Shown: one piece after another, positions 1-58,186 of the stretch
How positions within the stretch are numbered: position 1 is the stretch's first letter
How the letters are laid out: each line of letters begins with the position of its first letter
Origin: an uncultured Bacteroidales bacterium
Lineage (GTDB): Bacteria; Bacteroidota; Bacteroidia; Bacteroidales; UBA932
Length of the DNA: 58,186 bases
Direction of reading: 5' to 3'
NCBI GenBank assembly: GCA_944326385.1
Contig: CALVDT010000003.1
Location: forward strand, 1-58,186
The notes under the pieces: model-generated
What the model saw: only the letters and a program-made list of their open reading frames with translations
Database searches by the model: none
Told to the model about the DNA's origin: nothing
Position numbers and translations under genes: made by a program

Positions 1-1
1 G

Positions 2-592
2 TGTTCTTCCACAGACATTGACAGACTTGCCTCGTTTTGTCAGGCGACAACAAGGCATCAGGGCAGACTGTTCATTACCGATGGTTACCAGCGCAAACTG
101 TTGGCACCGTTTACCGAGCATTATTTCCGGGAAAGAAATATACGGTTCTTTGATTTTTCAAAAGTGCATGAATACGATGAATCCATAATTCCAGATATGA
201 TTGAATACGGATTCACTATGCCGGTAAGAGCGTCCGCCAAGTTCAAGGAGCAGTTAGACAGTCTTATGGCTCTGCTTCCGAAAGAAGAAACAGTCTTCAT
301 ATATTCACAGTTCCTGGGGTATATACTTGCAGACAATAAAGCATATAATGCCAATACCGATAAGTTTGTCCATTCACATGACTGGAACCACGAATACCTG
401 CATACATCCGGCCATGCCTCAAAGGAAACTCTTGCTCAAGTATGCAATCTTGTGAATCCTCACTCCGCAATCATTCCGATACACACGGAAAAAGGAAGCG
501 ACTTCACATCTCTCGACATCCCTGAAGAACTGAGAAACAAGGTAGTAACAAACGACACTATTGTTGGTGACATTGAAATAAAAGTACGATGA
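2..592 (+). CDS. MBL-fold/beta-CASP RNase J-like protein, 5' end cut by window
   Basis: Only the C-terminal part of this gene is present. The reading frame is open from base 2 and ends with TGA at 590-592, so the true start lies outside the window. The end contains HTSGHASKETL followed by NPHSAIIPIHTE. This matches the C-terminal signature of metallo-beta-lactamase-fold RNA hydrolases with a beta-CASP domain (SGHa..., IPiHgE), as in RNase J and related proteins. The metal-binding HxHxDH motif would be upstream and is not visible. The stop overlaps the next start by 4 bases (ATGA), so translation is probably coupled. Its position before RtcB and PrfH suggests RNA end trimming or processing in the same pathway; that is inference. 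Family assignment is fairly sure, exact substrate unknown. Confidence 0.75.
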   Translation, partial: CSSTDIDRLASFCQATTRHQGRLFITDGYQRKLLAPFTEHYFRERNIRFFDFSKVHEYDESIIPDMIEYGFTMPVRASAKFKEQLDSLMALLPKEETVFIYSQFLGYILADNKAYNANTDKFVHSHDWNHEYLHTSGHASKETLAQVCNLVNPHSAIIPIHTEKGSDFTSLDIPEELRNKVVTNDTIVGDIEIKVR

Positions 593-1206
593 GTCAGAAA
601 CTGGATTTGAGTTATCAATACGGAAAGTTTTGGCGAGGGATCGTCAGATGGAGCCGGGATGGTGAGATAGATCTGAAAAGCGAAAAGGGCATATCGCAAG
701 TCAATGCCCTCCTGAAAGTCATCTGCCATTCCCCGGCATTCGACTGCTATGACGGCAATTTCAACGGGTTGTCACCCGATGCCGTCGTAAACGGTCTGAA
801 CATAGACCTTGATGCGGAGGAATACCATTCGGATTGTCCGCACAGTTACAGAATTGAACATATCACATCATTTGAACAGGCGCTGAAGTACAGGAAATAT
901 GCACCGGACTGGTGCATACTCCAATCCGAATTTGCCTACGATGAACATGTCGGCTACGGAAAAAACTGCATCTATTTCTGCGTCAGGGACGATATGGAGA
1001 AGATTCCGGCTTTCCCGGGGAAAGAATATCCGCATGACGAATACGGATATTCCTTAATCGCTGTAATCACCGGCCCTGATTCCGAAATCATCTCCATTAC
1101 CTCCCGCTGGAACTATGGGGACGATGAGTATGATGATTTTCTGACACGGGAACAATTAGAAACCCTATTGCAGATCAAATCAGTTAATTTCAAAAACAAT
1201 TTATGA
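589..1206 (+). CDS. Conserved-looking protein of unknown function in RNA-repair operon
   Basis: A 205-residue soluble acidic protein that I do not recognise. There is no signal peptide, membrane segment or nucleotide-binding motif. It contains two Cys-Pro/Cys-His type spots (CPHS near residue 84, and several single cysteines) and a central stretch rich in aromatic and acidic residues (YAPDWCILQSEFAYDEH, then WNYGDDEYDDF near the C terminus). It overlaps the MBL gene by 4 bases upstream and the rtcB gene by 4 bases downstream (1203-1206), so it is locked inside the operon and must be co-translated with its neighbours. This makes a role in RNA repair, sensing of damage or control of RtcB/PrfH likely, but no function can be read from the sequence itself. 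Confidence 0.85.
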   Translation: MSQKLDLSYQYGKFWRGIVRWSRDGEIDLKSEKGISQVNALLKVICHSPAFDCYDGNFNGLSPDAVVNGLNIDLDAEEYHSDCPHSYRIEHITSFEQALKYRKYAPDWCILQSEFAYDEHVGYGKNCIYFCVRDDMEKIPAFPGKEYPHDEYGYSLIAVITGPDSEIISITSRWNYGDDEYDDFLTREQLETLLQIKSVNFKNNL

Positions 1207-2402
1207 CAATCTCCGGACAATACACTACCGCTGAAATTTTTACAGAGAATATCGAGGATGCGGCCTTGCAATGGGTCAGGGAACAATGCGACCATCCTGC
1301 ATTCGAGGGCGTCAGAATCCTGCAGATGCCCGATGTCCATGCAGGGAATGCATGCAATGTCGGCACAGTCTACAGGATAGGCGCTTATGTCAATCCTGAC
1401 CATGTCGGTGTGGATATTGGCTGCACCATTTCCATGCACAGGCTGTCGACTGCCATTAATCCTGACAACTTTGCCCTGCTTGACCACAGAATCCGTGAAA
1501 CAGTGCCGACAGGTACGGAGATATGTGAAAAGAACAGCATCAACGAAAAGGACCTGTTCCGGTTCCTGAATTCCCGATATCAGAAAGCACGCTCGGCCGC
1601 CCCTGACCTTATCAACGAAGCTCCGAGAATCGATGCCCGTTTCATCTCCGATTTCTGCCGCCGGATAAAATTACAGGAAGGCATTTTCTACAAGAGCATC
1701 GGCTCGCTTGGCGGAGGAAACCACTTTATCGAATATGGTGAAGACGAAAAATCCGGAGAAGGCTGGCTGACGATTCATTGCGGTTCACGGAATCTTGGGG
1801 TGAAAGTTGCGAACCACTGGCACAACATCGCAAACAACCCCAAAAGGGCGCAATATATCGGATATCTGTGGGGCGATGCCCTGAAAGGCTATCTTTCCGA
1901 CATGATTATTGCGCAGGCATACGCGATTTTCAACCATGACACTATAAGGGACAGGATCTTCGCTATTCTCAAAAAACTCTGCAAAGCCAAATGTGCCGAG
2001 TCCATATATACGACTCACAATTACATTTCGGTGACCGATGAATATCCGATGCTTCGCAAGGGAGCCATAGAGGCTTCTGAGGGTCACAAGGTCTGCATTC
2101 CGTTCAACATGCGTGACGGTATTGCGATTTGCAGAGGAAAAGGTAATGAACAGTGGCTTGACAGCGCACCTCATGGAGCCGGGCGGAAAGTATCCAGAAA
2201 TCAGGCAAGGAAACTGATTCCGCTTTCGGAATACGAAGCCTCGATGAACGGGATATTCTCGACTTCAGTCTGCACTGAAACTCTTGATGAATCCCCGCAG
2301 GCCTATAAGTCATCTGAGGAGATTCTTTCCCTGATAACTCCTACGGTAGATGTCATATCGTTCGTCAAGCCGAAATTCAATATCAAAGACACCGGAAAAT
2401 GA
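1203..2402 (+). CDS. rtcB: RtcB-family RNA ligase (RtcB2 type, paired with PrfH)
   Basis: RtcB joins RNA 2',3'-cyclic phosphate or 3'-phosphate ends to 5'-OH ends, using GTP and Mn2+. Visible signatures in this 399-residue protein are MPDVHAG (42-48), VGVDIGC with the metal-binding Cys at 74, GGGNHF with His 174, IHCGSRNLG with His 192, THN with His 272, and APHGAGRKVSR, whose His 324 corresponds to the guanylylated histidine. All key residues are therefore present and the protein should be active. It overlaps its neighbours by 4 bases on both sides. RtcB copies next to prfH form a distinct branch reported to reseal 16S rRNA cut in the decoding centre; I assign it to that branch from context. 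No archease gene is seen nearby. Confidence 0.95.
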   Translation: MTISGQYTTAEIFTENIEDAALQWVREQCDHPAFEGVRILQMPDVHAGNACNVGTVYRIGAYVNPDHVGVDIGCTISMHRLSTAINPDNFALLDHRIRETVPTGTEICEKNSINEKDLFRFLNSRYQKARSAAPDLINEAPRIDARFISDFCRRIKLQEGIFYKSIGSLGGGNHFIEYGEDEKSGEGWLTIHCGSRNLGVKVANHWHNIANNPKRAQYIGYLWGDALKGYLSDMIIAQAYAIFNHDTIRDRIFAILKKLCKAKCAESIYTTHNYISVTDEYPMLRKGAIEASEGHKVCIPFNMRDGIAICRGKGNEQWLDSAPHGAGRKVSRNQARKLIPLSEYEASMNGIFSTSVCTETLDESPQAYKSSEEILSLITPTVDVISFVKPKFNIKDTGK

Positions 2403-3010
2403 AAAAATACATACAGATAACAGCTGGCCGCGGCCCGGTCGAATGCGCCAGGGCAGTTGCACTCGTTGCCAGGGAAATTGCCAGATCCATTCCGGGCCTC
2501 ACTGTATTTGACACCGAGCCACACAAATCCGAGCAGGACTGCTACATGTCGATAACCTTCAAGTCCGACACGGAAATCCCGGCATCAGTCGTCTCAGAAT
2601 GGGAGGGTACTGTGCTGTGGCAATCCACTGCCAACCCCTACCGACCCGGACACAAGCGCAAGAACTGGTTCGTCGGAGTACATTTCATTGATGACATGGA
2701 ATTGCCGGAAATCGATGAGAAAGACATTGCCTACTCTTCCTGCCGTTCAGGCGGCAAAGGAGGTCAGAATGTCAACAAGGTGGAAACATCGGTAAGGGCG
2801 ACCCATATTCCGACCGGTGTTTCCGTAAGATGCAGTGATGAACGTTCCCAGTTCCAGAACAAACAGGCTGCAAGACAACGGCTGTTGCTGAAACTCATGA
2901 ATATCAATGCGGAATCCGAAGCCGCATCCCAAAAGGAAAACTGGACCAAACATGATTCGCTTATCAGAGGAAATCCTGTCAGAAAATTCTCAGGACCACT
3001 TTATGTATAA
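2399..3010 (+). CDS. prfH: Peptide chain release factor homolog PrfH
   Basis: A 203-residue class-I release-factor-like protein with the catalytic loop SGGKGGQNVNKVET at 117-130 (GGQ at 121-123). The loop is followed by VRATHIPTGVSVRCSDERS, the usual continuation in bacterial release factors. It is much shorter than RF1/RF2 (about 360 residues) and lacks their stop-codon recognition domains 2 and 4; instead it has an N-terminal segment of about 110 residues, as in PrfH. PrfH is known to hydrolyse peptidyl-tRNA on ribosomes whose 16S rRNA is cut in the decoding centre, after which RtcB repairs the rRNA. The start overlaps the rtcB stop (ATGA, 2399-2402). It is the last gene of the operon; about 150 bases without clear signals follow before the convergent ATPase gene. 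Confidence 0.95.
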   Translation: MKKYIQITAGRGPVECARAVALVAREIARSIPGLTVFDTEPHKSEQDCYMSITFKSDTEIPASVVSEWEGTVLWQSTANPYRPGHKRKNWFVGVHFIDDMELPEIDEKDIAYSSCRSGGKGGQNVNKVETSVRATHIPTGVSVRCSDERSQFQNKQAARQRLLLKLMNINAESEAASQKENWTKHDSLIRGNPVRKFSGPLYV

Positions 3011-3159
3011 AAATGTGACCAGCCTGTCCTTAATACAAAAAGCCGAAAGCCCATAGCGGAATTTTTCTGAAGACGCCGGACTCAGATGCACTGACCAGCG
3101 AGCCGCAACGACTATTCAGATGGTATGTTCCGCTGTGCAGATATGTATAATTGAATATA

Positions 3160-4548
3160 CTATTTTTCAATACCTTGTTTTATCTCTTCCATTTTGGCAA
3201 TAGCATACAGTGGGCAAATCCGGACATGTCTCACTTCGGCATTGTCCTCGTTATCTACATAGTTGAATTTTCCAAAATTCTCCATTGAGCATCGAACGGC
3301 ATAATGAAGTTTTTTCTCACGCATAAACGACCACAGACTCTTCATTCCTCCTTGTGTATCAGCTTTAACTTCAACTGGAACAACTACCTGCAAATAACTT
3401 GATATGTAATCTACCTCCGCTTGGGAATTCTTTGCATGTCTCACCCAATAGTACAGGTCATGGCGGATATTCGGACTCATATAATGTAGAATTTCAAGTC
3501 CTGCTACCTGTTCTGCCATCGGGCCCTTATTTACTAAATCTGCAGCACTTGCAGTCAGAATCTGTGTAGTCAGTTCAGATATATCACCTAACGACATATT
3601 CAGAAGGCGAAGCAATAGTCCTGTGTCAAGTAACAGCATTTTCTGATACGACTTATTCTCTTCACTGCCTAATGGCAAACCATTGGCGTCTGTATGTGTC
3701 ACAGGGTGCAGAATACCTGCAAGAACCAGCAACTCCACTGCTTTTTGCACTTCTACTGTCTTATAACCAGAACCGACTTTTGAATATATGAACTTTTTTG
3801 TAGCCTGGACTGCCGCACTTCGCAGCGTCTGGCGCAACAATACAGGATCTGCATTTTTCTTGTACTTCGGGAAATCATCTTCGTATGTAACAACAATGTC
3901 ATCCTGGACTTCCTGGCATCTTACATAATCATGATGCTCAACCCAAGTCTTGACAGATTCAGGCATCCCTCCGACAAGCATATATGTACGGAGGAATTCT
4001 ACCAACTTATCATGCAAAGGTTCAGGGAGAGGATTATCTATTGAAGCTTGATCACGGGCTTCAATGAGCAGTTGTTGGCCATTTGCTTCCAGAAATTCAT
4101 CAAAAGTCATTGGATACATAAACATTGAATGAATTCTTCCGACCCCGAATGTAGGAAGTTCCTGTAATGCAAATTCAAGGAGAGAGCCGGCAGCAATAAC
4201 ATGAAGTTCAGGCATATCCTCCTTGAAAAAGCGTAAAGCCATAATAGCCTGCGGACACTCCTGAATTTCGTCAAGGAATAAAAGCGTTTTACCTGGTTTA
4301 ACAGAGGTTCCGTGTATGGCGGATATTTGCGGGACAATACGCCTGACATCCAAGTCATCTTTGAATAGAACTTTATAGTTCGGTTGTTTTTCAAAGTTTA
4401 TTTCGACAAAATTCTCAAACTTTTTAGAGAGTTCCTTGACAGCCGTGGATTTTCCGACCTGTCTGGCACCTCTAAGCAGCAATGGCTTATGGATATCTCG
4501 TGATGCCCACTCCGATAGATATTTGTCGACAAGCCTTTTGCAGTACAT
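3160..4548 (-). CDS. AAA-type ATPase with C-terminal DUF4143
   Basis: A 462-residue predicted ATP-binding protein. Walker A is GARQVGKS (27-34) and Walker B is TLLFLDEIQECP (about 88-99). The C-terminal third carries the DUF4143 region (AKNSQAEVDYI, then VPVEVKA), a restriction-endonuclease-like fold also seen in ExeA/HTH-type ATPases of archaea and Bacteroidetes. These genes are common, often multi-copy accessory genes with no settled function; defence or toxin-like roles have been suggested. Start ATG at 4546-4548 lies 25 bases downstream of a good -7 box. The coding sequence is visibly richer in A and T than the flanking operons, which suggests transfer. It stands alone, convergent with the rtcB-prfH operon. 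Confidence 0.9.
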   Translation of the reverse strand: MYCKRLVDKYLSEWASRDIHKPLLLRGARQVGKSTAVKELSKKFENFVEINFEKQPNYKVLFKDDLDVRRIVPQISAIHGTSVKPGKTLLFLDEIQECPQAIMALRFFKEDMPELHVIAAGSLLEFALQELPTFGVGRIHSMFMYPMTFDEFLEANGQQLLIEARDQASIDNPLPEPLHDKLVEFLRTYMLVGGMPESVKTWVEHHDYVRCQEVQDDIVVTYEDDFPKYKKNADPVLLRQTLRSAAVQATKKFIYSKVGSGYKTVEVQKAVELLVLAGILHPVTHTDANGLPLGSEENKSYQKMLLLDTGLLLRLLNMSLGDISELTTQILTASAADLVNKGPMAEQVAGLEILHYMSPNIRHDLYYWVRHAKNSQAEVDYISSYLQVVVPVEVKADTQGGMKSLWSFMREKKLHYAVRCSMENFGKFNYVDNEDNAEVRHVRICPLYAIAKMEEIKQGIEK

Positions 4549-4573
4549 AAAAATAACGCTTTGTTTCTGTATG

Positions 4574-4605
4574 CAAAAATAGCTATATAGAATTATCCAA
4601 ACAAA
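4574..4605 (-). promoter_or_regulatory. Promoter of the DUF4143 ATPase gene
   Basis: On the minus strand the -7 box TATTTTTG (4574-4581) is followed by C, and a TTTG -33 box lies at 4602-4605 with a 20-base spacer. This matches the Bacteroidota consensus. The -33 box sits inside the first unit of the 33-bp-period repeat, so a protein bound to the repeats would cover the promoter. Confidence 0.7.
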
Positions 4606-4675
4606 TAAATTGTCTCTATAGAGAAAAATCCAAAGAAATAAATCGCCTGTTTTTGCAAAAATCCAAAGAAATATA
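4595..4675. repeat. Three direct repeats at exact 33-bp period
   Basis: The core ATCCAAAGAAATAAAT occurs at 4595-4610 (with C for G at its eighth base) and 4628-4643, and 15 bases of it, ending ATATA, occur at 4661-4675. Start-to-start distances are 33 and 33 bases, three helical turns, so all cores face the same side of the DNA. The units between the cores are unrelated apart from a terminal AAAA. The arrangement resembles an operator or iteron array rather than a CRISPR (only three units, spacers of 17 bases). Confidence 0.8.
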
Positions 4676-4767
4676 CCCCCTGATCACTCAGGTCCTCTGA
4701 CCTTCCTGACCTTCCCTGAATTTAGTTGACACTTTTAGAGCGGTTAAACTAATATACTTTACATATT

Positions 4768-4797
4768 CACTGACTGGGTTTACAGTCGGTGTTTTTT
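4768..4797 (+). terminator. Orphan terminator-like hairpin inside a larger inverted repeat
   Basis: CACTGACTG (4768-4776) pairs with CAGTCGGTG (4783-4791) around a GGTTTA loop, with one G-T pair, and is followed by TTTTTT (4792-4797): a textbook intrinsic terminator on the plus strand. A second, outer pair of perfect 10-base arms, ACTTTTAGAG (4731-4740) and CTCTAAAAGT (4800-4809), encloses it. No plus-strand gene precedes it within 1.7 kb. Confidence 0.6.
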
Positions 4798-5048
4798 ATC
4801 TCTAAAAGTCTTTACGCCATCTCTGATTTTCTTGACAGCATAATTTCAGACTTGTCGTGAGTTGTGATGCCGGGGCCGGAGAAAAATATATCTTCGACTT
4901 TACGGGTATTTGATGGCTGCCAGGAAATAAATTCGTATATTTAACGGAGAGTATGGGTAAAAAGGTACGTTCTGCGTTATACTTGATTCGCAGGCCTTGA
5001 AATTCCACCTTTTGACCCACACCCACTTAATAATAACAGATAATCATC

Positions 5049-6485
5049 ATGTTTCGGACAAACAGACTTATTGCGGCACTTGGATGCTTGGTGATGGCCA
5101 GCTCATGCGGAGAAGTGAATCCTCCTGCGCCATACGGGACTGTCCCTACCGCACAACAGATAGAGTGGCAGAAAATGGAAATGAACATGTTCTGCCATTT
5201 CGGACCGAACACTTTCACATCGGCCGAATGGGGAAGCGGACAGGAGAGTGTGGATGAGTTCAATCCTTCGGACCTGGACTGCCGTCAATGGACTTCCATA
5301 GCCAAAACTGCCGGAATGAAAGGAATCATCATCACGGCAAAGCATCATGACGGCTTCTGCCTGTGGCCCAACCCGGCCAGCAGACATACGGTCGCCCAAA
5401 GCTCATGGATGGACGGGAAAGGAGACGTCCTGAAGGAACTCTCGCAGGCTTGCATGGAATCAGGGATAAAATTCGGAGTGTACATATCCCCTTGGGACAG
5501 GAATGATCCCGCCTACGGGACGGACAAATACAACGGGGTATATTGCCGGACTCTTGAAAGCGCCCTCGGAAACTACGGTCCGGTCTTCGAACACTGGTTC
5601 GACGGAGCCTGCGGGGAAGGACCGAACGGGAAAATCCAGAAATACGACTGGCCGCTGTTTCATGAAACTGTCAGAAAACTGCAGCCTGATGCCGTGATGT
5701 TCAGCGACATAGGCCCGGGATGCCGCTGGGTCGGAAACGAAAAGGGATATTCCGGAGAGACTTGCTGGTCCACGCTGGACATTACAGGGTTTACACCAGG
5801 CGCAGGAGCACCGCCAAGAGATACTCTTTGCTCCGGGAATGTACATGGCGAGGCATGGGTTCCTGCCGAAACAGATGTATCCATCAGGCCGGGATGGTTC
5901 TACAAGGATTCCGAGAATGACAAGGTCAAATCCCTTGACGAACTTCTGGACATCTACTATTCCAGCGTAGGAAGGAACAGCCTCCTGCTTCTGAATGTAC
6001 CGCCGGACAAGACAGGGCATATCCACGGCATCGATTCTCTCAGGCTGATGGAATTCAGGGAAGCATTGGATCAAATTTTCGGAAACGACCTCTCCTCGGG
6101 AGCAAAAGCCGGAGCTTCTGAAACAAGAGGATGCCGGTTTTCCGCCTCAAACATCCTCGATGATGACTACGACTCATTCTGGGCCGCTCCAGACGGAGTG
6201 ACTGCAGCCTCGGTCACAATCAGTCTTGACGGGGAAAAGACATTCAACAGGATAATGCTTCAGGAATATATACCTCTCGGACAGCGGGTAGCCGGTTTCA
6301 GCATCGAGGCCCTCGGGGAAGACGGTTTCTGGACAAGGATTGCAGACGGCACCACCATAGGATACAAGCGTATCCTGCTGACAGACAGGATCACTGCGTC
6401 AGCTGTCAGAATCAACATAGAAAAGTCGTACGCATGCCCTGTCCTTAACGGATTCGGACTTTATCTCGATGAAATCAGTCGATGA
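5049..6485 (+). CDS. Secreted GH29 alpha-L-fucosidase lipoprotein with C-terminal F5/8-type domain
   Basis: Hydrolyses alpha-L-fucosyl links of host or plant glycans. The N terminus is a lipoprotein signal ending in ASSC, with Cys 20 as the lipidation site, so the enzyme should be anchored in the outer membrane or periplasm. GH29 signatures are HFGPNTFTSAEWG (50-62), KHHDGFCLW (98-106) and WFDGACGEG, whose Asp 185 corresponds to the retaining nucleophile. After the catalytic barrel and a beta-sandwich, residues from about 355 resemble a discoidin/F5-8 type C carbohydrate-binding domain (WAAPDGVTAASVTISL, FNRIMLQEYIPLGQRV). Length 478 is normal. It is not part of a SusCD-type locus here; neighbours on both sides are unrelated accessory ATPases. 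Confidence 0.93.
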   Translation: MFRTNRLIAALGCLVMASSCGEVNPPAPYGTVPTAQQIEWQKMEMNMFCHFGPNTFTSAEWGSGQESVDEFNPSDLDCRQWTSIAKTAGMKGIIITAKHHDGFCLWPNPASRHTVAQSSWMDGKGDVLKELSQACMESGIKFGVYISPWDRNDPAYGTDKYNGVYCRTLESALGNYGPVFEHWFDGACGEGPNGKIQKYDWPLFHETVRKLQPDAVMFSDIGPGCRWVGNEKGYSGETCWSTLDITGFTPGAGAPPRDTLCSGNVHGEAWVPAETDVSIRPGWFYKDSENDKVKSLDELLDIYYSSVGRNSLLLLNVPPDKTGHIHGIDSLRLMEFREALDQIFGNDLSSGAKAGASETRGCRFSASNILDDDYDSFWAAPDGVTAASVTISLDGEKTFNRIMLQEYIPLGQRVAGFSIEALGEDGFWTRIADGTTIGYKRILLTDRITASAVRINIEKSYACPVLNGFGLYLDEISR

Positions 6486-6628
6486 CAAAATTTATAAGGA
6501 AGCGGCTGACGGTGCCGGGTCCGGCAATAGAGCAATGCCGTCATAGTAGTGGAATCCGAGCCGCTCAGGACCGGGAAATTCGCCGGACTGCCGTCTTCCA
6601 TATATCATGTCATATATCATAAAATTTC

Positions 6629-6660
6629 TTTGTCCTATCAGTGAAGTTTGCATACCTTTG
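6629..6660 (+). promoter_or_regulatory. Promoter of the AlbA_2 ATPase gene
   Basis: TTTG (6629-6632), a 20-base spacer, then TACCTTTG (6653-6660) followed by C: an almost perfect Bacteroidota promoter, about 38 bases before the ATG at 6698. Confidence 0.75.
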
Positions 6661-6697
6661 CCGAAACTACAGGAATTTGCAGGGAACATAACAAATT

Positions 6698-8281
6698 ATG
6701 ACAATGGACGCAGATCGTTTCATAAAACTATCAAGAGCAGGAGAAGGAATAACCATAGAGTATAAAACCTGTACGGAACAAATTTCTGAGTCCCTGTACG
6801 AGACTGTGTGTTCTTTTCTGAATCATAGTGGCGGACAGATTCTTGTTGGTGTTTGCAATAACGGAAAAATCATCGGCGTGAATCCTGAGAAGGCGGAAAC
6901 GCTTAAAGCAAACATCATCACTTCCATCAAAAATCCAGAACTATTCCTGCCGTGTCCATATATTACACCCCGGATAATCGACATTGAAGGCAAGTCAGTT
7001 ATTTATCTTGATATTCCATGTGGTCAATATGTATATCGCTATAAAGGAAGATACTGGGATAGAAACGGAGACGCAGATATAGACATTACCGACCAGCCAG
7101 AACTGATGCTGACTGTTTTCGAGCGTAAGAACCCGCACCTGTTCGAGGACCGGATAGTAAATGGAATGACAATGGCGCATCTTGACCATGATACGTTCCA
7201 GTTCTGCCGAAACATCCTTGCTGTAACGAAGCCAGGACATGCATGGTTGCAACTAAATGATGAAGGTGTTCTGATACATACTCGACTGGCAAAACGCGAT
7301 GCTGGCACAGGTGAGTTGAAACTGAAATATGCGGCTTTACTTCTGTTTGGGTCAGATGATGCGATTGCTGATTTTATACCACGCTATCGTTTTGAAGCGA
7401 TGTTCCACATGTGTACTTACGCACAATATAACGATGCGCGGCAATTTCCTAATCGCTATGATGATCGCAGGACAATGCGAAGCAATCTTATAAAAATTTA
7501 TAATGAATTGACGCAATTTACCGAACGATGGTTGCCTGATAAATTCTATTTGCCGACAGGCACAACACAGCGAGTTGATCTGCGATTGGAACTGTTTCGT
7601 GAGATTATTGCCAATTTATGTGTGCATACCGATTACAGTGCAGGATATGCCTGCTTTTATCATGTATTCAAAGACAGAGTGATTACCAAAAATCCCACAC
7701 GTCTGTTGCCCGAAATTCCAGAAGGGCGACTTACCCTTCAGCAATTAAGTAATTATACAAAGAATCCGCTTTTAGTCCGTGTATTTCATGAACTGTCGTG
7801 GGTGGAAGATATGGGCTCGGGAACTCGTAATATTCTGCGATATGCCCCGCTATATTATCCTGACTATAAGGTTGAAATCAACAGTGGCTCGCAATTTCTT
7901 TTCTCTATCACATATGCAAATGTGTCCCAAGAAAATGGAGAGAATGTCCCAAGAAACGAGGGAATGTCCCAAGAAAATGGAGAGAATGTCCCAAGAAATG
8001 AGGGAATGTCCCAAGAAAATGCGTCCGGATTCAACGATGATGACTTTAGCATATCGTTAACCGATACGACGAGACACACTAAGACGTCCATTAAAAGACA
8101 TAAACGACAGCAAGGCATTATTGGTCTTATCCGTCAAAATCCTGTGATAACGATAGAAGAAATGGCAGAACGGCTTGATGCCAATGAACGCACTATCAAA
8201 CGCGATATTGAAGAACTGAAGGCTGTTATTGAGCATGTAGGACCGACTAAAGGCGGCACATGGCGGATTATTAAAAAGTAG
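6698..8281 (+). CDS. AlbA_2/Schlafen-type ATP-binding protein with HTH domain
   Basis: A 527-residue protein of the COG2865 type (often called ATP-dependent helicase-like or transcriptional regulator). Residues about 12-125 form an AlbA_2 (Schlafen AAA_4) domain (ITIEYKT, SFLNHSGGQILVGV, DIPCGQYVYRYKGRYW). Residues about 290-410 resemble the GHKL-type HATPase_c_4 domain (LFREIIANLCVHTDY, WVEDMGSGTRNIL). A repetitive linker follows (MSQENGENVPRNEG, two copies plus a partial one), then a C-terminal winged-helix (ITIEEMAERLDANERTIKRDIEEL). The coding sequence is AT-richer than the flanking genes, as for many accessory genes of this class. Possible roles are transcription control or phage defence; neither can be decided here. 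The gene is monocistronic behind its own promoter. Confidence 0.9.
   Translation: MTMDADRFIKLSRAGEGITIEYKTCTEQISESLYETVCSFLNHSGGQILVGVCNNGKIIGVNPEKAETLKANIITSIKNPELFLPCPYITPRIIDIEGKSVIYLDIPCGQYVYRYKGRYWDRNGDADIDITDQPELMLTVFERKNPHLFEDRIVNGMTMAHLDHDTFQFCRNILAVTKPGHAWLQLNDEGVLIHTRLAKRDAGTGELKLKYAALLLFGSDDAIADFIPRYRFEAMFHMCTYAQYNDARQFPNRYDDRRTMRSNLIKIYNELTQFTERWLPDKFYLPTGTTQRVDLRLELFREIIANLCVHTDYSAGYACFYHVFKDRVITKNPTRLLPEIPEGRLTLQQLSNYTKNPLLVRVFHELSWVEDMGSGTRNILRYAPLYYPDYKVEINSGSQFLFSITYANVSQENGENVPRNEGMSQENGENVPRNEGMSQENASGFNDDDFSISLTDTTRHTKTSIKRHKRQQGIIGLIRQNPVITIEEMAERLDANERTIKRDIEELKAVIEHVGPTKGGTWRIIKK
7924..8021 (+). repeat. In-frame 42-bp tandem repeat in the AlbA_2 gene
   Basis: Two 42-bp units (7924-7965 and 7966-8007) and the start of a third. 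Each begins GTCCCAAG and is itself an imperfect duplication with internal GTCCCAAG at 7946 and 7988. Units differ at two or three bases. At 14 codons per unit, copy-number changes would lengthen or shorten the linker without breaking the frame. Confidence 0.9.
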
Positions 8282-8343
8282 GATTTCATGACATGGTAAT
8301 CCGGACAGGCTAAAAGAACAAACAGATTCTAATACGATTGATT

Positions 8344-9276
8344 ATGACAATAGAAACTCCCGGGAACTTCTGGAAAGATTATGAACTCGTAGATTCGGGC
8401 AATTTTGAAAAATTGGAAAGGTTCGGACGCTATTATATGGCCAGGCCCGAGCCGAAGGCACTGTGGGACAAAACTCTTTCCGACTCCGACTGGGAAAAAA
8501 TGCTGAATGTCAGATTCAAACCGGGAGCAGGATTCGGCAAAGCCGGAAAAGAGGACAGCGGCACCTGGGACAAACGCAGGAAGATGGATGACCAGTGGGT
8601 GATAGACTATCACGGGGCACAGAAAGGCCTGGATATTTCGCTCCGTCTCGGACTTACCGCCTTCAAGCACGTAGGTGTCTTTCCCGAACAGGCTCCGAAC
8701 TGGGAATATATATTCCGGAACACTTCGGAACTGGTATCGAAGGCTGCAGCAGAAGGCCTTGCCAAGCCCAAGGTGCTTAATCTCTTTGCCTACACCGGAG
8801 CTGCTTCGCTTGCCGCAAAGGCTGCAGGAGCGGATGTGACCCATCTCGACTCGGTCCGCCAGGTAGTCACCTGGGCACGGAACAACATGGAACTCAGCCG
8901 TCTCGAGAACATAAGATGGGTCGTGGAGGACGCCCTGAAATTCGCCAGACGGGAAGCCCGGAGAGGAAATGTCTACCAGGGAATCATCCTGGATCCGCCG
9001 GCATACGGACATGGGCCAGACGGAGAGAAATGGAAACTTGACGAATGTCTTTACGACATCATGAAATGCGTGGCATCAATACTAGCTCCTAAAGACAGTT
9101 TCATGGTCCTGAACCTGTATTCAAACGGATACTCGGCAGTGCTCGGCGAGACTGTGGTCAGACAAGCGTTCGGTCTCCCGTCCGATGTACCAGGCCTTGA
9201 ATGCGGAGAACTTGTCCTGCAGGACGGTTTCGGCAAGAATTTACCTTTGAGCATTTTCGTCAGACTGAGACGATGA
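8344..9276 (+). CDS. Class I SAM-dependent methyltransferase, RlmI-like
   Basis: A 310-residue methyltransferase of the RlmI/YccW type, which usually methylates a cytosine or related base of 23S rRNA. The SAM-binding motif I is LNLFAYTGAASLA (about residues 144-156), motif II is THLDSV, and the catalytic motif is ILDPPAYGHGP, matching DPPxYG of RNA methyltransferases. The N-terminal PUA domain of E. coli RlmI is absent or strongly diverged, so the RNA target cannot be fixed. I chose ATG at 8344 rather than an in-frame TTG at 8338 because the ATG leads directly into the conserved part. It is transcribed toward the convergent tRNA-Ala gene. Confidence 0.85.
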   Translation: MTIETPGNFWKDYELVDSGNFEKLERFGRYYMARPEPKALWDKTLSDSDWEKMLNVRFKPGAGFGKAGKEDSGTWDKRRKMDDQWVIDYHGAQKGLDISLRLGLTAFKHVGVFPEQAPNWEYIFRNTSELVSKAAAEGLAKPKVLNLFAYTGAASLAAKAAGADVTHLDSVRQVVTWARNNMELSRLENIRWVVEDALKFARREARRGNVYQGIILDPPAYGHGPDGEKWKLDECLYDIMKCVASILAPKDSFMVLNLYSNGYSAVLGETVVRQAFGLPSDVPGLECGELVLQDGFGKNLPLSIFVRLRR

Positions 9277-9327
9277 GGGTAACTCAAAAGTGTGCTTTAT
9301 TTCGCCTTTTGACCCACCCCTTTTTTG

Positions 9328-9401
<74 letters not shown>

Positions 9402-9404
9402 AAA

Positions 9405-9446
9405 TTTGCAGTCCTTCGCGACATGACGGTCACTTCGGACTGCAAA
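9405..9446. repeat. 10-bp perfect inverted repeat between tRNA-Ala and its promoter
   Basis: TTTGCAGTCC (9405-9414) and GGACTGCAAA (9437-9446) are perfect inverted copies around a 22-base centre. The right arm overlaps the -7 box of the tRNA promoter and the expected start of transcription, so the arrangement looks more like a DNA site than an RNA hairpin. Confidence 0.7.
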
Positions 9447-9473
9447 AATAACAGTTTTATTCTAATTTTCAAA
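9443..9473 (-). promoter_or_regulatory. Promoter of tRNA-Ala
   Basis: Minus-strand TTTG (9470-9473), a 19-base spacer and TATTTTTG (9443-9450) followed by C: full match to the Bacteroidota consensus. The -33 box lies within the last codons of the GT117 gene. Confidence 0.75.
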
Positions 9474-12400
9474 TTCTGCAGACATTTCTCCTGTCGGATC
9501 GATAAGTTTTGTCATCCTTTCATTCAATGCATCTGCAAGAGCATCATCTCCATTGGCGGCATAAACATACTGCAGATTCTGGACATAAGTGAAGACATTG
9601 TTGAAATCCTCATCCCTGTAGTCATAGAACGAAAGGAAGAAATCCGCTGAAACCATCAGCTCATCAGCGAACCTCGCCGCCAGTTCCCTGGCCTTGTCCC
9701 CCTGACCCAGATCATAATACAGCGAAATCATCCGCAGCACCATATATTCGTTGCTGAACCCGAGGAAAGTCATGTCCAGAGGGAAATTGTACTCAGGCAC
9801 ATTCTCCCGGCACATTTCCAGCATCTCCAGCGCCCTGTCATTCCTGCCGTCCTCCATCGTCTTCTCTGCAGCATTCAGGAAAAGATTCCGCTGCGACATT
9901 ACACCGCAGAAAGTGTACAGGTTCTGGTAATCCACATAATAATCATCCCTCTTCAGGGAATTCCAGCTGAAGACTTCCTTCATCTTGCGATAAAGATCCT
10001 CAGTGTCGGTAAGCCCGACTTCAGAACTGCTCATAGGACCTTTTATCGGCACGAACTTGTATGAAAATCCCTCATACATCAGATAACTCTTCTGTCCGAT
10101 GTCAAGATCACCTCCCATGCTCAGCATGTTTATCGGCCTGTCCCATTCATAATTGGAAAGCAGGTCGAGAAGGAAAAGCTCAGGCTTGGTGATGAATGTC
10201 TTGCTTGACGGCATCTCAAGGACGATCTCATCCGGGATCATGTCGGCGTATTTCTCATCGAGAATCCCGTATTTCAAGACATTCTCCTTGTTTACCGGAA
10301 TGCTTATCTTCCTGGACATGATATAGTCCACCAGTTTGCCGCTTGTGAGCTCCACCTTTGCCTTCGGATGCCTGAACACCCTCATCACATCCTTTATTGA
10401 AATGACAGTGTCCCTCACATCGTATATGAACACCAGTTCATTCGTCCCGTACAGATACTGGTCCAGTCCTACGGTCAACGGAAGCGGGGCGGATTCGTTG
10501 CAGGCATATTTCATCTGGTCGATATGCCAGTCGGTACCGAGAAGCGAAGTATTGCATATCCTGACATCCGTCCTCACGTTCTCGACTTCCTGTGCATACC
10601 AGAGAGGGAATGTATCATTGTCCCCGTGCGTGATGAGAATACCGTTCTCACCTACTGAATTCAGATAATTCCGCGCCATCTCCACAGCCGTGTAACGATG
10701 GCTTCTGTCGTGGTCATCCCAGTTCTGCTGCGCCATGAGAGCCGGCACTCCGAGACAGAGCAGGGAAACAACCGAAGCTGCAGCAACGCATATCTCCCCG
10801 GACTTCCGTTCACGGATCATGTCCTCGATCAGGGAATAAAGTGCAAGCACAGCCAGTCCTGCCCAGATAGAGAACGCATAGAAGGAGCCGGCATATGCAT
10901 AATCCCTCTCGCGCACCTGATAAGGAGGCTGGTTCAGATATATCACAATGGCGATTCCTGTCATGAAGAACAGCAGGAAAGTCAGCCATGTCCCGCGCTT
11001 GTCACGTGAAAACTGGAAAAACAGTCCGATAAGGCCGAGCAGGAGAGGCAGCATGAAATAATGGTTCTTGCCCTTGTTATGCTTCAGATAATCCGGGGCA
11101 TCGCTCTGGTCACCGAGACGGGCCTTGTCGATGAACCCGATCCCGCTCTCCCAGTTCCCGGCGAATATCTCACCAGGAGACGGGCTGTGTATATCATTCT
11201 GACGGCCTGCGAAATTCCACATGAAATATCGCCAGTACATCCAGTTCAGCTGATAGTCGAAGAAAAAGCCGAGATTTGTCCAGAAGGTCGGCTTCAGGTG
11301 CTCCGCCCCCTGTACAGGCTTGCCTTTCCCGTCCATATAGGATTCGTAGAAATCTATGTACCTCTGGTCTCCGCCGGCCCACATCCTTGGAAAGAGCATC
11401 TTTCCTTCTGCCGGATATTTCAGTTCGCCCGGACCGTCTGCATGAACATACTTTCCATTGAGCGGCGCCCAGTATTTCGGTGTCACGATCTCGTACGGAG
11501 CATCGAAATATTGTCCGTAGATTATAGGATTCGACCCATATTGCTCCCTGCCGAGGTATCTTATAAGGGTGAAAGGATTGTCAGGCTGGTACTCGTTCGT
11601 AGGAGTCTTGGCGGCGGATCTGATGATGACCACCGAAAAGACGGAAAAGCCGATGACAATCACAGTGAAGCACAGCAGTATCGTATTGGCCGCAACAGCC
11701 TGTTTCTTCATCGTATGGAACAGCCCCCAGAAGCATGCCGCCAGAAGCACGATCATGAAGAAAGCGGCGCCGGTATTGAACGGAAGGCCGAGCACGTTCA
11801 CGAAGAAAAGGTCGGTGTATGCAGCGAGTTTCGGCAGATAAGGTATGATACCGAACAGGATAACGGCAAGTATGACGGCCGAGATGGCGAATATCTTGAC
11901 ATACTCCCGGAAGGAATAATGCCCCGATTCCCTTTTCCTGTAATAGAACATGAAGACGAGTGCCGGTATAGTAAGCAGGTTCAGAAGGTGCACGCCTATG
12001 GAAAGTCCCATGAGGAATGATATCAGGACAATCCATCTGTTCGCGTACGGGGAATCGGCCTGCTCATACCACCTCGTCATCGCCCAGAATACTATCGCAG
12101 TAAACAGCGAAGACATCGCATAGACCTCGCCTTCGACGGCTGAAAACCAGAAAGTGTCCGAAAAACAGTAAATCAGGGAACCCACAATGCCGGAACCGTA
12201 AATCGCAATGGCCTGCGGCAGCGTATACCGCTCTTCGGCATCCGGCTTCACCAGCCTCTTCGCCAGGAATACGATGGTAAGATAAAGGAAGAATATGGTC
12301 AGGGCCGAGCACAATGCACTCATGACATTCACTGCCACGGCTGCATGCATGTTGTCCCCGAACATCGTAAAGAAGCGTGCAATCAACTGGAACACAGGGT

Positions 12401-12566
12401 TTCCGGGAGGGTGTCCCACTTCAAGTTTATATGATGAAGCTATGAATTCTCCGCAGTCCCAGAATGATGCCGTCGGCTCTATCGTCATCAGATACGTGAC
12501 GGCAGACACCACCAGCACGAAGAGAGCGGAAATCCTGTTCCAGAGAGTAAATTTCCTGTTATCCAT
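9462..12566 (-). CDS. DUF2723 (GT117) multi-pass membrane glycosyltransferase-like protein
   Basis: A 1034-residue protein with about ten to twelve hydrophobic segments in the first 620 residues, then a long soluble C-terminal half. The N-terminal part carries the DUF2723 signature FWDCGEFIASSYKLEVGHPPGNP at about 36-58, with the acidic DCGE pair in the first extracytoplasmic loop as in C-type glycosyltransferases and eukaryotic TMEM260. The family is classed as GT117 and in Bacteroidota is believed to take part in protein O-glycosylation; I recall this and cannot check it. The soluble part includes THGDNDTFPLWYAQEVE and ends in helical repeat-like sequence. Start ATG at 12564-12566 is about 27 bases from its -7 box. 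Confidence 0.88.
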   Translation of the reverse strand: MDNRKFTLWNRISALFVLVVSAVTYLMTIEPTASFWDCGEFIASSYKLEVGHPPGNPVFQLIARFFTMFGDNMHAAVAVNVMSALCSALTIFFLYLTIVFLAKRLVKPDAEERYTLPQAIAIYGSGIVGSLIYCFSDTFWFSAVEGEVYAMSSLFTAIVFWAMTRWYEQADSPYANRWIVLISFLMGLSIGVHLLNLLTIPALVFMFYYRKRESGHYSFREYVKIFAISAVILAVILFGIIPYLPKLAAYTDLFFVNVLGLPFNTGAAFFMIVLLAACFWGLFHTMKKQAVAANTILLCFTVIVIGFSVFSVVIIRSAAKTPTNEYQPDNPFTLIRYLGREQYGSNPIIYGQYFDAPYEIVTPKYWAPLNGKYVHADGPGELKYPAEGKMLFPRMWAGGDQRYIDFYESYMDGKGKPVQGAEHLKPTFWTNLGFFFDYQLNWMYWRYFMWNFAGRQNDIHSPSPGEIFAGNWESGIGFIDKARLGDQSDAPDYLKHNKGKNHYFMLPLLLGLIGLFFQFSRDKRGTWLTFLLFFMTGIAIVIYLNQPPYQVRERDYAYAGSFYAFSIWAGLAVLALYSLIEDMIRERKSGEICVAAASVVSLLCLGVPALMAQQNWDDHDRSHRYTAVEMARNYLNSVGENGILITHGDNDTFPLWYAQEVENVRTDVRICNTSLLGTDWHIDQMKYACNESAPLPLTVGLDQYLYGTNELVFIYDVRDTVISIKDVMRVFRHPKAKVELTSGKLVDYIMSRKISIPVNKENVLKYGILDEKYADMIPDEIVLEMPSSKTFITKPELFLLDLLSNYEWDRPINMLSMGGDLDIGQKSYLMYEGFSYKFVPIKGPMSSSEVGLTDTEDLYRKMKEVFSWNSLKRDDYYVDYQNLYTFCGVMSQRNLFLNAAEKTMEDGRNDRALEMLEMCRENVPEYNFPLDMTFLGFSNEYMVLRMISLYYDLGQGDKARELAARFADELMVSADFFLSFYDYRDEDFNNVFTYVQNLQYVYAANGDDALADALNERMTKLIDPTGEMSAEFEN

Positions 12567-12593
12567 CAGTCTTATCTTTTCTGTTCAAATCTG

Positions 12594-12626
12594 CAAAGAT
12601 AGTGAGAGATTCCTTATATTTGCAAA
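12594..12626 (-). promoter_or_regulatory. Promoter of the GT117 gene
   Basis: Minus-strand TTTG (12623-12626), a 21-base spacer and TATCTTTG (12594-12601) followed by C. It interlocks with the divergent promoter of the SUI1 gene: its -33 box abuts the -7 box of the other. Confidence 0.75.
12615..12623 (+). promoter_or_regulatory. -7 box of the SUI1/hemD/rnpA operon
   Basis: TATATTTG (12615-12622) followed by C, 16 bases before the ATG at 12639. A -33 box is only weakly matched (TCTG at 12590-12593, spacer 21). The short leader leaves no room for a riboswitch. Confidence 0.65.
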
Positions 12627-12638
12627 AATTTTCCGACT

Positions 12639-12983
12639 ATGGCAGACAACGACTGGAAAAAACGTCTCGGTGTGGTGTACTCCACCGATCCGGACTTCAG
12701 ATACGAAGAGGAAAAGCCAGTGGAAGAAGAGACTCTTCCGCCGGCCTCCCAGAGACTCTCGGTATCCCTTGACAAAAGGAACCGAGGCGGCAAGCAGGTC
12801 ACGCTCGTCTCCGGTTTCAGGGGTACCCGGGACGATCTTGCCGAGCTTGGCAGAAAACTGAAGATCAAATGCGGGGTAGGCGGAAGCGCCAAGGACGGGG
12901 AAATCACCATACAGGGGGATTTCAGGGACAAGGTCACCGCCATCCTCAGCCAGATGGGGTATAAAGTCAGAAGGATCAATTGA
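12639..12983 (+). CDS. SUI1/eIF1-family translation factor (YciH-like)
   Basis: A 114-residue protein. Residues 38-112 form the SUI1 fold: LSVSLDKRNRGGKQVTLVSGF, DLAELGRKLKIKCGVGGSAKDGEITIQGDFRDKV, ending in MGYKVRRIN. The basic loop and the GVGGSAKDG turn are the conserved eIF1 elements. In bacteria the role is thought to be in start-site fidelity or ribosome binding, but it is not firmly settled. The first 35 residues are charged and probably disordered. It is the first gene of a plus-strand operon; the DUF4271 gene follows after 3 bases. Confidence 0.93.
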   Translation: MADNDWKKRLGVVYSTDPDFRYEEEKPVEEETLPPASQRLSVSLDKRNRGGKQVTLVSGFRGTRDDLAELGRKLKIKCGVGGSAKDGEITIQGDFRDKVTAILSQMGYKVRRIN

Positions 12984-12986
12984 CCG

Positions 12987-13616
12987 ATGATGACTTTCAC
13001 AGGAACCGTTGCCGCCATCTGCACCGTAGCAGGGATACTCCTCCTTCGGAATATCGTCGACATACTGCCATCGCTCGCAGGCTGCCTGCTGAGATGGAAA
13101 GAGTGCATGAATCTCGAAGACAGCACAAAACTGAGCCAGAACAGGGATATCGTAGCCGTCTTCCTGATTGTCCCGTTCTGTCTGGTCGTCACAGAATACC
13201 GCCTGTACAATCCTGAGTTCCTGCAAGGACTGGATTCTGCGGCCGCCTATCCGGCAGCCTTTCTCGGGATATTCATAGTGTATCTGCTGCTCAGGATAGC
13301 GTGCCGTATATTCCTCCGGTCTTCCAGGATGAACGGGAAAACCGGCACGGCAGCCGCAAAGACAGCCTGCAGCTATTTCTGCATTCTGGTCACGACACTT
13401 CTCTGTACTGCAGGAATATGTTCTTTTTCAGGAGTTTCCGCACACACGACCCGACTTGTCCTGTTATATCTGTCCTTGGGGGTGTACCTGCTTTACCTGC
13501 TCAGGAAATTTCAAATTTTCAAGAACTATTGCTCTTTTTTTACGGCATTTTTGTATCTTTGCGCCTCGGAAATCTTGCCGACCGGGATTCTGGCTCTTTC
13601 GGCAGTGTTTTTATGA
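12987..13616 (+). CDS. DUF4271 membrane protein
   Basis: A 209-residue integral membrane protein with about six hydrophobic helices (for example residues 5-30, 55-70, 85-107, 128-150, 158-172 and 182-207). Length and topology fit DUF4271, a Bacteroidota-specific family nearly always found just before the uroporphyrinogen-III synthase-like gene, as here. Function is unknown. The stop TGA (13614-13616) is one base before the ATG of the next gene, so the two are probably translationally coupled. Two methionines start the protein; I kept the first, 3 bases after the previous stop. Confidence 0.85.
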   Translation: MMTFTGTVAAICTVAGILLLRNIVDILPSLAGCLLRWKECMNLEDSTKLSQNRDIVAVFLIVPFCLVVTEYRLYNPEFLQGLDSAAAYPAAFLGIFIVYLLLRIACRIFLRSSRMNGKTGTAAAKTACSYFCILVTTLLCTAGICSFSGVSAHTTRLVLLYLSLGVYLLYLLRKFQIFKNYCSFFTAFLYLCASEILPTGILALSAVFL

Positions 13617-13617
13617 T

Positions 13618-14358
13618 ATGACAGTAAGGAATATTCTTATTTCACAGCAGCCGCCAAAAGCGAATTCTCCGTATTCGGACATTACTGCGAAATATGGAGT
13701 GAATTTTGATTTTGTCCCCTTCTTTTCCATTGAACCCATATCTTCAAGGGAGTTCAGGACGCAGAGGGTAAACATACTCGACTATACAGCCATCGTATTC
13801 TCCGCGAGATCGACCATCGATGCATTTTTCCAGCTATGCAACGAGCTGAGAGTCAAGATTCCGGAGACGATGAAATATTTCTGCACCACTGAAGCCGTGG
13901 CCATGTACCTGCAGAAGCATATCGTATACAGGAAAAGGAAGATCTTCTTCGGTGACGGCTCGTCCGCATCGCTCATCACCCAGATCGGGACAAAACACAA
14001 AGGGGAGAAATTCCTTATCGCCACATCCGACTCCACAAACAACGACATCACAAGGACATTCGAGGCGGAAGGGCTTGATTTCAAGAGTGCCATTTTCGTG
14101 AAATCGGTCTCGAAGGATCTCAAAAGCATATCTCCGGAGAACTACGACATGATAGTCCTCTACAATCCGTCCGATGTCAAATCCCTGTATGAGAATTTCC
14201 CTGGTTTCCAGCAAGGGGATATCAGACTGGTCTCCTACGGGAAATCAGTGGTCAAGGCCATGAATGATGCAGGGCTGAAAATCGAGATTTCAGCTCCGAC
14301 AGCCACTGCACCTTCTGTAGCAAAAGCCATAGAGATCTATCTGGAAAACCACAGATAG
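13618..14358 (+). CDS. hemD: Uroporphyrinogen-III synthase family protein
   Basis: A 246-residue HemD-fold protein. It begins VRNILISQQPPKANSPY, has YTAIVFSARSTIDAFF (domain 1), then TTEAVAMYLQKH and a second Rossmann-like half (KHKGEKFLIATSD, YDMIVLYNPSDVKSLYENFP, SYGKSVVKAMNDAG). These match the HemD signatures for closing the tetrapyrrole ring of hydroxymethylbilane. No other haem or corrin gene is nearby, and many gut Bacteroidales keep this gene while lacking a full haem pathway, so its real task may differ. The start ATG at 13618 is supported by the one-base gap to DUF4271; a longer upstream extension in frame would run through the DUF4271 gene and is rejected. Confidence 0.85.
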   Translation: MTVRNILISQQPPKANSPYSDITAKYGVNFDFVPFFSIEPISSREFRTQRVNILDYTAIVFSARSTIDAFFQLCNELRVKIPETMKYFCTTEAVAMYLQKHIVYRKRKIFFGDGSSASLITQIGTKHKGEKFLIATSDSTNNDITRTFEAEGLDFKSAIFVKSVSKDLKSISPENYDMIVLYNPSDVKSLYENFPGFQQGDIRLVSYGKSVVKAMNDAGLKIEISAPTATAPSVAKAIEIYLENHR

Positions 14359-14742
14359 ATGGGGACCGGACCGTCACGCTTCGGCTTGCCTAAAGATGAA
14401 CGGCTGCACGGCAGGAAAGACATCGCAGAACTTCTTGCAAAAGGGAGATTCCGCGTCTGCAGGAGCATGAAGTACTGTGTCAGGAAAGGTAATTCTCTCC
14501 CGTACAGCAGAATCATGGTTTCGGTTTCAAAGCGGCTGTTCAAAAGGGCGGTGAAACGGAATCTCCTGAAAAGGAGGATACGGGAAAGCTACCGGCTGCA
14601 GAAACACAGGCTTCCTGAAGGGAACGGGATGGACATCCTGTTTGTCTACAACACCAGGGAGATTCTGGACAGCAAGGAAATATACAGTACCGTAGGACAG
14701 ATTCTGAAAGAGATATCATCGGATGGATCGGGGAAAAATTAA
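14359..14742 (+). CDS. rnpA: Ribonuclease P protein component
   Basis: The 127-residue basic protein cofactor of RNase P, which helps the catalytic RNA remove 5' leaders from precursor tRNAs. The signature is [19 protein letters not shown] at about residues 68-86, preceded by [12 protein letters not shown], and the N terminus has the expected [15 protein letters not shown]. The ATG directly abuts the hemD-like stop. The 3' end overlaps yidD by 20 bases, the usual arrangement. The ribosomal protein gene rpmH, which precedes rnpA in most other phyla, is absent, as is normal for Bacteroidota. Confidence 0.96.
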
Positions 14743-14971
14743 AGATACCGTAAGGAAAATCGCCATATTTCCTTTTATCTTCCTGATAATGTTCTACAGG
14801 AAATGCATTTCGCCGTTCACTCCGCCATCATGCAGATTCACACCCACATGCTCCCAATATGCACTGGAGGCATTCAGGAAACACGGCCCGTTCAAAGGGC
14901 TCTACCTGACTGTCCGGAGACTGCTCAGATGCCACCCGTGGGGCGGCAGCGGGTATGACCCTGTTCCTTAA
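14723..14971 (+). CDS. yidD: Membrane protein insertion efficiency factor YidD
   Basis: A small 82-residue membrane-associated protein that assists YidC in inserting inner-membrane proteins. It shows the family signature [32 protein letters not shown] and ends GGSGYDPVP; the three cysteines near residues 29, 39 and 45 and the final GYDPV motif are standard. An amphipathic N-terminal helix ([15 protein letters not shown]) provides membrane contact. It overlaps rnpA by 20 bases in another frame, which suggests coupled translation. Confidence 0.95.
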
Positions 14972-14973
14972 AA

Positions 14974-14996
14974 CATGAATCCGTCGAACTGACGTC
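14974..14996 (+). promoter_or_regulatory. Leader motif copy 1, upstream of menG
   Basis: A 23-base motif whose core is CGTCGAACTGACG, able to form a 4-bp CGTC/GACG stem with loop GAACT. The same sequence, in sense orientation, stands before asd (28312-28334) and metY (29873-29894). It begins 3 bases after the yidD stop and ends 15 bases before the menG ATG. Confidence 0.6.
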
Positions 14997-15011
14997 AAAT
15001 TACTACCGGAC

Positions 15012-15716
15012 ATGCCGAAGAAGGAAAAAATACAGAAGATGTTCGACAACATCGCACCGGACTACGACAAGCTCAACCACATACTGTCCCTCGACATAGA
15101 CAGGATATGGAGGAAAAAAGCCGTAATGGAAATCACCGACGGCAGCACTCCTCTCTCAATACTGGATGTCGCCTGCGGGACCGGGGACTTTTCCATTGCC
15201 ATAGCCAGAGCCGCTGCTCCGGGCAGCAGAATCACCGGCATCGACCTTTCGGAAAAGATGCTTGAAGAAGGCAAGAGGAAAACAAGAGAGGCCTGTCTGG
15301 ACGGAATGATCAGCATGGAACAGGGAGACTGCGAACATCTCGGATTCGGAGACTGCAGTTTCGACAGGGTATCAGCCGCTTTCGGAGTAAGGAATTTCGA
15401 ACATCTGGAACTCGGCCTTTCAGAGATGAGAAGAGTCCTGAAACCGGGCGGCAGACTTGTTATACTGGAGCTGTCCGTGCCCGGAAATCCTTTGCTCCGC
15501 TTTCTCTACAAACTGTATTTCCTGAACATTCTTCCGGCTGTCGGAGGCCTCGTTTCCGGAAACAAAGGCGCATACCGGTATCTTCCGGCCTCCGTCCTGA
15601 AATTCCCCGCTCCCAAGAAATTCCTGGAGATGATGACTGCATGCGGATTCACCGGTGTCAAGGCAAAGGCATTCACTTTCGGCATCTGCCGGATGTATTC
15701 CGGCACACGGCAGTGA
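15012..15716 (+). CDS. menG: Demethylmenaquinone methyltransferase (MenG/UbiE)
   Basis: A 234-residue SAM-dependent enzyme that methylates demethylmenaquinone to menaquinone, the last step of menaquinone synthesis. It begins KIQKMFDNIAPDYDKLNHILS, the UbiE family start, followed by SILDVACGTGDFS (motif I), ITGIDLSEKMLEEG (motif II), DRVSAAFGVRNFE and RVLKPGGRLVILELS. No ubiquinone genes are present, and Bacteroidota use menaquinone, so MenG is the right name. The convergent gene menA, which makes its substrate, follows after 3 bases. Confidence 0.95.
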   Translation: MPKKEKIQKMFDNIAPDYDKLNHILSLDIDRIWRKKAVMEITDGSTPLSILDVACGTGDFSIAIARAAAPGSRITGIDLSEKMLEEGKRKTREACLDGMISMEQGDCEHLGFGDCSFDRVSAAFGVRNFEHLELGLSEMRRVLKPGGRLVILELSVPGNPLLRFLYKLYFLNILPAVGGLVSGNKGAYRYLPASVLKFPAPKKFLEMMTACGFTGVKAKAFTFGICRMYSGTRQ

Positions 15717-15719
15717 CCC

Positions 15720-16631
15720 TCACAGCAGGAATACTATGAAACCCGTGCCTGCAAGCAGGGCAAACAGGAAAGTAGCGATGACGAGCAAAGGAAGCTGTCT
15801 GTCGAGTGCTTTTCCCGACAGCCTCCACACTTCCACCAGATGATAGACAAAAAGCGGCAGGACGAGGACATAAAGATAATGCCACCAGTCGAATATCCGC
15901 AGAAAAGCATACGCGGTCATGAAGCCCCATCCGGCCAATATCAGCACCGTATGATAGATCTTGGCGTTTCTCTCCCCTATCCTGACCGGTATTGTCCTCC
16001 GCGTGGCAGCATCAGTCTCCATGTCACGGATATTGTTCACATTCAGTACGGCAGTGCTGAAACAGCCGATTGAAGCCGCCGGAAGCAAGAGTATCCATGT
16101 CCGTATCTCATGCGTTGCCACGAAGTAAGAACCCAGCACCGCGACGATACCGAAGAAAAGGAAGACGGCGAAATCCCCCTGTCCCCTGTATCCGTACGGA
16201 TTCCTGCCAAGAGTGTATTTCAAGGCACCGGAAATTGCCGCTACTCCGAGGAGCATGGTTATGAATGGGCCGAGATCAAAGAAAGTCCTGAACGAGAACC
16301 ATATCATAGCCAGTCCGCTTAGTATTGAAAGCACCACATAGACTGCCACCATGGCTTTATACCCGTTTTCGGATATAAGGCCTTTGGTAAGAGTGTAGGC
16401 CGGCCCCTTCCGGTCGTCAAGTCTGTCCGTTCCATGCTGGAAATCCCCGAGTTCGTTTGCCGTATTTGACAATATCTGGAGGAACACTGCGGTAAGCAAG
16501 GTAAAGAACGCAGCCCATACATCCACCCTGTAATCGGAAGCTGCAAGCATAAGTCCGAGAGAGACACCTGCAAGCGACTGGGGAAGAGTCCTCAGCCTCA
16601 TGGCTGTAATATATGGTTTCAGATTTTTCAT
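15720..16631 (-). CDS. menA: 1,4-dihydroxy-2-naphthoate polyprenyltransferase
   Basis: An integral membrane UbiA-superfamily prenyltransferase (303 residues, about nine helices) that attaches the polyprenyl tail to 1,4-dihydroxy-2-naphthoate. The first aspartate-rich motif is NELGDFQHGTDRLDDRKGP and the second is NNIRDMETDAATRRTIPVR, both needed for Mg-pyrophosphate binding. I chose ATG at 16629-16631 (MKNLKPYITAMRLRTLPQSL); a longer reading by 7 residues lacks support. It is convergent with menG. The leader upstream is a T/G-rich repeat of the TTGTTTTA type (about 16636-16680) without a clear -7 box. Confidence 0.95.
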   Translation of the reverse strand: MKNLKPYITAMRLRTLPQSLAGVSLGLMLAASDYRVDVWAAFFTLLTAVFLQILSNTANELGDFQHGTDRLDDRKGPAYTLTKGLISENGYKAMVAVYVVLSILSGLAMIWFSFRTFFDLGPFITMLLGVAAISGALKYTLGRNPYGYRGQGDFAVFLFFGIVAVLGSYFVATHEIRTWILLLPAASIGCFSTAVLNVNNIRDMETDAATRRTIPVRIGERNAKIYHTVLILAGWGFMTAYAFLRIFDWWHYLYVLVLPLFVYHLVEVWRLSGKALDRQLPLLVIATFLFALLAGTGFIVFLL

Positions 16632-16798
16632 ATCCCAAACAACATACAACAATTAAAACAACTACTAAAACAACAATACCGACAACCGCATGACCGAATC
16701 AATTGGCGACCTTTGTTTCCGGTTAAGAATCTTATTCGTCTCTTTCTGTGGAGACTTAAACCGGGAACGTGTGCAATTTGGCCCGGGCCACAGAACTT

Positions 16799-16829
16799 AA
16801 AGCGGGTTGTCGGGATGACAACCCGCTTT
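16799..16829 (-). terminator. Strong hairpin downstream of lepA
   Basis: AAAGCGGGTTGTC (16799-16811) pairs perfectly with GACAACCCGCTTT (16817-16829) around a 5-base loop. On the minus strand the stem ends in TTT followed by AAGTTCT, so it can serve as an intrinsic terminator for lepA, with A/T ends that could also work for the other strand. Confidence 0.65.
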
Positions 16830-16950
16830 GATTGTCATAACATACTGTCTGCTGCGTTATTTCGCGCTCGTCCTTGGTCATTTACAGAAGTAAACTCCCG
16901 GCGTCCTCCCACTCATGCCTTGCAGCCGGCATATTCTGACAATCAAAGCG
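16824..16950. repeat. 127-bp element bounded by 14-bp perfect inverted repeats
   Basis: CGCTTTGATTGTCA (16824-16837) and TGACAATCAAAGCG (16937-16950) are perfect inverted copies. The interior contains the small palindrome TTTAC AGAA GTAAA (16881-16894) in the middle and CTGCTGCG / TTGCAGCCGG near the two ends. It immediately follows lepA (minus strand) and shares 6 bases with the hairpin at 16799-16829. It looks like a structured RNA or a small mobile repeat. Confidence 0.6.
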
Positions 16951-16960
16951 CTGAACAACA

Positions 16961-18748
16961 TCAGTCAAGTTTAAGGACGGCCATGAAAGCGCTCTGAGGA
17001 ACCTCCACAGTACCGATCTGACGCATCCTCTTCTTACCCTGCTTCTGCTTCTCAAGCAGCTTCCTCTTCCTCGTGATATCACCGCCGTAACACTTGGCCG
17101 TCACATCCTTCCTGACAGCCTTGACGGTCTCGCGCGCTATGATCTTGGCACCGATGGCAGCCTGGATGGCCACATCGAACTGCTGACGGGGAATCAGTTC
17201 CTTCAGTTTCTCGCAGATCTTGCGGCCGAAATCATACGCATGGTCCGCATGGATAAGACTGGAAAGAGCGTCGGCAGGATCTCCGTTCAGCAGAATGTCA
17301 AGCTTGACAAGCTTTGCCTCCTTGAAGCCAGTAAGATGATAATCGAAAGAGGCATACCCCTTCGAGATGGACTTCAGCTTGTCGTAAAAATCGAACACGA
17401 TCTCCGAAAGAGGCATATCGTACGTAAGTTCGAGCCTGTCGGACGTTATATAATGCTGGTTTACGAGTGTGCCCCTCTTGTCAAGGCAGAGTTTCATGAT
17501 AGGACCGTAGAAGTCAGACTTCGAGATGACCTGGGCCCTGATGTACGGCTCCTCAATCCTGGATATCAGCGTAGGTGCAGGCAATCCCGACGGGTTGTGC
17601 ACATCCACGACATCGCCCTGCGTCGTGTAGACCTTGTATGATACGTTAGGGACAGTAGTTATCACGTCCATGTTGAATTCACGGTAGAGACGCTCCTGTA
17701 TGATCTCCAGATGAAGCAGGCCGAGGAAGCCGCAGCGGAAGCCGAACCCGAGGGCCAGCGATGATTCCGGTTCGAAAACCAGGGATGCATCGTTCAGCTG
17801 GAGTTTCTCAAGCGAGGATCTCAGTTCTTCATACTGGTCGGTCTCCACAGGATAGACACCGGCAAAAAGCATCGGTTTCACCTCTTCAAAACCAGCTATC
17901 GCCTCGGAACAAGGATTCCCGACATGGGTTATGGTATCACCGACCTTCACCTCCGAAGCAGTCTTGATGCCTGATATGATGTACCCCACACTGCCGCAAG
18001 GGATTTCATTGCGCGGATCGAGCTTCATCTTCAGCACTCCCACCTCGTCCGCATCATAGACCTTGCCGGTATTGAAAAACTTCACCTTGTCACCAGTGCG
18101 GATAGAGCCGTTCACCACTTTGAAATATGCGATGATCCCCCTGAAGGAATTGAACACGGAATCGAAAATCAAAGCCTGGAGAGGGGCCTCCGGATCCCCT
18201 TTCGGGGCCGGTATGCGCTCCACTATGGCATCGAGTATCTCCGGAACACCCTGCCCTGTCTTCCCGGAAGCGCAAAGCACATCCTCCGGCTTGCATCCGA
18301 GCAGATCCACGACCTGGTCGGTGACGACATCCACCATCGCGGAGTCGACATCGATCTTGTTCAATACCGGGATAATCTCCAGATCATGTTCAATGGCGAG
18401 ATACAGGTTGGAAATGGTCTGCGCCTGGATACCCTGAGTGGCATCGACTACCAGCAACGCACCTTCGCAAGAGGCTATCGCCCTCGACACCTCGTATGAA
18501 AAGTCGACATGGCCCGGGGTATCGATAAGGTTGAGCACGTATTTCTCTCCGCCATGCACATAATCCATCTGAATAGCATGGCTCTTGATTGTGATTCCCT
18601 TTTCTTTCTCAAGATCCATGGAATCGAGCACCTGCGCCTCCATGTCCCTGGCCGCAAGTGTCTTGGTGATCTCTATCATCCTGTCTGCAAGCGTGCTTTT
18701 GCCATGATCTATATGCGCAATAATGCAGAAGTTCCTTATATTCTTCAT
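16961..18748 (-). CDS. lepA: Elongation factor 4 (back-translocating GTPase LepA)
   Basis: A 595-residue ribosome-associated GTPase that acts on stalled or misassembled ribosomes. It begins [24 protein letters not shown] (P-loop AHIDHGKST), has the G2 region [10 protein letters not shown]3 [10 protein letters not shown]4 NKIDVDSA, and the LepA-specific C-terminal domain with [23 protein letters not shown]. Length and end are typical. The single start ATG at 18746-18748 is 39 bases from the -7 box. It lies downstream of trmN6 on the same strand but has its own promoter. Confidence 0.97.
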
Positions 18749-18787
18749 TCTCTGTGATATTCAGGGGTTCATATACCGTCAATCCTG

Positions 18788-18795
18788 CAAAGATA
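18788..18795 (-). promoter_or_regulatory. -7 box of lepA
   Basis: Minus-strand TATCTTTG followed by C, 39 bases before the lepA ATG. No clear -33 TTTG is seen at the right distance. Confidence 0.6.
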
Positions 18796-18838
18796 GCAAG
18801 ATTTGACGAACTGGAAAGAATGTTCGCCCGGAATGGCG

Positions 18839-19630
18839 TCAGAAATTCAGGTAGAAGTCGCGTGTGAGGGCGATATAATCAGGAGTGTAGGAAGCTCCGT
18901 CACGGATGGTCAGGAGCGATTCAGAAGGTACGGAAGTGCCATCCGCCGGTTCCCCTGCCGGGACAATGCCGTGGCGAGACCTGGAGAATTCCGCCACTAT
19001 GCGTGACGGCTGCTTCTTCGGAGTGGTACGGATTCTTACCGTACGGAAAGGATACAGGCCGCACATACGGGCGTGCCTCAGAAGCCAGAGCCCTGAATCG
19101 GCAGGCAATATCAGCGAAAGAATGCCGTCCTGCACCAGATGTCCGGCGGCAAAAGCGATGAGTTCGCGGTAGGACAGGGAATCGGTATGTCTGGCTGCAT
19201 TGCGGCGCAGGTCAGGAGCGCGGAGGGACATGTCATAATAAGGCGGGTTGGAGAAGATGTGGTCGAACATCAGAGGCGCTCCGGAATCCGCGCCTTCATC
19301 AAGAGAAAGCCTGTACTCCTCAAGCGACTGATGCACCGGACACAGCATTCCGGGCCACGGCGAAGCCGCGAAATTCCTTCCGGCCTCCCGGGCAGAAGGC
19401 CCGTCAATGTCTATCGCCACAATCCGCACATCGTCTGAAAGTCCGGAAAAACCCGAAAGCCGCTGGGCTGCCATCAAGGCTACCGTTCCGGTTCCTGTTC
19501 CTACATCAAGGCTAAGCCTGTCGGTCGCGCGGACAGTCATCAGGGCGCCGAGCAGGACACCGTCCGTATTGACCTTCATGGCGGATTCGACATTTTCGAC
19601 ATCGAAACACCGGAAATGGAAGACACTCAT
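18839..19630 (-). CDS. tRNA1(Val) (adenine-37-N6)-methyltransferase-like (TrmN6/YfiC)
   Basis: A 263-residue SAM-dependent N6-adenine methyltransferase. It starts FHFRCFDVENVESAMKVNTDGVLLGA, the diagnostic YfiC start, followed by LSLDVGTGTGTVALMAAQR (SAM motif I), VRIVAIDID (motif II) and the catalytic FSNPPYYD. It should modify A37 of tRNA1(Val) next to the anticodon. The length is slightly above the usual 240 because of a proline- and serine-rich insertion (VPAGEPADGTSVPSES). It lies 15 bases downstream of the ABC ATPase gene on the same strand and may share its promoter. Confidence 0.88.
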   Translation of the reverse strand: MSVFHFRCFDVENVESAMKVNTDGVLLGALMTVRATDRLSLDVGTGTGTVALMAAQRLSGFSGLSDDVRIVAIDIDGPSAREAGRNFAASPWPGMLCPVHQSLEEYRLSLDEGADSGAPLMFDHIFSNPPYYDMSLRAPDLRRNAARHTDSLSYRELIAFAAGHLVQDGILSLILPADSGLWLLRHARMCGLYPFRTVRIRTTPKKQPSRIVAEFSRSRHGIVPAGEPADGTSVPSESLLTIRDGASYTPDYIALTRDFYLNF

Positions 19631-19645
19631 TGCCGTACCGGTTTG

Positions 19646-20311
19646 TCACTGCTCCATGAACTGGCCGTCGCGCATGAAAAGACTCCGGTCGCACAATGCG
19701 GCCAGCTCAGGGTCATGGGTCACTATGACAAAAGTCTGCCCGAGACTGTCCCTGAGTCTGAAGAACAGACTGTGCAGCTCCTGTTTCGTGACACTGTCCA
19801 GATTGCCTGAAGGTTCGTCCGCGAAAATCACGGAAGGATGATTGATCAATGCCCTGGCTATGGCGACCCTCTGCTGCTCTCCGCCGGAGAGTTCTGACGG
19901 CTTGTGCGAAAGACGCTCCGAGAGACCGAGGTCTCCCAATATCGAGTCTGCCTGCATCCTGGCCTCCTTCGCGGATTTTCCGGAAATCAACGCAGGAATC
20001 ATCACATTCTCTTCCGCAGTGAATTCCGGCAGAAGATGATGGGCCTGGAACACGAACCCTACTTTCATGTTGCGGAAAAGCGAGAGCCGCCTGCTGTCAA
20101 GCCTCAGCACATCTATGCCGTCGATGGACAAAGTCCCGGCATCGGGTCTTGAAAGCGTTCCGAGAATCTGGAGCAGGGTGGACTTGCCTGCCCCGGACGC
20201 CCCCATTATCGACAGGACCTCGGATCTGGCGACATCCAGGTCTATTCCCTTCAGCACCTTGAGGCTGCCGAACGATTTTTCTATGCCTTTTGCAGTAATG
20301 ATAGATTCCAT
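19646..20311 (-). CDS. LolD/MacB-type ABC transporter ATP-binding protein
   Basis: A 221-residue ATPase subunit. Walker A is GASGAGKST, the signature is [15 protein letters not shown], Walker B is [13 protein letters not shown], and the H-loop is [10 protein letters not shown]. The spacing and the phrase [10 protein letters not shown] place it with the LolD/MacB/FtsE group that drives lipoprotein release or peptide export, so it should pair with a LolC/E-type permease encoded elsewhere. A longer reading from 20332 is rejected because that start would lie inside the -7 box (20330-20337); ATG at 20309-20311 gives the normal [15 protein letters not shown] start. Confidence 0.9.
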
Positions 20312-20329
20312 CTGAATTCCGGATTTCCG

Positions 20330-20337
20330 CAAAAGTA
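20330..20337 (-). promoter_or_regulatory. -7 box of the ABC ATPase / trmN6 genes
   Basis: Minus-strand TACTTTTG followed by C, 18 bases before the ATG at 20311. It decides the start codon of the ABC ATPase. Confidence 0.65.
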
Positions 20338-20349
20338 CAAAAAAATCCG

Positions 20350-22080
20350 TTAGCGCTCGCTCAATGAGAATATGAACTCGAGTCCGCCGTCTTTCCGGTT
20401 CAATGCGCGGATATCCCCTTTGTGGAATGCTATCGCGTTGCGGACAATGGAAAGGCCGAGACCGGATCCGCCGTCGTCCCGGGTCCTGCCTTCGGAAACA
20501 CGGTAAAACCTCTCGAAAATCTTCGGAAGATGCTCATCGGGCACTCCCTTCCCTGTATCATAATAGGAAAAATGATAATAGCCGTCCCCTTTCGCATAAC
20601 ATTCGACATGTATCTTGATCTCCCTGCCGCCATATTTGAGACTGTTCTCCATCAGATTGCGGAATACGGCATAGATAAGGCTCGGATTGCCGTTCACGCA
20701 CAGACCCGGTTCAAGGGCATTTTCCACCAGTATGCCCATCTCCTCGATACGCGGCCTGAGCTCGTCGGACACTTCGTCGACGACATTCCTGAGATCCACC
20801 TTCTCCTTGTGCAGCTGCTCCGGAGCCTCTTCTATCTTGGTGATGAGGCCTATATCCCTGATGAGATCCGAAAGACGCATGACCTGCACGTATGCCCTGT
20901 CCAGGAACATGTTCCGTCTCTCGTCCGATATGTCCTTGCAGACAGTAAGGGTTTCGAGATAGCCCCTTATGCTGCTGACAGGAGTCCTCAGCTCGTGGGC
21001 TATGTTGTTTGTCATCTGCTGCTTCACCACCTTGTTCTTCTCGACATTGGTGACATCGTTGACCGAAACCTCACAGCCATTGTCCGGGTATACGAGGACC
21101 TGGATGGTGTAGACACGTCCGCCTTTGTCGACATTGTACTGGAAGACAGGGACATTGTCCACCCTGGAATTCCTGATGTTGCGGGAGACGAACTCGGCGA
21201 CCGGCTTGAATATGTCATTGTCCCAGATAGTGTCGAGGTCCGGGGTCGGGCGGTCGAGCATCAGATTCACGAACTGGACGAATTTCGGGTTGGCATAGAC
21301 TTTCCTGCGCTCCTGCGAGAATATCGCTATGCCCCCGTCATAATAATGGAGATGCAGAAGCAGCCTTTCCTTTTCGAGGGCGATTATCCGGTTGCTCTGC
21401 TCCAGTCTGTGATAGCTTTCAAGCATCTGCTTGCCTATGTCGCCCAGTTCGGAATCGGGGAATGACATGTTCTCATAGTCCACCTGCCCCTTTTCCGCCG
21501 CCTCGGCAAACCGATGGAGCCTGGTCACGCCCTCCCCGAACTTGTCGGAGAGGAAAATGATGAAGAACAGGGCCACAAGAAAGACAAGCACCACTATCAG
21601 TATGAACACGGAGTCCGGACGCAGGGCCTTCTTGACATCGTATTCGAACGGGAGAGCCATGCGGACCACATATCCGCCATAGGACTTGGCATAATAGAAG
21701 TAATTTATCCCCACGGTGTCCGATTTCCTTATCGCACCCCCTTTCTGGGTCTTAAGAGCCTCCTTTACCTCCGGACGCGCACTGTGGTTATCCATGCTTC
21801 CCCGGTTCTCCTCCACGGAATCGAAAAGCACTATCCCGCTTTTGTCGATGACCGTCACTCTCAGTTCCGGAGGGAAAAGGGCCACCGTCGAGGAATAGTC
21901 ATCGGACTGGGCTATGATGTCCGCATAGCATGAAAGCCTGTCCTGAAGCATAAGCTTCCTGTTGTTCCTGTCTCCGCGGAACTGGAACAGGATCAGCAGC
22001 ACTGCAAACAATATGAAGACAGCTGCAAAATATTCAAGCAGCTGCCTTTTATAGGATCTTCTTCTGTCTTTCTTCTTCAT
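20350..22080 (-). CDS. PhoR-like sensor histidine kinase
   Basis: A 576-residue membrane kinase. TM1 is [16 protein letters not shown]; an extracytoplasmic sensor segment of about 120 residues follows; TM2 is [22 protein letters not shown]-like stretch ([23 protein letters not shown]) precedes the dimerisation helix [19 protein letters not shown] with the phospho-accepting His. The ATPase domain has N-box [32 protein letters not shown] and [11 protein letters not shown] chose ATG at 22078-22080, 7 bases after the response-regulator stop; an earlier ATG at 22099-22101 would overlap that gene by 14 bases and is possible. With the regulator and the divergent phosphate transporter it suggests a phosphate-sensing pair. 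Confidence 0.9.
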
Positions 22081-22087
22081 ATCACGG

Positions 22088-22777
22088 CTATTCTTCGGCA
22101 TTCATGGAATATCCATAGCCCGACCTGTTCGTCAGATACCCCTTGCATGTGCCGAGCTTGCTTCTTATCCTCGCTATATGCACGTCGACAGTCCTATCCA
22201 ATACATAAGGAGCATCCTCCCACAGTTCGTTTATCATCTCTTCCCTGGAATATATCCTTCCCGGGTGCGATGCCAGCAATGTAAGTATCTCGAGCTCCTT
22301 CTTCGGAAGCACGACAGCGACATCGTCCACATAGACCATCTTCCTGGCTACATCTATCCTCAGCCTGCCGAGGGTTATCTGCTCCTGAGGTTTCTCGTGC
22401 CTTACTGCTGTGCTTCTCTTCAGGACAGCCTTCACTCTCGCAAGCACCTCGTTTATCGAGAACGGCTTCGAGATGTAATCGTCGCCGCCTGCGGAAAAGC
22501 CTGTCAGCAGATCGTTTTCAGCGCTTCTGGCGGTAAGGAAAATCACAGGGATCTGGCTTTTCCTCTCTTTTCTGAGAATCTCGGCCATCCTGAATCCCGA
22601 CATGCCTTCCATCATGACATCCAGAAGTATAAGGTCAATATTCTGGTCACAGAGTTCGAGCGCCGATTCTGCGGATGCCACCGGGACAACTTCATATCCC
22701 GCATTTTCAAGATTGAACTGCAGTATCTCCCTGATGTCGGGTTCATCGTCCACGACCATTATCCTCTTCTTGTCCAT
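22088..22777 (-). CDS. PhoB/OmpR-family response regulator
   Basis: A 229-residue regulator. The receiver domain (1-120) has the acidic pair VVDDEP, the phosphorylated Asp in LILLDVMMEGMSG, FLTARS and the lysine in YISKPFS. The C-terminal winged helix (about 130-225) ends VLDRTVDVHIARIRSKLG...GYGYS as in PhoB/OmpR. The start is MDKKRIMVVDD at 22775-22777; a longer reading from 22825 would begin upstream of the -7 box at 22800-22807 and is rejected. It is the first gene of the two-gene sensor-regulator operon and divergent from the phosphate transporter. Confidence 0.92.
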   Translation of the reverse strand: MDKKRIMVVDDEPDIREILQFNLENAGYEVVPVASAESALELCDQNIDLILLDVMMEGMSGFRMAEILRKERKSQIPVIFLTARSAENDLLTGFSAGGDDYISKPFSINEVLARVKAVLKRSTAVRHEKPQEQITLGRLRIDVARKMVYVDDVAVVLPKKELEILTLLASHPGRIYSREEMINELWEDAPYVLDRTVDVHIARIRSKLGTCKGYLTNRSGYGYSMNAEE

Positions 22778-22799
22778 ATGTCTGATATTAAACCGGAGA

Positions 22800-22807
22800 C
22801 AAAGGTA
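22800..22807 (-). promoter_or_regulatory. -7 box of the PhoB/PhoR-like operon
   Basis: Minus-strand TACCTTTG, 22 bases before the regulator ATG. No TTTG at the normal -33 distance, which would fit an activator-dependent promoter. Confidence 0.6.
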
Positions 22808-22850
22808 TGCTTTTTCCTTTTTCAAACTTCCTGCAATAATGTAAAATATT

Positions 22851-22881
22851 TGTTACGCGATTTTGTAACAATATTTTAACA
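22851..22881. promoter_or_regulatory. Candidate Pho-type operator
   Basis: Plus strand: TGTTAC (22851-22856) and GTAACA (22865-22870) form an inverted pair, and TAACA recurs at 22866-22870 and 22877-22881, exactly 11 bases apart. Direct repeats of TTAACA-like hexamers with an 11-bp period are the layout of known Pho boxes. The site lies between the divergent -7 boxes, 44 to 62 bases from either, where an activator would bind. Confidence 0.45.
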
Positions 22882-22912
22882 TTTCCGCAACAGAATGCAA
22901 ACAACGATGGAC

Positions 22913-22920
22913 TATTTTTG
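22913..22920 (+). promoter_or_regulatory. -7 box of the phosphate transporter gene
   Basis: TATTTTTG followed by C, 28 bases before ATG 22949. There is no good -33 box; the candidate Pho-type operator lies 32-62 bases upstream instead. Confidence 0.6.
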
Positions 22921-22948
22921 CGCCAGATTAACTATAACTCATAATTTT

Positions 22949-25183
22949 ATGGACTGGATATATCTGGGATTCGTGATATTCCTATTCATCCTTGCCATTT
23001 CGGACCTCTGGGTAGGAGTGAGCAACGATGCAGTCAACTTCCTCAATTCAGCTATCGGCGCAAAGGTCGCCAGATTCAGGACAATCATCATCGTAGCAGC
23101 GACAGGCGTCTTCCTCGGTGCAATCATGAGCAACGGCATGATGGACATAGCCAGACACGGCATCTTCAGGCCGGAACAGTTCGCGTTCAAGGAACTCATG
23201 TACATCTTCCTTGCAGTGATGGTGACGGACATTATCCTTCTGGATGTCTTCAACTCCCTCGGAATGCCGACTTCCACTACGGTATCGATGGTATTCGAAC
23301 TGCTCGGAGCCACTTTCGCCCTCGCGATAATCAAGATGGCGACAGAAGAGACAGGACTGGGATTCGCGGACTACATGAACACCGAAAAGGCCCTGTCAGT
23401 CATCATGGCGATATTCGTCTCGGTGGCGATAGCCTTTGTCGGAGGTATCGTAATACAATATATTGCGCGTCTGATATTCTCGTTCGACTTCCATAAGGGA
23501 CTGACATGGAAAATAGGCATCTACGGAGGCATTGCAACCACTGCCATAGTGTACTTCATGCTGTTCAAGGGCACCAAGGACCTGTCGTTCATGACATCTG
23601 ATGTGAAGACATGGATAGACGAGCACACATGGATGCTTCTGGGCGGCTGTCTGGTATTCTTCACAATACTGATGCAGGTCCTCCATTTCCTGAAAGTGAA
23701 TGTGTTCAAGGTGATTGTCCTTATCGGCACATTCGCGCTTGCCATGGCCTTCGCCGGGAATGACCTGGTGAACTTCATCGGAGTTCCGCTCGCCGGCTTC
23801 TCATCTTACCAGGATTACATGGCGGCAGGTGGCGGGGATCCGGCCGGACACATGATGGGCGTACTCAACGAACCGGCTTCCACTCCGCTGATATTCCTGG
23901 TTGCCGCCGGAGTAGTGATGGTAATCGCTCTGGCCACTTCCAAGAAGGCGCACAATGTGACCAAGACCGAAATCAATCTTGCCCGCCAGGATGAAGGCGA
24001 CGAGATGTTCGGCTCGTCCAAAGCGGCAAGAAGCATAGTAAGATGGAGCAACTCCACTGCCAGCTTCATAGTCTCGGCCACACCGGACAAGGTCAAGAAG
24101 TGGATAGCGACGAGATTTGACAAGACAAATATAGACATAGCGGACAATGCCGCCTACGATGTGGTCAGGGCGTCGGTGAACCTCGTGGTCGCATCACTTC
24201 TGATAGCGCTCGGAACATCTCTCAAGCTTCCGCTCTCCACAACCTATGTCACGTTCATGGTTGCGATGGGTACTTCGCTTGCCGACAAGGCCTGGAGCAG
24301 GGAAAGTGCAGTCTTCAGAATAACCGGAGTGCTTTCCGTCATAGGAGGCTGGTTCCTGACCGCGGCCATCGCTTTCATCAGTGCGTTCTTCATAGCTCTG
24401 CTGATGCATTTCGGAGGCACGGTCGTGACAGTCATAATAGTCGTCGCAGGTCTGGCTGTCCTTATCCACAGCAATGTCAAATACAAGGAAAAGAACGACA
24501 GCACGAAAGGCGACAAGGCCTACTATGACATACTCAAGATAAGCGACAGGAAGCAGGTCTGGGTGCCGTTCCTGAAATATGTGGCGGAGAACGACAAGGC
24601 CTTCCTGGATGAAATGGCGGCACAGTACACTTCTGTCACGGACGGGCTCATGCAGGAGAATGTAAGGACTCTGAAACGCTCGATGAACGATCTGAAGAAC
24701 TACAAGGCCCGGCTGAAAAGCCTGCGGAAGAAAGAGACCGTCTGTCTCCGCATGGCAGACCCCGAGACGGCTCTGGAGAAAAGCGCATGGTTCCACACCT
24801 CATTCAACTACATGGAACAGGTATATTATTCGCTGCGCCGGATCTGCGAGCCTGCATACGAGCATGTGGACAATAACTTCTCCCCTATCCCGGCAGAATA
24901 CTGCAAGGCTTTCTCTGCCGTGAGGGATGAGCTTGTGGGTACTGTCCAGAGTCTTGCAAACCATTTCAGGGAAAGGGACTACGAGGCCATGAGGACACAG
25001 GAGGAAGCCCTGAGCAAGCTGCAGATCAAGTTCTCGGATCTCAGAAAGGCCCTGATGGTGGATATCCAGGAGAAGAACCTGAACCTGACAGTGGCATACA
25101 TGTACCTGAATCTGGTCCAGGAATCGGAGCAGCTCTGCATATCGCTCAAGCATTACGCCCGGGCTTCCCGCAAGCTGGCGTAG
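22949..25183 (+). CDS. Inorganic phosphate transporter (Pit family) fused to a PhoU/DUF47-like domain
   Basis: A 744-residue membrane protein. The N-terminal half of the Pit/PHO4 domain has the signature GVSNDAVNFLNSAIGAKVA (about residues 20-38) and the matching internal repeat is SLKLPLSTTYVTFMVAMGTSLADKAW in the second half. At least ten hydrophobic helices span residues 5-510. The last 220 residues are soluble and helical (LDEMAAQYTSVTDGLMQENVRTLKRSMNDL), resembling the DUF47/PhoU-like domain that accompanies Pit proteins. ATG at 22949 is preferred, since an earlier one at 22895 lies upstream of the -7 box (22913-22920). It imports phosphate with a cation and is followed by an intrinsic terminator. 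Confidence 0.93.
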   Translation: MDWIYLGFVIFLFILAISDLWVGVSNDAVNFLNSAIGAKVARFRTIIIVAATGVFLGAIMSNGMMDIARHGIFRPEQFAFKELMYIFLAVMVTDIILLDVFNSLGMPTSTTVSMVFELLGATFALAIIKMATEETGLGFADYMNTEKALSVIMAIFVSVAIAFVGGIVIQYIARLIFSFDFHKGLTWKIGIYGGIATTAIVYFMLFKGTKDLSFMTSDVKTWIDEHTWMLLGGCLVFFTILMQVLHFLKVNVFKVIVLIGTFALAMAFAGNDLVNFIGVPLAGFSSYQDYMAAGGGDPAGHMMGVLNEPASTPLIFLVAAGVVMVIALATSKKAHNVTKTEINLARQDEGDEMFGSSKAARSIVRWSNSTASFIVSATPDKVKKWIATRFDKTNIDIADNAAYDVVRASVNLVVASLLIALGTSLKLPLSTTYVTFMVAMGTSLADKAWSRESAVFRITGVLSVIGGWFLTAAIAFISAFFIALLMHFGGTVVTVIIVVAGLAVLIHSNVKYKEKNDSTKGDKAYYDILKISDRKQVWVPFLKYVAENDKAFLDEMAAQYTSVTDGLMQENVRTLKRSMNDLKNYKARLKSLRKKETVCLRMADPETALEKSAWFHTSFNYMEQVYYSLRRICEPAYEHVDNNFSPIPAEYCKAFSAVRDELVGTVQSLANHFRERDYEAMRTQEEALSKLQIKFSDLRKALMVDIQEKNLNLTVAYMYLNLVQESEQLCISLKHYARASRKLA

Positions 25184-25231
25184 CCATTCGCAAGGTCATA
25201 CGAGTATGACTTTGAAAAAAGAATACTTCAG

Positions 25232-25256
25232 GCCGGGTAAAATTCCCGGCTTTTTT
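25232..25256 (+). terminator. Intrinsic terminator of the phosphate transporter gene
   Basis: GCCGGG (25232-25237) pairs with CCCGGC (25245-25250) around TAAAATT, followed by TTTTTT (25251-25256), 48 bases after the stop codon. Confidence 0.85.
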
Positions 25257-25258
25257 CG

Positions 25259-25266
25259 TACCTTTA
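25259..25266 (+). promoter_or_regulatory. Possible -7 box of the aminopeptidase P gene
   Basis: TACCTTTA differs from the consensus TAnnTTTG only at the last base and lies 27 bases before the ATG. No -33 box is seen, so support is weak. Confidence 0.35.
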
Positions 25267-25292
25267 TGGGGATATTGTAAAATTTCTGGAAA

Positions 25293-26738
25293 ATGTTCGG
25301 GAAAGAAGTATATGCCGGGAGAAGGAAAAGACTCCTGGAACTGATGCATGATACCGGGAAAGAGGGACAGAGAGGGATTGCAGTCTTTACGGGGAACGTG
25401 GATGCTCCTCAGAACTACCGTGGGAATGACTATAAATTCCGGCAGGAAAGCTCATTCCTGTATTTCTGGGGGATAGACGAGCCGGGGTTCGCAGCCATTC
25501 TCGACCTTGACAGCGGAGACGAGACCCTGTACGGGAATGACGTAGACATCGATGACATCATCTGGATGGGACCGCAGCCGTCTGTGGCGTCCAAAGGGGA
25601 ACTTGCAGGTGTAAGCCATACGGCGCCATATAAGGCCTTCTTCGAAACGGTGAGAAAAGCCAGGGCACAGGGAAGGACGGTGCATTTCCTGCCGGCCTCC
25701 AGATATTACAATACGATGACGATATCGGAACTTACGGGCTGTTCTCCGGAGAATGCAGGAAAGACCGCTCCGGCATACGGCGGCGGTGAAACGGCAGCCT
25801 CGCTTGAGCTGACGAAGGCGGTGATATCCATGCGCCTTATCAAGGAAGCATGTGAAATAGAGGAGATAGACAAAGCCTGTGAAATCGGCTACCTGATGCA
25901 CAGCGCTGCCCGGAAGGCCTGCAAGCCAGGAGTGAAGGAGCAGGATATAGTAGGGCTGATGGAAGGGGTGACAATATCGAAAGGGTGGGGAGTATCATTC
26001 ACCACCATACTGTCGCAGAACGGGGAGACCCTGCACAACCATCTGCACCATCAGACGATAACCCCCGGCAGGATGCTGCTGATTGATGCAGGTGCCGAAA
26101 GCAACACGCATTATGCCTCTGATTTCACGAGAACCCTTCCGTGCAGCGGCAGATTCACCACGAAACAGCGCGACATCTACGACATAGTGGCGGAATGCAA
26201 TGAACTGGCCTACCAGCTGGCCGCCCCGGGAATACCGTACAGGGAAGTGCATCTTGCCGTAGCCGCGAAGATGCTGGACGGGCTGAAAGCCATCGGTCTC
26301 GTGAAGGGACACATAGACGATATGGTGAATGAAGGCATAGCCGGACTGTTCATGCCGCATGGTCTCGGACACAACATGGGAATAGACGTGCATGACATGG
26401 AAGACCTCGGGGAAGACCTCGTAGGCTATGACGACGACCAGACCAGGGCTTCCCAGCTTGGGCTCGGCTCACTGAGAATGGCCAGAAGACTCAGGCCTGG
26501 GCATGTAATCACCGACGAACCGGGAATTTATTTCATCCCTGCCCTGATCGGCAAATGGAAAACCGAAGGCACTGACAAAGGCATGGTGGACTACGGAACG
26601 ATAGAACAGTATCTCGACTTCGGAGGCATAAGACTGGAGGACGACCTGCTCATCACGGAAGACGGCTGCCGCAGACTCGGGCCTCACAGACTCCCTATCG
26701 CTGCAGACGATGTAGAAGCCGCCATGGCAAACGAATAA
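25293..26738 (+). CDS. Aminopeptidase P family (M24B) metallopeptidase
   Basis: A 481-residue cytoplasmic Xaa-Pro aminopeptidase-like enzyme that removes N-terminal residues preceding proline. The N-terminal creatinase-like domain contains NYRGNDYKFRQESSFLYFWGIDEPG, the typical AMP_N start. The catalytic pita-bread domain supplies the metal ligands: Asp in LLIDAGAESNTHYASDFTRT, a second Asp in the same segment, His in PHGLGHNMGIDVHDM, Glu in ITDEPGIYF and Glu in IRLEDDLLIT. All five ligands are present. Length and start are typical. The DUF456 gene follows after 39 bases, with a small CGGACC/GGTCCG hairpin (26745-26762) between them that lacks a T-tract. Confidence 0.93.
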   Translation: MFGKEVYAGRRKRLLELMHDTGKEGQRGIAVFTGNVDAPQNYRGNDYKFRQESSFLYFWGIDEPGFAAILDLDSGDETLYGNDVDIDDIIWMGPQPSVASKGELAGVSHTAPYKAFFETVRKARAQGRTVHFLPASRYYNTMTISELTGCSPENAGKTAPAYGGGETAASLELTKAVISMRLIKEACEIEEIDKACEIGYLMHSAARKACKPGVKEQDIVGLMEGVTISKGWGVSFTTILSQNGETLHNHLHHQTITPGRMLLIDAGAESNTHYASDFTRTLPCSGRFTTKQRDIYDIVAECNELAYQLAAPGIPYREVHLAVAAKMLDGLKAIGLVKGHIDDMVNEGIAGLFMPHGLGHNMGIDVHDMEDLGEDLVGYDDDQTRASQLGLGSLRMARRLRPGHVITDEPGIYFIPALIGKWKTEGTDKGMVDYGTIEQYLDFGGIRLEDDLLITEDGCRRLGPHRLPIAADDVEAAMANE

Positions 26739-26777
26739 CAATACCGGACCCCGCAAGGTCCGACAGATTCCCGTCAA

Positions 26778-27269
26778 ATGGAAACAGTAATAGGAATACT
26801 GGCGGTACTCGCCGGAATCATAGGAATCCTGGGCAGCATACTGCCAGCCCTTCCCGGTCCGCCGTTGAGCTGGGCAGGAATGCTCCTGCTCTTTTTCTGG
26901 GGCGGGACGAACGGACAGGGAGAGGAAATGTCGCTTACTATCCTGCTGGTGATGCTCGGCGTCACAATCATTGTAAGCATACTCGACTACCTCGTCCCGG
27001 CATATCTCACCAAGGTTACAGGCGGCTCCAAAGCCGCTGAATGGGGAACCTTCATAGGAATGATCGTCGGAATCATATTCTTCCCGCCATGGGGTATGAT
27101 TACAGGATCTGTCCTCGGCGCCTTTCTTGCGGAAATAATTTTCGCCGACAAGAAAGGCGGAGAGGCCATCAAATCCGCGATGGGATCTTTCCTCGGTTTT
27201 TTAGTAGGGACCGGGCTCAAGCTCGTCGCCTGCGGTGTGATGATGTACTATATCATCGTGTACCTCTGA
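26778..27269 (+). CDS. DUF456 membrane protein
   Basis: A 163-residue inner-membrane protein with four or five helices and the family features GILGSILPALPGPPLSWAG (about 15-33), LVPAYLTKVTGGSKAAEWGT in the middle and LGAFLAEIIFADKKGGEAIKSAMGSFLGFLVGT near the end. The two halves contain glycine-rich helices resembling each other, as in other DUF456 proteins. No function is established. It follows the aminopeptidase gene on the same strand and ends 9 bases before the convergent asd gene. Confidence 0.88.
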   Translation: METVIGILAVLAGIIGILGSILPALPGPPLSWAGMLLLFFWGGTNGQGEEMSLTILLVMLGVTIIVSILDYLVPAYLTKVTGGSKAAEWGTFIGMIVGIIFFPPWGMITGSVLGAFLAEIIFADKKGGEAIKSAMGSFLGFLVGTGLKLVACGVMMYYIIVYL

Positions 27270-27278
27270 CGGCCATGA

Positions 27279-28283
27279 TCAGGCCTCCGGAAGGAAGCCT
27301 TTGCCGATCATGTACTGGGCGATCTGGACAGCATTCGTCGCAGCCCCCTTGCGGAGATTGTCAGCCACGCACCAGAGATTCAGCCCGTATTTTACGGAAG
27401 GATCGCGGCGTATACGCCCTACGAAGACTTCGTCGTGCCCCCATGCATAAAGAGGCATAGGATAGATGTTCTTCGACGGGTCGTCCTGGAGTACGCACCC
27501 CGGGGCTTCGGAAATCAGTCTCCTTACTTCCTCGAGAGTGAAATCCTTCTCGAATTCAAGGTTGATCGACTCGGAGTGCCCGCCCTTTACCGGGACGCGC
27601 ACAGTGGTCGGCGATACGAGAATATTCTCGTCGAGTATCTTGTGCGTCTCGTTCACCATCTTCATCTCTTCCTTCGTATAGCCCGACTCAAGGAATGAAT
27701 CGATATGCGGGAGTATGTTCTCGTCGATAGGATATGGATATACTGCCGGATATTCGCCCCATTTCCCGCCGGCGCGCTCAGCCTCCATCTGGTCCAGAGC
27801 CTTGTATCCCGTTCCGGTTACGGACTGGTACGTGGAGACGACGATACGTTTGATCGTGAAAGCCTTGTGGAGCGGAGCCAAAGGCATGAGCATCTGTATG
27901 GTTGAACAGTTCGGATTCGCTATGATATAGTCATCCGCCGTTATGACATCCCCGTTGATTTCAGGGACTACGAGTTTCTTGGTCGGATCCATTCTCCAGC
28001 ATGAGGAATTGTCCACCACGCGGCAGCCGGCTTCGGCGAATTTCGGAGCCAGCTCTTTCGAGGCTCCAGCCCCGGCCGAGAAGAGGGCGAGGTCAGGCTT
28101 TGCCGCTATGGCATCCTCGGCACTGAGCACCGGCCATTCCTTTCCCTTGAATGAGACTTTTCTGCCTACCGATCTGGCAGAAGCTACCGGGAGGAGTTCT
28201 GTTACGGGGAAATCACGCTCTGCGAGCACTTCAAGCATTCTGGTGCCTACAAGTCCGGTGGCACCTACTACAGCTACTTTCAT
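27279..28283 (-). CDS. asd: Aspartate-semialdehyde dehydrogenase
   Basis: A 334-residue enzyme that reduces aspartyl phosphate to aspartate semialdehyde with NADPH, the branch point to lysine/diaminopimelate, threonine and methionine. It begins KVAVVGATGLVGTRMLEVL (NADP-binding), has the catalytic Cys in IIANPNCSTIQML, and GHSESINLEF containing the substrate-binding region. Full length. It is the last of the minus-strand run rsgA - MATE - metX - metY - asd, but a 303-bp spacer with a leader motif separates it from metY, so it may have its own transcript. Confidence 0.96.
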   Translation of the reverse strand: MKVAVVGATGLVGTRMLEVLAERDFPVTELLPVASARSVGRKVSFKGKEWPVLSAEDAIAAKPDLALFSAGAGASKELAPKFAEAGCRVVDNSSCWRMDPTKKLVVPEINGDVITADDYIIANPNCSTIQMLMPLAPLHKAFTIKRIVVSTYQSVTGTGYKALDQMEAERAGGKWGEYPAVYPYPIDENILPHIDSFLESGYTKEEMKMVNETHKILDENILVSPTTVRVPVKGGHSESINLEFEKDFTLEEVRRLISEAPGCVLQDDPSKNIYPMPLYAWGHDEVFVGRIRRDPSVKYGLNLWCVADNLRKGAATNAVQIAQYMIGKGFLPEA

Positions 28284-28311
28284 GATTCAAATTATTAAGT
28301 TCCTTTTATGT

Positions 28312-28334
28312 AACGTCAGTTCGACGAATTTATG
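28312..28334 (-). promoter_or_regulatory. Leader motif copy 2, upstream of asd
   Basis: Minus strand, same 23-base motif as at 14974-14996 with only three substitutions; the core CGTCGAACTGACG is identical. It ends 28 bases before the asd ATG and extends upstream in common with the metY copy (TGAAC-ACATAAATTCG). Confidence 0.6.
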
Positions 28335-28406
28335 TTGTTCAGCACCAGGGAATCCGTCGAACAGTCGTTAAGGATTTCTTCGAAATCCAATTTATCTTAA
28401 ACCCCA

Positions 28407-28438
28407 GTCGCTGTAGCGACAGCCCCTTTTCAAGGGGC
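28407..28438. repeat. Two adjacent perfect hairpins
   Basis: GTCGC TGTA GCGAC (28407-28420) and GCCCCTT TTC AAGGGGC (28422-28438), separated by one base. The pattern resembles dispersed GC-rich palindromic units common between genes of Bacteroidales. Neither is followed by a T-tract. Confidence 0.6.
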
Positions 28439-28586
28439 GCCACCCTCATTTCTGCTCGCTCTCGAACGGCCTCCGGACGTTCTCGTGAACCGCTCACGAC
28501 CTCGCCGGGGGCTCGTCGCAGGACTTTATCCTGCTCCTTCAGAGGTTGTTCGATATCTTTCAATATTGAAATTTATCGAACACATG

Positions 28587-29864
28587 TTATTTCAAAGCCT
28601 GGTCAAGGTCGGCAATCAGGTCATCCACACTTTCCGTGCCGACAGACAGACGCAGCAGGTTCGGATACACACCGCATGCTATCTGCTCCTGCGGGCCGAG
28701 CTGGGAATGCGTGGTAGAAGCCGGATGCACGATAAGCGACTTGGAATCGCCCACGCTGCTGACATGGAGAATCAGTTCCAGCTTGCCGACCAAGGCCGCA
28801 GCCGCTTCAAAACCGCCTTTCACCCTGAATGTCAGCACTGCACCGAAACCGTGACGCAGATATTTCTTCGCAAGTGAATGATACGGATTGTCCGGAAGCC
28901 CGGTATAGCTGACGCTCTCCACAGCCGGATGACGGTCGAGGAATTCCGCTATGGCCATCGCATTCGAACAGCATCTCTCTACCCTGAGCGAAAGCGTCTC
29001 CAGTCCCTGAAGCATCAGGAACGAATTGAAAGGAGAAGCCGATGCACCGATATTCCTCAGGCCGTCAACACGGATTCTTCCGGCAAACGCCGCATTTCCG
29101 TACACTTCCTTGTATATCAGGCCGTGATAGCTCTCAGCCGGTGCTGCGAGAAGAGGATATTTCTCCGGAGTCCAGTCGAAATTGCCTCCGTCAACCACTA
29201 CTCCTCCGAGAGCTGTGCCGTGTCCGCATATCCACTTGGTGGCTGAATGTATCGAGACATTGACTCCCCACTGGAAAGGCTGGAAAAGATAGCCTCCGCA
29301 GCCGAAGGTATTGTCGATCATCACGCAGACGCCTTTCCTTCGCGCCATCTCTACTATCGGTTCGAAATCAGGGACATTGAATGCGGGATTCCCGAGAATC
29401 TCAAGGTATATCGCCTTCGTCCTGTCATCCACGAGCTTCTCAAGATCCTCCACCCTGTCGCTGTCAGCGAAACGAACCTGGATTCCCATGTCTCTCAGTG
29501 TGATCTCGAACATGGTGAAAGTCCCGCCGTAGAGGAACGGGGATGTCACGATATTGTCTCCCGGTCCGCATATATTGGTCGCAGCCAGGAAGACTGCAGC
29601 CGTACCTGATGCCGTGGAGACGGCAGCGACACCGCCTTCGAGGGCTGCCATCCTTTTCTCGAACACATCGTTCGTGGTATTTGTGATGCGGGTATAGATA
29701 TTCCCCGGCTTTTTCAATGCAAAAAGGTCTGCCCCGTCCTGCATGTCCTCGAAAGTATATGCAGTGGTCTGGTATATCGGCACCGCAGTAGCCTTCGACA
29801 CAGGATCGATCTCCTGTCCCGCCCTCAACTGGAGGGTCTCAAAACCGTACTTTCTCTTTTCCAT
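28587..29864 (-). CDS. metY: O-acetylhomoserine sulfhydrylase
   Basis: A 425-residue PLP enzyme that makes homocysteine from O-acetylhomoserine and sulfide. It has TTAYTFEDMQDGADLFALKKPGNIYTRITNTTNDVFEKR, SGTAAVF, the cofactor-stacking region and SIHSATKWICGHG, whose Lys forms the Schiff base with PLP. The length (about 425) is that of MetY rather than MetB/MetC (about 380). It lies directly downstream of metX, which provides its substrate, with a 40-base gap holding leader motif copy 3. Start ATG at 29862-29864. Confidence 0.95.
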   Translation of the reverse strand: MEKRKYGFETLQLRAGQEIDPVSKATAVPIYQTTAYTFEDMQDGADLFALKKPGNIYTRITNTTNDVFEKRMAALEGGVAAVSTASGTAAVFLAATNICGPGDNIVTSPFLYGGTFTMFEITLRDMGIQVRFADSDRVEDLEKLVDDRTKAIYLEILGNPAFNVPDFEPIVEMARRKGVCVMIDNTFGCGGYLFQPFQWGVNVSIHSATKWICGHGTALGGVVVDGGNFDWTPEKYPLLAAPAESYHGLIYKEVYGNAAFAGRIRVDGLRNIGASASPFNSFLMLQGLETLSLRVERCCSNAMAIAEFLDRHPAVESVSYTGLPDNPYHSLAKKYLRHGFGAVLTFRVKGGFEAAAALVGKLELILHVSSVGDSKSLIVHPASTTHSQLGPQEQIACGVYPNLLRLSVGTESVDDLIADLDQALK

Positions 29865-29872
29865 ATAAAAAC

Positions 29873-29894
29873 AACGTCAGTCGACGAATTTATG
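29873..29894 (-). promoter_or_regulatory. Leader motif copy 3, between metX and metY
   Basis: Minus strand, identical to the asd copy except for one missing base in the loop (CGTCGACTGACG, giving stem CGTC/GACG with loop GACT). It starts 10 bases after the metX stop and ends 8 bases before the metY ATG, so it may affect metY translation. Confidence 0.6.
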
Positions 29895-29904
29895 TCGTTC
29901 ATGA

Positions 29905-30930
29905 TCAATCCAACAGCTGTTGGATGATATTCCCCAGCGGGCCGCTCTCTATCAGGAAGCCGTCATGACCGAACTTCGAGTTTATCTCTACATACATGGC
30001 CCCTTTTATGTGGGTAGCCATGAATTTCTGCTCCTGCACGGGAAACAGATTGTCCGTATTGATTCCGACCACCACGGTATCCGCCTTTATCAATCCCAGA
30101 GCCGCCTCAACTCCACCCCTGCCACGGCCTACATTATGGCTGTCAAGGGAATAGGTCAGGCAATAGTATGAATAGGCGTCGAATCTGTTTATCAGCTTCC
30201 TGCCCTGGTACTGCTGGTATGAACACACCTTGTCTGCAAACATCTTGTCGGCATCGGATTCGCTCTGCGTCTCGTTGTAGCAGATATAGTTCCTGTACGA
30301 GATCAAAGCGATGGCCCGTGCGCACCCGAGACCTGCCCTTCCTCCTTCAAGACTCCTGCACTCCCGGAATGTAGGATCCGCCTCAAGTGCCATCCTCTGC
30401 GATTCGTTATAAGCCGTCACCCACGGTGTCACCCTGGCCCCGCAAGCGGAAACCAGAGACTTCTTCATGACATCTGGCTCCATAATCATCCATTCCAGAG
30501 CCTGGAATCCGCCTATAGAGCCACCAATCATCAGGTCGATCTTCTCCACTCCCAAATGTTTCCGTATGAGGATGTTCGCATTTACGATATCCCTCACCGT
30601 AATCTTCGGAAAATCGAAATAATACGGTCTGTCCGTCCCCGGCTTGACGGTCGCAGGGGAAGTGGTGCCGTATGGAGAGCCGAGCATATTGACACAGACG
30701 ACAAAATACCTGTCCGGATCTATGACCTTGCCGGGACCTACAAGCTCCGGCCACCAGTCCTGAGGATCGGAGTTCGCCGTAAAGGCATGGCATATCCACA
30801 CTACCTTCCGGTCATCTCCGGACGGATCATAAGGTCTGTCCGACCTGTGGTAAGTCACGCACAGTTCCTCCAGCTGTTCCCCATCTTCAAGATGGAATAT
30901 ACCGTCATGTCTATATTCTTTCCTGATCAT
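29905..30930 (-). CDS. metX: Homoserine O-acetyltransferase
   Basis: A 341-residue alpha/beta-hydrolase-fold enzyme that acetylates homoserine with acetyl-CoA. It has CHAFTANSDPQDWW (oxyanion region), the nucleophile elbow GGSIGGFQALEW, the acid in GINTDNLFP and the His in FGHDGFLIES, completing Ser-Asp-His. The open frame continues 333 bases upstream into the MATE gene with nonsense-like sequence, so I set the start at ATG 30928-30930 (MIRKEYRHDGIFHLEDGEQL), which gives the normal family length. It sits 29 bases after the MATE stop and immediately before metY. Confidence 0.94.
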   Translation of the reverse strand: MIRKEYRHDGIFHLEDGEQLEELCVTYHRSDRPYDPSGDDRKVVWICHAFTANSDPQDWWPELVGPGKVIDPDRYFVVCVNMLGSPYGTTSPATVKPGTDRPYYFDFPKITVRDIVNANILIRKHLGVEKIDLMIGGSIGGFQALEWMIMEPDVMKKSLVSACGARVTPWVTAYNESQRMALEADPTFRECRSLEGGRAGLGCARAIALISYRNYICYNETQSESDADKMFADKVCSYQQYQGRKLINRFDAYSYYCLTYSLDSHNVGRGRGGVEAALGLIKADTVVVGINTDNLFPVQEQKFMATHIKGAMYVEINSKFGHDGFLIESGPLGNIIQQLLD

Positions 30931-30959
30931 CGAATCTTTCAAATTTATGCATTTATGTT

Positions 30960-32369
30960 TTAATTTCCAAGGCCATTCACCGGCACGGCGGGCAGGACAT
31001 CCTTCCTGTACCGCAGCGAAAGGTACACTGTCCTTATTATCAGATGGATCAGATAAGCCCCGAACAGGACATGAATGGCGGCGGATGAAGGCGCACCCGG
31101 TGCCAGAAGGTGCAATACGCCAAGTCCGGCAAAATAAGTGATGAAAAATCCCGCAGCTGCGAGTATCATCGTATTCCTGATCGGTCCGGATGCCGTAGCG
31201 CCGATATAGATGCCGTCCCAAGCAAAGGCCGCACAGCCGGCCAGCGGCATCAGGATCATCCATGGCATATATCTCATGGACATGTCCACCACTTCATAAT
31301 CGGAAGTCATCACTTTCATGATAGGCTGTCCCGCAAAAGCATAGATGAACATGAAGGCCACACCGATGCCGAGACTCCAGACGAAGACGAATTTGACCGT
31401 CCGCATCAGGTTTCCCCTGTCTCCCGCACCGATATATCTGCCGGAAAGCGCCTCACCTGCATACGCAAAGCCGTCCGTGAAATACGAGAAAAGCATCATT
31501 ATCTTCATGAGTATGGTACCTGAAGCCAGAAGAAGGTCTCCATAATGGGCCGAGAAGGTCGTAAAGCCTATGTAAATCCCTATGAAGCAAAGGGATCTGA
31601 CAAACAGGTCTGTATTCATCACAAAAAAGCGCCTCGTCTCAGTCCCTTTGAACGACGACACACAGTCCGACAGCCCGTATCCGGAAAACACCTTTTTCCT
31701 GTATTTGAAGAATACGATGAGCAATGCGCAGGCAAGTCCGGAATACTGGGCAGCCACAGTCCCTACGGCAATCCCCCTGAAACCGATACCCTCATACGCC
31801 AAATCCCCCGCTGTAAAACCGAGGGCGAGGACAATGCTCGCCAATGCATTCATCACGTTCACCACCAAGTCCGTAACCATCGGGGATATGCTGTCCTGCA
31901 TACCGATGAACCATCCCTTGAGGGCCATCAGGCTCAATGTGGCTGGAGACGCCCATATCCTGATGTAGAAATACGTGGAAGCGAGCTCTTCCACTTCGGG
32001 CGAACAGTCTATCACGAGAAAAGCCAGTCTGATGAACAGCCACTGCGTCACAAGCAGAAGCACCGAACAGAGAAGGGCTATGCCTACGGCCCTGCTGAAT
32101 ATATCCGCCGCTGCCTTCATGTCGTTCCGGCCGAAAGCCTGCGCCACAAGACCGCCCGTGCCTACCCTCAGAAACCCGAAATTCCAGTAAAGCAGGTCGA
32201 AAAGCATGGTCCCTATGGCCACCCCGCCTATCAATGTGGCCACGGAAGCCAGGGATGAAGCATCGAGATGCCCGGCCACGGCAATGTCCACCATGCCGAC
32301 TATCGGCACAGTGATATTGGCCAGTATGCTCGGCACCGCCAGATTCAATATGTTCCTGTTTATCCCCAT
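30960..32369 (-). CDS. MATE-family (DinF-like) efflux transporter
   Basis: A 469-residue transporter with 12 predicted helices in two similar halves. It starts NILNLAVPSILANITVPIVGMVDIAVAGHL, the typical MATE beginning with the conserved P and the D in helix 1, and has RVGTGGLVAQAFGRND between helices 2 and 3. It is of the DinF type. MATE proteins export cationic compounds in exchange for H+ or Na+; the true substrate is unknown. It begins 9 bases after the rsgA stop and ends 29 bases before metX, so it belongs to the same transcript. Confidence 0.92.
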   Translation of the reverse strand: MGINRNILNLAVPSILANITVPIVGMVDIAVAGHLDASSLASVATLIGGVAIGTMLFDLLYWNFGFLRVGTGGLVAQAFGRNDMKAAADIFSRAVGIALLCSVLLLVTQWLFIRLAFLVIDCSPEVEELASTYFYIRIWASPATLSLMALKGWFIGMQDSISPMVTDLVVNVMNALASIVLALGFTAGDLAYEGIGFRGIAVGTVAAQYSGLACALLIVFFKYRKKVFSGYGLSDCVSSFKGTETRRFFVMNTDLFVRSLCFIGIYIGFTTFSAHYGDLLLASGTILMKIMMLFSYFTDGFAYAGEALSGRYIGAGDRGNLMRTVKFVFVWSLGIGVAFMFIYAFAGQPIMKVMTSDYEVVDMSMRYMPWMILMPLAGCAAFAWDGIYIGATASGPIRNTMILAAAGFFITYFAGLGVLHLLAPGAPSSAAIHVLFGAYLIHLIIRTVYLSLRYRKDVLPAVPVNGLGN

Positions 32370-32378
32370 TATCCGCCG

Positions 32379-33317
32379 TCACCTGTATTTTTCCCCTTCT
32401 TCCAGCATACCTAAATATGATGAATATCTTTCCGCACTTATCGTTCCCGCCTCCACGGCTGCTTTCACAGCGCATCCCGGCTCATGTGTATGCGTGCATG
32501 GGGTGAATCTGCAGTCTTCTGACGCTTTCAGCATCTCCGGGAAATACAGGGCTATCTCCTCCGGCCTGATGTCGACAAGCCCGAAGCCGCGGATTCCGGG
32601 GGTATCTATGATGAAGCCGCCTGAAGCCAGGGCATACATCTCGTAGAAAGTAGTGGTGTGCCTGCCCTGGAGATGAGCCTCGGATATCTGTCCTATCCTG
32701 AGATCCAGTGCCGGGTCCAGAGCTTTTATCAGGGATGATTTCCCGACGCCCGAGACACCCGAGAAAAGGCATACGGAGGCATTGCATTCCGACCTCAGCA
32801 CATCTATCCCCTCCCCCGTCAGGGCAGACACTTCCAGAATATGATATCCGGCACTGCCGTAAATGGCATGGAAAGCGTCCAGCTGCTCCCGGTACGCTTC
32901 CCGGAACAAGTCTATCTTGTTCAGCACGATGACCGGATGGACATCATACACTTCGCATGTGACCAGAATCCTGTCGAGAAAAGGCAGCTTGACTTCCGGG
33001 AAATCCAGAGTGACGACAATGAAGGCCTTGTCGATATTGGCCGCAATTATATGCGACTGCCTCGACAGATTAGCGGATTTCCTTATCACATAGTTCTTTC
33101 TCGGCAGCACCGAAGTGATCAGCGCCGGACTTTCCAGGGTCGGGACACCCGGACCGGAGTCGAATGTGACATGATCGCCCACGGCCACGGGATTCGTGGC
33201 CGAACTTCCGCCGAGCCGTATCCTGCCTCGCAGCACGGCAGGGAAAAGCTCCCATTCCGGAAGCCTTGAAAGCAGATAATGGCTTCCTGTATGCTTTACC
33301 ACTGTAGCTGTCTGCAT
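32379..33317 (-). CDS. rsgA: Ribosome small-subunit-dependent GTPase A
   Basis: A 312-residue circularly permuted GTPase that checks and releases factors in late 30S assembly. The order of motifs is G4 VLNKIDL, then G1 GVSGVGKSSLIKAL, then G3 DTPGIRGFG, as expected for RsgA. An N-terminal OB fold (ATVVKHTGSHYLLS) precedes, and a zinc knuckle CRFTPCTHTHEPGCAVK closes it. The start is ATG at 33315-33317 (MQTATVVKHTG); an earlier in-frame start at 33383 is rejected because it lies upstream of the -7 box at 33341-33348. It is the first gene of the run to metX. Confidence 0.95.
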   Translation of the reverse strand: MQTATVVKHTGSHYLLSRLPEWELFPAVLRGRIRLGGSSATNPVAVGDHVTFDSGPGVPTLESPALITSVLPRKNYVIRKSANLSRQSHIIAANIDKAFIVVTLDFPEVKLPFLDRILVTCEVYDVHPVIVLNKIDLFREAYREQLDAFHAIYGSAGYHILEVSALTGEGIDVLRSECNASVCLFSGVSGVGKSSLIKALDPALDLRIGQISEAHLQGRHTTTFYEMYALASGGFIIDTPGIRGFGLVDIRPEEIALYFPEMLKASEDCRFTPCTHTHEPGCAVKAAVEAGTISAERYSSYLGMLEEGEKYR

Positions 33318-33336
33318 GCCGTCAAGGTTTAGAAAC

Positions 33337-33367
33337 TTGACAAAGATAATGGAATTTTTTATATTTG
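33337..33367 (+). promoter_or_regulatory. Promoter of the polyprenyl synthetase operon
   Basis: TTG (33337-33339), a 20-base spacer and TATATTTG (33360-33367), 36 bases before the ATG at 33404. It overlaps the divergent rsgA promoter. Confidence 0.65.
33341..33348 (-). promoter_or_regulatory. -7 box of the rsgA-MATE-metXY run
   Basis: Minus-strand TATCTTTG, 23 bases before the rsgA ATG. It fixes the start codon. No -33 box at standard distance. Confidence 0.6.
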
Positions 33368-33403
33368 GCCTTTGTTGCGTCAACCATTAACCTTTGGAAT
33401 ATC

Positions 33404-34420
33404 ATGATTAACGAGAATCAGATTGAAGAGACTTTGGAAAGTCTGTTTGACAACATAGAATTCAGCGACGAGCCGTCAGGGCTCTATGACCCGCTCAGGT
33501 ACATGATTGGAATCGGAGGCAAAAGGGTGCGGCCGAGGCTCTGCCTGATTGCCTATTCGCTATTCAAGGACAGCTTCGACGAGAAGATTCTCGAACCTGC
33601 TGCGGCACTCGAGGTTTTCCACAGTTTCACGCTGATACACGACGACGTCATGGACAATTCCGACATGCGCCGCGGAGTTCCCACTGTCTGCCGCAAATGG
33701 GACAGCAACACTGCCATCATCTCTGGTGACGTGATGTCCATAGACAGCTACCGGAGGATTGCGAAGGCTCCCGCCGATGTGCTCCCGGAAGTGCTCGGTC
33801 TTTTCACAACGACTGCAGCACAGGTCTGCGAAGGCCAGCAGTACGACATGGAATTCGAGGACATGAAGGAAATCTCCATGGAATCCTACCTGAAGATGGT
33901 CGGGTTGAAGACTGCGGTGCTCATAGCCTGCTCTGCGAAACTCGGTGCCATGATAGGCGGTGCCGACGGGAGAACCTGCGATCTGCTCTACAAGTTCGGC
34001 TACGACCTTGGACTGGCATTCCAGATCACGGACGACTATCTCGACACATACGGGGATCCGGCCATTTTCGGAAAGAAGATAGGCGGGGACATAATAAACA
34101 ACAAGAAGACATGGCTGCTGACCAAGGCTCTTGAAAAAGGCGGCGAACTCGAGCAATCCGGGGCTGTGGACCAGTTCCACGGCAGGACGGCACTGCTCAG
34201 GGCCATGGAGATGAAGACAGGCAATGAAGCCGACAAGGCTGCCAAGATAGCAAAGGTCAAGGAAATCTATGAAACCCTCGGCATAGACGAAGATGTCAAG
34301 TACGAAATCATCAAGCTGCATGCCCAGGCCATGAACTACGCCGGGATGATAGGCCTTTCCAAAGTACGTTACGAGATGCTGCACCGCTATGCTGACAGAC
34401 TCCTCGGGAGGAACAAATGA
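33404..34420 (+). CDS. Trans-polyprenyl diphosphate synthase
   Basis: A 338-residue soluble prenyltransferase that lengthens farnesyl or geranyl diphosphate with isopentenyl diphosphate. The first Asp-rich motif is LIHDDVMDNSDMRRG and the second is ITDDYLDTYGD; GGKRVRPRLCL binds isopentenyl diphosphate. The product is likely the long chain for menaquinone, so it would supply MenA at 15.7 kb. I set the start at ATG 33404 because an upstream start at 33365 lies inside the -7 box. It overlaps the U32 peptidase gene by 4 bases (ATGA), a coupled pair. Confidence 0.93.
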   Translation: MINENQIEETLESLFDNIEFSDEPSGLYDPLRYMIGIGGKRVRPRLCLIAYSLFKDSFDEKILEPAAALEVFHSFTLIHDDVMDNSDMRRGVPTVCRKWDSNTAIISGDVMSIDSYRRIAKAPADVLPEVLGLFTTTAAQVCEGQQYDMEFEDMKEISMESYLKMVGLKTAVLIACSAKLGAMIGGADGRTCDLLYKFGYDLGLAFQITDDYLDTYGDPAIFGKKIGGDIINNKKTWLLTKALEKGGELEQSGAVDQFHGRTALLRAMEMKTGNEADKAAKIAKVKEIYETLGIDEDVKYEIIKLHAQAMNYAGMIGLSKVRYEMLHRYADRLLGRNK

Positions 34421-35670
34421 CGATGGACAGGAAGGAACTGGAGATAATGGCCCCAGCCGGCAATTTCGAATGTCTGCATGCGGCAATACAAGGCGGTGCC
34501 GACTCCGTCTATTTCGGGATCGGAAGGCTGAACATGAGATCCCATTCCGCGAACAATTTCGGGATGGAGGATCTGCCGGAAGTCTGCCGGATATGCCGGG
34601 AGCATGGAGTGAAGTCGTATCTGACTCTGAACATTGTATTGTATCAGGAGGATCTCGAAGATATGAGAAGGACCCTGGACGCTGCGCTTTCCGCCGGCAT
34701 CTCGGCCGTGATAGCATCGGACATGGCGGCAATCATGTATGCCAGGTCCATAGGTCTGGAAGTCCATATCTCCACACAGCTCAGCATCTCAAACGTGGAG
34801 GCTCTGCGGTTTTATGCACAGTATGCCGATGTCATCGTGCTTGCCAGGGAGCTCAACCTGCATCAGGTCAAGGAGATAAAGTCGCTGATAGTCTCCGAGG
34901 GCATAAAGGGGCCTTCAGGACGGCCTGTCGAGATAGAGATGTTTGCCCATGGCGCGCTGTGCATGGCCGTCTCGGGGAAATGCTATCTGAGCCTGCACGA
35001 ATACGGGGCATCCGCAAACAGAGGCGCATGTTACCAGATCTGCAGGCGCGGATATGAGGTCACCGACCTGGAAACCGGGAACAAGCTCGTTGTGGACAAC
35101 AAATACATCATGTCACCGAAGGACCTGTGCACTATCGGATTCATGGACAAGATCATCGATGCCGGTGTCACCGTATTCAAGATCGAAGGCAGGGCCAGGT
35201 CTGCAGAATATGTAAAACGGACTGCCTCATGCTATCGCCGCGCCGCTGACGCCGTGTGCGACGGGACCTACTCTGCGGAACTGGCCGCCGGACTGGAAAA
35301 GGAGCTCGAGGAAGTATTCAACCGGGGTTTCTGGGACGGCTACTATCAGGGAGCCAGGCTTGGTGAATGGAGCGAAGTGTACGGCAGCAAGGCCACCCGG
35401 AAGAAAATCTATTGCGGCAAAGTCACAAACTGGTTCGCAAAACTCGGTGTGGCTGAAATCCTCATCGAGTCATCCGCATTGAGTGTCGGCGACAATATCC
35501 TGATCATAGGCCCGTCTACCGGGGTCGTGGAATTGTCCGTTACCGAAATCAGGGTGGACCTGAAACCCGTGGAGAAGGCGTCAAAGGGTGTCTACTGTTC
35601 TATTCCGGTGGATCTGCACGGGCAGACGGAGAAGCTCCGCCGTTCCGACAAAGTCTACATCTGGGCTTGA
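34417..35670 (+). CDS. U32 family peptidase-like protein (TrhP/RlhA group)
   Basis: A 417-residue protein of peptidase family U32. It begins ELEIMAPAGNFECLHAAIQGGADSVYFG, and has the U32 signature EIEMFAHGALCMAVSGKCYLSLHEYGASANRGACYQICRRGY, with several conserved Cys that probably bind iron-sulfur, then KIEGRARSAEYV. Several members act in RNA hydroxylation (tRNA wobble U34 or 23S rRNA C2501) rather than proteolysis, and this one may do the same. It is coupled to the prenyl synthase gene by a 4-base overlap. Confidence 0.9.
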   Translation: MTMDRKELEIMAPAGNFECLHAAIQGGADSVYFGIGRLNMRSHSANNFGMEDLPEVCRICREHGVKSYLTLNIVLYQEDLEDMRRTLDAALSAGISAVIASDMAAIMYARSIGLEVHISTQLSISNVEALRFYAQYADVIVLARELNLHQVKEIKSLIVSEGIKGPSGRPVEIEMFAHGALCMAVSGKCYLSLHEYGASANRGACYQICRRGYEVTDLETGNKLVVDNKYIMSPKDLCTIGFMDKIIDAGVTVFKIEGRARSAEYVKRTASCYRRAADAVCDGTYSAELAAGLEKELEEVFNRGFWDGYYQGARLGEWSEVYGSKATRKKIYCGKVTNWFAKLGVAEILIESSALSVGDNILIIGPSTGVVELSVTEIRVDLKPVEKASKGVYCSIPVDLHGQTEKLRRSDKVYIWA

Positions 35671-35681
35671 TTTCCGGGACG

Positions 35682-36332
35682 TTACCTGAAGAGATCGTGG
35701 AGAATCTGCAGAGAATTGACATTCAGTGCAGACTCCGTGTGATATTCGATATACTTCAGCAACTTTCCGGCGATCTCGTTCCGCACCTCTCCCGACATCG
35801 GGACAAGCATGGCCTCCGAAAAAGGCCGCCTGATGAAATCCGAGACCAGCGGCATCCTCTCACCGACGAACGGCTCCAGGTCGCAAGGTTCGGGGCTGAA
35901 TCCGAGCTCGATTATGAACTCGAGAAGGAAATAAAGATGGAAATTGCTGAAGTCTGCATCCATGGCATCGAGAAGCAGAATATTCTTCTCGCACATGTCG
36001 TAAAGGGAAGCATCCGCCACACCCTCTTTCACGACACGGAAGAGCACCTCGCTGATGAACATCGAAATGGCGCTTTTGCTCAGATTGTTCCTCAACCCTG
36101 TCAATGGATACCGCGAAACGATATTCCTGGCAGTGAACAGTCTGGACCTGCTTGTCTCCGCAATGTCTGCCTCAAGTATGCTGAGAGGAAAAAAAAGAGA
36201 AGTCACCGGGCGCCTGGAAACATTCCTGACAAAAAAACCTTTCCTGCCGTACGCTTTTGACAGAGTATGCAGGACCATGGAATTTTCCCCGAAACGGGTT
36301 GTATGAAGCAGGATGAATTCCGAATTGTTCAT
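35682..36332 (-). CDS. recO: DNA repair protein RecO
   Basis: A 216-residue mediator protein that loads RecA on SSB-coated single-strand DNA. It shows an N-terminal OB fold (EFILLHTTRFGENSMVLHTLSKAYGRKGFFVRN) and a helical remainder with the short Bacteroidota-type C-terminus; the zinc cysteines of some RecO proteins are not present. Slightly shorter than E. coli RecO (242). It starts 13 bases after the rdgB stop and is probably transcribed with it, giving a small genome-maintenance operon. Confidence 0.88.
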   Translation of the reverse strand: MNNSEFILLHTTRFGENSMVLHTLSKAYGRKGFFVRNVSRRPVTSLFFPLSILEADIAETSRSRLFTARNIVSRYPLTGLRNNLSKSAISMFISEVLFRVVKEGVADASLYDMCEKNILLLDAMDADFSNFHLYFLLEFIIELGFSPEPCDLEPFVGERMPLVSDFIRRPFSEAMLVPMSGEVRNEIAGKLLKYIEYHTESALNVNSLQILHDLFR

Positions 36333-36345
36333 CTATGGAAACCCT

Positions 36346-36990
36346 CTATATGAGTCCGGCTGCGGGAAGCCCTTGAAGGAACTCCGCCATTGCCCTCAGA
36401 GCCTTGCCTCTGTGTGAAATGGAGTTCTTCCGGTCTTCGGTTATCTCTGCAAGAGTGACTTCAGGATATTCATCGGCAATGAATACCGGATCATAGCCGA
36501 AACCTCCCTTGCCGGCCTTGCACCTTGCTATCCTGCCCTCGAGAATCCCGTTGAAGAAATGTCTCTTGCCGTTTATAATCAATGTTATGACACTTCTGAA
36601 GCGTGCCTTGCGAAGATTTTTCCTTGGTTCGATTCCCATGGCCTTCATCATGGAAGCTTCCATCTCCTTGCGGGAGAGCTCATCGAGGAGCTTGTCCATA
36701 TTCCTGTCGAAACTTTTGTCTTCTCCGGCATATCTGGCCGTCCTGACTCCCGGAGCACCGCCGAGCGCATCCACTTCAAGGCCGGTATCGTCTGCAAAAC
36801 AGTCGGTATGACACTTGTCCCAGATATAATCAGCCTTCTGCTGTGAATTGGCCCTCAGAGTAGAACCTGTTTCAGGAATCTCTTCACTGATTCCCATCTG
36901 TGCAGGGGTAACGAGCTCGAATCCCTTGCCTAAAATCTCTGATGCCTCACGCAGTTTTCCGCTATTGCCCGTTGCAAAAACCATTTTCAT
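36346..36990 (-). CDS. rdgB: XTP/dITP diphosphatase (RdgB/HAM1)
   Basis: A 214-residue enzyme that hydrolyses dITP, XTP and related non-canonical purine nucleotides to the monophosphate. It has the start VFATGNSGKLREASEIL, FADDTGLEVDALGGAPGVRTARYAG (substrate-binding with the key acidic residues), the GGFGYDPVF motif and SHRGKALRAM. Compared with the usual length of about 195 it has an extra stretch around residues 105-125 (RKEMEASMMKAMGIEPRKNL) in a loop before FRSVITLI. It is the first gene of an operon with recO behind a good promoter. Confidence 0.94.
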   Translation of the reverse strand: MKMVFATGNSGKLREASEILGKGFELVTPAQMGISEEIPETGSTLRANSQQKADYIWDKCHTDCFADDTGLEVDALGGAPGVRTARYAGEDKSFDRNMDKLLDELSRKEMEASMMKAMGIEPRKNLRKARFRSVITLIINGKRHFFNGILEGRIARCKAGKGGFGYDPVFIADEYPEVTLAEITEDRKNSISHRGKALRAMAEFLQGLPAAGLI

Positions 36991-37020
36991 AACTGCTTGT
37001 ATTTTCGTCTAAAATCGCCG

Positions 37021-37053
37021 CAAAGTTATAAAAATGATTTTTCATTCTCCAAA
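37021..37053 (-). promoter_or_regulatory. Promoter of rdgB-recO
   Basis: Minus-strand TTTG (37050-37053), a 21-base spacer, TAACTTTG (37021-37028) followed by C; 30 bases before the rdgB ATG. Confidence 0.75.
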
Positions 37054-37109
37054 TCATGCCGTTAATTTATTATATCACCTTATATCACCGGGCTTCACGC
37101 ACCATACAG

Positions 37110-39221
37110 TCAGCACCTGCCGGCATCCGTTATCATTGCCTTGAGTCCGGAATTGAAGCGGTCGCATGAAAGAAGATGTTCAAGAGTGACATGCAGCCTG
37201 TACTTCCAGTAATGACGGGGGACAGCGGGAATATTTATCCTCTCTCCAGAAGGCTCGGGAGACCTCAGCTCATCATCCATGGCCAGCCAGTCCTGCAGAG
37301 GAAGGATGGCCAGCATGGAAGAGGACTCCAGATGCTTCTGCACGATTTCCCGGCATATCCACGGTTCACACGAACGCGGGGCTTCACCGCCACGGTGCAT
37401 CACCAGATGCCAGTAGTCATCTGCGACTCTCCTGTCCTCTTCCCACCAGGCGCGCAAAGGATTCATGTCATGGGTAGATGTCGTGCATACCGAATAATAC
37501 GGGTATCTTGACGGATCTGCGAATCTGCTGTCCATACTTTTCGGCATACGCTGTATTTCAAGTGACAGGATGCTGTATTCGTCCATGACTTCTGCGACAC
37601 AGCCGGGTATCATGCCGAGATCCTCACCGCAGGCCAGCATTCCTGTAGCGGAAAGGAGCGATGAAAGCTTTCTCATCGCCGACTCTTTCCAGAATGCATT
37701 GTGCTGGTGATAGAAAAAGTCGTCATAAAGCCGGTTGAATACCTGTTTCATGAAGTCGTCCAAAGCGGAATACGCCGAAGTGCTGTGTGCAGCGATTCTC
37801 GGATGCCACAGGCCTTTCCTGTGAGGGTCTTCAACGAAAAGGACATCCTTGCTGTCACTCCCCTTGGCCCGGACGTCGAAGCCCATCGAGGAAAGCTCGG
37901 CTTCGGAATACGGCAAAGCCGGATTGAAATGCCCCATAAGTCCGCTTTTTTCAGGGAGTGGTATTTCCCATATCCTGAAAAACCCGAGAATATGGTCTAT
38001 CCTGAATACATCGAAATACCGGGACATTTTCTTCAGCCGGGCCTTCCACCATGCATATCCGTCCTTCGACATCCCGTCCCAGTCGTATGTCGGGAATCCC
38101 CAGTTCTGGCCGTCGGCGGAGAATGCATCGGGCGGGGCTCCAGCCTGTGAATCCATGTTGAAAAGCCTGCCGTTCACCCACGCGTCGGCACTGGTCCTGC
38201 TGACCCCGATAGGCAGATCCCCCTTGAACACCACGCCCTTGCTTCGAGCATAATCCCTTGCCTCTGAAAGCTGCAGATGAAGATGGTACTGGACAAACAT
38301 ATGATAGCCGGCCTCTTTCTCATGTCCTTTTAAATATTTCCGGATTTTCATCTCGTCATACACCGAATAATCTTCAGCGGCGCCATGTTTCCACTTCCGG
38401 AAATCGGCAGTGCCGAACCTGTCTCTCAGAGTACAGAATGCAGCATACGGCAGCAGCCATTCCTCATTGCTTTCCACAAACGACCTGTAGGACTTTGTCC
38501 GGCACACTTTTGTCCCGGTCTTCCCATACGCCTTGTAAAGGAGTCTGCGCTTTTCTTCATTCACCTTTTCGTAATCCACATGCGGCAAGGCATTCAGCCC
38601 GGCTTTCATCTGCCTGTATTCATCGTCTTCTTCCACTCCCGCATCAGGCAGGTGGATGTATTGAGGATGCAGGGCAAAACTGGAATTAGCGTTGTAAGGA
38701 TAGGAATCCTCCCATGTACCAGTCATCGTGGTATCGTTTACCGGGAGTATCTGGATAATCTTCTGGCCTGTTCCGGCAGCCCAGTCTGCAAGCAATTTGA
38801 GATCATTGAACTCACCTATGCCGAAACCGGACTCCGACCTCAGGGAAAACACCGGCACCGCCGTACCTGCGGCTTTCCATTGCCTGCCGGGCGACCTGCG
38901 GAACACGCCGTCTGCAAAAGGGGATGAAAGGAAGGGAAGGTCTGCGGGAACATCGTTCCAGCTGTCCCGGACTTCCACCGGCTTACGTACATTCTTCTGC
39001 GGGAGCGTCACCGAATGTTGCGCCCATTCTGTCCGTCTGCACAATCCTCCCGAATGCAGTTCATACCGGTACTCGAAGATCTGCCCCGGCTTAAGTCTGT
39101 CGATTCCGGCTCTCCAGATGCTGCCCGGCCCGTATTCCATAGGATAAAGACGGTCTCCTGACCTGAGAAAAAGTTCTTCGCCCCAACGGGTGAAATATTC
39201 TACACTGGCTATCAGTTTCAT
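37110..39221 (-). CDS. malQ: 4-alpha-glucanotransferase (GH77) with one N-terminal starch-binding-like domain
   Basis: A 703-residue amylomaltase that moves alpha-1,4-glucan segments between maltodextrins. The catalytic barrel starts near residue 118 (GTAVPVFSLRSESGFGIGEFNDLKLLADWA) and shows FRIDHILGFFRIWEIP (nucleophile Asp), CGEDLGMIP (acid/base Glu) and TTSTHDMNPLRAWW. The first 110 residues (WGEELFLRSGDRLYPMEY, IWRAGIDRLKPGQIFEYRYEL) resemble one CBM20-like domain. Bacteroides MalQ proteins of this DPE2-like type are about 890 residues with two such domains, so this one lacks about 190 residues. A good promoter precedes a single ATG, so the short form appears real. Confidence 0.93.
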   Translation of the reverse strand: MKLIASVEYFTRWGEELFLRSGDRLYPMEYGPGSIWRAGIDRLKPGQIFEYRYELHSGGLCRRTEWAQHSVTLPQKNVRKPVEVRDSWNDVPADLPFLSSPFADGVFRRSPGRQWKAAGTAVPVFSLRSESGFGIGEFNDLKLLADWAAGTGQKIIQILPVNDTTMTGTWEDSYPYNANSSFALHPQYIHLPDAGVEEDDEYRQMKAGLNALPHVDYEKVNEEKRRLLYKAYGKTGTKVCRTKSYRSFVESNEEWLLPYAAFCTLRDRFGTADFRKWKHGAAEDYSVYDEMKIRKYLKGHEKEAGYHMFVQYHLHLQLSEARDYARSKGVVFKGDLPIGVSRTSADAWVNGRLFNMDSQAGAPPDAFSADGQNWGFPTYDWDGMSKDGYAWWKARLKKMSRYFDVFRIDHILGFFRIWEIPLPEKSGLMGHFNPALPYSEAELSSMGFDVRAKGSDSKDVLFVEDPHRKGLWHPRIAAHSTSAYSALDDFMKQVFNRLYDDFFYHQHNAFWKESAMRKLSSLLSATGMLACGEDLGMIPGCVAEVMDEYSILSLEIQRMPKSMDSRFADPSRYPYYSVCTTSTHDMNPLRAWWEEDRRVADDYWHLVMHRGGEAPRSCEPWICREIVQKHLESSSMLAILPLQDWLAMDDELRSPEPSGERINIPAVPRHYWKYRLHVTLEHLLSCDRFNSGLKAMITDAGRC

Positions 39222-39249
39222 TTGCGGTTATGGAATTTTTCTGTTTCTG

Positions 39250-39280
39250 CAAAATTATCAATAATAATATCATCGGCAAA
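39250..39280 (-). promoter_or_regulatory. Promoter of malQ
   Basis: Minus-strand TTTG (39277-39280), a 19-base spacer and TAATTTTG (39250-39257) followed by C; 28 bases before ATG 39221. It confirms that the short malQ gene is complete at its 5' end. Confidence 0.75.
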
Positions 39281-39363
39281 AAATTCAAGCCCTACGATGA
39301 AATGATGTCCCCACGGAAATCCTGTTTTTCCCGGATGCAGCAAAAACTATTGAAAATAAAGCG

Positions 39364-39371
39364 TAACTTTG
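39364..39371 (+). promoter_or_regulatory. -7 box of the S41 peptidase gene
   Basis: TAACTTTG, 81 bases before the ATG at 39453. The in-frame TTG at 39369 lies inside this box and cannot be the start. Confidence 0.6.
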
Positions 39372-39452
39372 TATGATTATTGCACAGACACGCGGACTGT
39401 GCATCTTCCGGAAGATTCGGGAGAACCGGGAATAATTGAAATTCAAGATATT

Positions 39453-41051
39453 ATGAAAAGATATTTTTTGACGGCTGCAGTCCTGACGGCTGCAATATCA
39501 TGGATGCCGGCATACGGCCAGAGCAAAAGCTTCAAACTGGGGCAGTGGACCGAGATACAGAATTCAATACTGAAAGAGCTGAACCGGTCCTATGTGGACA
39601 GTCTTCCGGTGGACAGGATCATGAGGGCGGGGGTGGATGCCATGCTGGAGAATCTCGATCCATACACAATATACATCCCGGAAGAGGAGAATGAAGACCT
39701 CCAGATGATGCTGTCCAAGACCTACGGTGGCATCGGGGCGATAATATTCAAGGAAAAGGAAGCAAACGTGATCATAAACGAGCCTTACTACGGCTCACCT
39801 GCCTGGAAGAACGGACTCCGGTGCGGAGACGAGATCATAGCCATAGACGGAAAGCCGACAAAAGGCCTCGAAGCTGCGGAAAGCAGCGACAGGATGAAAG
39901 GAAAGCCTGGCACGACGGTGAATTTCAAGGTCCTGAAAGCCCGCAGCGGGGATACCGTGGATGTTGCAATAGTCAGGGAACGCATCCATATCCCTGATGT
40001 GGAATATGTCGGAATGCTCGATGACACCACAGGATATATCAAGCAGACAGGCTTTACAGACAAAGTCTCGGAAGAGATAAAGGCAGGATACTTCAAACTG
40101 AAGGGACAGGGCATGAAAAGGCTTGTGCTTGATTTGCGCGGAAACGGAGGCGGACTGATGAACGAAGCCATAAACATCGTGTCGCTCTTCGTGCCTGAAG
40201 GATCTCTCGTAGTATCTTCAAAAGGGAATACACCCGAGTCCCTGAGGGAATACAGGACCACATCCGAACCGGTGGATACGGAGATACCTCTTATCGTCAT
40301 GGTGGATTCCGGCTCGGCTTCTTCATCTGAAATCGTAGCCGGCGCCATCCAGGATCTGGACAGAGGCACCATCATGGGAGAAAGGACTTTCGGAAAAGGT
40401 CTGGTGCAGACCGTGCGGCCGATAGTCTATAACGGGCAGCTGAAAGTCACCACTGCCAAATACTACACACCGAGCGGACGCTGCGTACAGGCCATCGACT
40501 ACAGCCACCGGAATGAAGACGGAAGTGTCGGCCACATCCCTGACTCCCTGACACACGAATTCAGGACCAGCAAAGGCAGGATTGTCAGAGACGGAGGCGG
40601 CATAACTCCTGACGTGGAACTGGAACGGCCATCCTACAGCAGGCTCGTGTATTCGCTCGTACTTAACGGAATCATAGACAGATACACCATACACTACGCA
40701 AAGCAGCACGACACTATCCCGGCTCTGGACGAATTCCATTTCTCCGATGAGGATTTCGAGGATTTCATAAACTTCGCCAAAGACCAGAAATTCGACTGCC
40801 GGAGCGGTGCCGAGACCCTTTTCGACGAAATGAAGAAGGAGCTGGAGGCCGACGGACTCGAAGACAGCATGACAGAGGAACTTGCAGCCCTTGAAAAAGC
40901 CATAAAGCTTGACAAGGAAGAGTTCATCCGCCTTAAAAAGGACGAGATAATCCCGTTCATCGAAGAAGAGATTGCCGTCAGATACTACTTTCAGGAAGCC
41001 GGCATCGAAATCAGACTGAGATACGATGACCAGCTGAAAAAGGCGTTATGA
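39453..41051 (+). CDS. S41 family C-terminal-processing peptidase
   Basis: A 532-residue periplasmic protease of the CtpA/tail-specific type. The signal peptide is MKRYFLTAAVLTAAISWMPAYG. Then come an N-terminal helical part, a PDZ domain (about 85-170: GGIGAIIF, GSPAWKNGLRCGDEIIAIDG) and the catalytic core with VDSGSASSSEIVAGAIQD (nucleophile Ser) and GERTFGKGLVQ (general-base Lys). A long charged helical tail follows (about 430-532). The start is ATG 39453 from the promoter position and signal peptide. The stop region overlaps the convergent RNase R gene by 6 bases. Confidence 0.94.
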   Translation: MKRYFLTAAVLTAAISWMPAYGQSKSFKLGQWTEIQNSILKELNRSYVDSLPVDRIMRAGVDAMLENLDPYTIYIPEEENEDLQMMLSKTYGGIGAIIFKEKEANVIINEPYYGSPAWKNGLRCGDEIIAIDGKPTKGLEAAESSDRMKGKPGTTVNFKVLKARSGDTVDVAIVRERIHIPDVEYVGMLDDTTGYIKQTGFTDKVSEEIKAGYFKLKGQGMKRLVLDLRGNGGGLMNEAINIVSLFVPEGSLVVSSKGNTPESLREYRTTSEPVDTEIPLIVMVDSGSASSSEIVAGAIQDLDRGTIMGERTFGKGLVQTVRPIVYNGQLKVTTAKYYTPSGRCVQAIDYSHRNEDGSVGHIPDSLTHEFRTSKGRIVRDGGGITPDVELERPSYSRLVYSLVLNGIIDRYTIHYAKQHDTIPALDEFHFSDEDFEDFINFAKDQKFDCRSGAETLFDEMKKELEADGLEDSMTEELAALEKAIKLDKEEFIRLKKDEIIPFIEEEIAVRYYFQEAGIEIRLRYDDQLKKAL

Positions 41052-43391
41052 TTTCTTCCTCCTGGAAGAAGCCTTCCTGCGTTTCGATTCCTTGATGGAA
41101 GTCCGGATCTTTTCCTTGCGGGCGGCCTTCCTGGCTGCCCGGCCGGCTTCCATTTCAGCAGCAGACTGCTCCGAAAGACGCTCCTCAAAGCCGGTCTCCA
41201 CGAGTTCATAGTCCAGAAGCTTCTGGTCGAGATTCGCTTTCTTCACCCTTATCTTCACCGGGTCGCCGAGATTGTAGACCATTCTCGAACTGCGCCCCAC
41301 GATGCGGTATCTCTCTTCATCGAATTCATAGAAATCGGACTTTATATCGCGCAAGGCGACCATGCCCTCTATCTTTGTCGGCTCTATTTCCACGTACATC
41401 CCCCAGTCAGTAAGACCTGAGATATGCCCTTCGAATTCATAGCCGACCTTGTCCTGCATGAACTCCACGAGCTTGTACTTGATGCTCGCCCTCTCAGCCT
41501 CGGCGGCTACCACCTCCCTCTCGGAAGCATACTTGCACAGCCCTTCGTAATAATCCTTCTTCTGCGACGGAGCACCGTCCAGATACATGGCCAGCAGCCT
41601 GTGCACCATCATGTCCGGATACCGCCTGATAGGAGAGGTGAAATGCGTGTAATACCTGAAAGCCAAGCCGTAATGGCCGATATTGTCCGTACTGTAACGG
41701 GCTTTCGCCATTGTCCTGAGAGACAGCAGTTCTATGGCATTGAACTCAGGCTTGTCCTTGGCCTGGGCGAAAAGATGGTTCAGTTCCTTTGAAATCTCCC
41801 TGCCATTGTTCATCTGACCCAGGGTATATCCGAAATTCCCCACAAAACCGCGCAGGTTCTCGAGCTTGTCCTGATTCGGTTCGTCATGGATACGGTAGAC
41901 AAATGTCTTCGCTTCCGATTTCCGGCCTTTTGCCGCAGACTTGCATTTTACAGCCACAAATTCTGCCACGGAGCGGTTTGCAAGAAGCATGAACTCCTCG
42001 ATAAGCCAGTTCGCCTCTACCGAAACCTTCTGATACACGTTCACCGGACGGCCTTTCTCATCCACCTCCACTTTCATCTCGGGTCGCTCGAAACTTATCG
42101 CCCCTGCCGCAAATCTCCGTTTCCGGAGTTTCGAGGCCAAAGAATCTATCACAAGTATCGCCTCTTTCACAATATCGGGCACCGCCTTTGTCTGCCCGTC
42201 CACGGTGAATGTGAACTCTTCGCCCATGGCCTTCTTCCCGGCCTCGATGATCTGCTGGGCATTCTCGTATGCAAACCTGTAATCGGAATTGATGATAGTC
42301 CTCCCGAATTTCTGCCCCACGACCCTTGCCAGCGGCGTAAGTTCGAAAACAGCCGAGAAACAGAGCTTGTCTTCTCCCGGACGGAGCGAGCACAGCTTGT
42401 TGGAAAGCTTCTCCGGCAGCATCGGCACGGTCCTGTCCACCAGATAGACGGAAGTACCCCTGTTCCTCGCCTCTTCATCCACTACGCTGCCAGGCTTCAC
42501 ATAATATGTCACGTCGGCAATATGCACGCCGACCTCGTAATTCCCGTTATCCAGCTTCCTGAAGGACAATGCATCGTCGAAGTCCTTCGCATCTGCCGGG
42601 TCAATGGTGAATGTGGTCACTCCCCTGAAATCCATCCTGCCTTCAATATCAGCTTCGGCAATCTTGTCGGAAATGGAGTCGGCCGCATTCTCCACCTCCG
42701 GTTCGAAACGGTAAGGAAGCGCGTATTCCGCCAGGATCGCATGCATCTCGGTGTCATTTTCACCCGGCTCGCCAAGTACGTCGACTATATGTCCGACCGG
42801 TGCTGCTTCGCCCTTCTCCCAATGGTCCACGACTGCGGCCACCTTCATCCCTGCCCTGACCTTCATCTCCTTCCGCGCTCCATCCACACTCTCGAAAAGC
42901 CCCAGGACCACATATGCGTTATCGCCCTTCTTCCGGAGGAATCCGGTGGTGTCCGGCAGCTCCTCGGGATTTGCAGACTGGCTGACGCGTTTTTTCCTGT
43001 TCTTGTATCCGACAGGCGAAGCTCCGGTAAGAGGGATGACGATATCATACGGCATCACCCTGCTTTCCATCAGCACCCAGGCCTGCTCGCCGACCACGTG
43101 AAGTATGCCCACGAAAGGCTTCCTGGAACGTTCCAGAATCTCAGTCACGACTCCTTCCCTCCTCTGCCGGTCGGTTTTCTCCTTCGTCACCGCCACCTTC
43201 ACAATATCACCGTTCAATGCACCCCTTGTCTTGGATGCCTTCACGAACACATCATCCTCCCCGCCTTCGACAATGACAAAGATATAGCCCTCACGGGTCA
43301 TCTGCACCCTTCCTGTCAATTCCAGCACAGGCTTTCTCTCTTTTTTCGTCTTTTTCCCGCTTCTGGTTCTTCTTCTGTTCCTGTCAGCCAT
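41046..43391 (-). CDS. rnr: Ribonuclease R
   Basis: A 781-residue processive 3'-5' exoribonuclease able to degrade structured RNA. It has cold-shock-like domains (TREGYIFVIVEGGEDDVFV), the RNB catalytic motif TIDPADAKDFDDALSF with the Mg-binding aspartates, HFTSPIRRYPDMMVHRLLA, a C-terminal S1 domain (GYEFEGHISGLTDWGMYVEI) and a very basic tail (from about 750, rich in Lys and Arg) that helps bind RNA. A similarly basic segment starts the protein (RNRRRTRSGKKTKKERK). Convergent with the S41 gene, overlapping by 6 bases, so read-through of either would produce antisense RNA. Confidence 0.96.
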   Translation of the reverse strand: MADRNRRRTRSGKKTKKERKPVLELTGRVQMTREGYIFVIVEGGEDDVFVKASKTRGALNGDIVKVAVTKEKTDRQRREGVVTEILERSRKPFVGILHVVGEQAWVLMESRVMPYDIVIPLTGASPVGYKNRKKRVSQSANPEELPDTTGFLRKKGDNAYVVLGLFESVDGARKEMKVRAGMKVAAVVDHWEKGEAAPVGHIVDVLGEPGENDTEMHAILAEYALPYRFEPEVENAADSISDKIAEADIEGRMDFRGVTTFTIDPADAKDFDDALSFRKLDNGNYEVGVHIADVTYYVKPGSVVDEEARNRGTSVYLVDRTVPMLPEKLSNKLCSLRPGEDKLCFSAVFELTPLARVVGQKFGRTIINSDYRFAYENAQQIIEAGKKAMGEEFTFTVDGQTKAVPDIVKEAILVIDSLASKLRKRRFAAGAISFERPEMKVEVDEKGRPVNVYQKVSVEANWLIEEFMLLANRSVAEFVAVKCKSAAKGRKSEAKTFVYRIHDEPNQDKLENLRGFVGNFGYTLGQMNNGREISKELNHLFAQAKDKPEFNAIELLSLRTMAKARYSTDNIGHYGLAFRYYTHFTSPIRRYPDMMVHRLLAMYLDGAPSQKKDYYEGLCKYASEREVVAAEAERASIKYKLVEFMQDKVGYEFEGHISGLTDWGMYVEIEPTKIEGMVALRDIKSDFYEFDEERYRIVGRSSRMVYNLGDPVKIRVKKANLDQKLLDYELVETGFEERLSEQSAAEMEAGRAARKAARKEKIRTSIKESKRRKASSRRKKS

Positions 43392-43408
43392 AATAACAAA
43401 ATTTTTCG

Positions 43409-43416
43409 TATCTTTG
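43409..43416 (+). promoter_or_regulatory. -7 box of gpmI
   Basis: TATCTTTG, 73 bases before the ATG at 43490. The intervening leader is T-rich and shows no stable hairpin. Confidence 0.6.
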
Positions 43417-43489
43417 TTGTTTGGTCACAAATTTAAGAAACTGTTTTTATTTTTTACAAGATTGTATCAAGGATTTTAAATTATTCTAT

Positions 43490-45007
43490 ATGGACAGGAA
43501 AGTTCTTCTGATGATCCTCGACGGATGGGGCGAGGGCAAACACAACTGGACAAACGCCATCTATACACAGGGGGCTCCGTACATCGACTCCCTGAGGGGA
43601 AAATATCCATTCAGCCATCTCCAGGCCTGCGGTGAATATGTGGGACTGCCGGACGGACAGATGGGCAATTCCGAAGTAGGCCACCTGAACCTCGGTGCCG
43701 GAAGAGTCGTATACCAGGATCTCGTGAAGATAAACATGGCCTGCAGGGAGCACAGACTGCTTGACAATCCTGAAATCAAGGCCGTCTACGACTATGCCTT
43801 GAAGAACGGCAAACAGCTGCATCTCATGGGGCTTGCCTCGATGGGCGGTGTACACAGTTCGCTGGCCCATGTCTATGAGTTCCTGGCCGTAGCAAAGCAG
43901 TACGGGCTTGAGAAGGTATTCGTGCACTGCTTCATGGACGGCCGCGACACAGATCCGAGAAGCGGGAAAGGCTTCGTGGCTGAACTTGAACAGAAGATGG
44001 CCGAAACCACGGGCAAGGTGGCTTCCGTCTGCGGACGCTACTACGCGATGGACCGCGACAAGAGATGGGAAAGGGTCAGACTCGCATACGACATGCTTGT
44101 CAAAGGCGAAGGGGCGAAATTCACTTCCGCCACTGAAGGCATCCAGGCATCGTACGATGAAGGCGTGACCGACGAATTCATCAAGCCGATATGCATCACG
44201 GGGGCAGACGGAAATCCGTTAGGGACCATCCACGAAGACGATGCGGTGATATTCTTCAACTTCAGGAACGACCGCGCCCGTGAAATCACATCGGTCCTCA
44301 CCCAGGAAGACATGCCCGACTTCGGCATGAAGACACTGCCTCTCTACTACTGCTGCTTCACACCTTACGATGACAAATTCCAGGGCGTGCACATCCTTTT
44401 CGACAAGGAGAATGTGCAGGACACCCTCGGAGAGACTGTGGCAAAGGCCGGGAAACACCAGCTCCGCATTGCAGAGACAGAGAAATATGCCCACGTGACC
44501 TTCTTCTTCAACGGAGGCCGCGAAGAACAGTTTGCAAATGAAGACAGGATACTGGTGAATTCGCCGAAAGTGCCGACCTACGATCTTCTCCCTGAAATGA
44601 GCGCACAGGAAGTGACCGAAAAACTGACGGAAGTGCTGAAGACAGGCAAGGAAGATATGGTCATCCTCAATTTCGCAAACGGGGACATGGTAGGACATAC
44701 GGGAGTCTTCTCCGCCATCTGTCGTGCCGTCGCCAAGATAGACAAATGCGTGAAGGACGTCGTGGAGACAGCCGTAGCCAACGGCTATGTCGTGCTTCTG
44801 ACCGCTGACCACGGGAATGCAGACCATGCCTACAACGATGACGGCACTCCGAACACGGCGCATTCGCTGAACACCGTACAGTTCATCGTCATAAATGCAG
44901 GAGTCGACCATGTGAAAGACGGCAAGCTCGCCGATGTGGCGCCTACCATCCTGAAGCTGATGGGAATCCCTCAGCCGGAGGCAATGACAGGAGAACCGCT
45001 GATCTGA
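43490..45007 (+). CDS. gpmI: 2,3-bisphosphoglycerate-independent phosphoglycerate mutase
   Basis: A 505-residue Mn-dependent glycolytic enzyme of the alkaline phosphatase superfamily interconverting 3- and 2-phosphoglycerate. It begins [11 protein letters not shown] (metal-binding Asp), has [18 protein letters not shown], whose Ser is the phosphorylated nucleophile, [13 protein letters not shown], and the metal-binding [13 protein letters not shown] near the end. The start is ATG at 43490; a longer reading from 43421 would begin at a GTG or similar codon close to the promoter without conservation. The ROK kinase gene follows after 28 bases, suggesting a sugar-metabolism operon. Confidence 0.96.
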
Positions 45008-45035
45008 TTCTGAAAACCTTTAAACCACACAGACT

Positions 45036-46148
45036 ATGACTGATTTCAAGAATGACCCGCGCATCGTACTGACACTCGATGCAGGAGGGACGAACATGGT
45101 ATTCAGCGCCATGAAAGGCGGTGAGTTCATCGTCGAACCTCTGACACTCCCCGCACACTCGGATACCCTGGATCTGTGTCTGGGAACCATGGTGACCGGA
45201 TTCAGGACCATCATCGACAAGCTGGGGGAAAAGCCGGCGGCAATAAGCTTCGCCTTCCCCGGTCCGGCCGACTATCCCAACGGGATTATCGGAGGATACC
45301 TCCCGAATTTCCCGTCTTTCAGGGACGGGGTCGCCCTCGGGCCATTCCTGAACAAGACCTTCGGTGTACCGGTCTTCATAAACAACGACGGTGACCTTTT
45401 CGCATACGGAGAAGCCTTAGGCGGGATATTGCCGGAGACAAACTCAAGACTGGAGGCTTCCGGAAGCAGCAAGCGGTACCATAATCTGATCGGATATACG
45501 TTCGGAACAGGCTTCGGCATCGGTGTCGTCGTGAACGACCAGCTGAACAGAGGGGACAACTCCTGCGTCGAGACCTTCTGCCTCCCGCACAAGGATGACA
45601 GGGACATGATTGTGGAAGACGGCATAGCCATAAGGGCAGTGAAACGGCTTTATGGCGAATTTTCCGGAGACATTGACCACAAGTTCGAACCGAAGGATAT
45701 CTTCGACATTGCCGAGGGCAGGATCCAGGGAGATGCCGAAGCTGCGAAGAAGGCATTTGCCGGAATAGGAGCGGCGGCAGGAGATGCGATGGCCACCGCA
45801 GCATCACTCATCGACGGGCTTATAGTCATCGGCGGAGGGGTGACGGCGTCCCACAAATATTTCATGCCTGCACTCCTTGCGGCATTGCGAGGCAAGATAC
45901 ACTCTCTCAACGGCGAAGAGACCGGGCGGGTGCAGTCCAGGATATACAATCTCGATGATTCCGAAGAGTTTGCCGCGTTCGCCAGAGGAGATCAGAGGAA
46001 ACTCAAAGTGTACGGCTTCGACGATGAGGTCATATATGACCCTCAGAAGCGCATCGGCATAGCCATATCGAAGCTCGGGGCGAGCAGGGCAATATCCGTA
46101 GGTGCATACACTTTCGCCCTGAGCCAGCTGGACAAGATGCAGATGTAA
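45036..46148 (+). CDS. ROK-family sugar kinase-like protein without the zinc motif
   Basis: A 370-residue ROK-family protein, likely to phosphorylate a hexose (glucose, fructose or mannose). The phosphate-binding motif is VLTLDAGGTNMVFS (about 11-24), the catalytic Asp is in VFINNDGDLFAYGE, and GYTFGTGFGIGVVV marks the second phosphate-binding loop; IVIGGGVTASH is the adenosine motif. The ROK zinc-binding sequence CxCGxxGCxE is missing; the corresponding region is SCVETFCLPHKDD. It is larger than most ROK kinases (about 300). Its position directly before manA suggests a mannose- or fructose-related substrate. Confidence 0.85.
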   Translation: MTDFKNDPRIVLTLDAGGTNMVFSAMKGGEFIVEPLTLPAHSDTLDLCLGTMVTGFRTIIDKLGEKPAAISFAFPGPADYPNGIIGGYLPNFPSFRDGVALGPFLNKTFGVPVFINNDGDLFAYGEALGGILPETNSRLEASGSSKRYHNLIGYTFGTGFGIGVVVNDQLNRGDNSCVETFCLPHKDDRDMIVEDGIAIRAVKRLYGEFSGDIDHKFEPKDIFDIAEGRIQGDAEAAKKAFAGIGAAAGDAMATAASLIDGLIVIGGGVTASHKYFMPALLAALRGKIHSLNGEETGRVQSRIYNLDDSEEFAAFARGDQRKLKVYGFDDEVIYDPQKRIGIAISKLGASRAISVGAYTFALSQLDKMQM

Positions 46149-46178
46149 ACCTGCAAAGGAATTGATATCCATAGAATC

Positions 46179-47150
46179 ATGTATATATTCAAATTCAAAC
46201 CCATACTCAAGACCCTCGTCTGGGGCGGGGAGAAAATAGCTCCGTTCAAGGGAATCCGGACAGAGCAGCACAACATAGGAGAAAGCTGGGAACTGTCAGG
46301 AGTCAAGGGCAATGAATCCACTGTAGCCAACGGTCCGCTTGCCGGAAAGACTGTCAGCGAACTGATCTCGGAATACAGGGAGGCGCTGGTCGGAACGTCG
46401 AATTATGAAAAGACAGGGACAGAATTCCCTCTTCTCATAAAGTTCATAGATGCCAGGCAGGATCTTTCCATCCAGGTGCATCCGGACGACAGGCTTGCTG
46501 CAGAAAGGCATGGCGGATCGAAGGGCAAGACAGAAATGTGGTACGTGGTGGATGCGGACAGGGATGCGCATCTTATGTCCGGTCTGTCAAAGGCTGTCAC
46601 TCCCGATGAGTATGTGGCGCGAGTGGCCGATCATACCATCACTGACGTGCTTCATGACTACAAGGTCTCTCCGGGCGATGTGTTCTTCCTTCCTGCAGGC
46701 CGCATCCACAGTATCGGTGCAGGGTCTTTCATCGCTGAAATCCAGCAGACTTCGGACATTACCTACAGGATCTACGATTTCGGCAGGCCGGGTCTGGACG
46801 GAAAGCCTCGTGAGCTGCATACAGAGTTGGCAAAGGATGCAATCGACTATAGTGTCGAGCCCGACTACAGGACGCACTATACACGGAAGGTGAACGAAGA
46901 GGTCGCTCTGGTGAGCTGCAGGTATTTCACGACATCTCTTCTTGAGATGGACAGGCCGTACCGGAAAGATCTTTCAAAACTGGATTCATTCCTGACAGTC
47001 ATCTGCACCGCCGGGAAAGGCGAGATCATCGGCAGCGAAGGAAACCGTGAAAGCATCCATCAGGGTGAGACAGTCCTGATTCCCGCAGCCATGACATCGG
47101 TGGAATTTGTTCCCGATGCCGGACTCACGGTATTGACCGCATTCGTGTAG
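46179..47150 (+). CDS. manA: Type I mannose-6-phosphate isomerase
   Basis: A 323-residue cupin-fold zinc enzyme that interconverts mannose-6-phosphate and fructose-6-phosphate. It starts with the PMI signature LVWGGEKIAPFKGI, has SIQVHPDD and KTEMWYVVDA with zinc ligands, FFLPAGRIHSIGAG with the third His, and SDITYRIYDFGR. The short bacterial form is normal. It follows the ROK gene by 30 bases and ends 17 bases before the convergent M3 peptidase gene. With gpmI and the ROK kinase it forms a probable sugar-phosphate operon. Confidence 0.95.
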   Translation: MYIFKFKPILKTLVWGGEKIAPFKGIRTEQHNIGESWELSGVKGNESTVANGPLAGKTVSELISEYREALVGTSNYEKTGTEFPLLIKFIDARQDLSIQVHPDDRLAAERHGGSKGKTEMWYVVDADRDAHLMSGLSKAVTPDEYVARVADHTITDVLHDYKVSPGDVFFLPAGRIHSIGAGSFIAEIQQTSDITYRIYDFGRPGLDGKPRELHTELAKDAIDYSVEPDYRTHYTRKVNEEVALVSCRYFTTSLLEMDRPYRKDLSKLDSFLTVICTAGKGEIIGSEGNRESIHQGETVLIPAAMTSVEFVPDAGLTVLTAFV

Positions 47151-47167
47151 GCAGGCCGACAGGACGA

Positions 47168-49450
47168 TCAATCCAGTCCACGGGCACGGAGGAGGGCACC
47201 GGCATCGGGCGCCGAACCCCTGAAACGCTTGTAAAGGACCATCGGGTCATCGCTGCCGCCTTTCTCAAGGATATTGCGGCGGTAAGACATGGCCGTACGG
47301 GAATTGAAGATCCCCCTGCGCTGGAAAAGTTCGAAAGCGTCCTTATCCAGAACCTCAGCCCACAGATAGCCATAATAGCCCGCACTGTAGCCGCTCTTGA
47401 AAATGTGGTTGAAATAAGTGGTCCTGTAACGAGGGATAATCTCGTCGATAAGACCGATTTCCTTCATCATGCAAGACTCGAATTCCACAGGATCGACAAG
47501 ACGGAGCTCGGAAGAAGTCCCCAAAGACCGCTTTTTCCCATTCACGACCAGAAAAGCCGGTTCTGCGCCCTCTGGAGCAGGAACGGATGAAGCAAAAGGA
47601 CAATCCGACGGGACATAAATGGAAGTAAGCTCATGCCACCTCATGTCCAGAATGGCTGCCGCAGCAAGTTCAGTGGTCATGAAGCCCTGGTTGAATTTGC
47701 CGGAACGCCTGATGCTTGTCACAAGAGAATCGGGAATGACCTCGCCAGTCTCATAATGCCGCGCATACATGGCAAGCACTTCCGGCTGGAAAGCCCAGTT
47801 CTCGTTCAGCTGAGACGGAAGCTCCACAAAATCCCTTGTCACATTCGTCCCGCTCACATCCTTGTATGTACACCGGCTCAGAAGACCATGCAATGCATGC
47901 CCGAACTCATGGAACATCGTAGCGGTCTCGTCCAGAGTCAGAAGAGACGGCTTCCCTGCGGCCGGCTTCGTGAAATTGGCCACATTCACTATTATAGGAC
48001 GGATATCCTCTCCGTCAGCGGAAATCTCCTGATTGCGGATATTGCTCATCCACGCACCTCCCCTCTTGGTACTGCGCGGATAGTAATCAGTAAGGAGTAT
48101 CCCGACCAGAGAACTGTCGGAATCCGTCACCTTGAAGCCTTCTACATCCGGATGATACAGAGGAATGCTGTCCAGCTTCTCGAAATCAAGCCCATACAGT
48201 CTGTGAGCCACTGCGAAAACACCTTCCCTGACATTTTCCATGCGGAAATAAGGCTTTATCAGATTCTCGTCTATGGCATATTTCTCCATCCTGACCCTCT
48301 CGGCATAATAAGCCCAGTCCCACGGCCGGATCACCGAAGTGCTGTCTTCAGGAAGCAGGCCGGCCTGCACATCGGCATCCATGATCTTCTGCATGTCCGC
48401 TACCTCCTCACCTGCCTTCGACACTCCTGCATCGAAAATCTTCTCCAGGAAAGAATCCACTGCCGCCGGAGTCTTGGCCATCTTGTCTGAAAGGATGAAC
48501 CCGGCAGGAGTGTCATACCCGAGAAGACGGGCCTTCTCCATCCTCAAAGCCATTATCTTCAGGACAATATCCTTGTTGTCGCAATCATTGCCGTTGTTCC
48601 CCCTTGACGAATAAGCGCGGAACATCTTCTCCCTGAGCTCCCTGTTGGAACTGTAAGTCATGAAAGGCACATAACTCGGATTGTGCAATGTAAACACCCA
48701 CGGTCCGCCAGGAAGCACATCGTCTTCTGCAATCCCCTTCAGTCTGGCGGCTTCCCTGGCTGTTATGCCGGCTGCACCGGCCTCTGCTGCCGCTGCATTG
48801 AGGACCTGCTCAGGAAGTCCGGCGATCTCCGAAGAGTCGGTAAGCAGAAGCGAGAAAGTATTGGTCTCGGAAAGCAGATTGTTGCCGAATGTCTGCTCCA
48901 GAGAGGCCAACTCGCTGTTTATTTCCCTCATTCTTGCCTGAGCTGCCTCATCCAGGGCCACACCGTTCGACAGGAACTGGTTGTACAGTTTCTCTGTGAG
49001 CCTTATCTGCTCCGTTGTAAGCCCGGAATCGTCCCTCGTGTCGTAGACGGCCTTCACCCTCGCGAAGAAATACGGATTCATGAAAATGTTGTCGGTATGC
49101 TCCGTAAGAAGAGGTATGACCTTCTCCACTACCTTCTGGAGAGCAGGAGTTGCATCGCTTTCAGCCAGATTGAAAAGCACTCCGCAAGTCCTGTCCAGAA
49201 TTTTCCCGGACTGCTCGTATGCAGCTATGGTGTTCTCGAATGTAGGTGCAGCATCACGGGCAATGATAGCATCCACCTCGGCCGCCTGCTGATGGATGCC
49301 GAATTTCACGGCATGGAGATAGCTGTTGTCGGAAATCTTTTCAAAAGGAGGGATTCCGTAAGGAGTATCCCAGTCTCCGAATAACGGGTTGATATTACTG
49401 CAGGACATCATGATTAAAGCAATACCCGAAAACAATATTCTTCTGGTCAT
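47168..49450 (-). CDS. M3 family dipeptidyl carboxypeptidase lipoprotein (Dcp-like)
   Basis: A 760-residue zinc metallopeptidase of the M3 (Dcp/oligopeptidase A) type that removes dipeptides from the C terminus of peptides. The catalytic motif is ATMFHEFGHALHGLLS, followed by the third zinc ligand region FVELPSQLNENW. The N terminus MTRRILFSGIALIMMSCSN carries a lipobox with Cys 17, so it is exported as a lipoprotein rather than cytoplasmic. The start overlaps the stop of the DUF5689 gene by 4 bases, so it belongs to the nuclease/TonB locus and would digest peptides in the same compartment. Confidence 0.94.
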   Translation of the reverse strand: MTRRILFSGIALIMMSCSNINPLFGDWDTPYGIPPFEKISDNSYLHAVKFGIHQQAAEVDAIIARDAAPTFENTIAAYEQSGKILDRTCGVLFNLAESDATPALQKVVEKVIPLLTEHTDNIFMNPYFFARVKAVYDTRDDSGLTTEQIRLTEKLYNQFLSNGVALDEAAQARMREINSELASLEQTFGNNLLSETNTFSLLLTDSSEIAGLPEQVLNAAAAEAGAAGITAREAARLKGIAEDDVLPGGPWVFTLHNPSYVPFMTYSSNRELREKMFRAYSSRGNNGNDCDNKDIVLKIMALRMEKARLLGYDTPAGFILSDKMAKTPAAVDSFLEKIFDAGVSKAGEEVADMQKIMDADVQAGLLPEDSTSVIRPWDWAYYAERVRMEKYAIDENLIKPYFRMENVREGVFAVAHRLYGLDFEKLDSIPLYHPDVEGFKVTDSDSSLVGILLTDYYPRSTKRGGAWMSNIRNQEISADGEDIRPIIVNVANFTKPAAGKPSLLTLDETATMFHEFGHALHGLLSRCTYKDVSGTNVTRDFVELPSQLNENWAFQPEVLAMYARHYETGEVIPDSLVTSIRRSGKFNQGFMTTELAAAAILDMRWHELTSIYVPSDCPFASSVPAPEGAEPAFLVVNGKKRSLGTSSELRLVDPVEFESCMMKEIGLIDEIIPRYRTTYFNHIFKSGYSAGYYGYLWAEVLDKDAFELFQRRGIFNSRTAMSYRRNILEKGGSDDPMVLYKRFRGSAPDAGALLRARGLD

Positions 49451-50589
49451 AACGGTAGGGTTTCATTTACATGGATGCCGTTCTGGTCGAGAAGCACAAA
49501 CTGGAGGCTGCCCTGGTACATGGTCAATATTCCTGTGGCATTTATGGTCTTGGCCCCGGATCTGACCTCAGGATCGATCTCCAGGTCTGCAAAACGGCTG
49601 TAGCCGCTCGTACGGATCTGGACCTCGGTGCCTCCCGGCATCTCGAAATACTGGCTGACATTGGCCGGAGTGGCATAGCGGAGCATCTCCTCCTTGTGGT
49701 CGGCCACTGTCCCGTAGACTCCGTTATCGGCATCCTGACCGTTTCCTACATTGCAGCCATCCCAATCACCGGCACGGAGATGCGCCTTCACGTTCTGCTC
49801 GCTCATGGCCCAGGTTGTTATCCCGTAGTTTTTCGGCTCCTCGCCTGCATCGGTCGAAAGGAAAACCCTGTTTGCGGATTCGTCGGTATCCATCTGCGCC
49901 GAATTGATATACAGCAAGGTAAAAATCTCTCCGGTATATGTCAGATTGTTCAGGGTGATATATTTCCCTATATACTCGTTCGTAGCCTGGGTATCCTCCC
50001 TCCCCGGAAGAGCGCTTTCGGACACTGTGACAGGAGCCGCCGGTTCACCTTCAGCCCCGCGGAAAATATGCTGGTCAATCAGATACTGGACTTCAATATA
50101 TGAAGTCTCGTATTCTTCTGTAAGGTCCTCAAGACCCAGCTGCACCATCCCGCTGCCGCCGGTAGGTTCGCCCTGATACTCCCCTGGTGTCTTGTAGCCG
50201 TACATTCCGAGCCAGAGGCCCTTGCATTTGACATACACTGTCTGACCGAGCTTGTATTCGTTGTAAAGTCCTGTCTTTCCCATTTTAAGCTCAATACCGG
50301 CAGTCCCGTCCTGGATATACAGGCTTCTGTAGAAATTCCCGGACTGGTCCGAAGTCACCACCTTTCCGGCAATCACTATCTCGTCCTCTATCTCGAACGG
50401 ACGCCCCGGAGTGTACATATCGGCCAGCTGCCTGATAGTGTGAGTAGCCTCCATCTCCACGGACTGCCACTGCTCAGGCTCAGGATACTTCCCTGTAAAC
50501 ACGGGAGTGAACTCTTCGCAGGAGCTCAGAAGAACCGCAGCCGAGAGCATTGCAGCCCCGCCGATTATCATGTTTTGTATTCTTTTCAT
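49447..50589 (-). CDS. DUF5689 lipoprotein
   Basis: A 380-residue surface or periplasmic lipoprotein; signal peptide with lipobox LLSSC near residue 24. Residues from about 50 form a DUF5689 domain (TIRQLADMYTPGRPFEIEDEIVIAGKVVTSDQSGNFYRSLYIQDGTAGIELKMG), an OB-fold-like domain that is also seen in proteins near secreted nucleases. The rest is a beta-rich domain with an ICxA-like end (GILTMYQGSLQFVLLDQNG). I set the start at ATG 50587-50589. Located between the TonB receptor (99 bases upstream) and the M3 peptidase (4-base overlap), it takes the position that SusD holds in glycan loci and is likely the receptor's surface partner. Confidence 0.85.
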   Translation of the reverse strand: MKRIQNMIIGGAAMLSAAVLLSSCEEFTPVFTGKYPEPEQWQSVEMEATHTIRQLADMYTPGRPFEIEDEIVIAGKVVTSDQSGNFYRSLYIQDGTAGIELKMGKTGLYNEYKLGQTVYVKCKGLWLGMYGYKTPGEYQGEPTGGSGMVQLGLEDLTEEYETSYIEVQYLIDQHIFRGAEGEPAAPVTVSESALPGREDTQATNEYIGKYITLNNLTYTGEIFTLLYINSAQMDTDESANRVFLSTDAGEEPKNYGITTWAMSEQNVKAHLRAGDWDGCNVGNGQDADNGVYGTVADHKEEMLRYATPANVSQYFEMPGGTEVQIRTSGYSRFADLEIDPEVRSGAKTINATGILTMYQGSLQFVLLDQNGIHVNETLPL

Positions 50590-50688
50590 TTTATTATAAT
50601 TGTTTACTTTCAATTTTTCAATTCAGTTTCTGACCGAATTCACGGACCCGAAGATAACGCCGCAATGCACCGGTTATCACGCACCGGA

Positions 50689-53600
50689 CTAAAAGCGGAA
50701 ATACAAATTGAGCATATAATTGATCCCGCTCATATAGAAATACCTCGAATCGAACCTGTAGTATCTCTTCATGCTTTCGCTGTCGATAAGACGGGTCTGC
50801 TCGTATCCTCCGGTCTTCACGCCTCTGTTGTTCAGGATATTCTTGATTTCAAGCGAGAAGCCGAAGTTGTATTTGCGGTCGATATACCATGACTTGCCGA
50901 CACTGGCGTTCAGCAGGAAGACCGGTTTGAACTTCTCCTGGGCAGCCATGTATTCTATCTCCTGTGGGGAGAGTCCCATATTGTCCTGGATGGTCTTGTT
51001 CAGGAACCAGTTGTTGTTGCTGTGCTCGTAAAGGGCGGCGTCGGTCATGGCGTTGTCCGGACCGGCCACGGCAGTCATTGTCCTGTAAAGAGGGTTCATG
51101 TCGAGGTAGGTATTGGCGAACAGCTGGCCGTTGATTTCAGCGAACCAGTAGGAATTGCTCCTGTAGCGGATACCGAGATCGACCGCGAGCTGAGGCGTGC
51201 TCGGGACATAATGCTTCTGGTCTTTCTCGAGGATATAATTCCCGTTGTCATCCACTTCATACTGCTCCTGACCGTCGAGGACCATCTTCCTGTATATAGG
51301 ATGGCTCTTCCAGTAGGTGACAGGCTGGTTGTCGATGATGACCTCGGCACTGTTGTCGATGGTCTGGGTCATGTTCGGAGTGGAAGTGTAGATATACTCG
51401 CCCCAGCTTACCACGCCCTGGAGGAAGACATTCTGGAGATAGAGCGGAATCTCGAAACCGAGCTCCAGTCCCATATGCCTCTGGTCGATGCCTGTCATCG
51501 CGAAATTCGTGAAGGAATTCTGCGAGTCGTCATAGAAGCTCATCATGTCCGTCTGGTCCATGATCTTGGTCCAGAATCCGGTGAGACGGATGTCATAACC
51601 GTTGTTGCTGTAGGTATAGTTGATGTCTGCCGACACGGTCTTTGTCGTGGTGAGGTTCGGGACCAGGGTATTCCTCGTCCTCGGGGAGATGAATGACTGG
51701 TTGAAGGTAGGGGCATCGTTGAAATATCCGGCATTGGCATAAACCCTGTGTCCTCCGGTGAAGAACCAGCTTGCCCCGAGTTTTGCGGAATAAGTGAAGA
51801 ATTCAGGTCTTTCGGAAAGTCCTTTGGAAGTGATCACATTCCCGTCCTTGTCGTATGAAGTCAGGACCTTGCCGGTCGCAGGACTCACGAACTCGCTGCC
51901 GTCGTCATTCAGGCCAGGGAAAAGACCTTTCCTGTAGACTCCGTCTCTCCAGAATGTGGAATATCCTGCCTCAAGCGCTGCATATCCGCGGAAGGAGCCT
52001 TTCTCGAACAATGCGTTTGCCCAGATTTCGGCATCACGGACATTGGCAAAATAGTCATAGCCGTATTTGTCGCCTCTGGAGAGCCTCTGCGCTGAACCGT
52101 TGGCCACATAATAATCGAGATCGTTCTGGATCATGGCAGGATCGGAAGCGAAATCGCGCTCGGCAAACTGGTCGATATTGATATAATAGTCTCCTCCGAG
52201 CAGATCGTCCGCAACCTTGTAGAATTCAGTCCTGTTCCATCTCCAGTTCAGACCTCCGGTCAATGTGAACCAGGAATTCGCACGCCATTTCACGCTGCCG
52301 TTCAGATTGATGTCGTTCTGGTCGGTGCGGCGCTCCTCGAGAATATATTTCGAACGGGCGAAACCGTCGGAGTCGGTATTGTGGCTGTTCACGTTATAGA
52401 GGCGGTCCCAGTTCACGTGTCTGGTGTTGTTGTAGTTGCTCATCCAGGCTTCCTGTGCCCATGCGTATTTTTCGTAGTTGTTCCTGCCGTAGTCTGAGTT
52501 CGCGTTCCAGAAATAGCTCGGGAGATTCCTGTAATAGTCCGGTCTCGGGTCGTATGTGTCGTACCAGTCGAGAGCCGTATATCCGTTCTTTCCAGTGCGG
52601 TATGTAACCGTAGCCGAAGCCTCGAGATTCTCGAGCGGCGTGGCCGTGTATTTCAGCACGAAGACAGGCTCATGGGTCTTGCGGACACGGGCGTTGCGCA
52701 TCTTGCCGTCCTGATAACCCCAGTTCGAGTTGTACATGTTGTCACCGACGAGGTCATAGACTTCCTGGGTAGACCCGTTCTGTGCACCTCTCTGTGTTGG
52801 AGACGCGAAAGCCACGAGGCTGAGCCTGTGCATGTCGCCGAATTTCTTCTCCACACCTGCATAATATGCAAAGGAACGGTAATACATGCCCTGCACCCAG
52901 TCGTTTCCTCCGAGTCTTGTGGAGACGTTGAAGGCATATGACCAGCCGTTGTCAAGCTCTCCCGAAGCATATGTGGCCATAAGGCGCAGACGGTAAAGGG
53001 CGCTGTTCGTCAGGACACTGAACCTCCAGCCCTTGCGGACGCTCGACGGAGTGGCGAGGATGTTGGTGACACCGTTGTATCCGCCGAAACCGTATTCGTA
53101 TGTCTCGGAACCTATGGTGGTCTCCTTGCTTCTCATGGCCTCATTCAGACCGCTCCACAGGGAGTAAGGTGTATAGCCGGTTATGGCATCGTTCATTCTG
53201 ACTCCGCTTATATACACATCCTGTGACTCGCTCGCATATCCCCTGTTCTTGAAACGCACTGCACTGAAACCGTAGCCGGCGATATTGGAATAGACATCGT
53301 TGCCGTAAAGCAATGACGGAGCATCGTCGTAACCCGAATCTATCATGTCGAACTCCACGAAGCTCGACTCGTCGAAATCCATGGATGAGAGCATGTTGGA
53401 CAGGAGGGACACATATATGAGGTCCTTCACGAAACCTTCCACGGTGACATTCACTTCAGTGCCGGTGAACCCCGGAGCCGAGACCACAAGACGGTAGATG
53501 CCGTCAGGAAGATTGTCGAAGATGAAATAGCCGTCATCGCCTGCAGAGGCTTTCGCCACCAGGTCGCCTTCCCGGTACAACTCCAATGAGGCATCCTGCA

Positions 53601-53769
53601 CCGGAACCCTGCCGTTCCTGTTCACGACAGTCCCCTTGACTCCGCCGTCGGAGCCGTCGGCAAGATTCTCATACCACTCCACCTTTCCTGCATCGCCTGC
53701 CGCATAAGCATCAGCGGCAAAAGGCAGGATGAATATGGCTGATAAAATAGATAAAAGTCTGATATTCAT
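50689..53769 (-). CDS. TonB-dependent outer-membrane receptor with carboxypeptidase-like N-terminal domain
   Basis: A 1026-residue outer-membrane transporter. A signal peptide (MNIRLLSILSAIFILPFAADAYA) is followed by a CarboxypepD_reg-like domain (about 43-125: GVKGTVVNRNGRVPVQDASLELYREG, GTEVNVTVEGF), a plug (about 140-250, with FKNRGYASESQDVYISGVRMND) and a long beta-barrel ending in YMLNLYFRF, with the C-terminal Phe typical of such barrels. I chose ATG 53767-53769 for the signal peptide; a longer reading from 53811 would overlap the exonuclease gene. No SusD follows. Placed between two exported nucleases and a DUF5689 lipoprotein, its cargo is likely nucleic-acid fragments, phosphate esters or peptides; this is inference. 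Confidence 0.9.
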   Translation of the reverse strand: MNIRLLSILSAIFILPFAADAYAAGDAGKVEWYENLADGSDGGVKGTVVNRNGRVPVQDASLELYREGDLVAKASAGDDGYFIFDNLPDGIYRLVVSAPGFTGTEVNVTVEGFVKDLIYVSLLSNMLSSMDFDESSFVEFDMIDSGYDDAPSLLYGNDVYSNIAGYGFSAVRFKNRGYASESQDVYISGVRMNDAITGYTPYSLWSGLNEAMRSKETTIGSETYEYGFGGYNGVTNILATPSSVRKGWRFSVLTNSALYRLRLMATYASGELDNGWSYAFNVSTRLGGNDWVQGMYYRSFAYYAGVEKKFGDMHRLSLVAFASPTQRGAQNGSTQEVYDLVGDNMYNSNWGYQDGKMRNARVRKTHEPVFVLKYTATPLENLEASATVTYRTGKNGYTALDWYDTYDPRPDYYRNLPSYFWNANSDYGRNNYEKYAWAQEAWMSNYNNTRHVNWDRLYNVNSHNTDSDGFARSKYILEERRTDQNDINLNGSVKWRANSWFTLTGGLNWRWNRTEFYKVADDLLGGDYYINIDQFAERDFASDPAMIQNDLDYYVANGSAQRLSRGDKYGYDYFANVRDAEIWANALFEKGSFRGYAALEAGYSTFWRDGVYRKGLFPGLNDDGSEFVSPATGKVLTSYDKDGNVITSKGLSERPEFFTYSAKLGASWFFTGGHRVYANAGYFNDAPTFNQSFISPRTRNTLVPNLTTTKTVSADINYTYSNNGYDIRLTGFWTKIMDQTDMMSFYDDSQNSFTNFAMTGIDQRHMGLELGFEIPLYLQNVFLQGVVSWGEYIYTSTPNMTQTIDNSAEVIIDNQPVTYWKSHPIYRKMVLDGQEQYEVDDNGNYILEKDQKHYVPSTPQLAVDLGIRYRSNSYWFAEINGQLFANTYLDMNPLYRTMTAVAGPDNAMTDAALYEHSNNNWFLNKTIQDNMGLSPQEIEYMAAQEKFKPVFLLNASVGKSWYIDRKYNFGFSLEIKNILNNRGVKTGGYEQTRLIDSESMKRYYRFDSRYFYMSGINYMLNLYFRF

Positions 53770-53800
53770 GTTGTCAATTGTTAATAATAGTCTGTCCTGA

Positions 53801-54874
53801 TTATTTTTCAATCACGATATACGTCGGAAGATGGTCGCTGTAGCCTCCTATGAAAGCCCCGTTCGAGAATGTCCTGAACGGAGTCCCCTTATACTGTCCG
53901 CGCTGCTGGATCATGAACGGTTTCTTGTAGACCACCCCGTAGAAGCCCTTCTTCCCGACAGACCTGATCTTGAAACCTCCGTCAGGTGCATTCAGGAGAG
54001 GTTCGTTCACGAGAATGATATCATAGATGTTCCATGTCCCCTGATATGCCAGAGAGCCGTAGCCTGCCTTGAGCATGGAGAAGAACGGTGAAAAGAAATC
54101 TCCCTTGCCGACTTCTTCCGGAGTCTCCTTGCCATGAAGATAGTCGGTCATGCTGACATCTGTAGGGTTGTCGTTCATATCGCCCATCACCACTATCTTT
54201 ATGCCCGGATATTTCTCCGTCATCTGCTGCGCATGATTGTAGATGATTTCGGCTCCGCGGCTTCTGAGGTCCCAACCCTTGCCGCCGATTCTGGACGGAA
54301 GGTGGGCCACATAGAATGCAAACTGTTCACCGTCGAGAAGGCCGTGCGCCATGAGGATGTCTCTGGTCTTGAAGTTCTTCTGCTCCTCTTCATCCATGGA
54401 GAATTCTATGTCGTCGCTGTCGAAGTCGAACGGTATCGATTCGCTGTCGAGAAGCTTGAACTGGTTGGGGCGGTACAGCAGGCCTACATCCACGCCTCTG
54501 GCATCAGGACCGTCGAAATGGACTATCTGGTAGTTCGCTTCCGCTATTTCCGGCTGGCTGACCAGGTCTTCGAGCACAAGCCTGTTCTCTATCTCGCTGA
54601 CACCGAGGACACTGTGGAAACGTCCGTTTGTCTCGGCCATGGACCTTATGACCTTGGCCATGTTCTGGAGTTTCTTCTGATATTTGGCATCGGTCCACTG
54701 GTTCTTGCCGTCCGGAAGGAACTCTTCGTCGTTCTTGGCAGGATCATTATATGTGTCGAACAGATTTTCAAGGTTGTAGAAACCTACAACATATGTCTTT
54801 GTCTTCCCGTCCTGGGCAAAAGCCGAAGAGAACGAAAGAATGAAAACGGAAATGATGATTAGAAATTTTTTCAT
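53801..54874 (-). CDS. Secreted endonuclease/exonuclease/phosphatase family protein
   Basis: A 357-residue exported phosphodiesterase or nuclease of the EEP (exonuclease III/DNase I) fold. The signal peptide is MKKFLIIISVFILSFSSAFAQ. Catalytic motifs are FYNLENLFDT (Asn, Glu), VSEIENR (metal-binding Glu), VVMGDMNDNPTD (Asp, Asn) and GYSDHLPTYI (Asp-His dyad). All are intact. The ATG at 54872-54874 is preferred over an in-frame TTG 12 bases upstream that overlaps the stop of the NUC gene. It lies in the same operon as NUC and the TonB receptor, with spacings of 8 and 31 bases. Confidence 0.92.
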   Translation of the reverse strand: MKKFLIIISVFILSFSSAFAQDGKTKTYVVGFYNLENLFDTYNDPAKNDEEFLPDGKNQWTDAKYQKKLQNMAKVIRSMAETNGRFHSVLGVSEIENRLVLEDLVSQPEIAEANYQIVHFDGPDARGVDVGLLYRPNQFKLLDSESIPFDFDSDDIEFSMDEEEQKNFKTRDILMAHGLLDGEQFAFYVAHLPSRIGGKGWDLRSRGAEIIYNHAQQMTEKYPGIKIVVMGDMNDNPTDVSMTDYLHGKETPEEVGKGDFFSPFFSMLKAGYGSLAYQGTWNIYDIILVNEPLLNAPDGGFKIRSVGKKGFYGVVYKKPFMIQQRGQYKGTPFRTFSNGAFIGGYSDHLPTYIVIEK

Positions 54875-54882
54875 GTCGGTAT

Positions 54883-56061
54883 TCAAGATATATCCTCAAT
54901 CCAGAAACGTAATACTGACGGGTCGGCTGCTTCGATCTCGTCGGCGCGTGCCTGCCCGACCTTTGCCGGGAGATTCACGAAGAAGTCGATTCCGGTGATG
55001 TCTTCGAGCTCGTCGATGGTCATGATCTGATTTACAATGGCACCGCTATAGGATCTGTGCTCGAAAAAGAATCCGGCCGCGGTATAATTGCCGTAACTCT
55101 CGGTGGAATGTTCCTTGTATGAGAGCAGGGCCTTGAAATAGCCTCCCGGGACTGTGACGGATTTGCCTTCGTTGTCGGTCGCTGCACCGGGGCTGTCGTC
55201 AAGCACGCATCCTGTCACCACGTAAAGCGTATCGGAAGCACGCGCCCAGTCCCGGACCCTTGACTCCAAAGTGCCCCAGATGCCGCCGTTAAGCGAACCG
55301 AGCTGAGGCGTCATGTTTGTGAAATAGAATGTCTGTGCATTGGAGTTTCCCACATATCTGTCCGCGGAAGGAAGCTGGTGGCCTTTTTGATATCCGCCTT
55401 TGTATGCATTGAAAAGCACAGGCTGGTCGTCTCTCGGCACTTTCGGGTCATAGCCCCAGTCATCTGTCCGGTCTCCGCGTCCTATCAGTCCGTCGTTCAA
55501 CGGATATGCCACCCAGTGAGCCACGAGATTGTCCTTGTCCCAGAGGAAGGAATAATTCCTGCAGGTTGAACCGTTGCCAAGGGTCATGTCATGATAATAG
55601 AAATGGCAGACGCTGTTCTGCTGAAGTGCCGGCAATTCCAGCCACTTTGGGTCCGGCGCCGGGTTGTCGGACGGATCCTGTCCCTCTCCCGAGGATGAAA
55701 CGGCACTCTGGGTGAACGTCACGGCGTAGTCATGGTCCGATGCAGTCAACACCACTCTGAGCGAGCGGCTGGCTCCGGTTGCATTGGCCTCATAGCTGAG
55801 GAAAATGCCGTCCTTGCTTCCGCGGCCCTCGGTCGAAGTCAGAGAAGCCCATGGAGCGGAATCATCCATGTAGATCAGCGCCAGCTGCCATTTCCCGGAA
55901 GCCGTAACCGAGACTGTCACATGGCCGGCGTCACTGGAGACCGATTTCTGTGACAAAGAGATATCGGGCGTGACACCGAATTTTTCGCACGACAATGCAA
56001 GGGACATCACTGCCGCAAGCAATACGGGAAACAGATGCTTTATCTTTGGAAATGCACGCAT
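54883..56061 (-). CDS. Lipoprotein DNA/RNA non-specific endonuclease with BACON domain
   Basis: A 392-residue exported nuclease of the NUC (Serratia) family. A lipobox (ALSC, Cys 25) suggests a surface lipoprotein. Residues about 32-120 form a BACON domain (SVSSDAGHVTVSVTASGKWQLALI, RSLRVVLTASDHDYAVTFTQSA), a carbohydrate- or surface-binding Ig-like fold. The nuclease domain (about 140-375) has GYQKGHQLPSADR in place of the usual DRGH, keeping the Gly-His with the catalytic His, and FTNMTPQ with the metal-binding Asn. The first Asp of DRGH is replaced by Gln, so activity should be checked. It begins the nuclease pair of the locus. Confidence 0.88.
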   Translation of the reverse strand: MRAFPKIKHLFPVLLAAVMSLALSCEKFGVTPDISLSQKSVSSDAGHVTVSVTASGKWQLALIYMDDSAPWASLTSTEGRGSKDGIFLSYEANATGASRSLRVVLTASDHDYAVTFTQSAVSSSGEGQDPSDNPAPDPKWLELPALQQNSVCHFYYHDMTLGNGSTCRNYSFLWDKDNLVAHWVAYPLNDGLIGRGDRTDDWGYDPKVPRDDQPVLFNAYKGGYQKGHQLPSADRYVGNSNAQTFYFTNMTPQLGSLNGGIWGTLESRVRDWARASDTLYVVTGCVLDDSPGAATDNEGKSVTVPGGYFKALLSYKEHSTESYGNYTAAGFFFEHRSYSGAIVNQIMTIDELEDITGIDFFVNLPAKVGQARADEIEAADPSVLRFWIEDIS

Positions 56062-56139
56062 TTGTCTGTCTTATTGAAAATCAAGGAGGCGTGTCATCAC
56101 GGGCAATCCGGCATCACCGCGATTCGACCCATCATGGCG

Positions 56140-56157
56140 CCCCTCCAAATCGAGGGG
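56140..56157. repeat. Hairpin in the spacer before the NUC gene
   Basis: CCCCTC (56140-56145) and GAGGGG (56152-56157) pair perfectly around a 6-base loop. It lies in the 157-base gap between the BACON/OB lipoprotein gene and the NUC gene, has no T-tract on the minus strand, and recalls the GCCCCTT/AAGGGGC palindrome at 28422-28438. It could reduce readthrough or protect a 3' end. Confidence 0.5.
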
Positions 56158-56217
56158 ACCCAAAAGAGTGTCTTGAATTCCGCTCTTGAGTCACCCTCGT
56201 TGAAAACATATGAGCTG

Positions 56218-58155
56218 CTACTCGTAAACCAAAGTCAGTTTCTGCAGCTGGGCATTGTGAGCGCTGCATACTCTCAACTGATAGTGGGTATTGTTCTCCG
56301 TACCGGTAAGGGTCCAGGAGAATTCAGTGTTCTTAGCGTCCAGGACGAACTCTGTTCCGCCACCGACAGCAGCTGAACCGTCTTCAGCATAGACACCGAC
56401 TTTTACACTTGTAGATGCGTTTTTACCTGTCAGAATAGTGACACTTGTCAGATGCTTGTCAGCCACGGCAGGCAGCAGGATATATGCGTCTTTTTTGCCC
56501 CACAGAATATATTTCTGATCACCATACCAGCTGAATTTATTGCCGGAAGATGGAGAGAAAGTCCATTCGTAATCATCTATAGTATAGGTCTGCTTTGTAG
56601 TTTCTCCGGTAGAGCCTTCAGGGAAATTGTCACAAGGTTTTGTTGCGGCATCCAATGTGATTATCAGTGCATCTCCCGAAGGAGCGGCAGCCTGGGTAAT
56701 GGCTATCTCGAACTTCTTGCTGTTGTCCGTAGTAGATACGGTGACAGTTGCCGAACGCTCTTCACCCTCATTTGCGGTATATGCTACTGTAACAGTGTTG
56801 CCGGTCTTTGTAGCAGCGAAATTCACATTATCGGTCGACGTTACTGTCCAGTCGGCATTTGAAAGGACGTCGAATTTGTATTCACCCGCTGCGGCACCGA
56901 CGCTATGGGCGCTTTCGGCATCCACGATAAGAATGGCAGATGTGCATTCATTCACTTCTACCGGGATGATGCTCATGTATCCGTCATTGTTCCTTGAACC
57001 GTAATATCCTGTGATGGTTACGGCGTCTCCGTCCTCAAGCTTCTCGTCGAAAGAAGAGGAAACCACCGAACCTACCTGGTCGGTCCCTTCGAAATAGATA
57101 TTCTGATACTCACCGTCAACGACGAAGATACCGTCCACCGATATCAAGGTTGCAGACTCTGATGAGAATTCCTTGATTTCATTCCCTGTGAGCTTCCTGG
57201 CATCCTGGATGGCTGGAGTGATGGTCTCGGAGATGGTCTCGACTTCCGGAGAGGTGAGCTGGGTCAGGCCGTTGTAGTCTGCCTTGACACCTGTTACGGA
57301 GACATTGTCACCTGTCTTCACTGCAGGCTCGGCGCCTGAATAGACGAGAAGGTTCTTTTCTCCGCCGTCATTGAGCACGAAGCTCTGCTTGCTGACTGCC
57401 ACCACATTTCCCTTCACCGTCACTTTGGTTTCAGTGGTCGTGAAGACGTCTTCAATGGATTCAAGGGCTACAGCCTCCAGATCCTCCATCGTGGTGTGGG
57501 TGATGTAGTAGGTCGGAATCTGATTGGTTCCGGCCTGTGCAGTACCATTAAAATCGCCTCTTATACCGCAGATTGTCAGAATATCACCGACCTTCAGGCC
57601 AAGCGACTCAAAACTTTTGTCATTGCCTTCCGTCTGCTGCGTTGCAGTTACGCCTCTGACATCAATAGAGCCTGTATTATCCTGAAGTGTCAGATTACCA
57701 TATTCCGTACTGGATATCGCTGAGATTGTACCTTTAAGATAATACCATGTATCGTTACTAACCGGTTTTGTCTTGAAGTCTGCAATCGTAGTGATTTCAA
57801 GCGGTGTACCCTCCTGGGTGATTTCAAGAGTTGCCGATGTCAGCGAAGCATTGAACACGACCTTTGCTGTTCTCTCGAATGCGTCGTTAGCGCTGACTTC
57901 GATGGTGATCACTTCAGACTCGGTTGCAGAACCGCTTGAAGGAGTGACCTTGACCCATTTCTGGGCAGCTGTAGGGACTTCTGCGACCCAGTCACGGTTT
58001 GATGATATGGTCACGGTCTCGGTCTTGCCCTCTTTCGGGATAGTAAGCGTGGCCGGATCAATAGTAACAGAAGGAGTCGTCGTCTCTTCTTCCTTGCAGC
58101 CTGTGAACAGAGCCGCAGCTGCAAGTCCAATAAAAAGTAAATTTCTTATCTTCAT
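56218..58155 (-). CDS. Large lipoprotein with two BACON domains and several OB-like domains
   Basis: A 645-residue exported lipoprotein; MKIRNLLFIGLAAAALFTGC places the lipobox Cys at 20. Visible order: BACON domain about 28-112 (SVTIDPATLTIPKEGKTETVTISSNRDWVA), three OB-like domains at about 116-235, 240-315 and 330-410 (each with a YLKGTIS or VTVKGNVV strand, then KVGDILTICGIRGDFNG-type loops and a VTGVKADYNG repeat), a second BACON domain about 412-500, and a beta-sandwich C terminus (DYEWTFSPSSGNKFSWYG, LTSVTILTGK). OB-like domains of this kind are found with exported nucleases and may bind nucleic acid. The start ATG is at 58153-58155; only 31 bases upstream are in the window, with no clear -7 box. 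It is the first gene seen of the locus. Confidence 0.85.
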   Translation of the reverse strand: MKIRNLLFIGLAAAALFTGCKEEETTTPSVTIDPATLTIPKEGKTETVTISSNRDWVAEVPTAAQKWVKVTPSSGSATESEVITIEVSANDAFERTAKVVFNASLTSATLEITQEGTPLEITTIADFKTKPVSNDTWYYLKGTISAISSTEYGNLTLQDNTGSIDVRGVTATQQTEGNDKSFESLGLKVGDILTICGIRGDFNGTAQAGTNQIPTYYITHTTMEDLEAVALESIEDVFTTTETKVTVKGNVVAVSKQSFVLNDGGEKNLLVYSGAEPAVKTGDNVSVTGVKADYNGLTQLTSPEVETISETITPAIQDARKLTGNEIKEFSSESATLISVDGIFVVDGEYQNIYFEGTDQVGSVVSSSFDEKLEDGDAVTITGYYGSRNNDGYMSIIPVEVNECTSAILIVDAESAHSVGAAAGEYKFDVLSNADWTVTSTDNVNFAATKTGNTVTVAYTANEGEERSATVTVSTTDNSKKFEIAITQAAAPSGDALIITLDAATKPCDNFPEGSTGETTKQTYTIDDYEWTFSPSSGNKFSWYGDQKYILWGKKDAYILLPAVADKHLTSVTILTGKNASTSVKVGVYAEDGSAAVGGGTEFVLDAKNTEFSWTLTGTENNTHYQLRVCSAHNAQLQKLTLVYE

Positions 58156-58186
58156 AACTTCAAGTTATTTAAAATGAATAATTTTC

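Follow-up and report, generated by a model that had tools for sequence, protein, structure and literature searches.

The window, meaning the whole stretch of 58,186 nucleotides that was analysed, is a complete contig of an uncultured Bacteroidales bacterium, and it opens with four genes on the plus strand followed by a convergent gene that marks the end of the operon and is not counted as a member:

2..592, plus strand: C-terminal half of an MBL/beta-CASP protein (196 aa; frame open at the contig start; RMMBL domain over the Pfam cut-off)
589..592, plus strand: ATGA overlap between the MBL gene and U205
589..1206, plus strand: U205, fold unassigned (205 aa; no family over the Pfam or NCBIfam cut-offs)
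1203..1206, plus strand: ATGA overlap between U205 and rtcB
1203..2402, plus strand: RtcB-family RNA ligase (399 aa; Pfam RtcB, aligned motifs)
2399..2402, plus strand: ATGA overlap between rtcB and prfH
2399..3010, plus strand: PrfH (RFH) release factor with GGQ loop (203 aa; TIGR03072 and PDB matches)
3160..4548, minus strand: AAA_14/DUF4143 ATPase, convergent (ORF list and Pfam)

All three junctions read ATGA, confirming the successive overlaps that an earlier note on this DNA had described. The operons of relatives are more than four genes long. The contig start cuts the MBL gene, of which only the C-terminal half is present. A near-identical 462-aa AAA_14/DUF4143 gene lies downstream of one relative island (L045).

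The earlier note had recognized the last two genes as the known ribosome-repair pair, an identification that our analysis supports. rtcB lies directly upstream of prfH on the same strand and overlaps it. The PrfH frame gives 90.9 bits for the Pfam RF-1 domain, exceeds the NCBIfam TIGR03072 cut-off (192.6 vs 166.65 bits) and contains RSGGKGGQN, the expected GGQ loop; the best PDB matches, the sequences 9mor and 7sa4, both bear the name release factor H. The RtcB frame scores 186.9 bits for Pfam RtcB, and its motifs GVDIGC, GGGNHFIE, IHCGSRNLG and PHGAGR line up with those of the PH1602 RtcB structure, so that the residues we take to be catalytic are intact, as had been claimed. This ligase falls outside the release_rtcB family (TIGR03073; 76.8 bits vs an NCBIfam cut-off of 271.8), as does the RtcB beside PrfH in L078 (126 bits), and it is 28-31% identical to the PrfH-adjacent RtcB of five other genomes of the order. 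It is the sole RtcB found in the source assembly, and its type occurs in one of the 296 genomes of a phylum sample, the source genome itself.

The MBL frame scores 26.5 bits for RMMBL (Pfam cut-off 21.6) and aligns with approximately residues 234-427 of full-length, 427-aa relatives; TDGYQ, HTSGH and PIHTE are all present, and we take them to be beta-CASP motifs A, B and C, the last of the His type. The N-terminal half, which bears HxHxDH, lies off the contig, and the proposed retrieval of the missing 5' part was unsuccessful: a search of the source assembly (86.8% complete) with a full-length relative brought up no further fragment. The metal motif HxHxDH is intact in 37 of 39 aligned relatives; L035 and L146 have altered versions, and the set excluded G174, whose MBL is split. 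In profile searches the matching chains were those of RNase J and of Integrator subunit 11. Scores for the RNase J families stayed far below cut-off, at 16.2 vs 820 bits for the window half and, for L032, a relative of full length, at 46.9 vs 820 bits and 44.8 vs 400 bits. U205 returned only sub-cut-off noise in Pfam, no family over cut-off in NCBIfam and no listing in PADLOC or PHROGs, and its AF2 model was unusable (pLDDT 40).

The MBL gene was found in 18 of 249 genomes of the family (E<=1e-25) and in 15 of 295 of the order (E<=1e-60), giving 31 distinct MBL genomes among 540 sampled, while U205 was found in seven of the 540. MBL and U205 precede rtcB-prfH in four of the 16 sampled genomes with a PrfH over cut-off (G000, G177, G120 and G131, the last with 4.8 kb separating rtcB from U205), and a GTDB scan found MBL, U205 and rtcB together in L043, whose sequence ends within rtcB, and in L045, whose prfH is mostly deleted. 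The tabulation that the earlier note called for thus finds the arrangement in more than one strain, and with MBL-U205-rtcB recurring in G177, G120, G131, L043 and L045 we rejected a one-strain oddity. Chance neighbourhood was likewise dismissed, as gene order and overlaps recur, and so was a phage origin, U205 and MBL being without match in phage records; no MBL could be confirmed in a pattern scan of viral contigs, and U205 had no match in plasmids. One record filed as phage, MT838156, is a 5.6-kb fragment with rtcB-prfH whose RtcB part is 80.5% identical; a further frame resembles MnmE by eye, and the record is probably bacterial. In the MBL tree, all rows linked to rtcB-prfH, together with G061, form a single 8-row clade (support 100/100), and the link persists in seven of its eight rows, two of them incomplete (L043 cut, L045 with prfH deleted).

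Most constant beside the MBL gene is its immediate upstream neighbour, of PD-(D/E)XK type: in 26 of the 30 assessable MBL loci the adjoining ORF on that side has the same strand and a PD-(D/E)XK-like motif. The background rate is 17% (39 of 223 other ORFs, 180-380 aa long, from 41 loci), in a comparison for which the motif pattern was written after the first slot proteins had been seen and whose loci are related rather than independent. The script counted 27, from which G526 was removed as spurious; G383 was kept, its motif being doubtful and its family recognisable. The slot gene is absent from three MBL loci (G526, G174 and G003), and that of G503 is separated from the MBL by a further gene. 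BLAST sorts the slot proteins into five clusters, or families, without mutual match (a sixth, formed by the motif-less upstream ORF of L161, was left out), and the slot family has been swapped repeatedly beside a constant MBL. This is clearest in L047 and L048, whose slot proteins do not match despite common genes that are 78-98% identical (WYL 84%, phosphoesterase 86%, MBL 78%, U205 91%, RtcB 96% and PrfH 98%); the slot proteins of L032 and L044 likewise lack a match. One slot protein was modelled with AF2 (pLDDT 67, pTM 0.67), and the model gave no significant Foldseek row (best E-value 0.04); eight of the ten top rows are, we presume, restriction-endonuclease-fold proteins. All slot evidence comes from relatives, the window's own slot gene lying off the contig; in L043, whose MBL is the closest to that of the window, the slot protein is DUF6946-like.

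Within the clade the island runs in the order WYL regulator, phosphoesterase, small uncharacterized genes, variable nuclease, MBL, U205 and rtcB-prfH, the small upstream genes varying from island to island, with either U172 or U169, and U126 in only some. Among the 26 sampled MBL loci that lack rtcB-prfH, a script found a WYL gene in only four (G061, G015, G077 and G503) and a phosphoesterase in five (G061, G535, G534, G503 and G383), and WYL control is therefore typical of the clade rather than of the whole MBL family. In G061/L044, U205 is followed by IetA (455 bits) and IetS (999 bits), a PADLOC-listed defence system, at the place where kin carry rtcB-prfH, which suggests that the cargo position is exchangeable. 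A block of UDG, GNAT/AAA and DprA-like genes occurs in G131 and G275, its GNAT/AAA gene also in G061, and Type III restriction or HEC-06/Orf5-like genes lie near three other MBL loci. Nine proteins (five slot proteins, the L032 MBL, U205, RtcB and PrfH) matched no family of PADLOC-DB 2023 at E<=0.01, and hence the core pair is absent from that catalogue of defence systems; a tenth query, a WYL regulator, hit CRISPR-associated WYL among other models.

From the genes with their order and co-orientation, the slot exchange, the single-clade link and the catalytic motifs that have been kept, we propose, with a probability of roughly 60%, that the window holds the downstream end of a WYL-regulated, nuclease-swapping conflict (defence) island of Bacteroidales, in which rtcB-prfH was gained once and would guard host ribosomes. 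Its core would be two predicted nucleases, the constant MBL/beta-CASP protein with RNA-type motifs and the upstream PD-(D/E)XK-type protein, surrounded by a calcineurin-like phosphoesterase, small uncharacterized genes and U205, and its 3' end would be exchangeable cargo, with rtcB-prfH, confined to one clade, most simply gained once. As for regulation and substrates, a damage or invader signal would relieve the WYL regulator, the PD-(D/E)XK protein may set specificity or target, and the two nucleases would destroy the invader's nucleic acid or, as a last resort, the host's. The benefit of the pairing would lie in PrfH clearing ribosomes whose decoding centre has been cut, with RtcB resealing their 16S rRNA, so that the cell would survive ribotoxins or its own RNase response.

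The earlier note had instead inferred a larger, four-gene ribosome-repair module; read as a dedicated operon, it would have the MBL protein trim or process RNA ends and U205 recognise the damage or regulate the reaction, both in the service of RtcB-PrfH. The three ATGA overlaps speak for it, as coupling to rtcB could still mean joint function, as do the same order in G177, G120 and G131 (despite the 4.8-kb insert) and the fact that the link is carried by one MBL clade. However, rtcB-prfH is found in only five of the 31 sampled MBL loci and is missing from 26, U205 stands without it in three of its seven genomes (G061, G015 and G535, where its kin is the N-terminal part of a U205-phosphoesterase fusion), and window-type rtcB-prfH occurs without MBL in the locus in G191, G275 and G429, alone in the last, where the other island genes are absent. 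Moreover, known beta-CASP RNases leave 5'-phosphate/3'-OH ends, which RtcB cannot join; end-trimming by the MBL protein for RtcB is therefore chemically unlikely, and we regard the helper roles once assigned to MBL and U205 as improbable. Another reading is accretion alone, by which separate modules would share a hotspot and a promoter with no interplay between the MBL pair and rtcB-prfH: IetA-IetS follows U205 in G061, the UDG-containing block occurs in G131 and G275 and its GNAT/AAA gene in G061, and MBL and U205 lie apart from each other in G015. We find this rather doubtful, since the overlaps and a link kept in seven of eight clade rows, two of them incomplete, suggest selection for co-expression. 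A variable protein adjacent to or overlapping a constant partner also recalls a toxin-antitoxin-like pair, with the PD-(D/E)XK protein as toxin or as inhibitor matched to the MBL and rtcB-prfH limiting self-damage; yet most of the MBL metal ligands and of the D...ExK motifs in slot proteins are preserved and nothing points to an inhibitor, making this very unlikely.

Beyond the nuclease-swapping island itself, we would tentatively entertain a wider claim, namely that the PD-(D/E)XK and MBL/beta-CASP proteins form an uncatalogued, widespread anti-invader system with a hot-swappable nuclease slot, present in Bacteroidales and with remote kin on Bacillota and Pseudomonadota plasmids, one Bacteroidales clade of which has been fitted with RtcB-PrfH so that host translation may survive the attack. 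If true, this would be an immune operon coupled to self-repair. Work on RtcB-PrfH repair has so far treated it as a self-contained response to ribotoxins. Here the gene pair appears to be replaceable cargo of a WYL-type nuclease island, which links the mending of ribosomes with bacterial immunity, and one can now test whether operons of the defence kind also insure host translation. Slot exchange between otherwise similar operons points to a nuclease arms race, and the MBL gene may serve as a marker for finding new nuclease families.

An MBL partner of RtcB-PrfH, or a PD-(D/E)XK-MBL pair, was not found in the open-licence literature searched, outside which an earlier mention is possible; the term 6A-MBL was not found in it either. 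The closest known system is RtcB2-PrfH (RFH-RtcB) of E. coli ATCC25922 and other bacteria, which, in the available text of its descriptions, shares the overlap of prfH with the end of the upstream rtcB, a PrfH over the family cut-off and the GGQ and ligase motifs (PMC9223846, PMC1586002, PMC6514570), whereas the window RtcB is of another lineage and, as part of a long operon, comes after MBL and U205. RFH-RtcB is described as accreting accessory genes, and those named in the available part of that source are TPR, Pol-beta NTase, zinc-ribbon and charged-helix proteins, MBL not among them (PMC6514570). The beta-CASP RNases of the RNase J and CPSF-73 type share the MBL and beta-CASP motifs, the His at motif C and the RMMBL domain, but the window family is short (427 aa), sits in an operon with changing partners and scores far below the RNase J cut-offs. 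Cas14 of Type VII CRISPR and the NCBIfam 6A-MBL anti-phage protein are likewise MBL enzymes in defence, although matches to them are only partial and weak (22.3 vs 800 bits and, for L032, 20.9 vs a cut-off of 220 bits). IetA-IetS resembles the cargo in its position after U205 in G061/L044, its proteins being unrelated to RtcB-PrfH. Finally, conflict systems repeatedly include WYL and REase genes, and the ADP-ribose systems among them, as far as the available text describes them, share with our islands a WYL regulator, a phosphatase and variable restriction-endonuclease-fold genes; theirs are centred on an ADP-ribosyl glycohydrolase, whereas islands of the window type are centred on MBL/beta-CASP (PMC9503650).

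The first 3 kb of the window carry four plus-strand genes joined by three ATGA overlaps, as the earlier note had described, and a convergent gene closes the cluster:

First gene, plus strand: MBL/beta-CASP metallo-hydrolase (MBL), C-terminal half, the gene being cut by the contig start
Second gene, plus strand: U205, a 205-aa protein of no assigned family
Third gene, plus strand: RtcB
Fourth gene, plus strand: PrfH
3160-4548, minus strand: AAA_14/DUF4143 ATPase (Pfam)

The window spans its contig (G000:C3, source genome G000) entirely, and the 5' half of the MBL gene, which the note had wished to retrieve, was searched for elsewhere in the 86.8% complete assembly and not found. PrfH exceeds its curated family cut-off, and its best PDB matches carry the name release factor H. 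RtcB, the sole one found in this assembly, scores far below the curated release_rtcB cut-off; alignment with the PH1602 structure shows that the ligase motifs are retained, as had been stated. At locus L045 the island is likewise followed by a near-identical AAA_14/DUF4143 gene, and in genomes G120 and G131 by a different gene of AAA_14 type.

Two samples were searched, one of 249 genomes from the family and one of 295 from the order; G000, G005, G010 and G022 are common to both, giving 540 distinct genomes. PrfH exceeds its cut-off in 7/249 and 10/295 of these, or 16 distinct genomes, and homologs of MBL and U205 share the prfH locus in four of the 16 (G000, G177, G120 and G131; in the last, 4.8 kb separate U205 from rtcB). 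The arrangement is therefore not confined to one strain, and loci L043 and L045 are further cases. In G035, which lacks U205, the MBL follows prfH and its C-terminus is altered; the MBL of G537 lies elsewhere in the genome than prfH, and a search at E<=1e-25 found none in G191 or G151. The MBL belongs to a larger grouping than the rtcB-prfH loci: it occurs in 18/249 family genomes (E<=1e-25) and 15/295 order genomes (E<=1e-60), 31 distinct, and rtcB-prfH lies in the same fetched locus in five (the four named and G035). A PrfH label in G027, a 69-residue match within a 362-aa frame, was read as belonging to an ordinary release factor and left out of the count. U205 is present in 6/249 and 2/295, seven distinct genomes, four of them with rtcB-prfH, and scanning the contigs of GTDB 220 with a degenerate pattern returned six U205 loci (G177, G131, G120, G061, L043 and L045). 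The earlier observation was right, and its reading as a four-gene ribosome repair module half right; the genes and their order are directly observed, their function inferred.

An RtcB of the window lineage (69-88% identical, or the window protein itself) stands beside prfH in 10 of the 16 PrfH genomes, counting a fragment of 121 residues in G537; a distant RtcB, 28-31% identical, adjoins prfH in five, and in G391 none was seen within 19.9 kb. The gene upstream of prfH in G391 (L083 9868-11306) resembles a calcineurin-type phosphatase by eye. The pairing of PrfH with two RtcB lineages of 28-31% identity, seen in genomes of the order (L078-L082), suggests a replacement of the ligase partner. In the near-identical relative L045 the RtcB is 97% identical to that of the window and prfH is mostly deleted, leaving at 11809-11960 about 32 codons from its start and a final stretch, with rtcB, U205 and MBL still open. 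This state could be functional, because excerpts of PMC9223846 report that E. coli rtcB2 on its own protects when highly expressed. The surroundings of rtcB-prfH in G191 (L034 1688-3124 and 7425-8577) include one NADAR gene by Pfam, one ART-like gene by a weak Pfam match and one gene that by eye resembles a macro/PARG-type protein. A record filed as 'Bacteriophage sp.' (MT838156, L166) has window-type rtcB-prfH adjoining a frame that is MnmE-like by eye, and is probably mislabelled bacterial DNA.

The ORF immediately preceding MBL in the same orientation bears a D...ExK motif of PD-(D/E)XK type (the slot gene) in 27/30 assessable loci by script, or 26/30 once a call in G526, judged spurious, is discounted; these are related loci rather than independent events, and the window, cut at the contig start, is not among them. 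The same pattern, written after the first slot proteins had been seen, occurs in 39/223 other ORFs of 180-380 aa (41 loci). G503 has a motif-bearing gene one place further upstream, and the slot gene is absent in G174 (split MBL) and G003 (most distant MBL). In G383 the matched string is doubtful, and the protein is 43% identical to a slot-family member. The slot gene of L044, the locus of G061, exceeds the DUF6946 Pfam cut-off, and at the G015 locus another gene, after the WYL gene, exceeds those of REase-ARP and PDDEXK_13. A structure model of the L046 slot protein (with two relatives) reached pLDDT 66.7 and pTM 0.67; its best Foldseek E-value was 0.04, with no row reaching 0.001, and eight of the ten top rows are of restriction-endonuclease fold (YaeQ, EcoT38I, XisH/FdxN-factor type, BstEII, Ecl18kI).

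The island, in L032, L035, L044, L045 and L047, runs from a WYL regulator through a calcineurin-like phosphoesterase, one to three small genes without assigned function and the slot gene to MBL and U205. Phosphoesterase genes directly follow MBL in G534, G503 and G383, and in G535, from another family, the gene directly downstream of MBL is a fusion:

L143 8234-9346, minus strand: U205 (N-terminal part) fused to a calcineurin-type phosphoesterase

Most of the 26 MBL loci without rtcB-prfH are merely slot gene and MBL in the stretch fetched; script labels give a WYL gene in four and a phosphoesterase in five, and this scarcity counts against a single system. On the MBL tree (38 rows, leaving out the MBLs of G068, G174 and G003), seven rows labelled rtcB-prfH, two of them incompletely (L043 ends inside rtcB and L045 lacks most of prfH), form a single clade (100/100) with G061. 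Two changes on the tree account for the label, fewer than in any of 500 shuffles (mean 6.6), so the simplest reading is one gain and one loss. In G061 the place of rtcB-prfH in related islands is taken by other genes:

L044 11342-14829, after U205, from about 0.75 kb downstream: IetA (454.8 bits) and IetS (999.3 bits)

Near other MBL loci lie type III restriction genes (G325, G174), HEC-06/Orf5-like genes (G325, a Prevotella plasmid) and a PDC-M62A-like ATPase (G111); these come from nine proteins hand-picked as defence-like, one without a match, and do not give a rate. Between U205 and rtcB, G131 (L036 3773-7449) has UDG-like, GNAT/AAA and DprA-like genes and a 168-aa protein. The three kinds of gene also precede rtcB in G275, which has no MBL there, and the GNAT/AAA gene recurs upstream of the G061 island (L036; L084; L115); the block may travel as a separate cargo unit.

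Slot proteins and their plasmid relatives fall into five clusters that BLAST does not connect at E<=1e-3 over 60 residues. Each cluster is represented among the sampled genomes, and three within the rtcB-prfH clade; a sixth, from L161, was an upstream ORF without the motif and was not counted. L047 and L048 are 84-86% identical in WYL regulator and phosphoesterase, 78% in MBL, 91% in U205, 96% in RtcB and 98% in PrfH, whereas their slot proteins do not match; they differ further in a small upstream gene (U169 versus U172) and an insert in L047. L032 and L044 likewise share six genes outside the slot at 69-82%, with no match between slot proteins. By these comparisons the slot gene is exchanged between otherwise similar islands. 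Nine plasmid records hold MBL relatives of 26-31% identity, with a motif-bearing neighbour in five of eight examined by script and one more, downstream of MBL, read by hand in L158; none was seen in L156 or L161. Butyrivibrio pCY186 has the order WYL, slot, MBL, and Prevotella pE2-28 has a phosphoesterase after MBL and a WYL gene nearby.

The window MBL retains motifs A, B and C, the last with the His that marks the RNA type of beta-CASP, and HxHxDH, on which the earlier proposal depended, is kept in 37/39 aligned relatives. Known MBL/beta-CASP RNases yield 5'-phosphate and 3'-OH ends, and these are not joined by RtcB. End trimming for RtcB, one of the roles that the note had proposed, is accordingly an unlikely task for the MBL, which is a better candidate for RNA destruction. 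The substrates given in excerpts of PMC9223846 are 2',3'-cyclic-phosphate and 5'-OH ends for RtcB and colicin E3-cut ribosomes for PrfH. Since the MBL seems better suited to destroying RNA and keeps its motifs, we read the island as a putative nuclease system under WYL control, whose specificity would be exchangeable through the slot gene and whose cargo would be exchangeable too, ribosome repair being one form of it.

Parts of this picture have precedents: in the portions consulted, PMC9503650 describes conflict systems with recurrent WYL regulators and restriction-endonuclease-fold genes, and PMC6514570 the accumulation of accessory genes around RFH-RtcB, an MBL partner being named in neither of these portions. 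Compared with these, the window would present a new form of the RtcB-PrfH operon, set within a nuclease system that may be uncatalogued.
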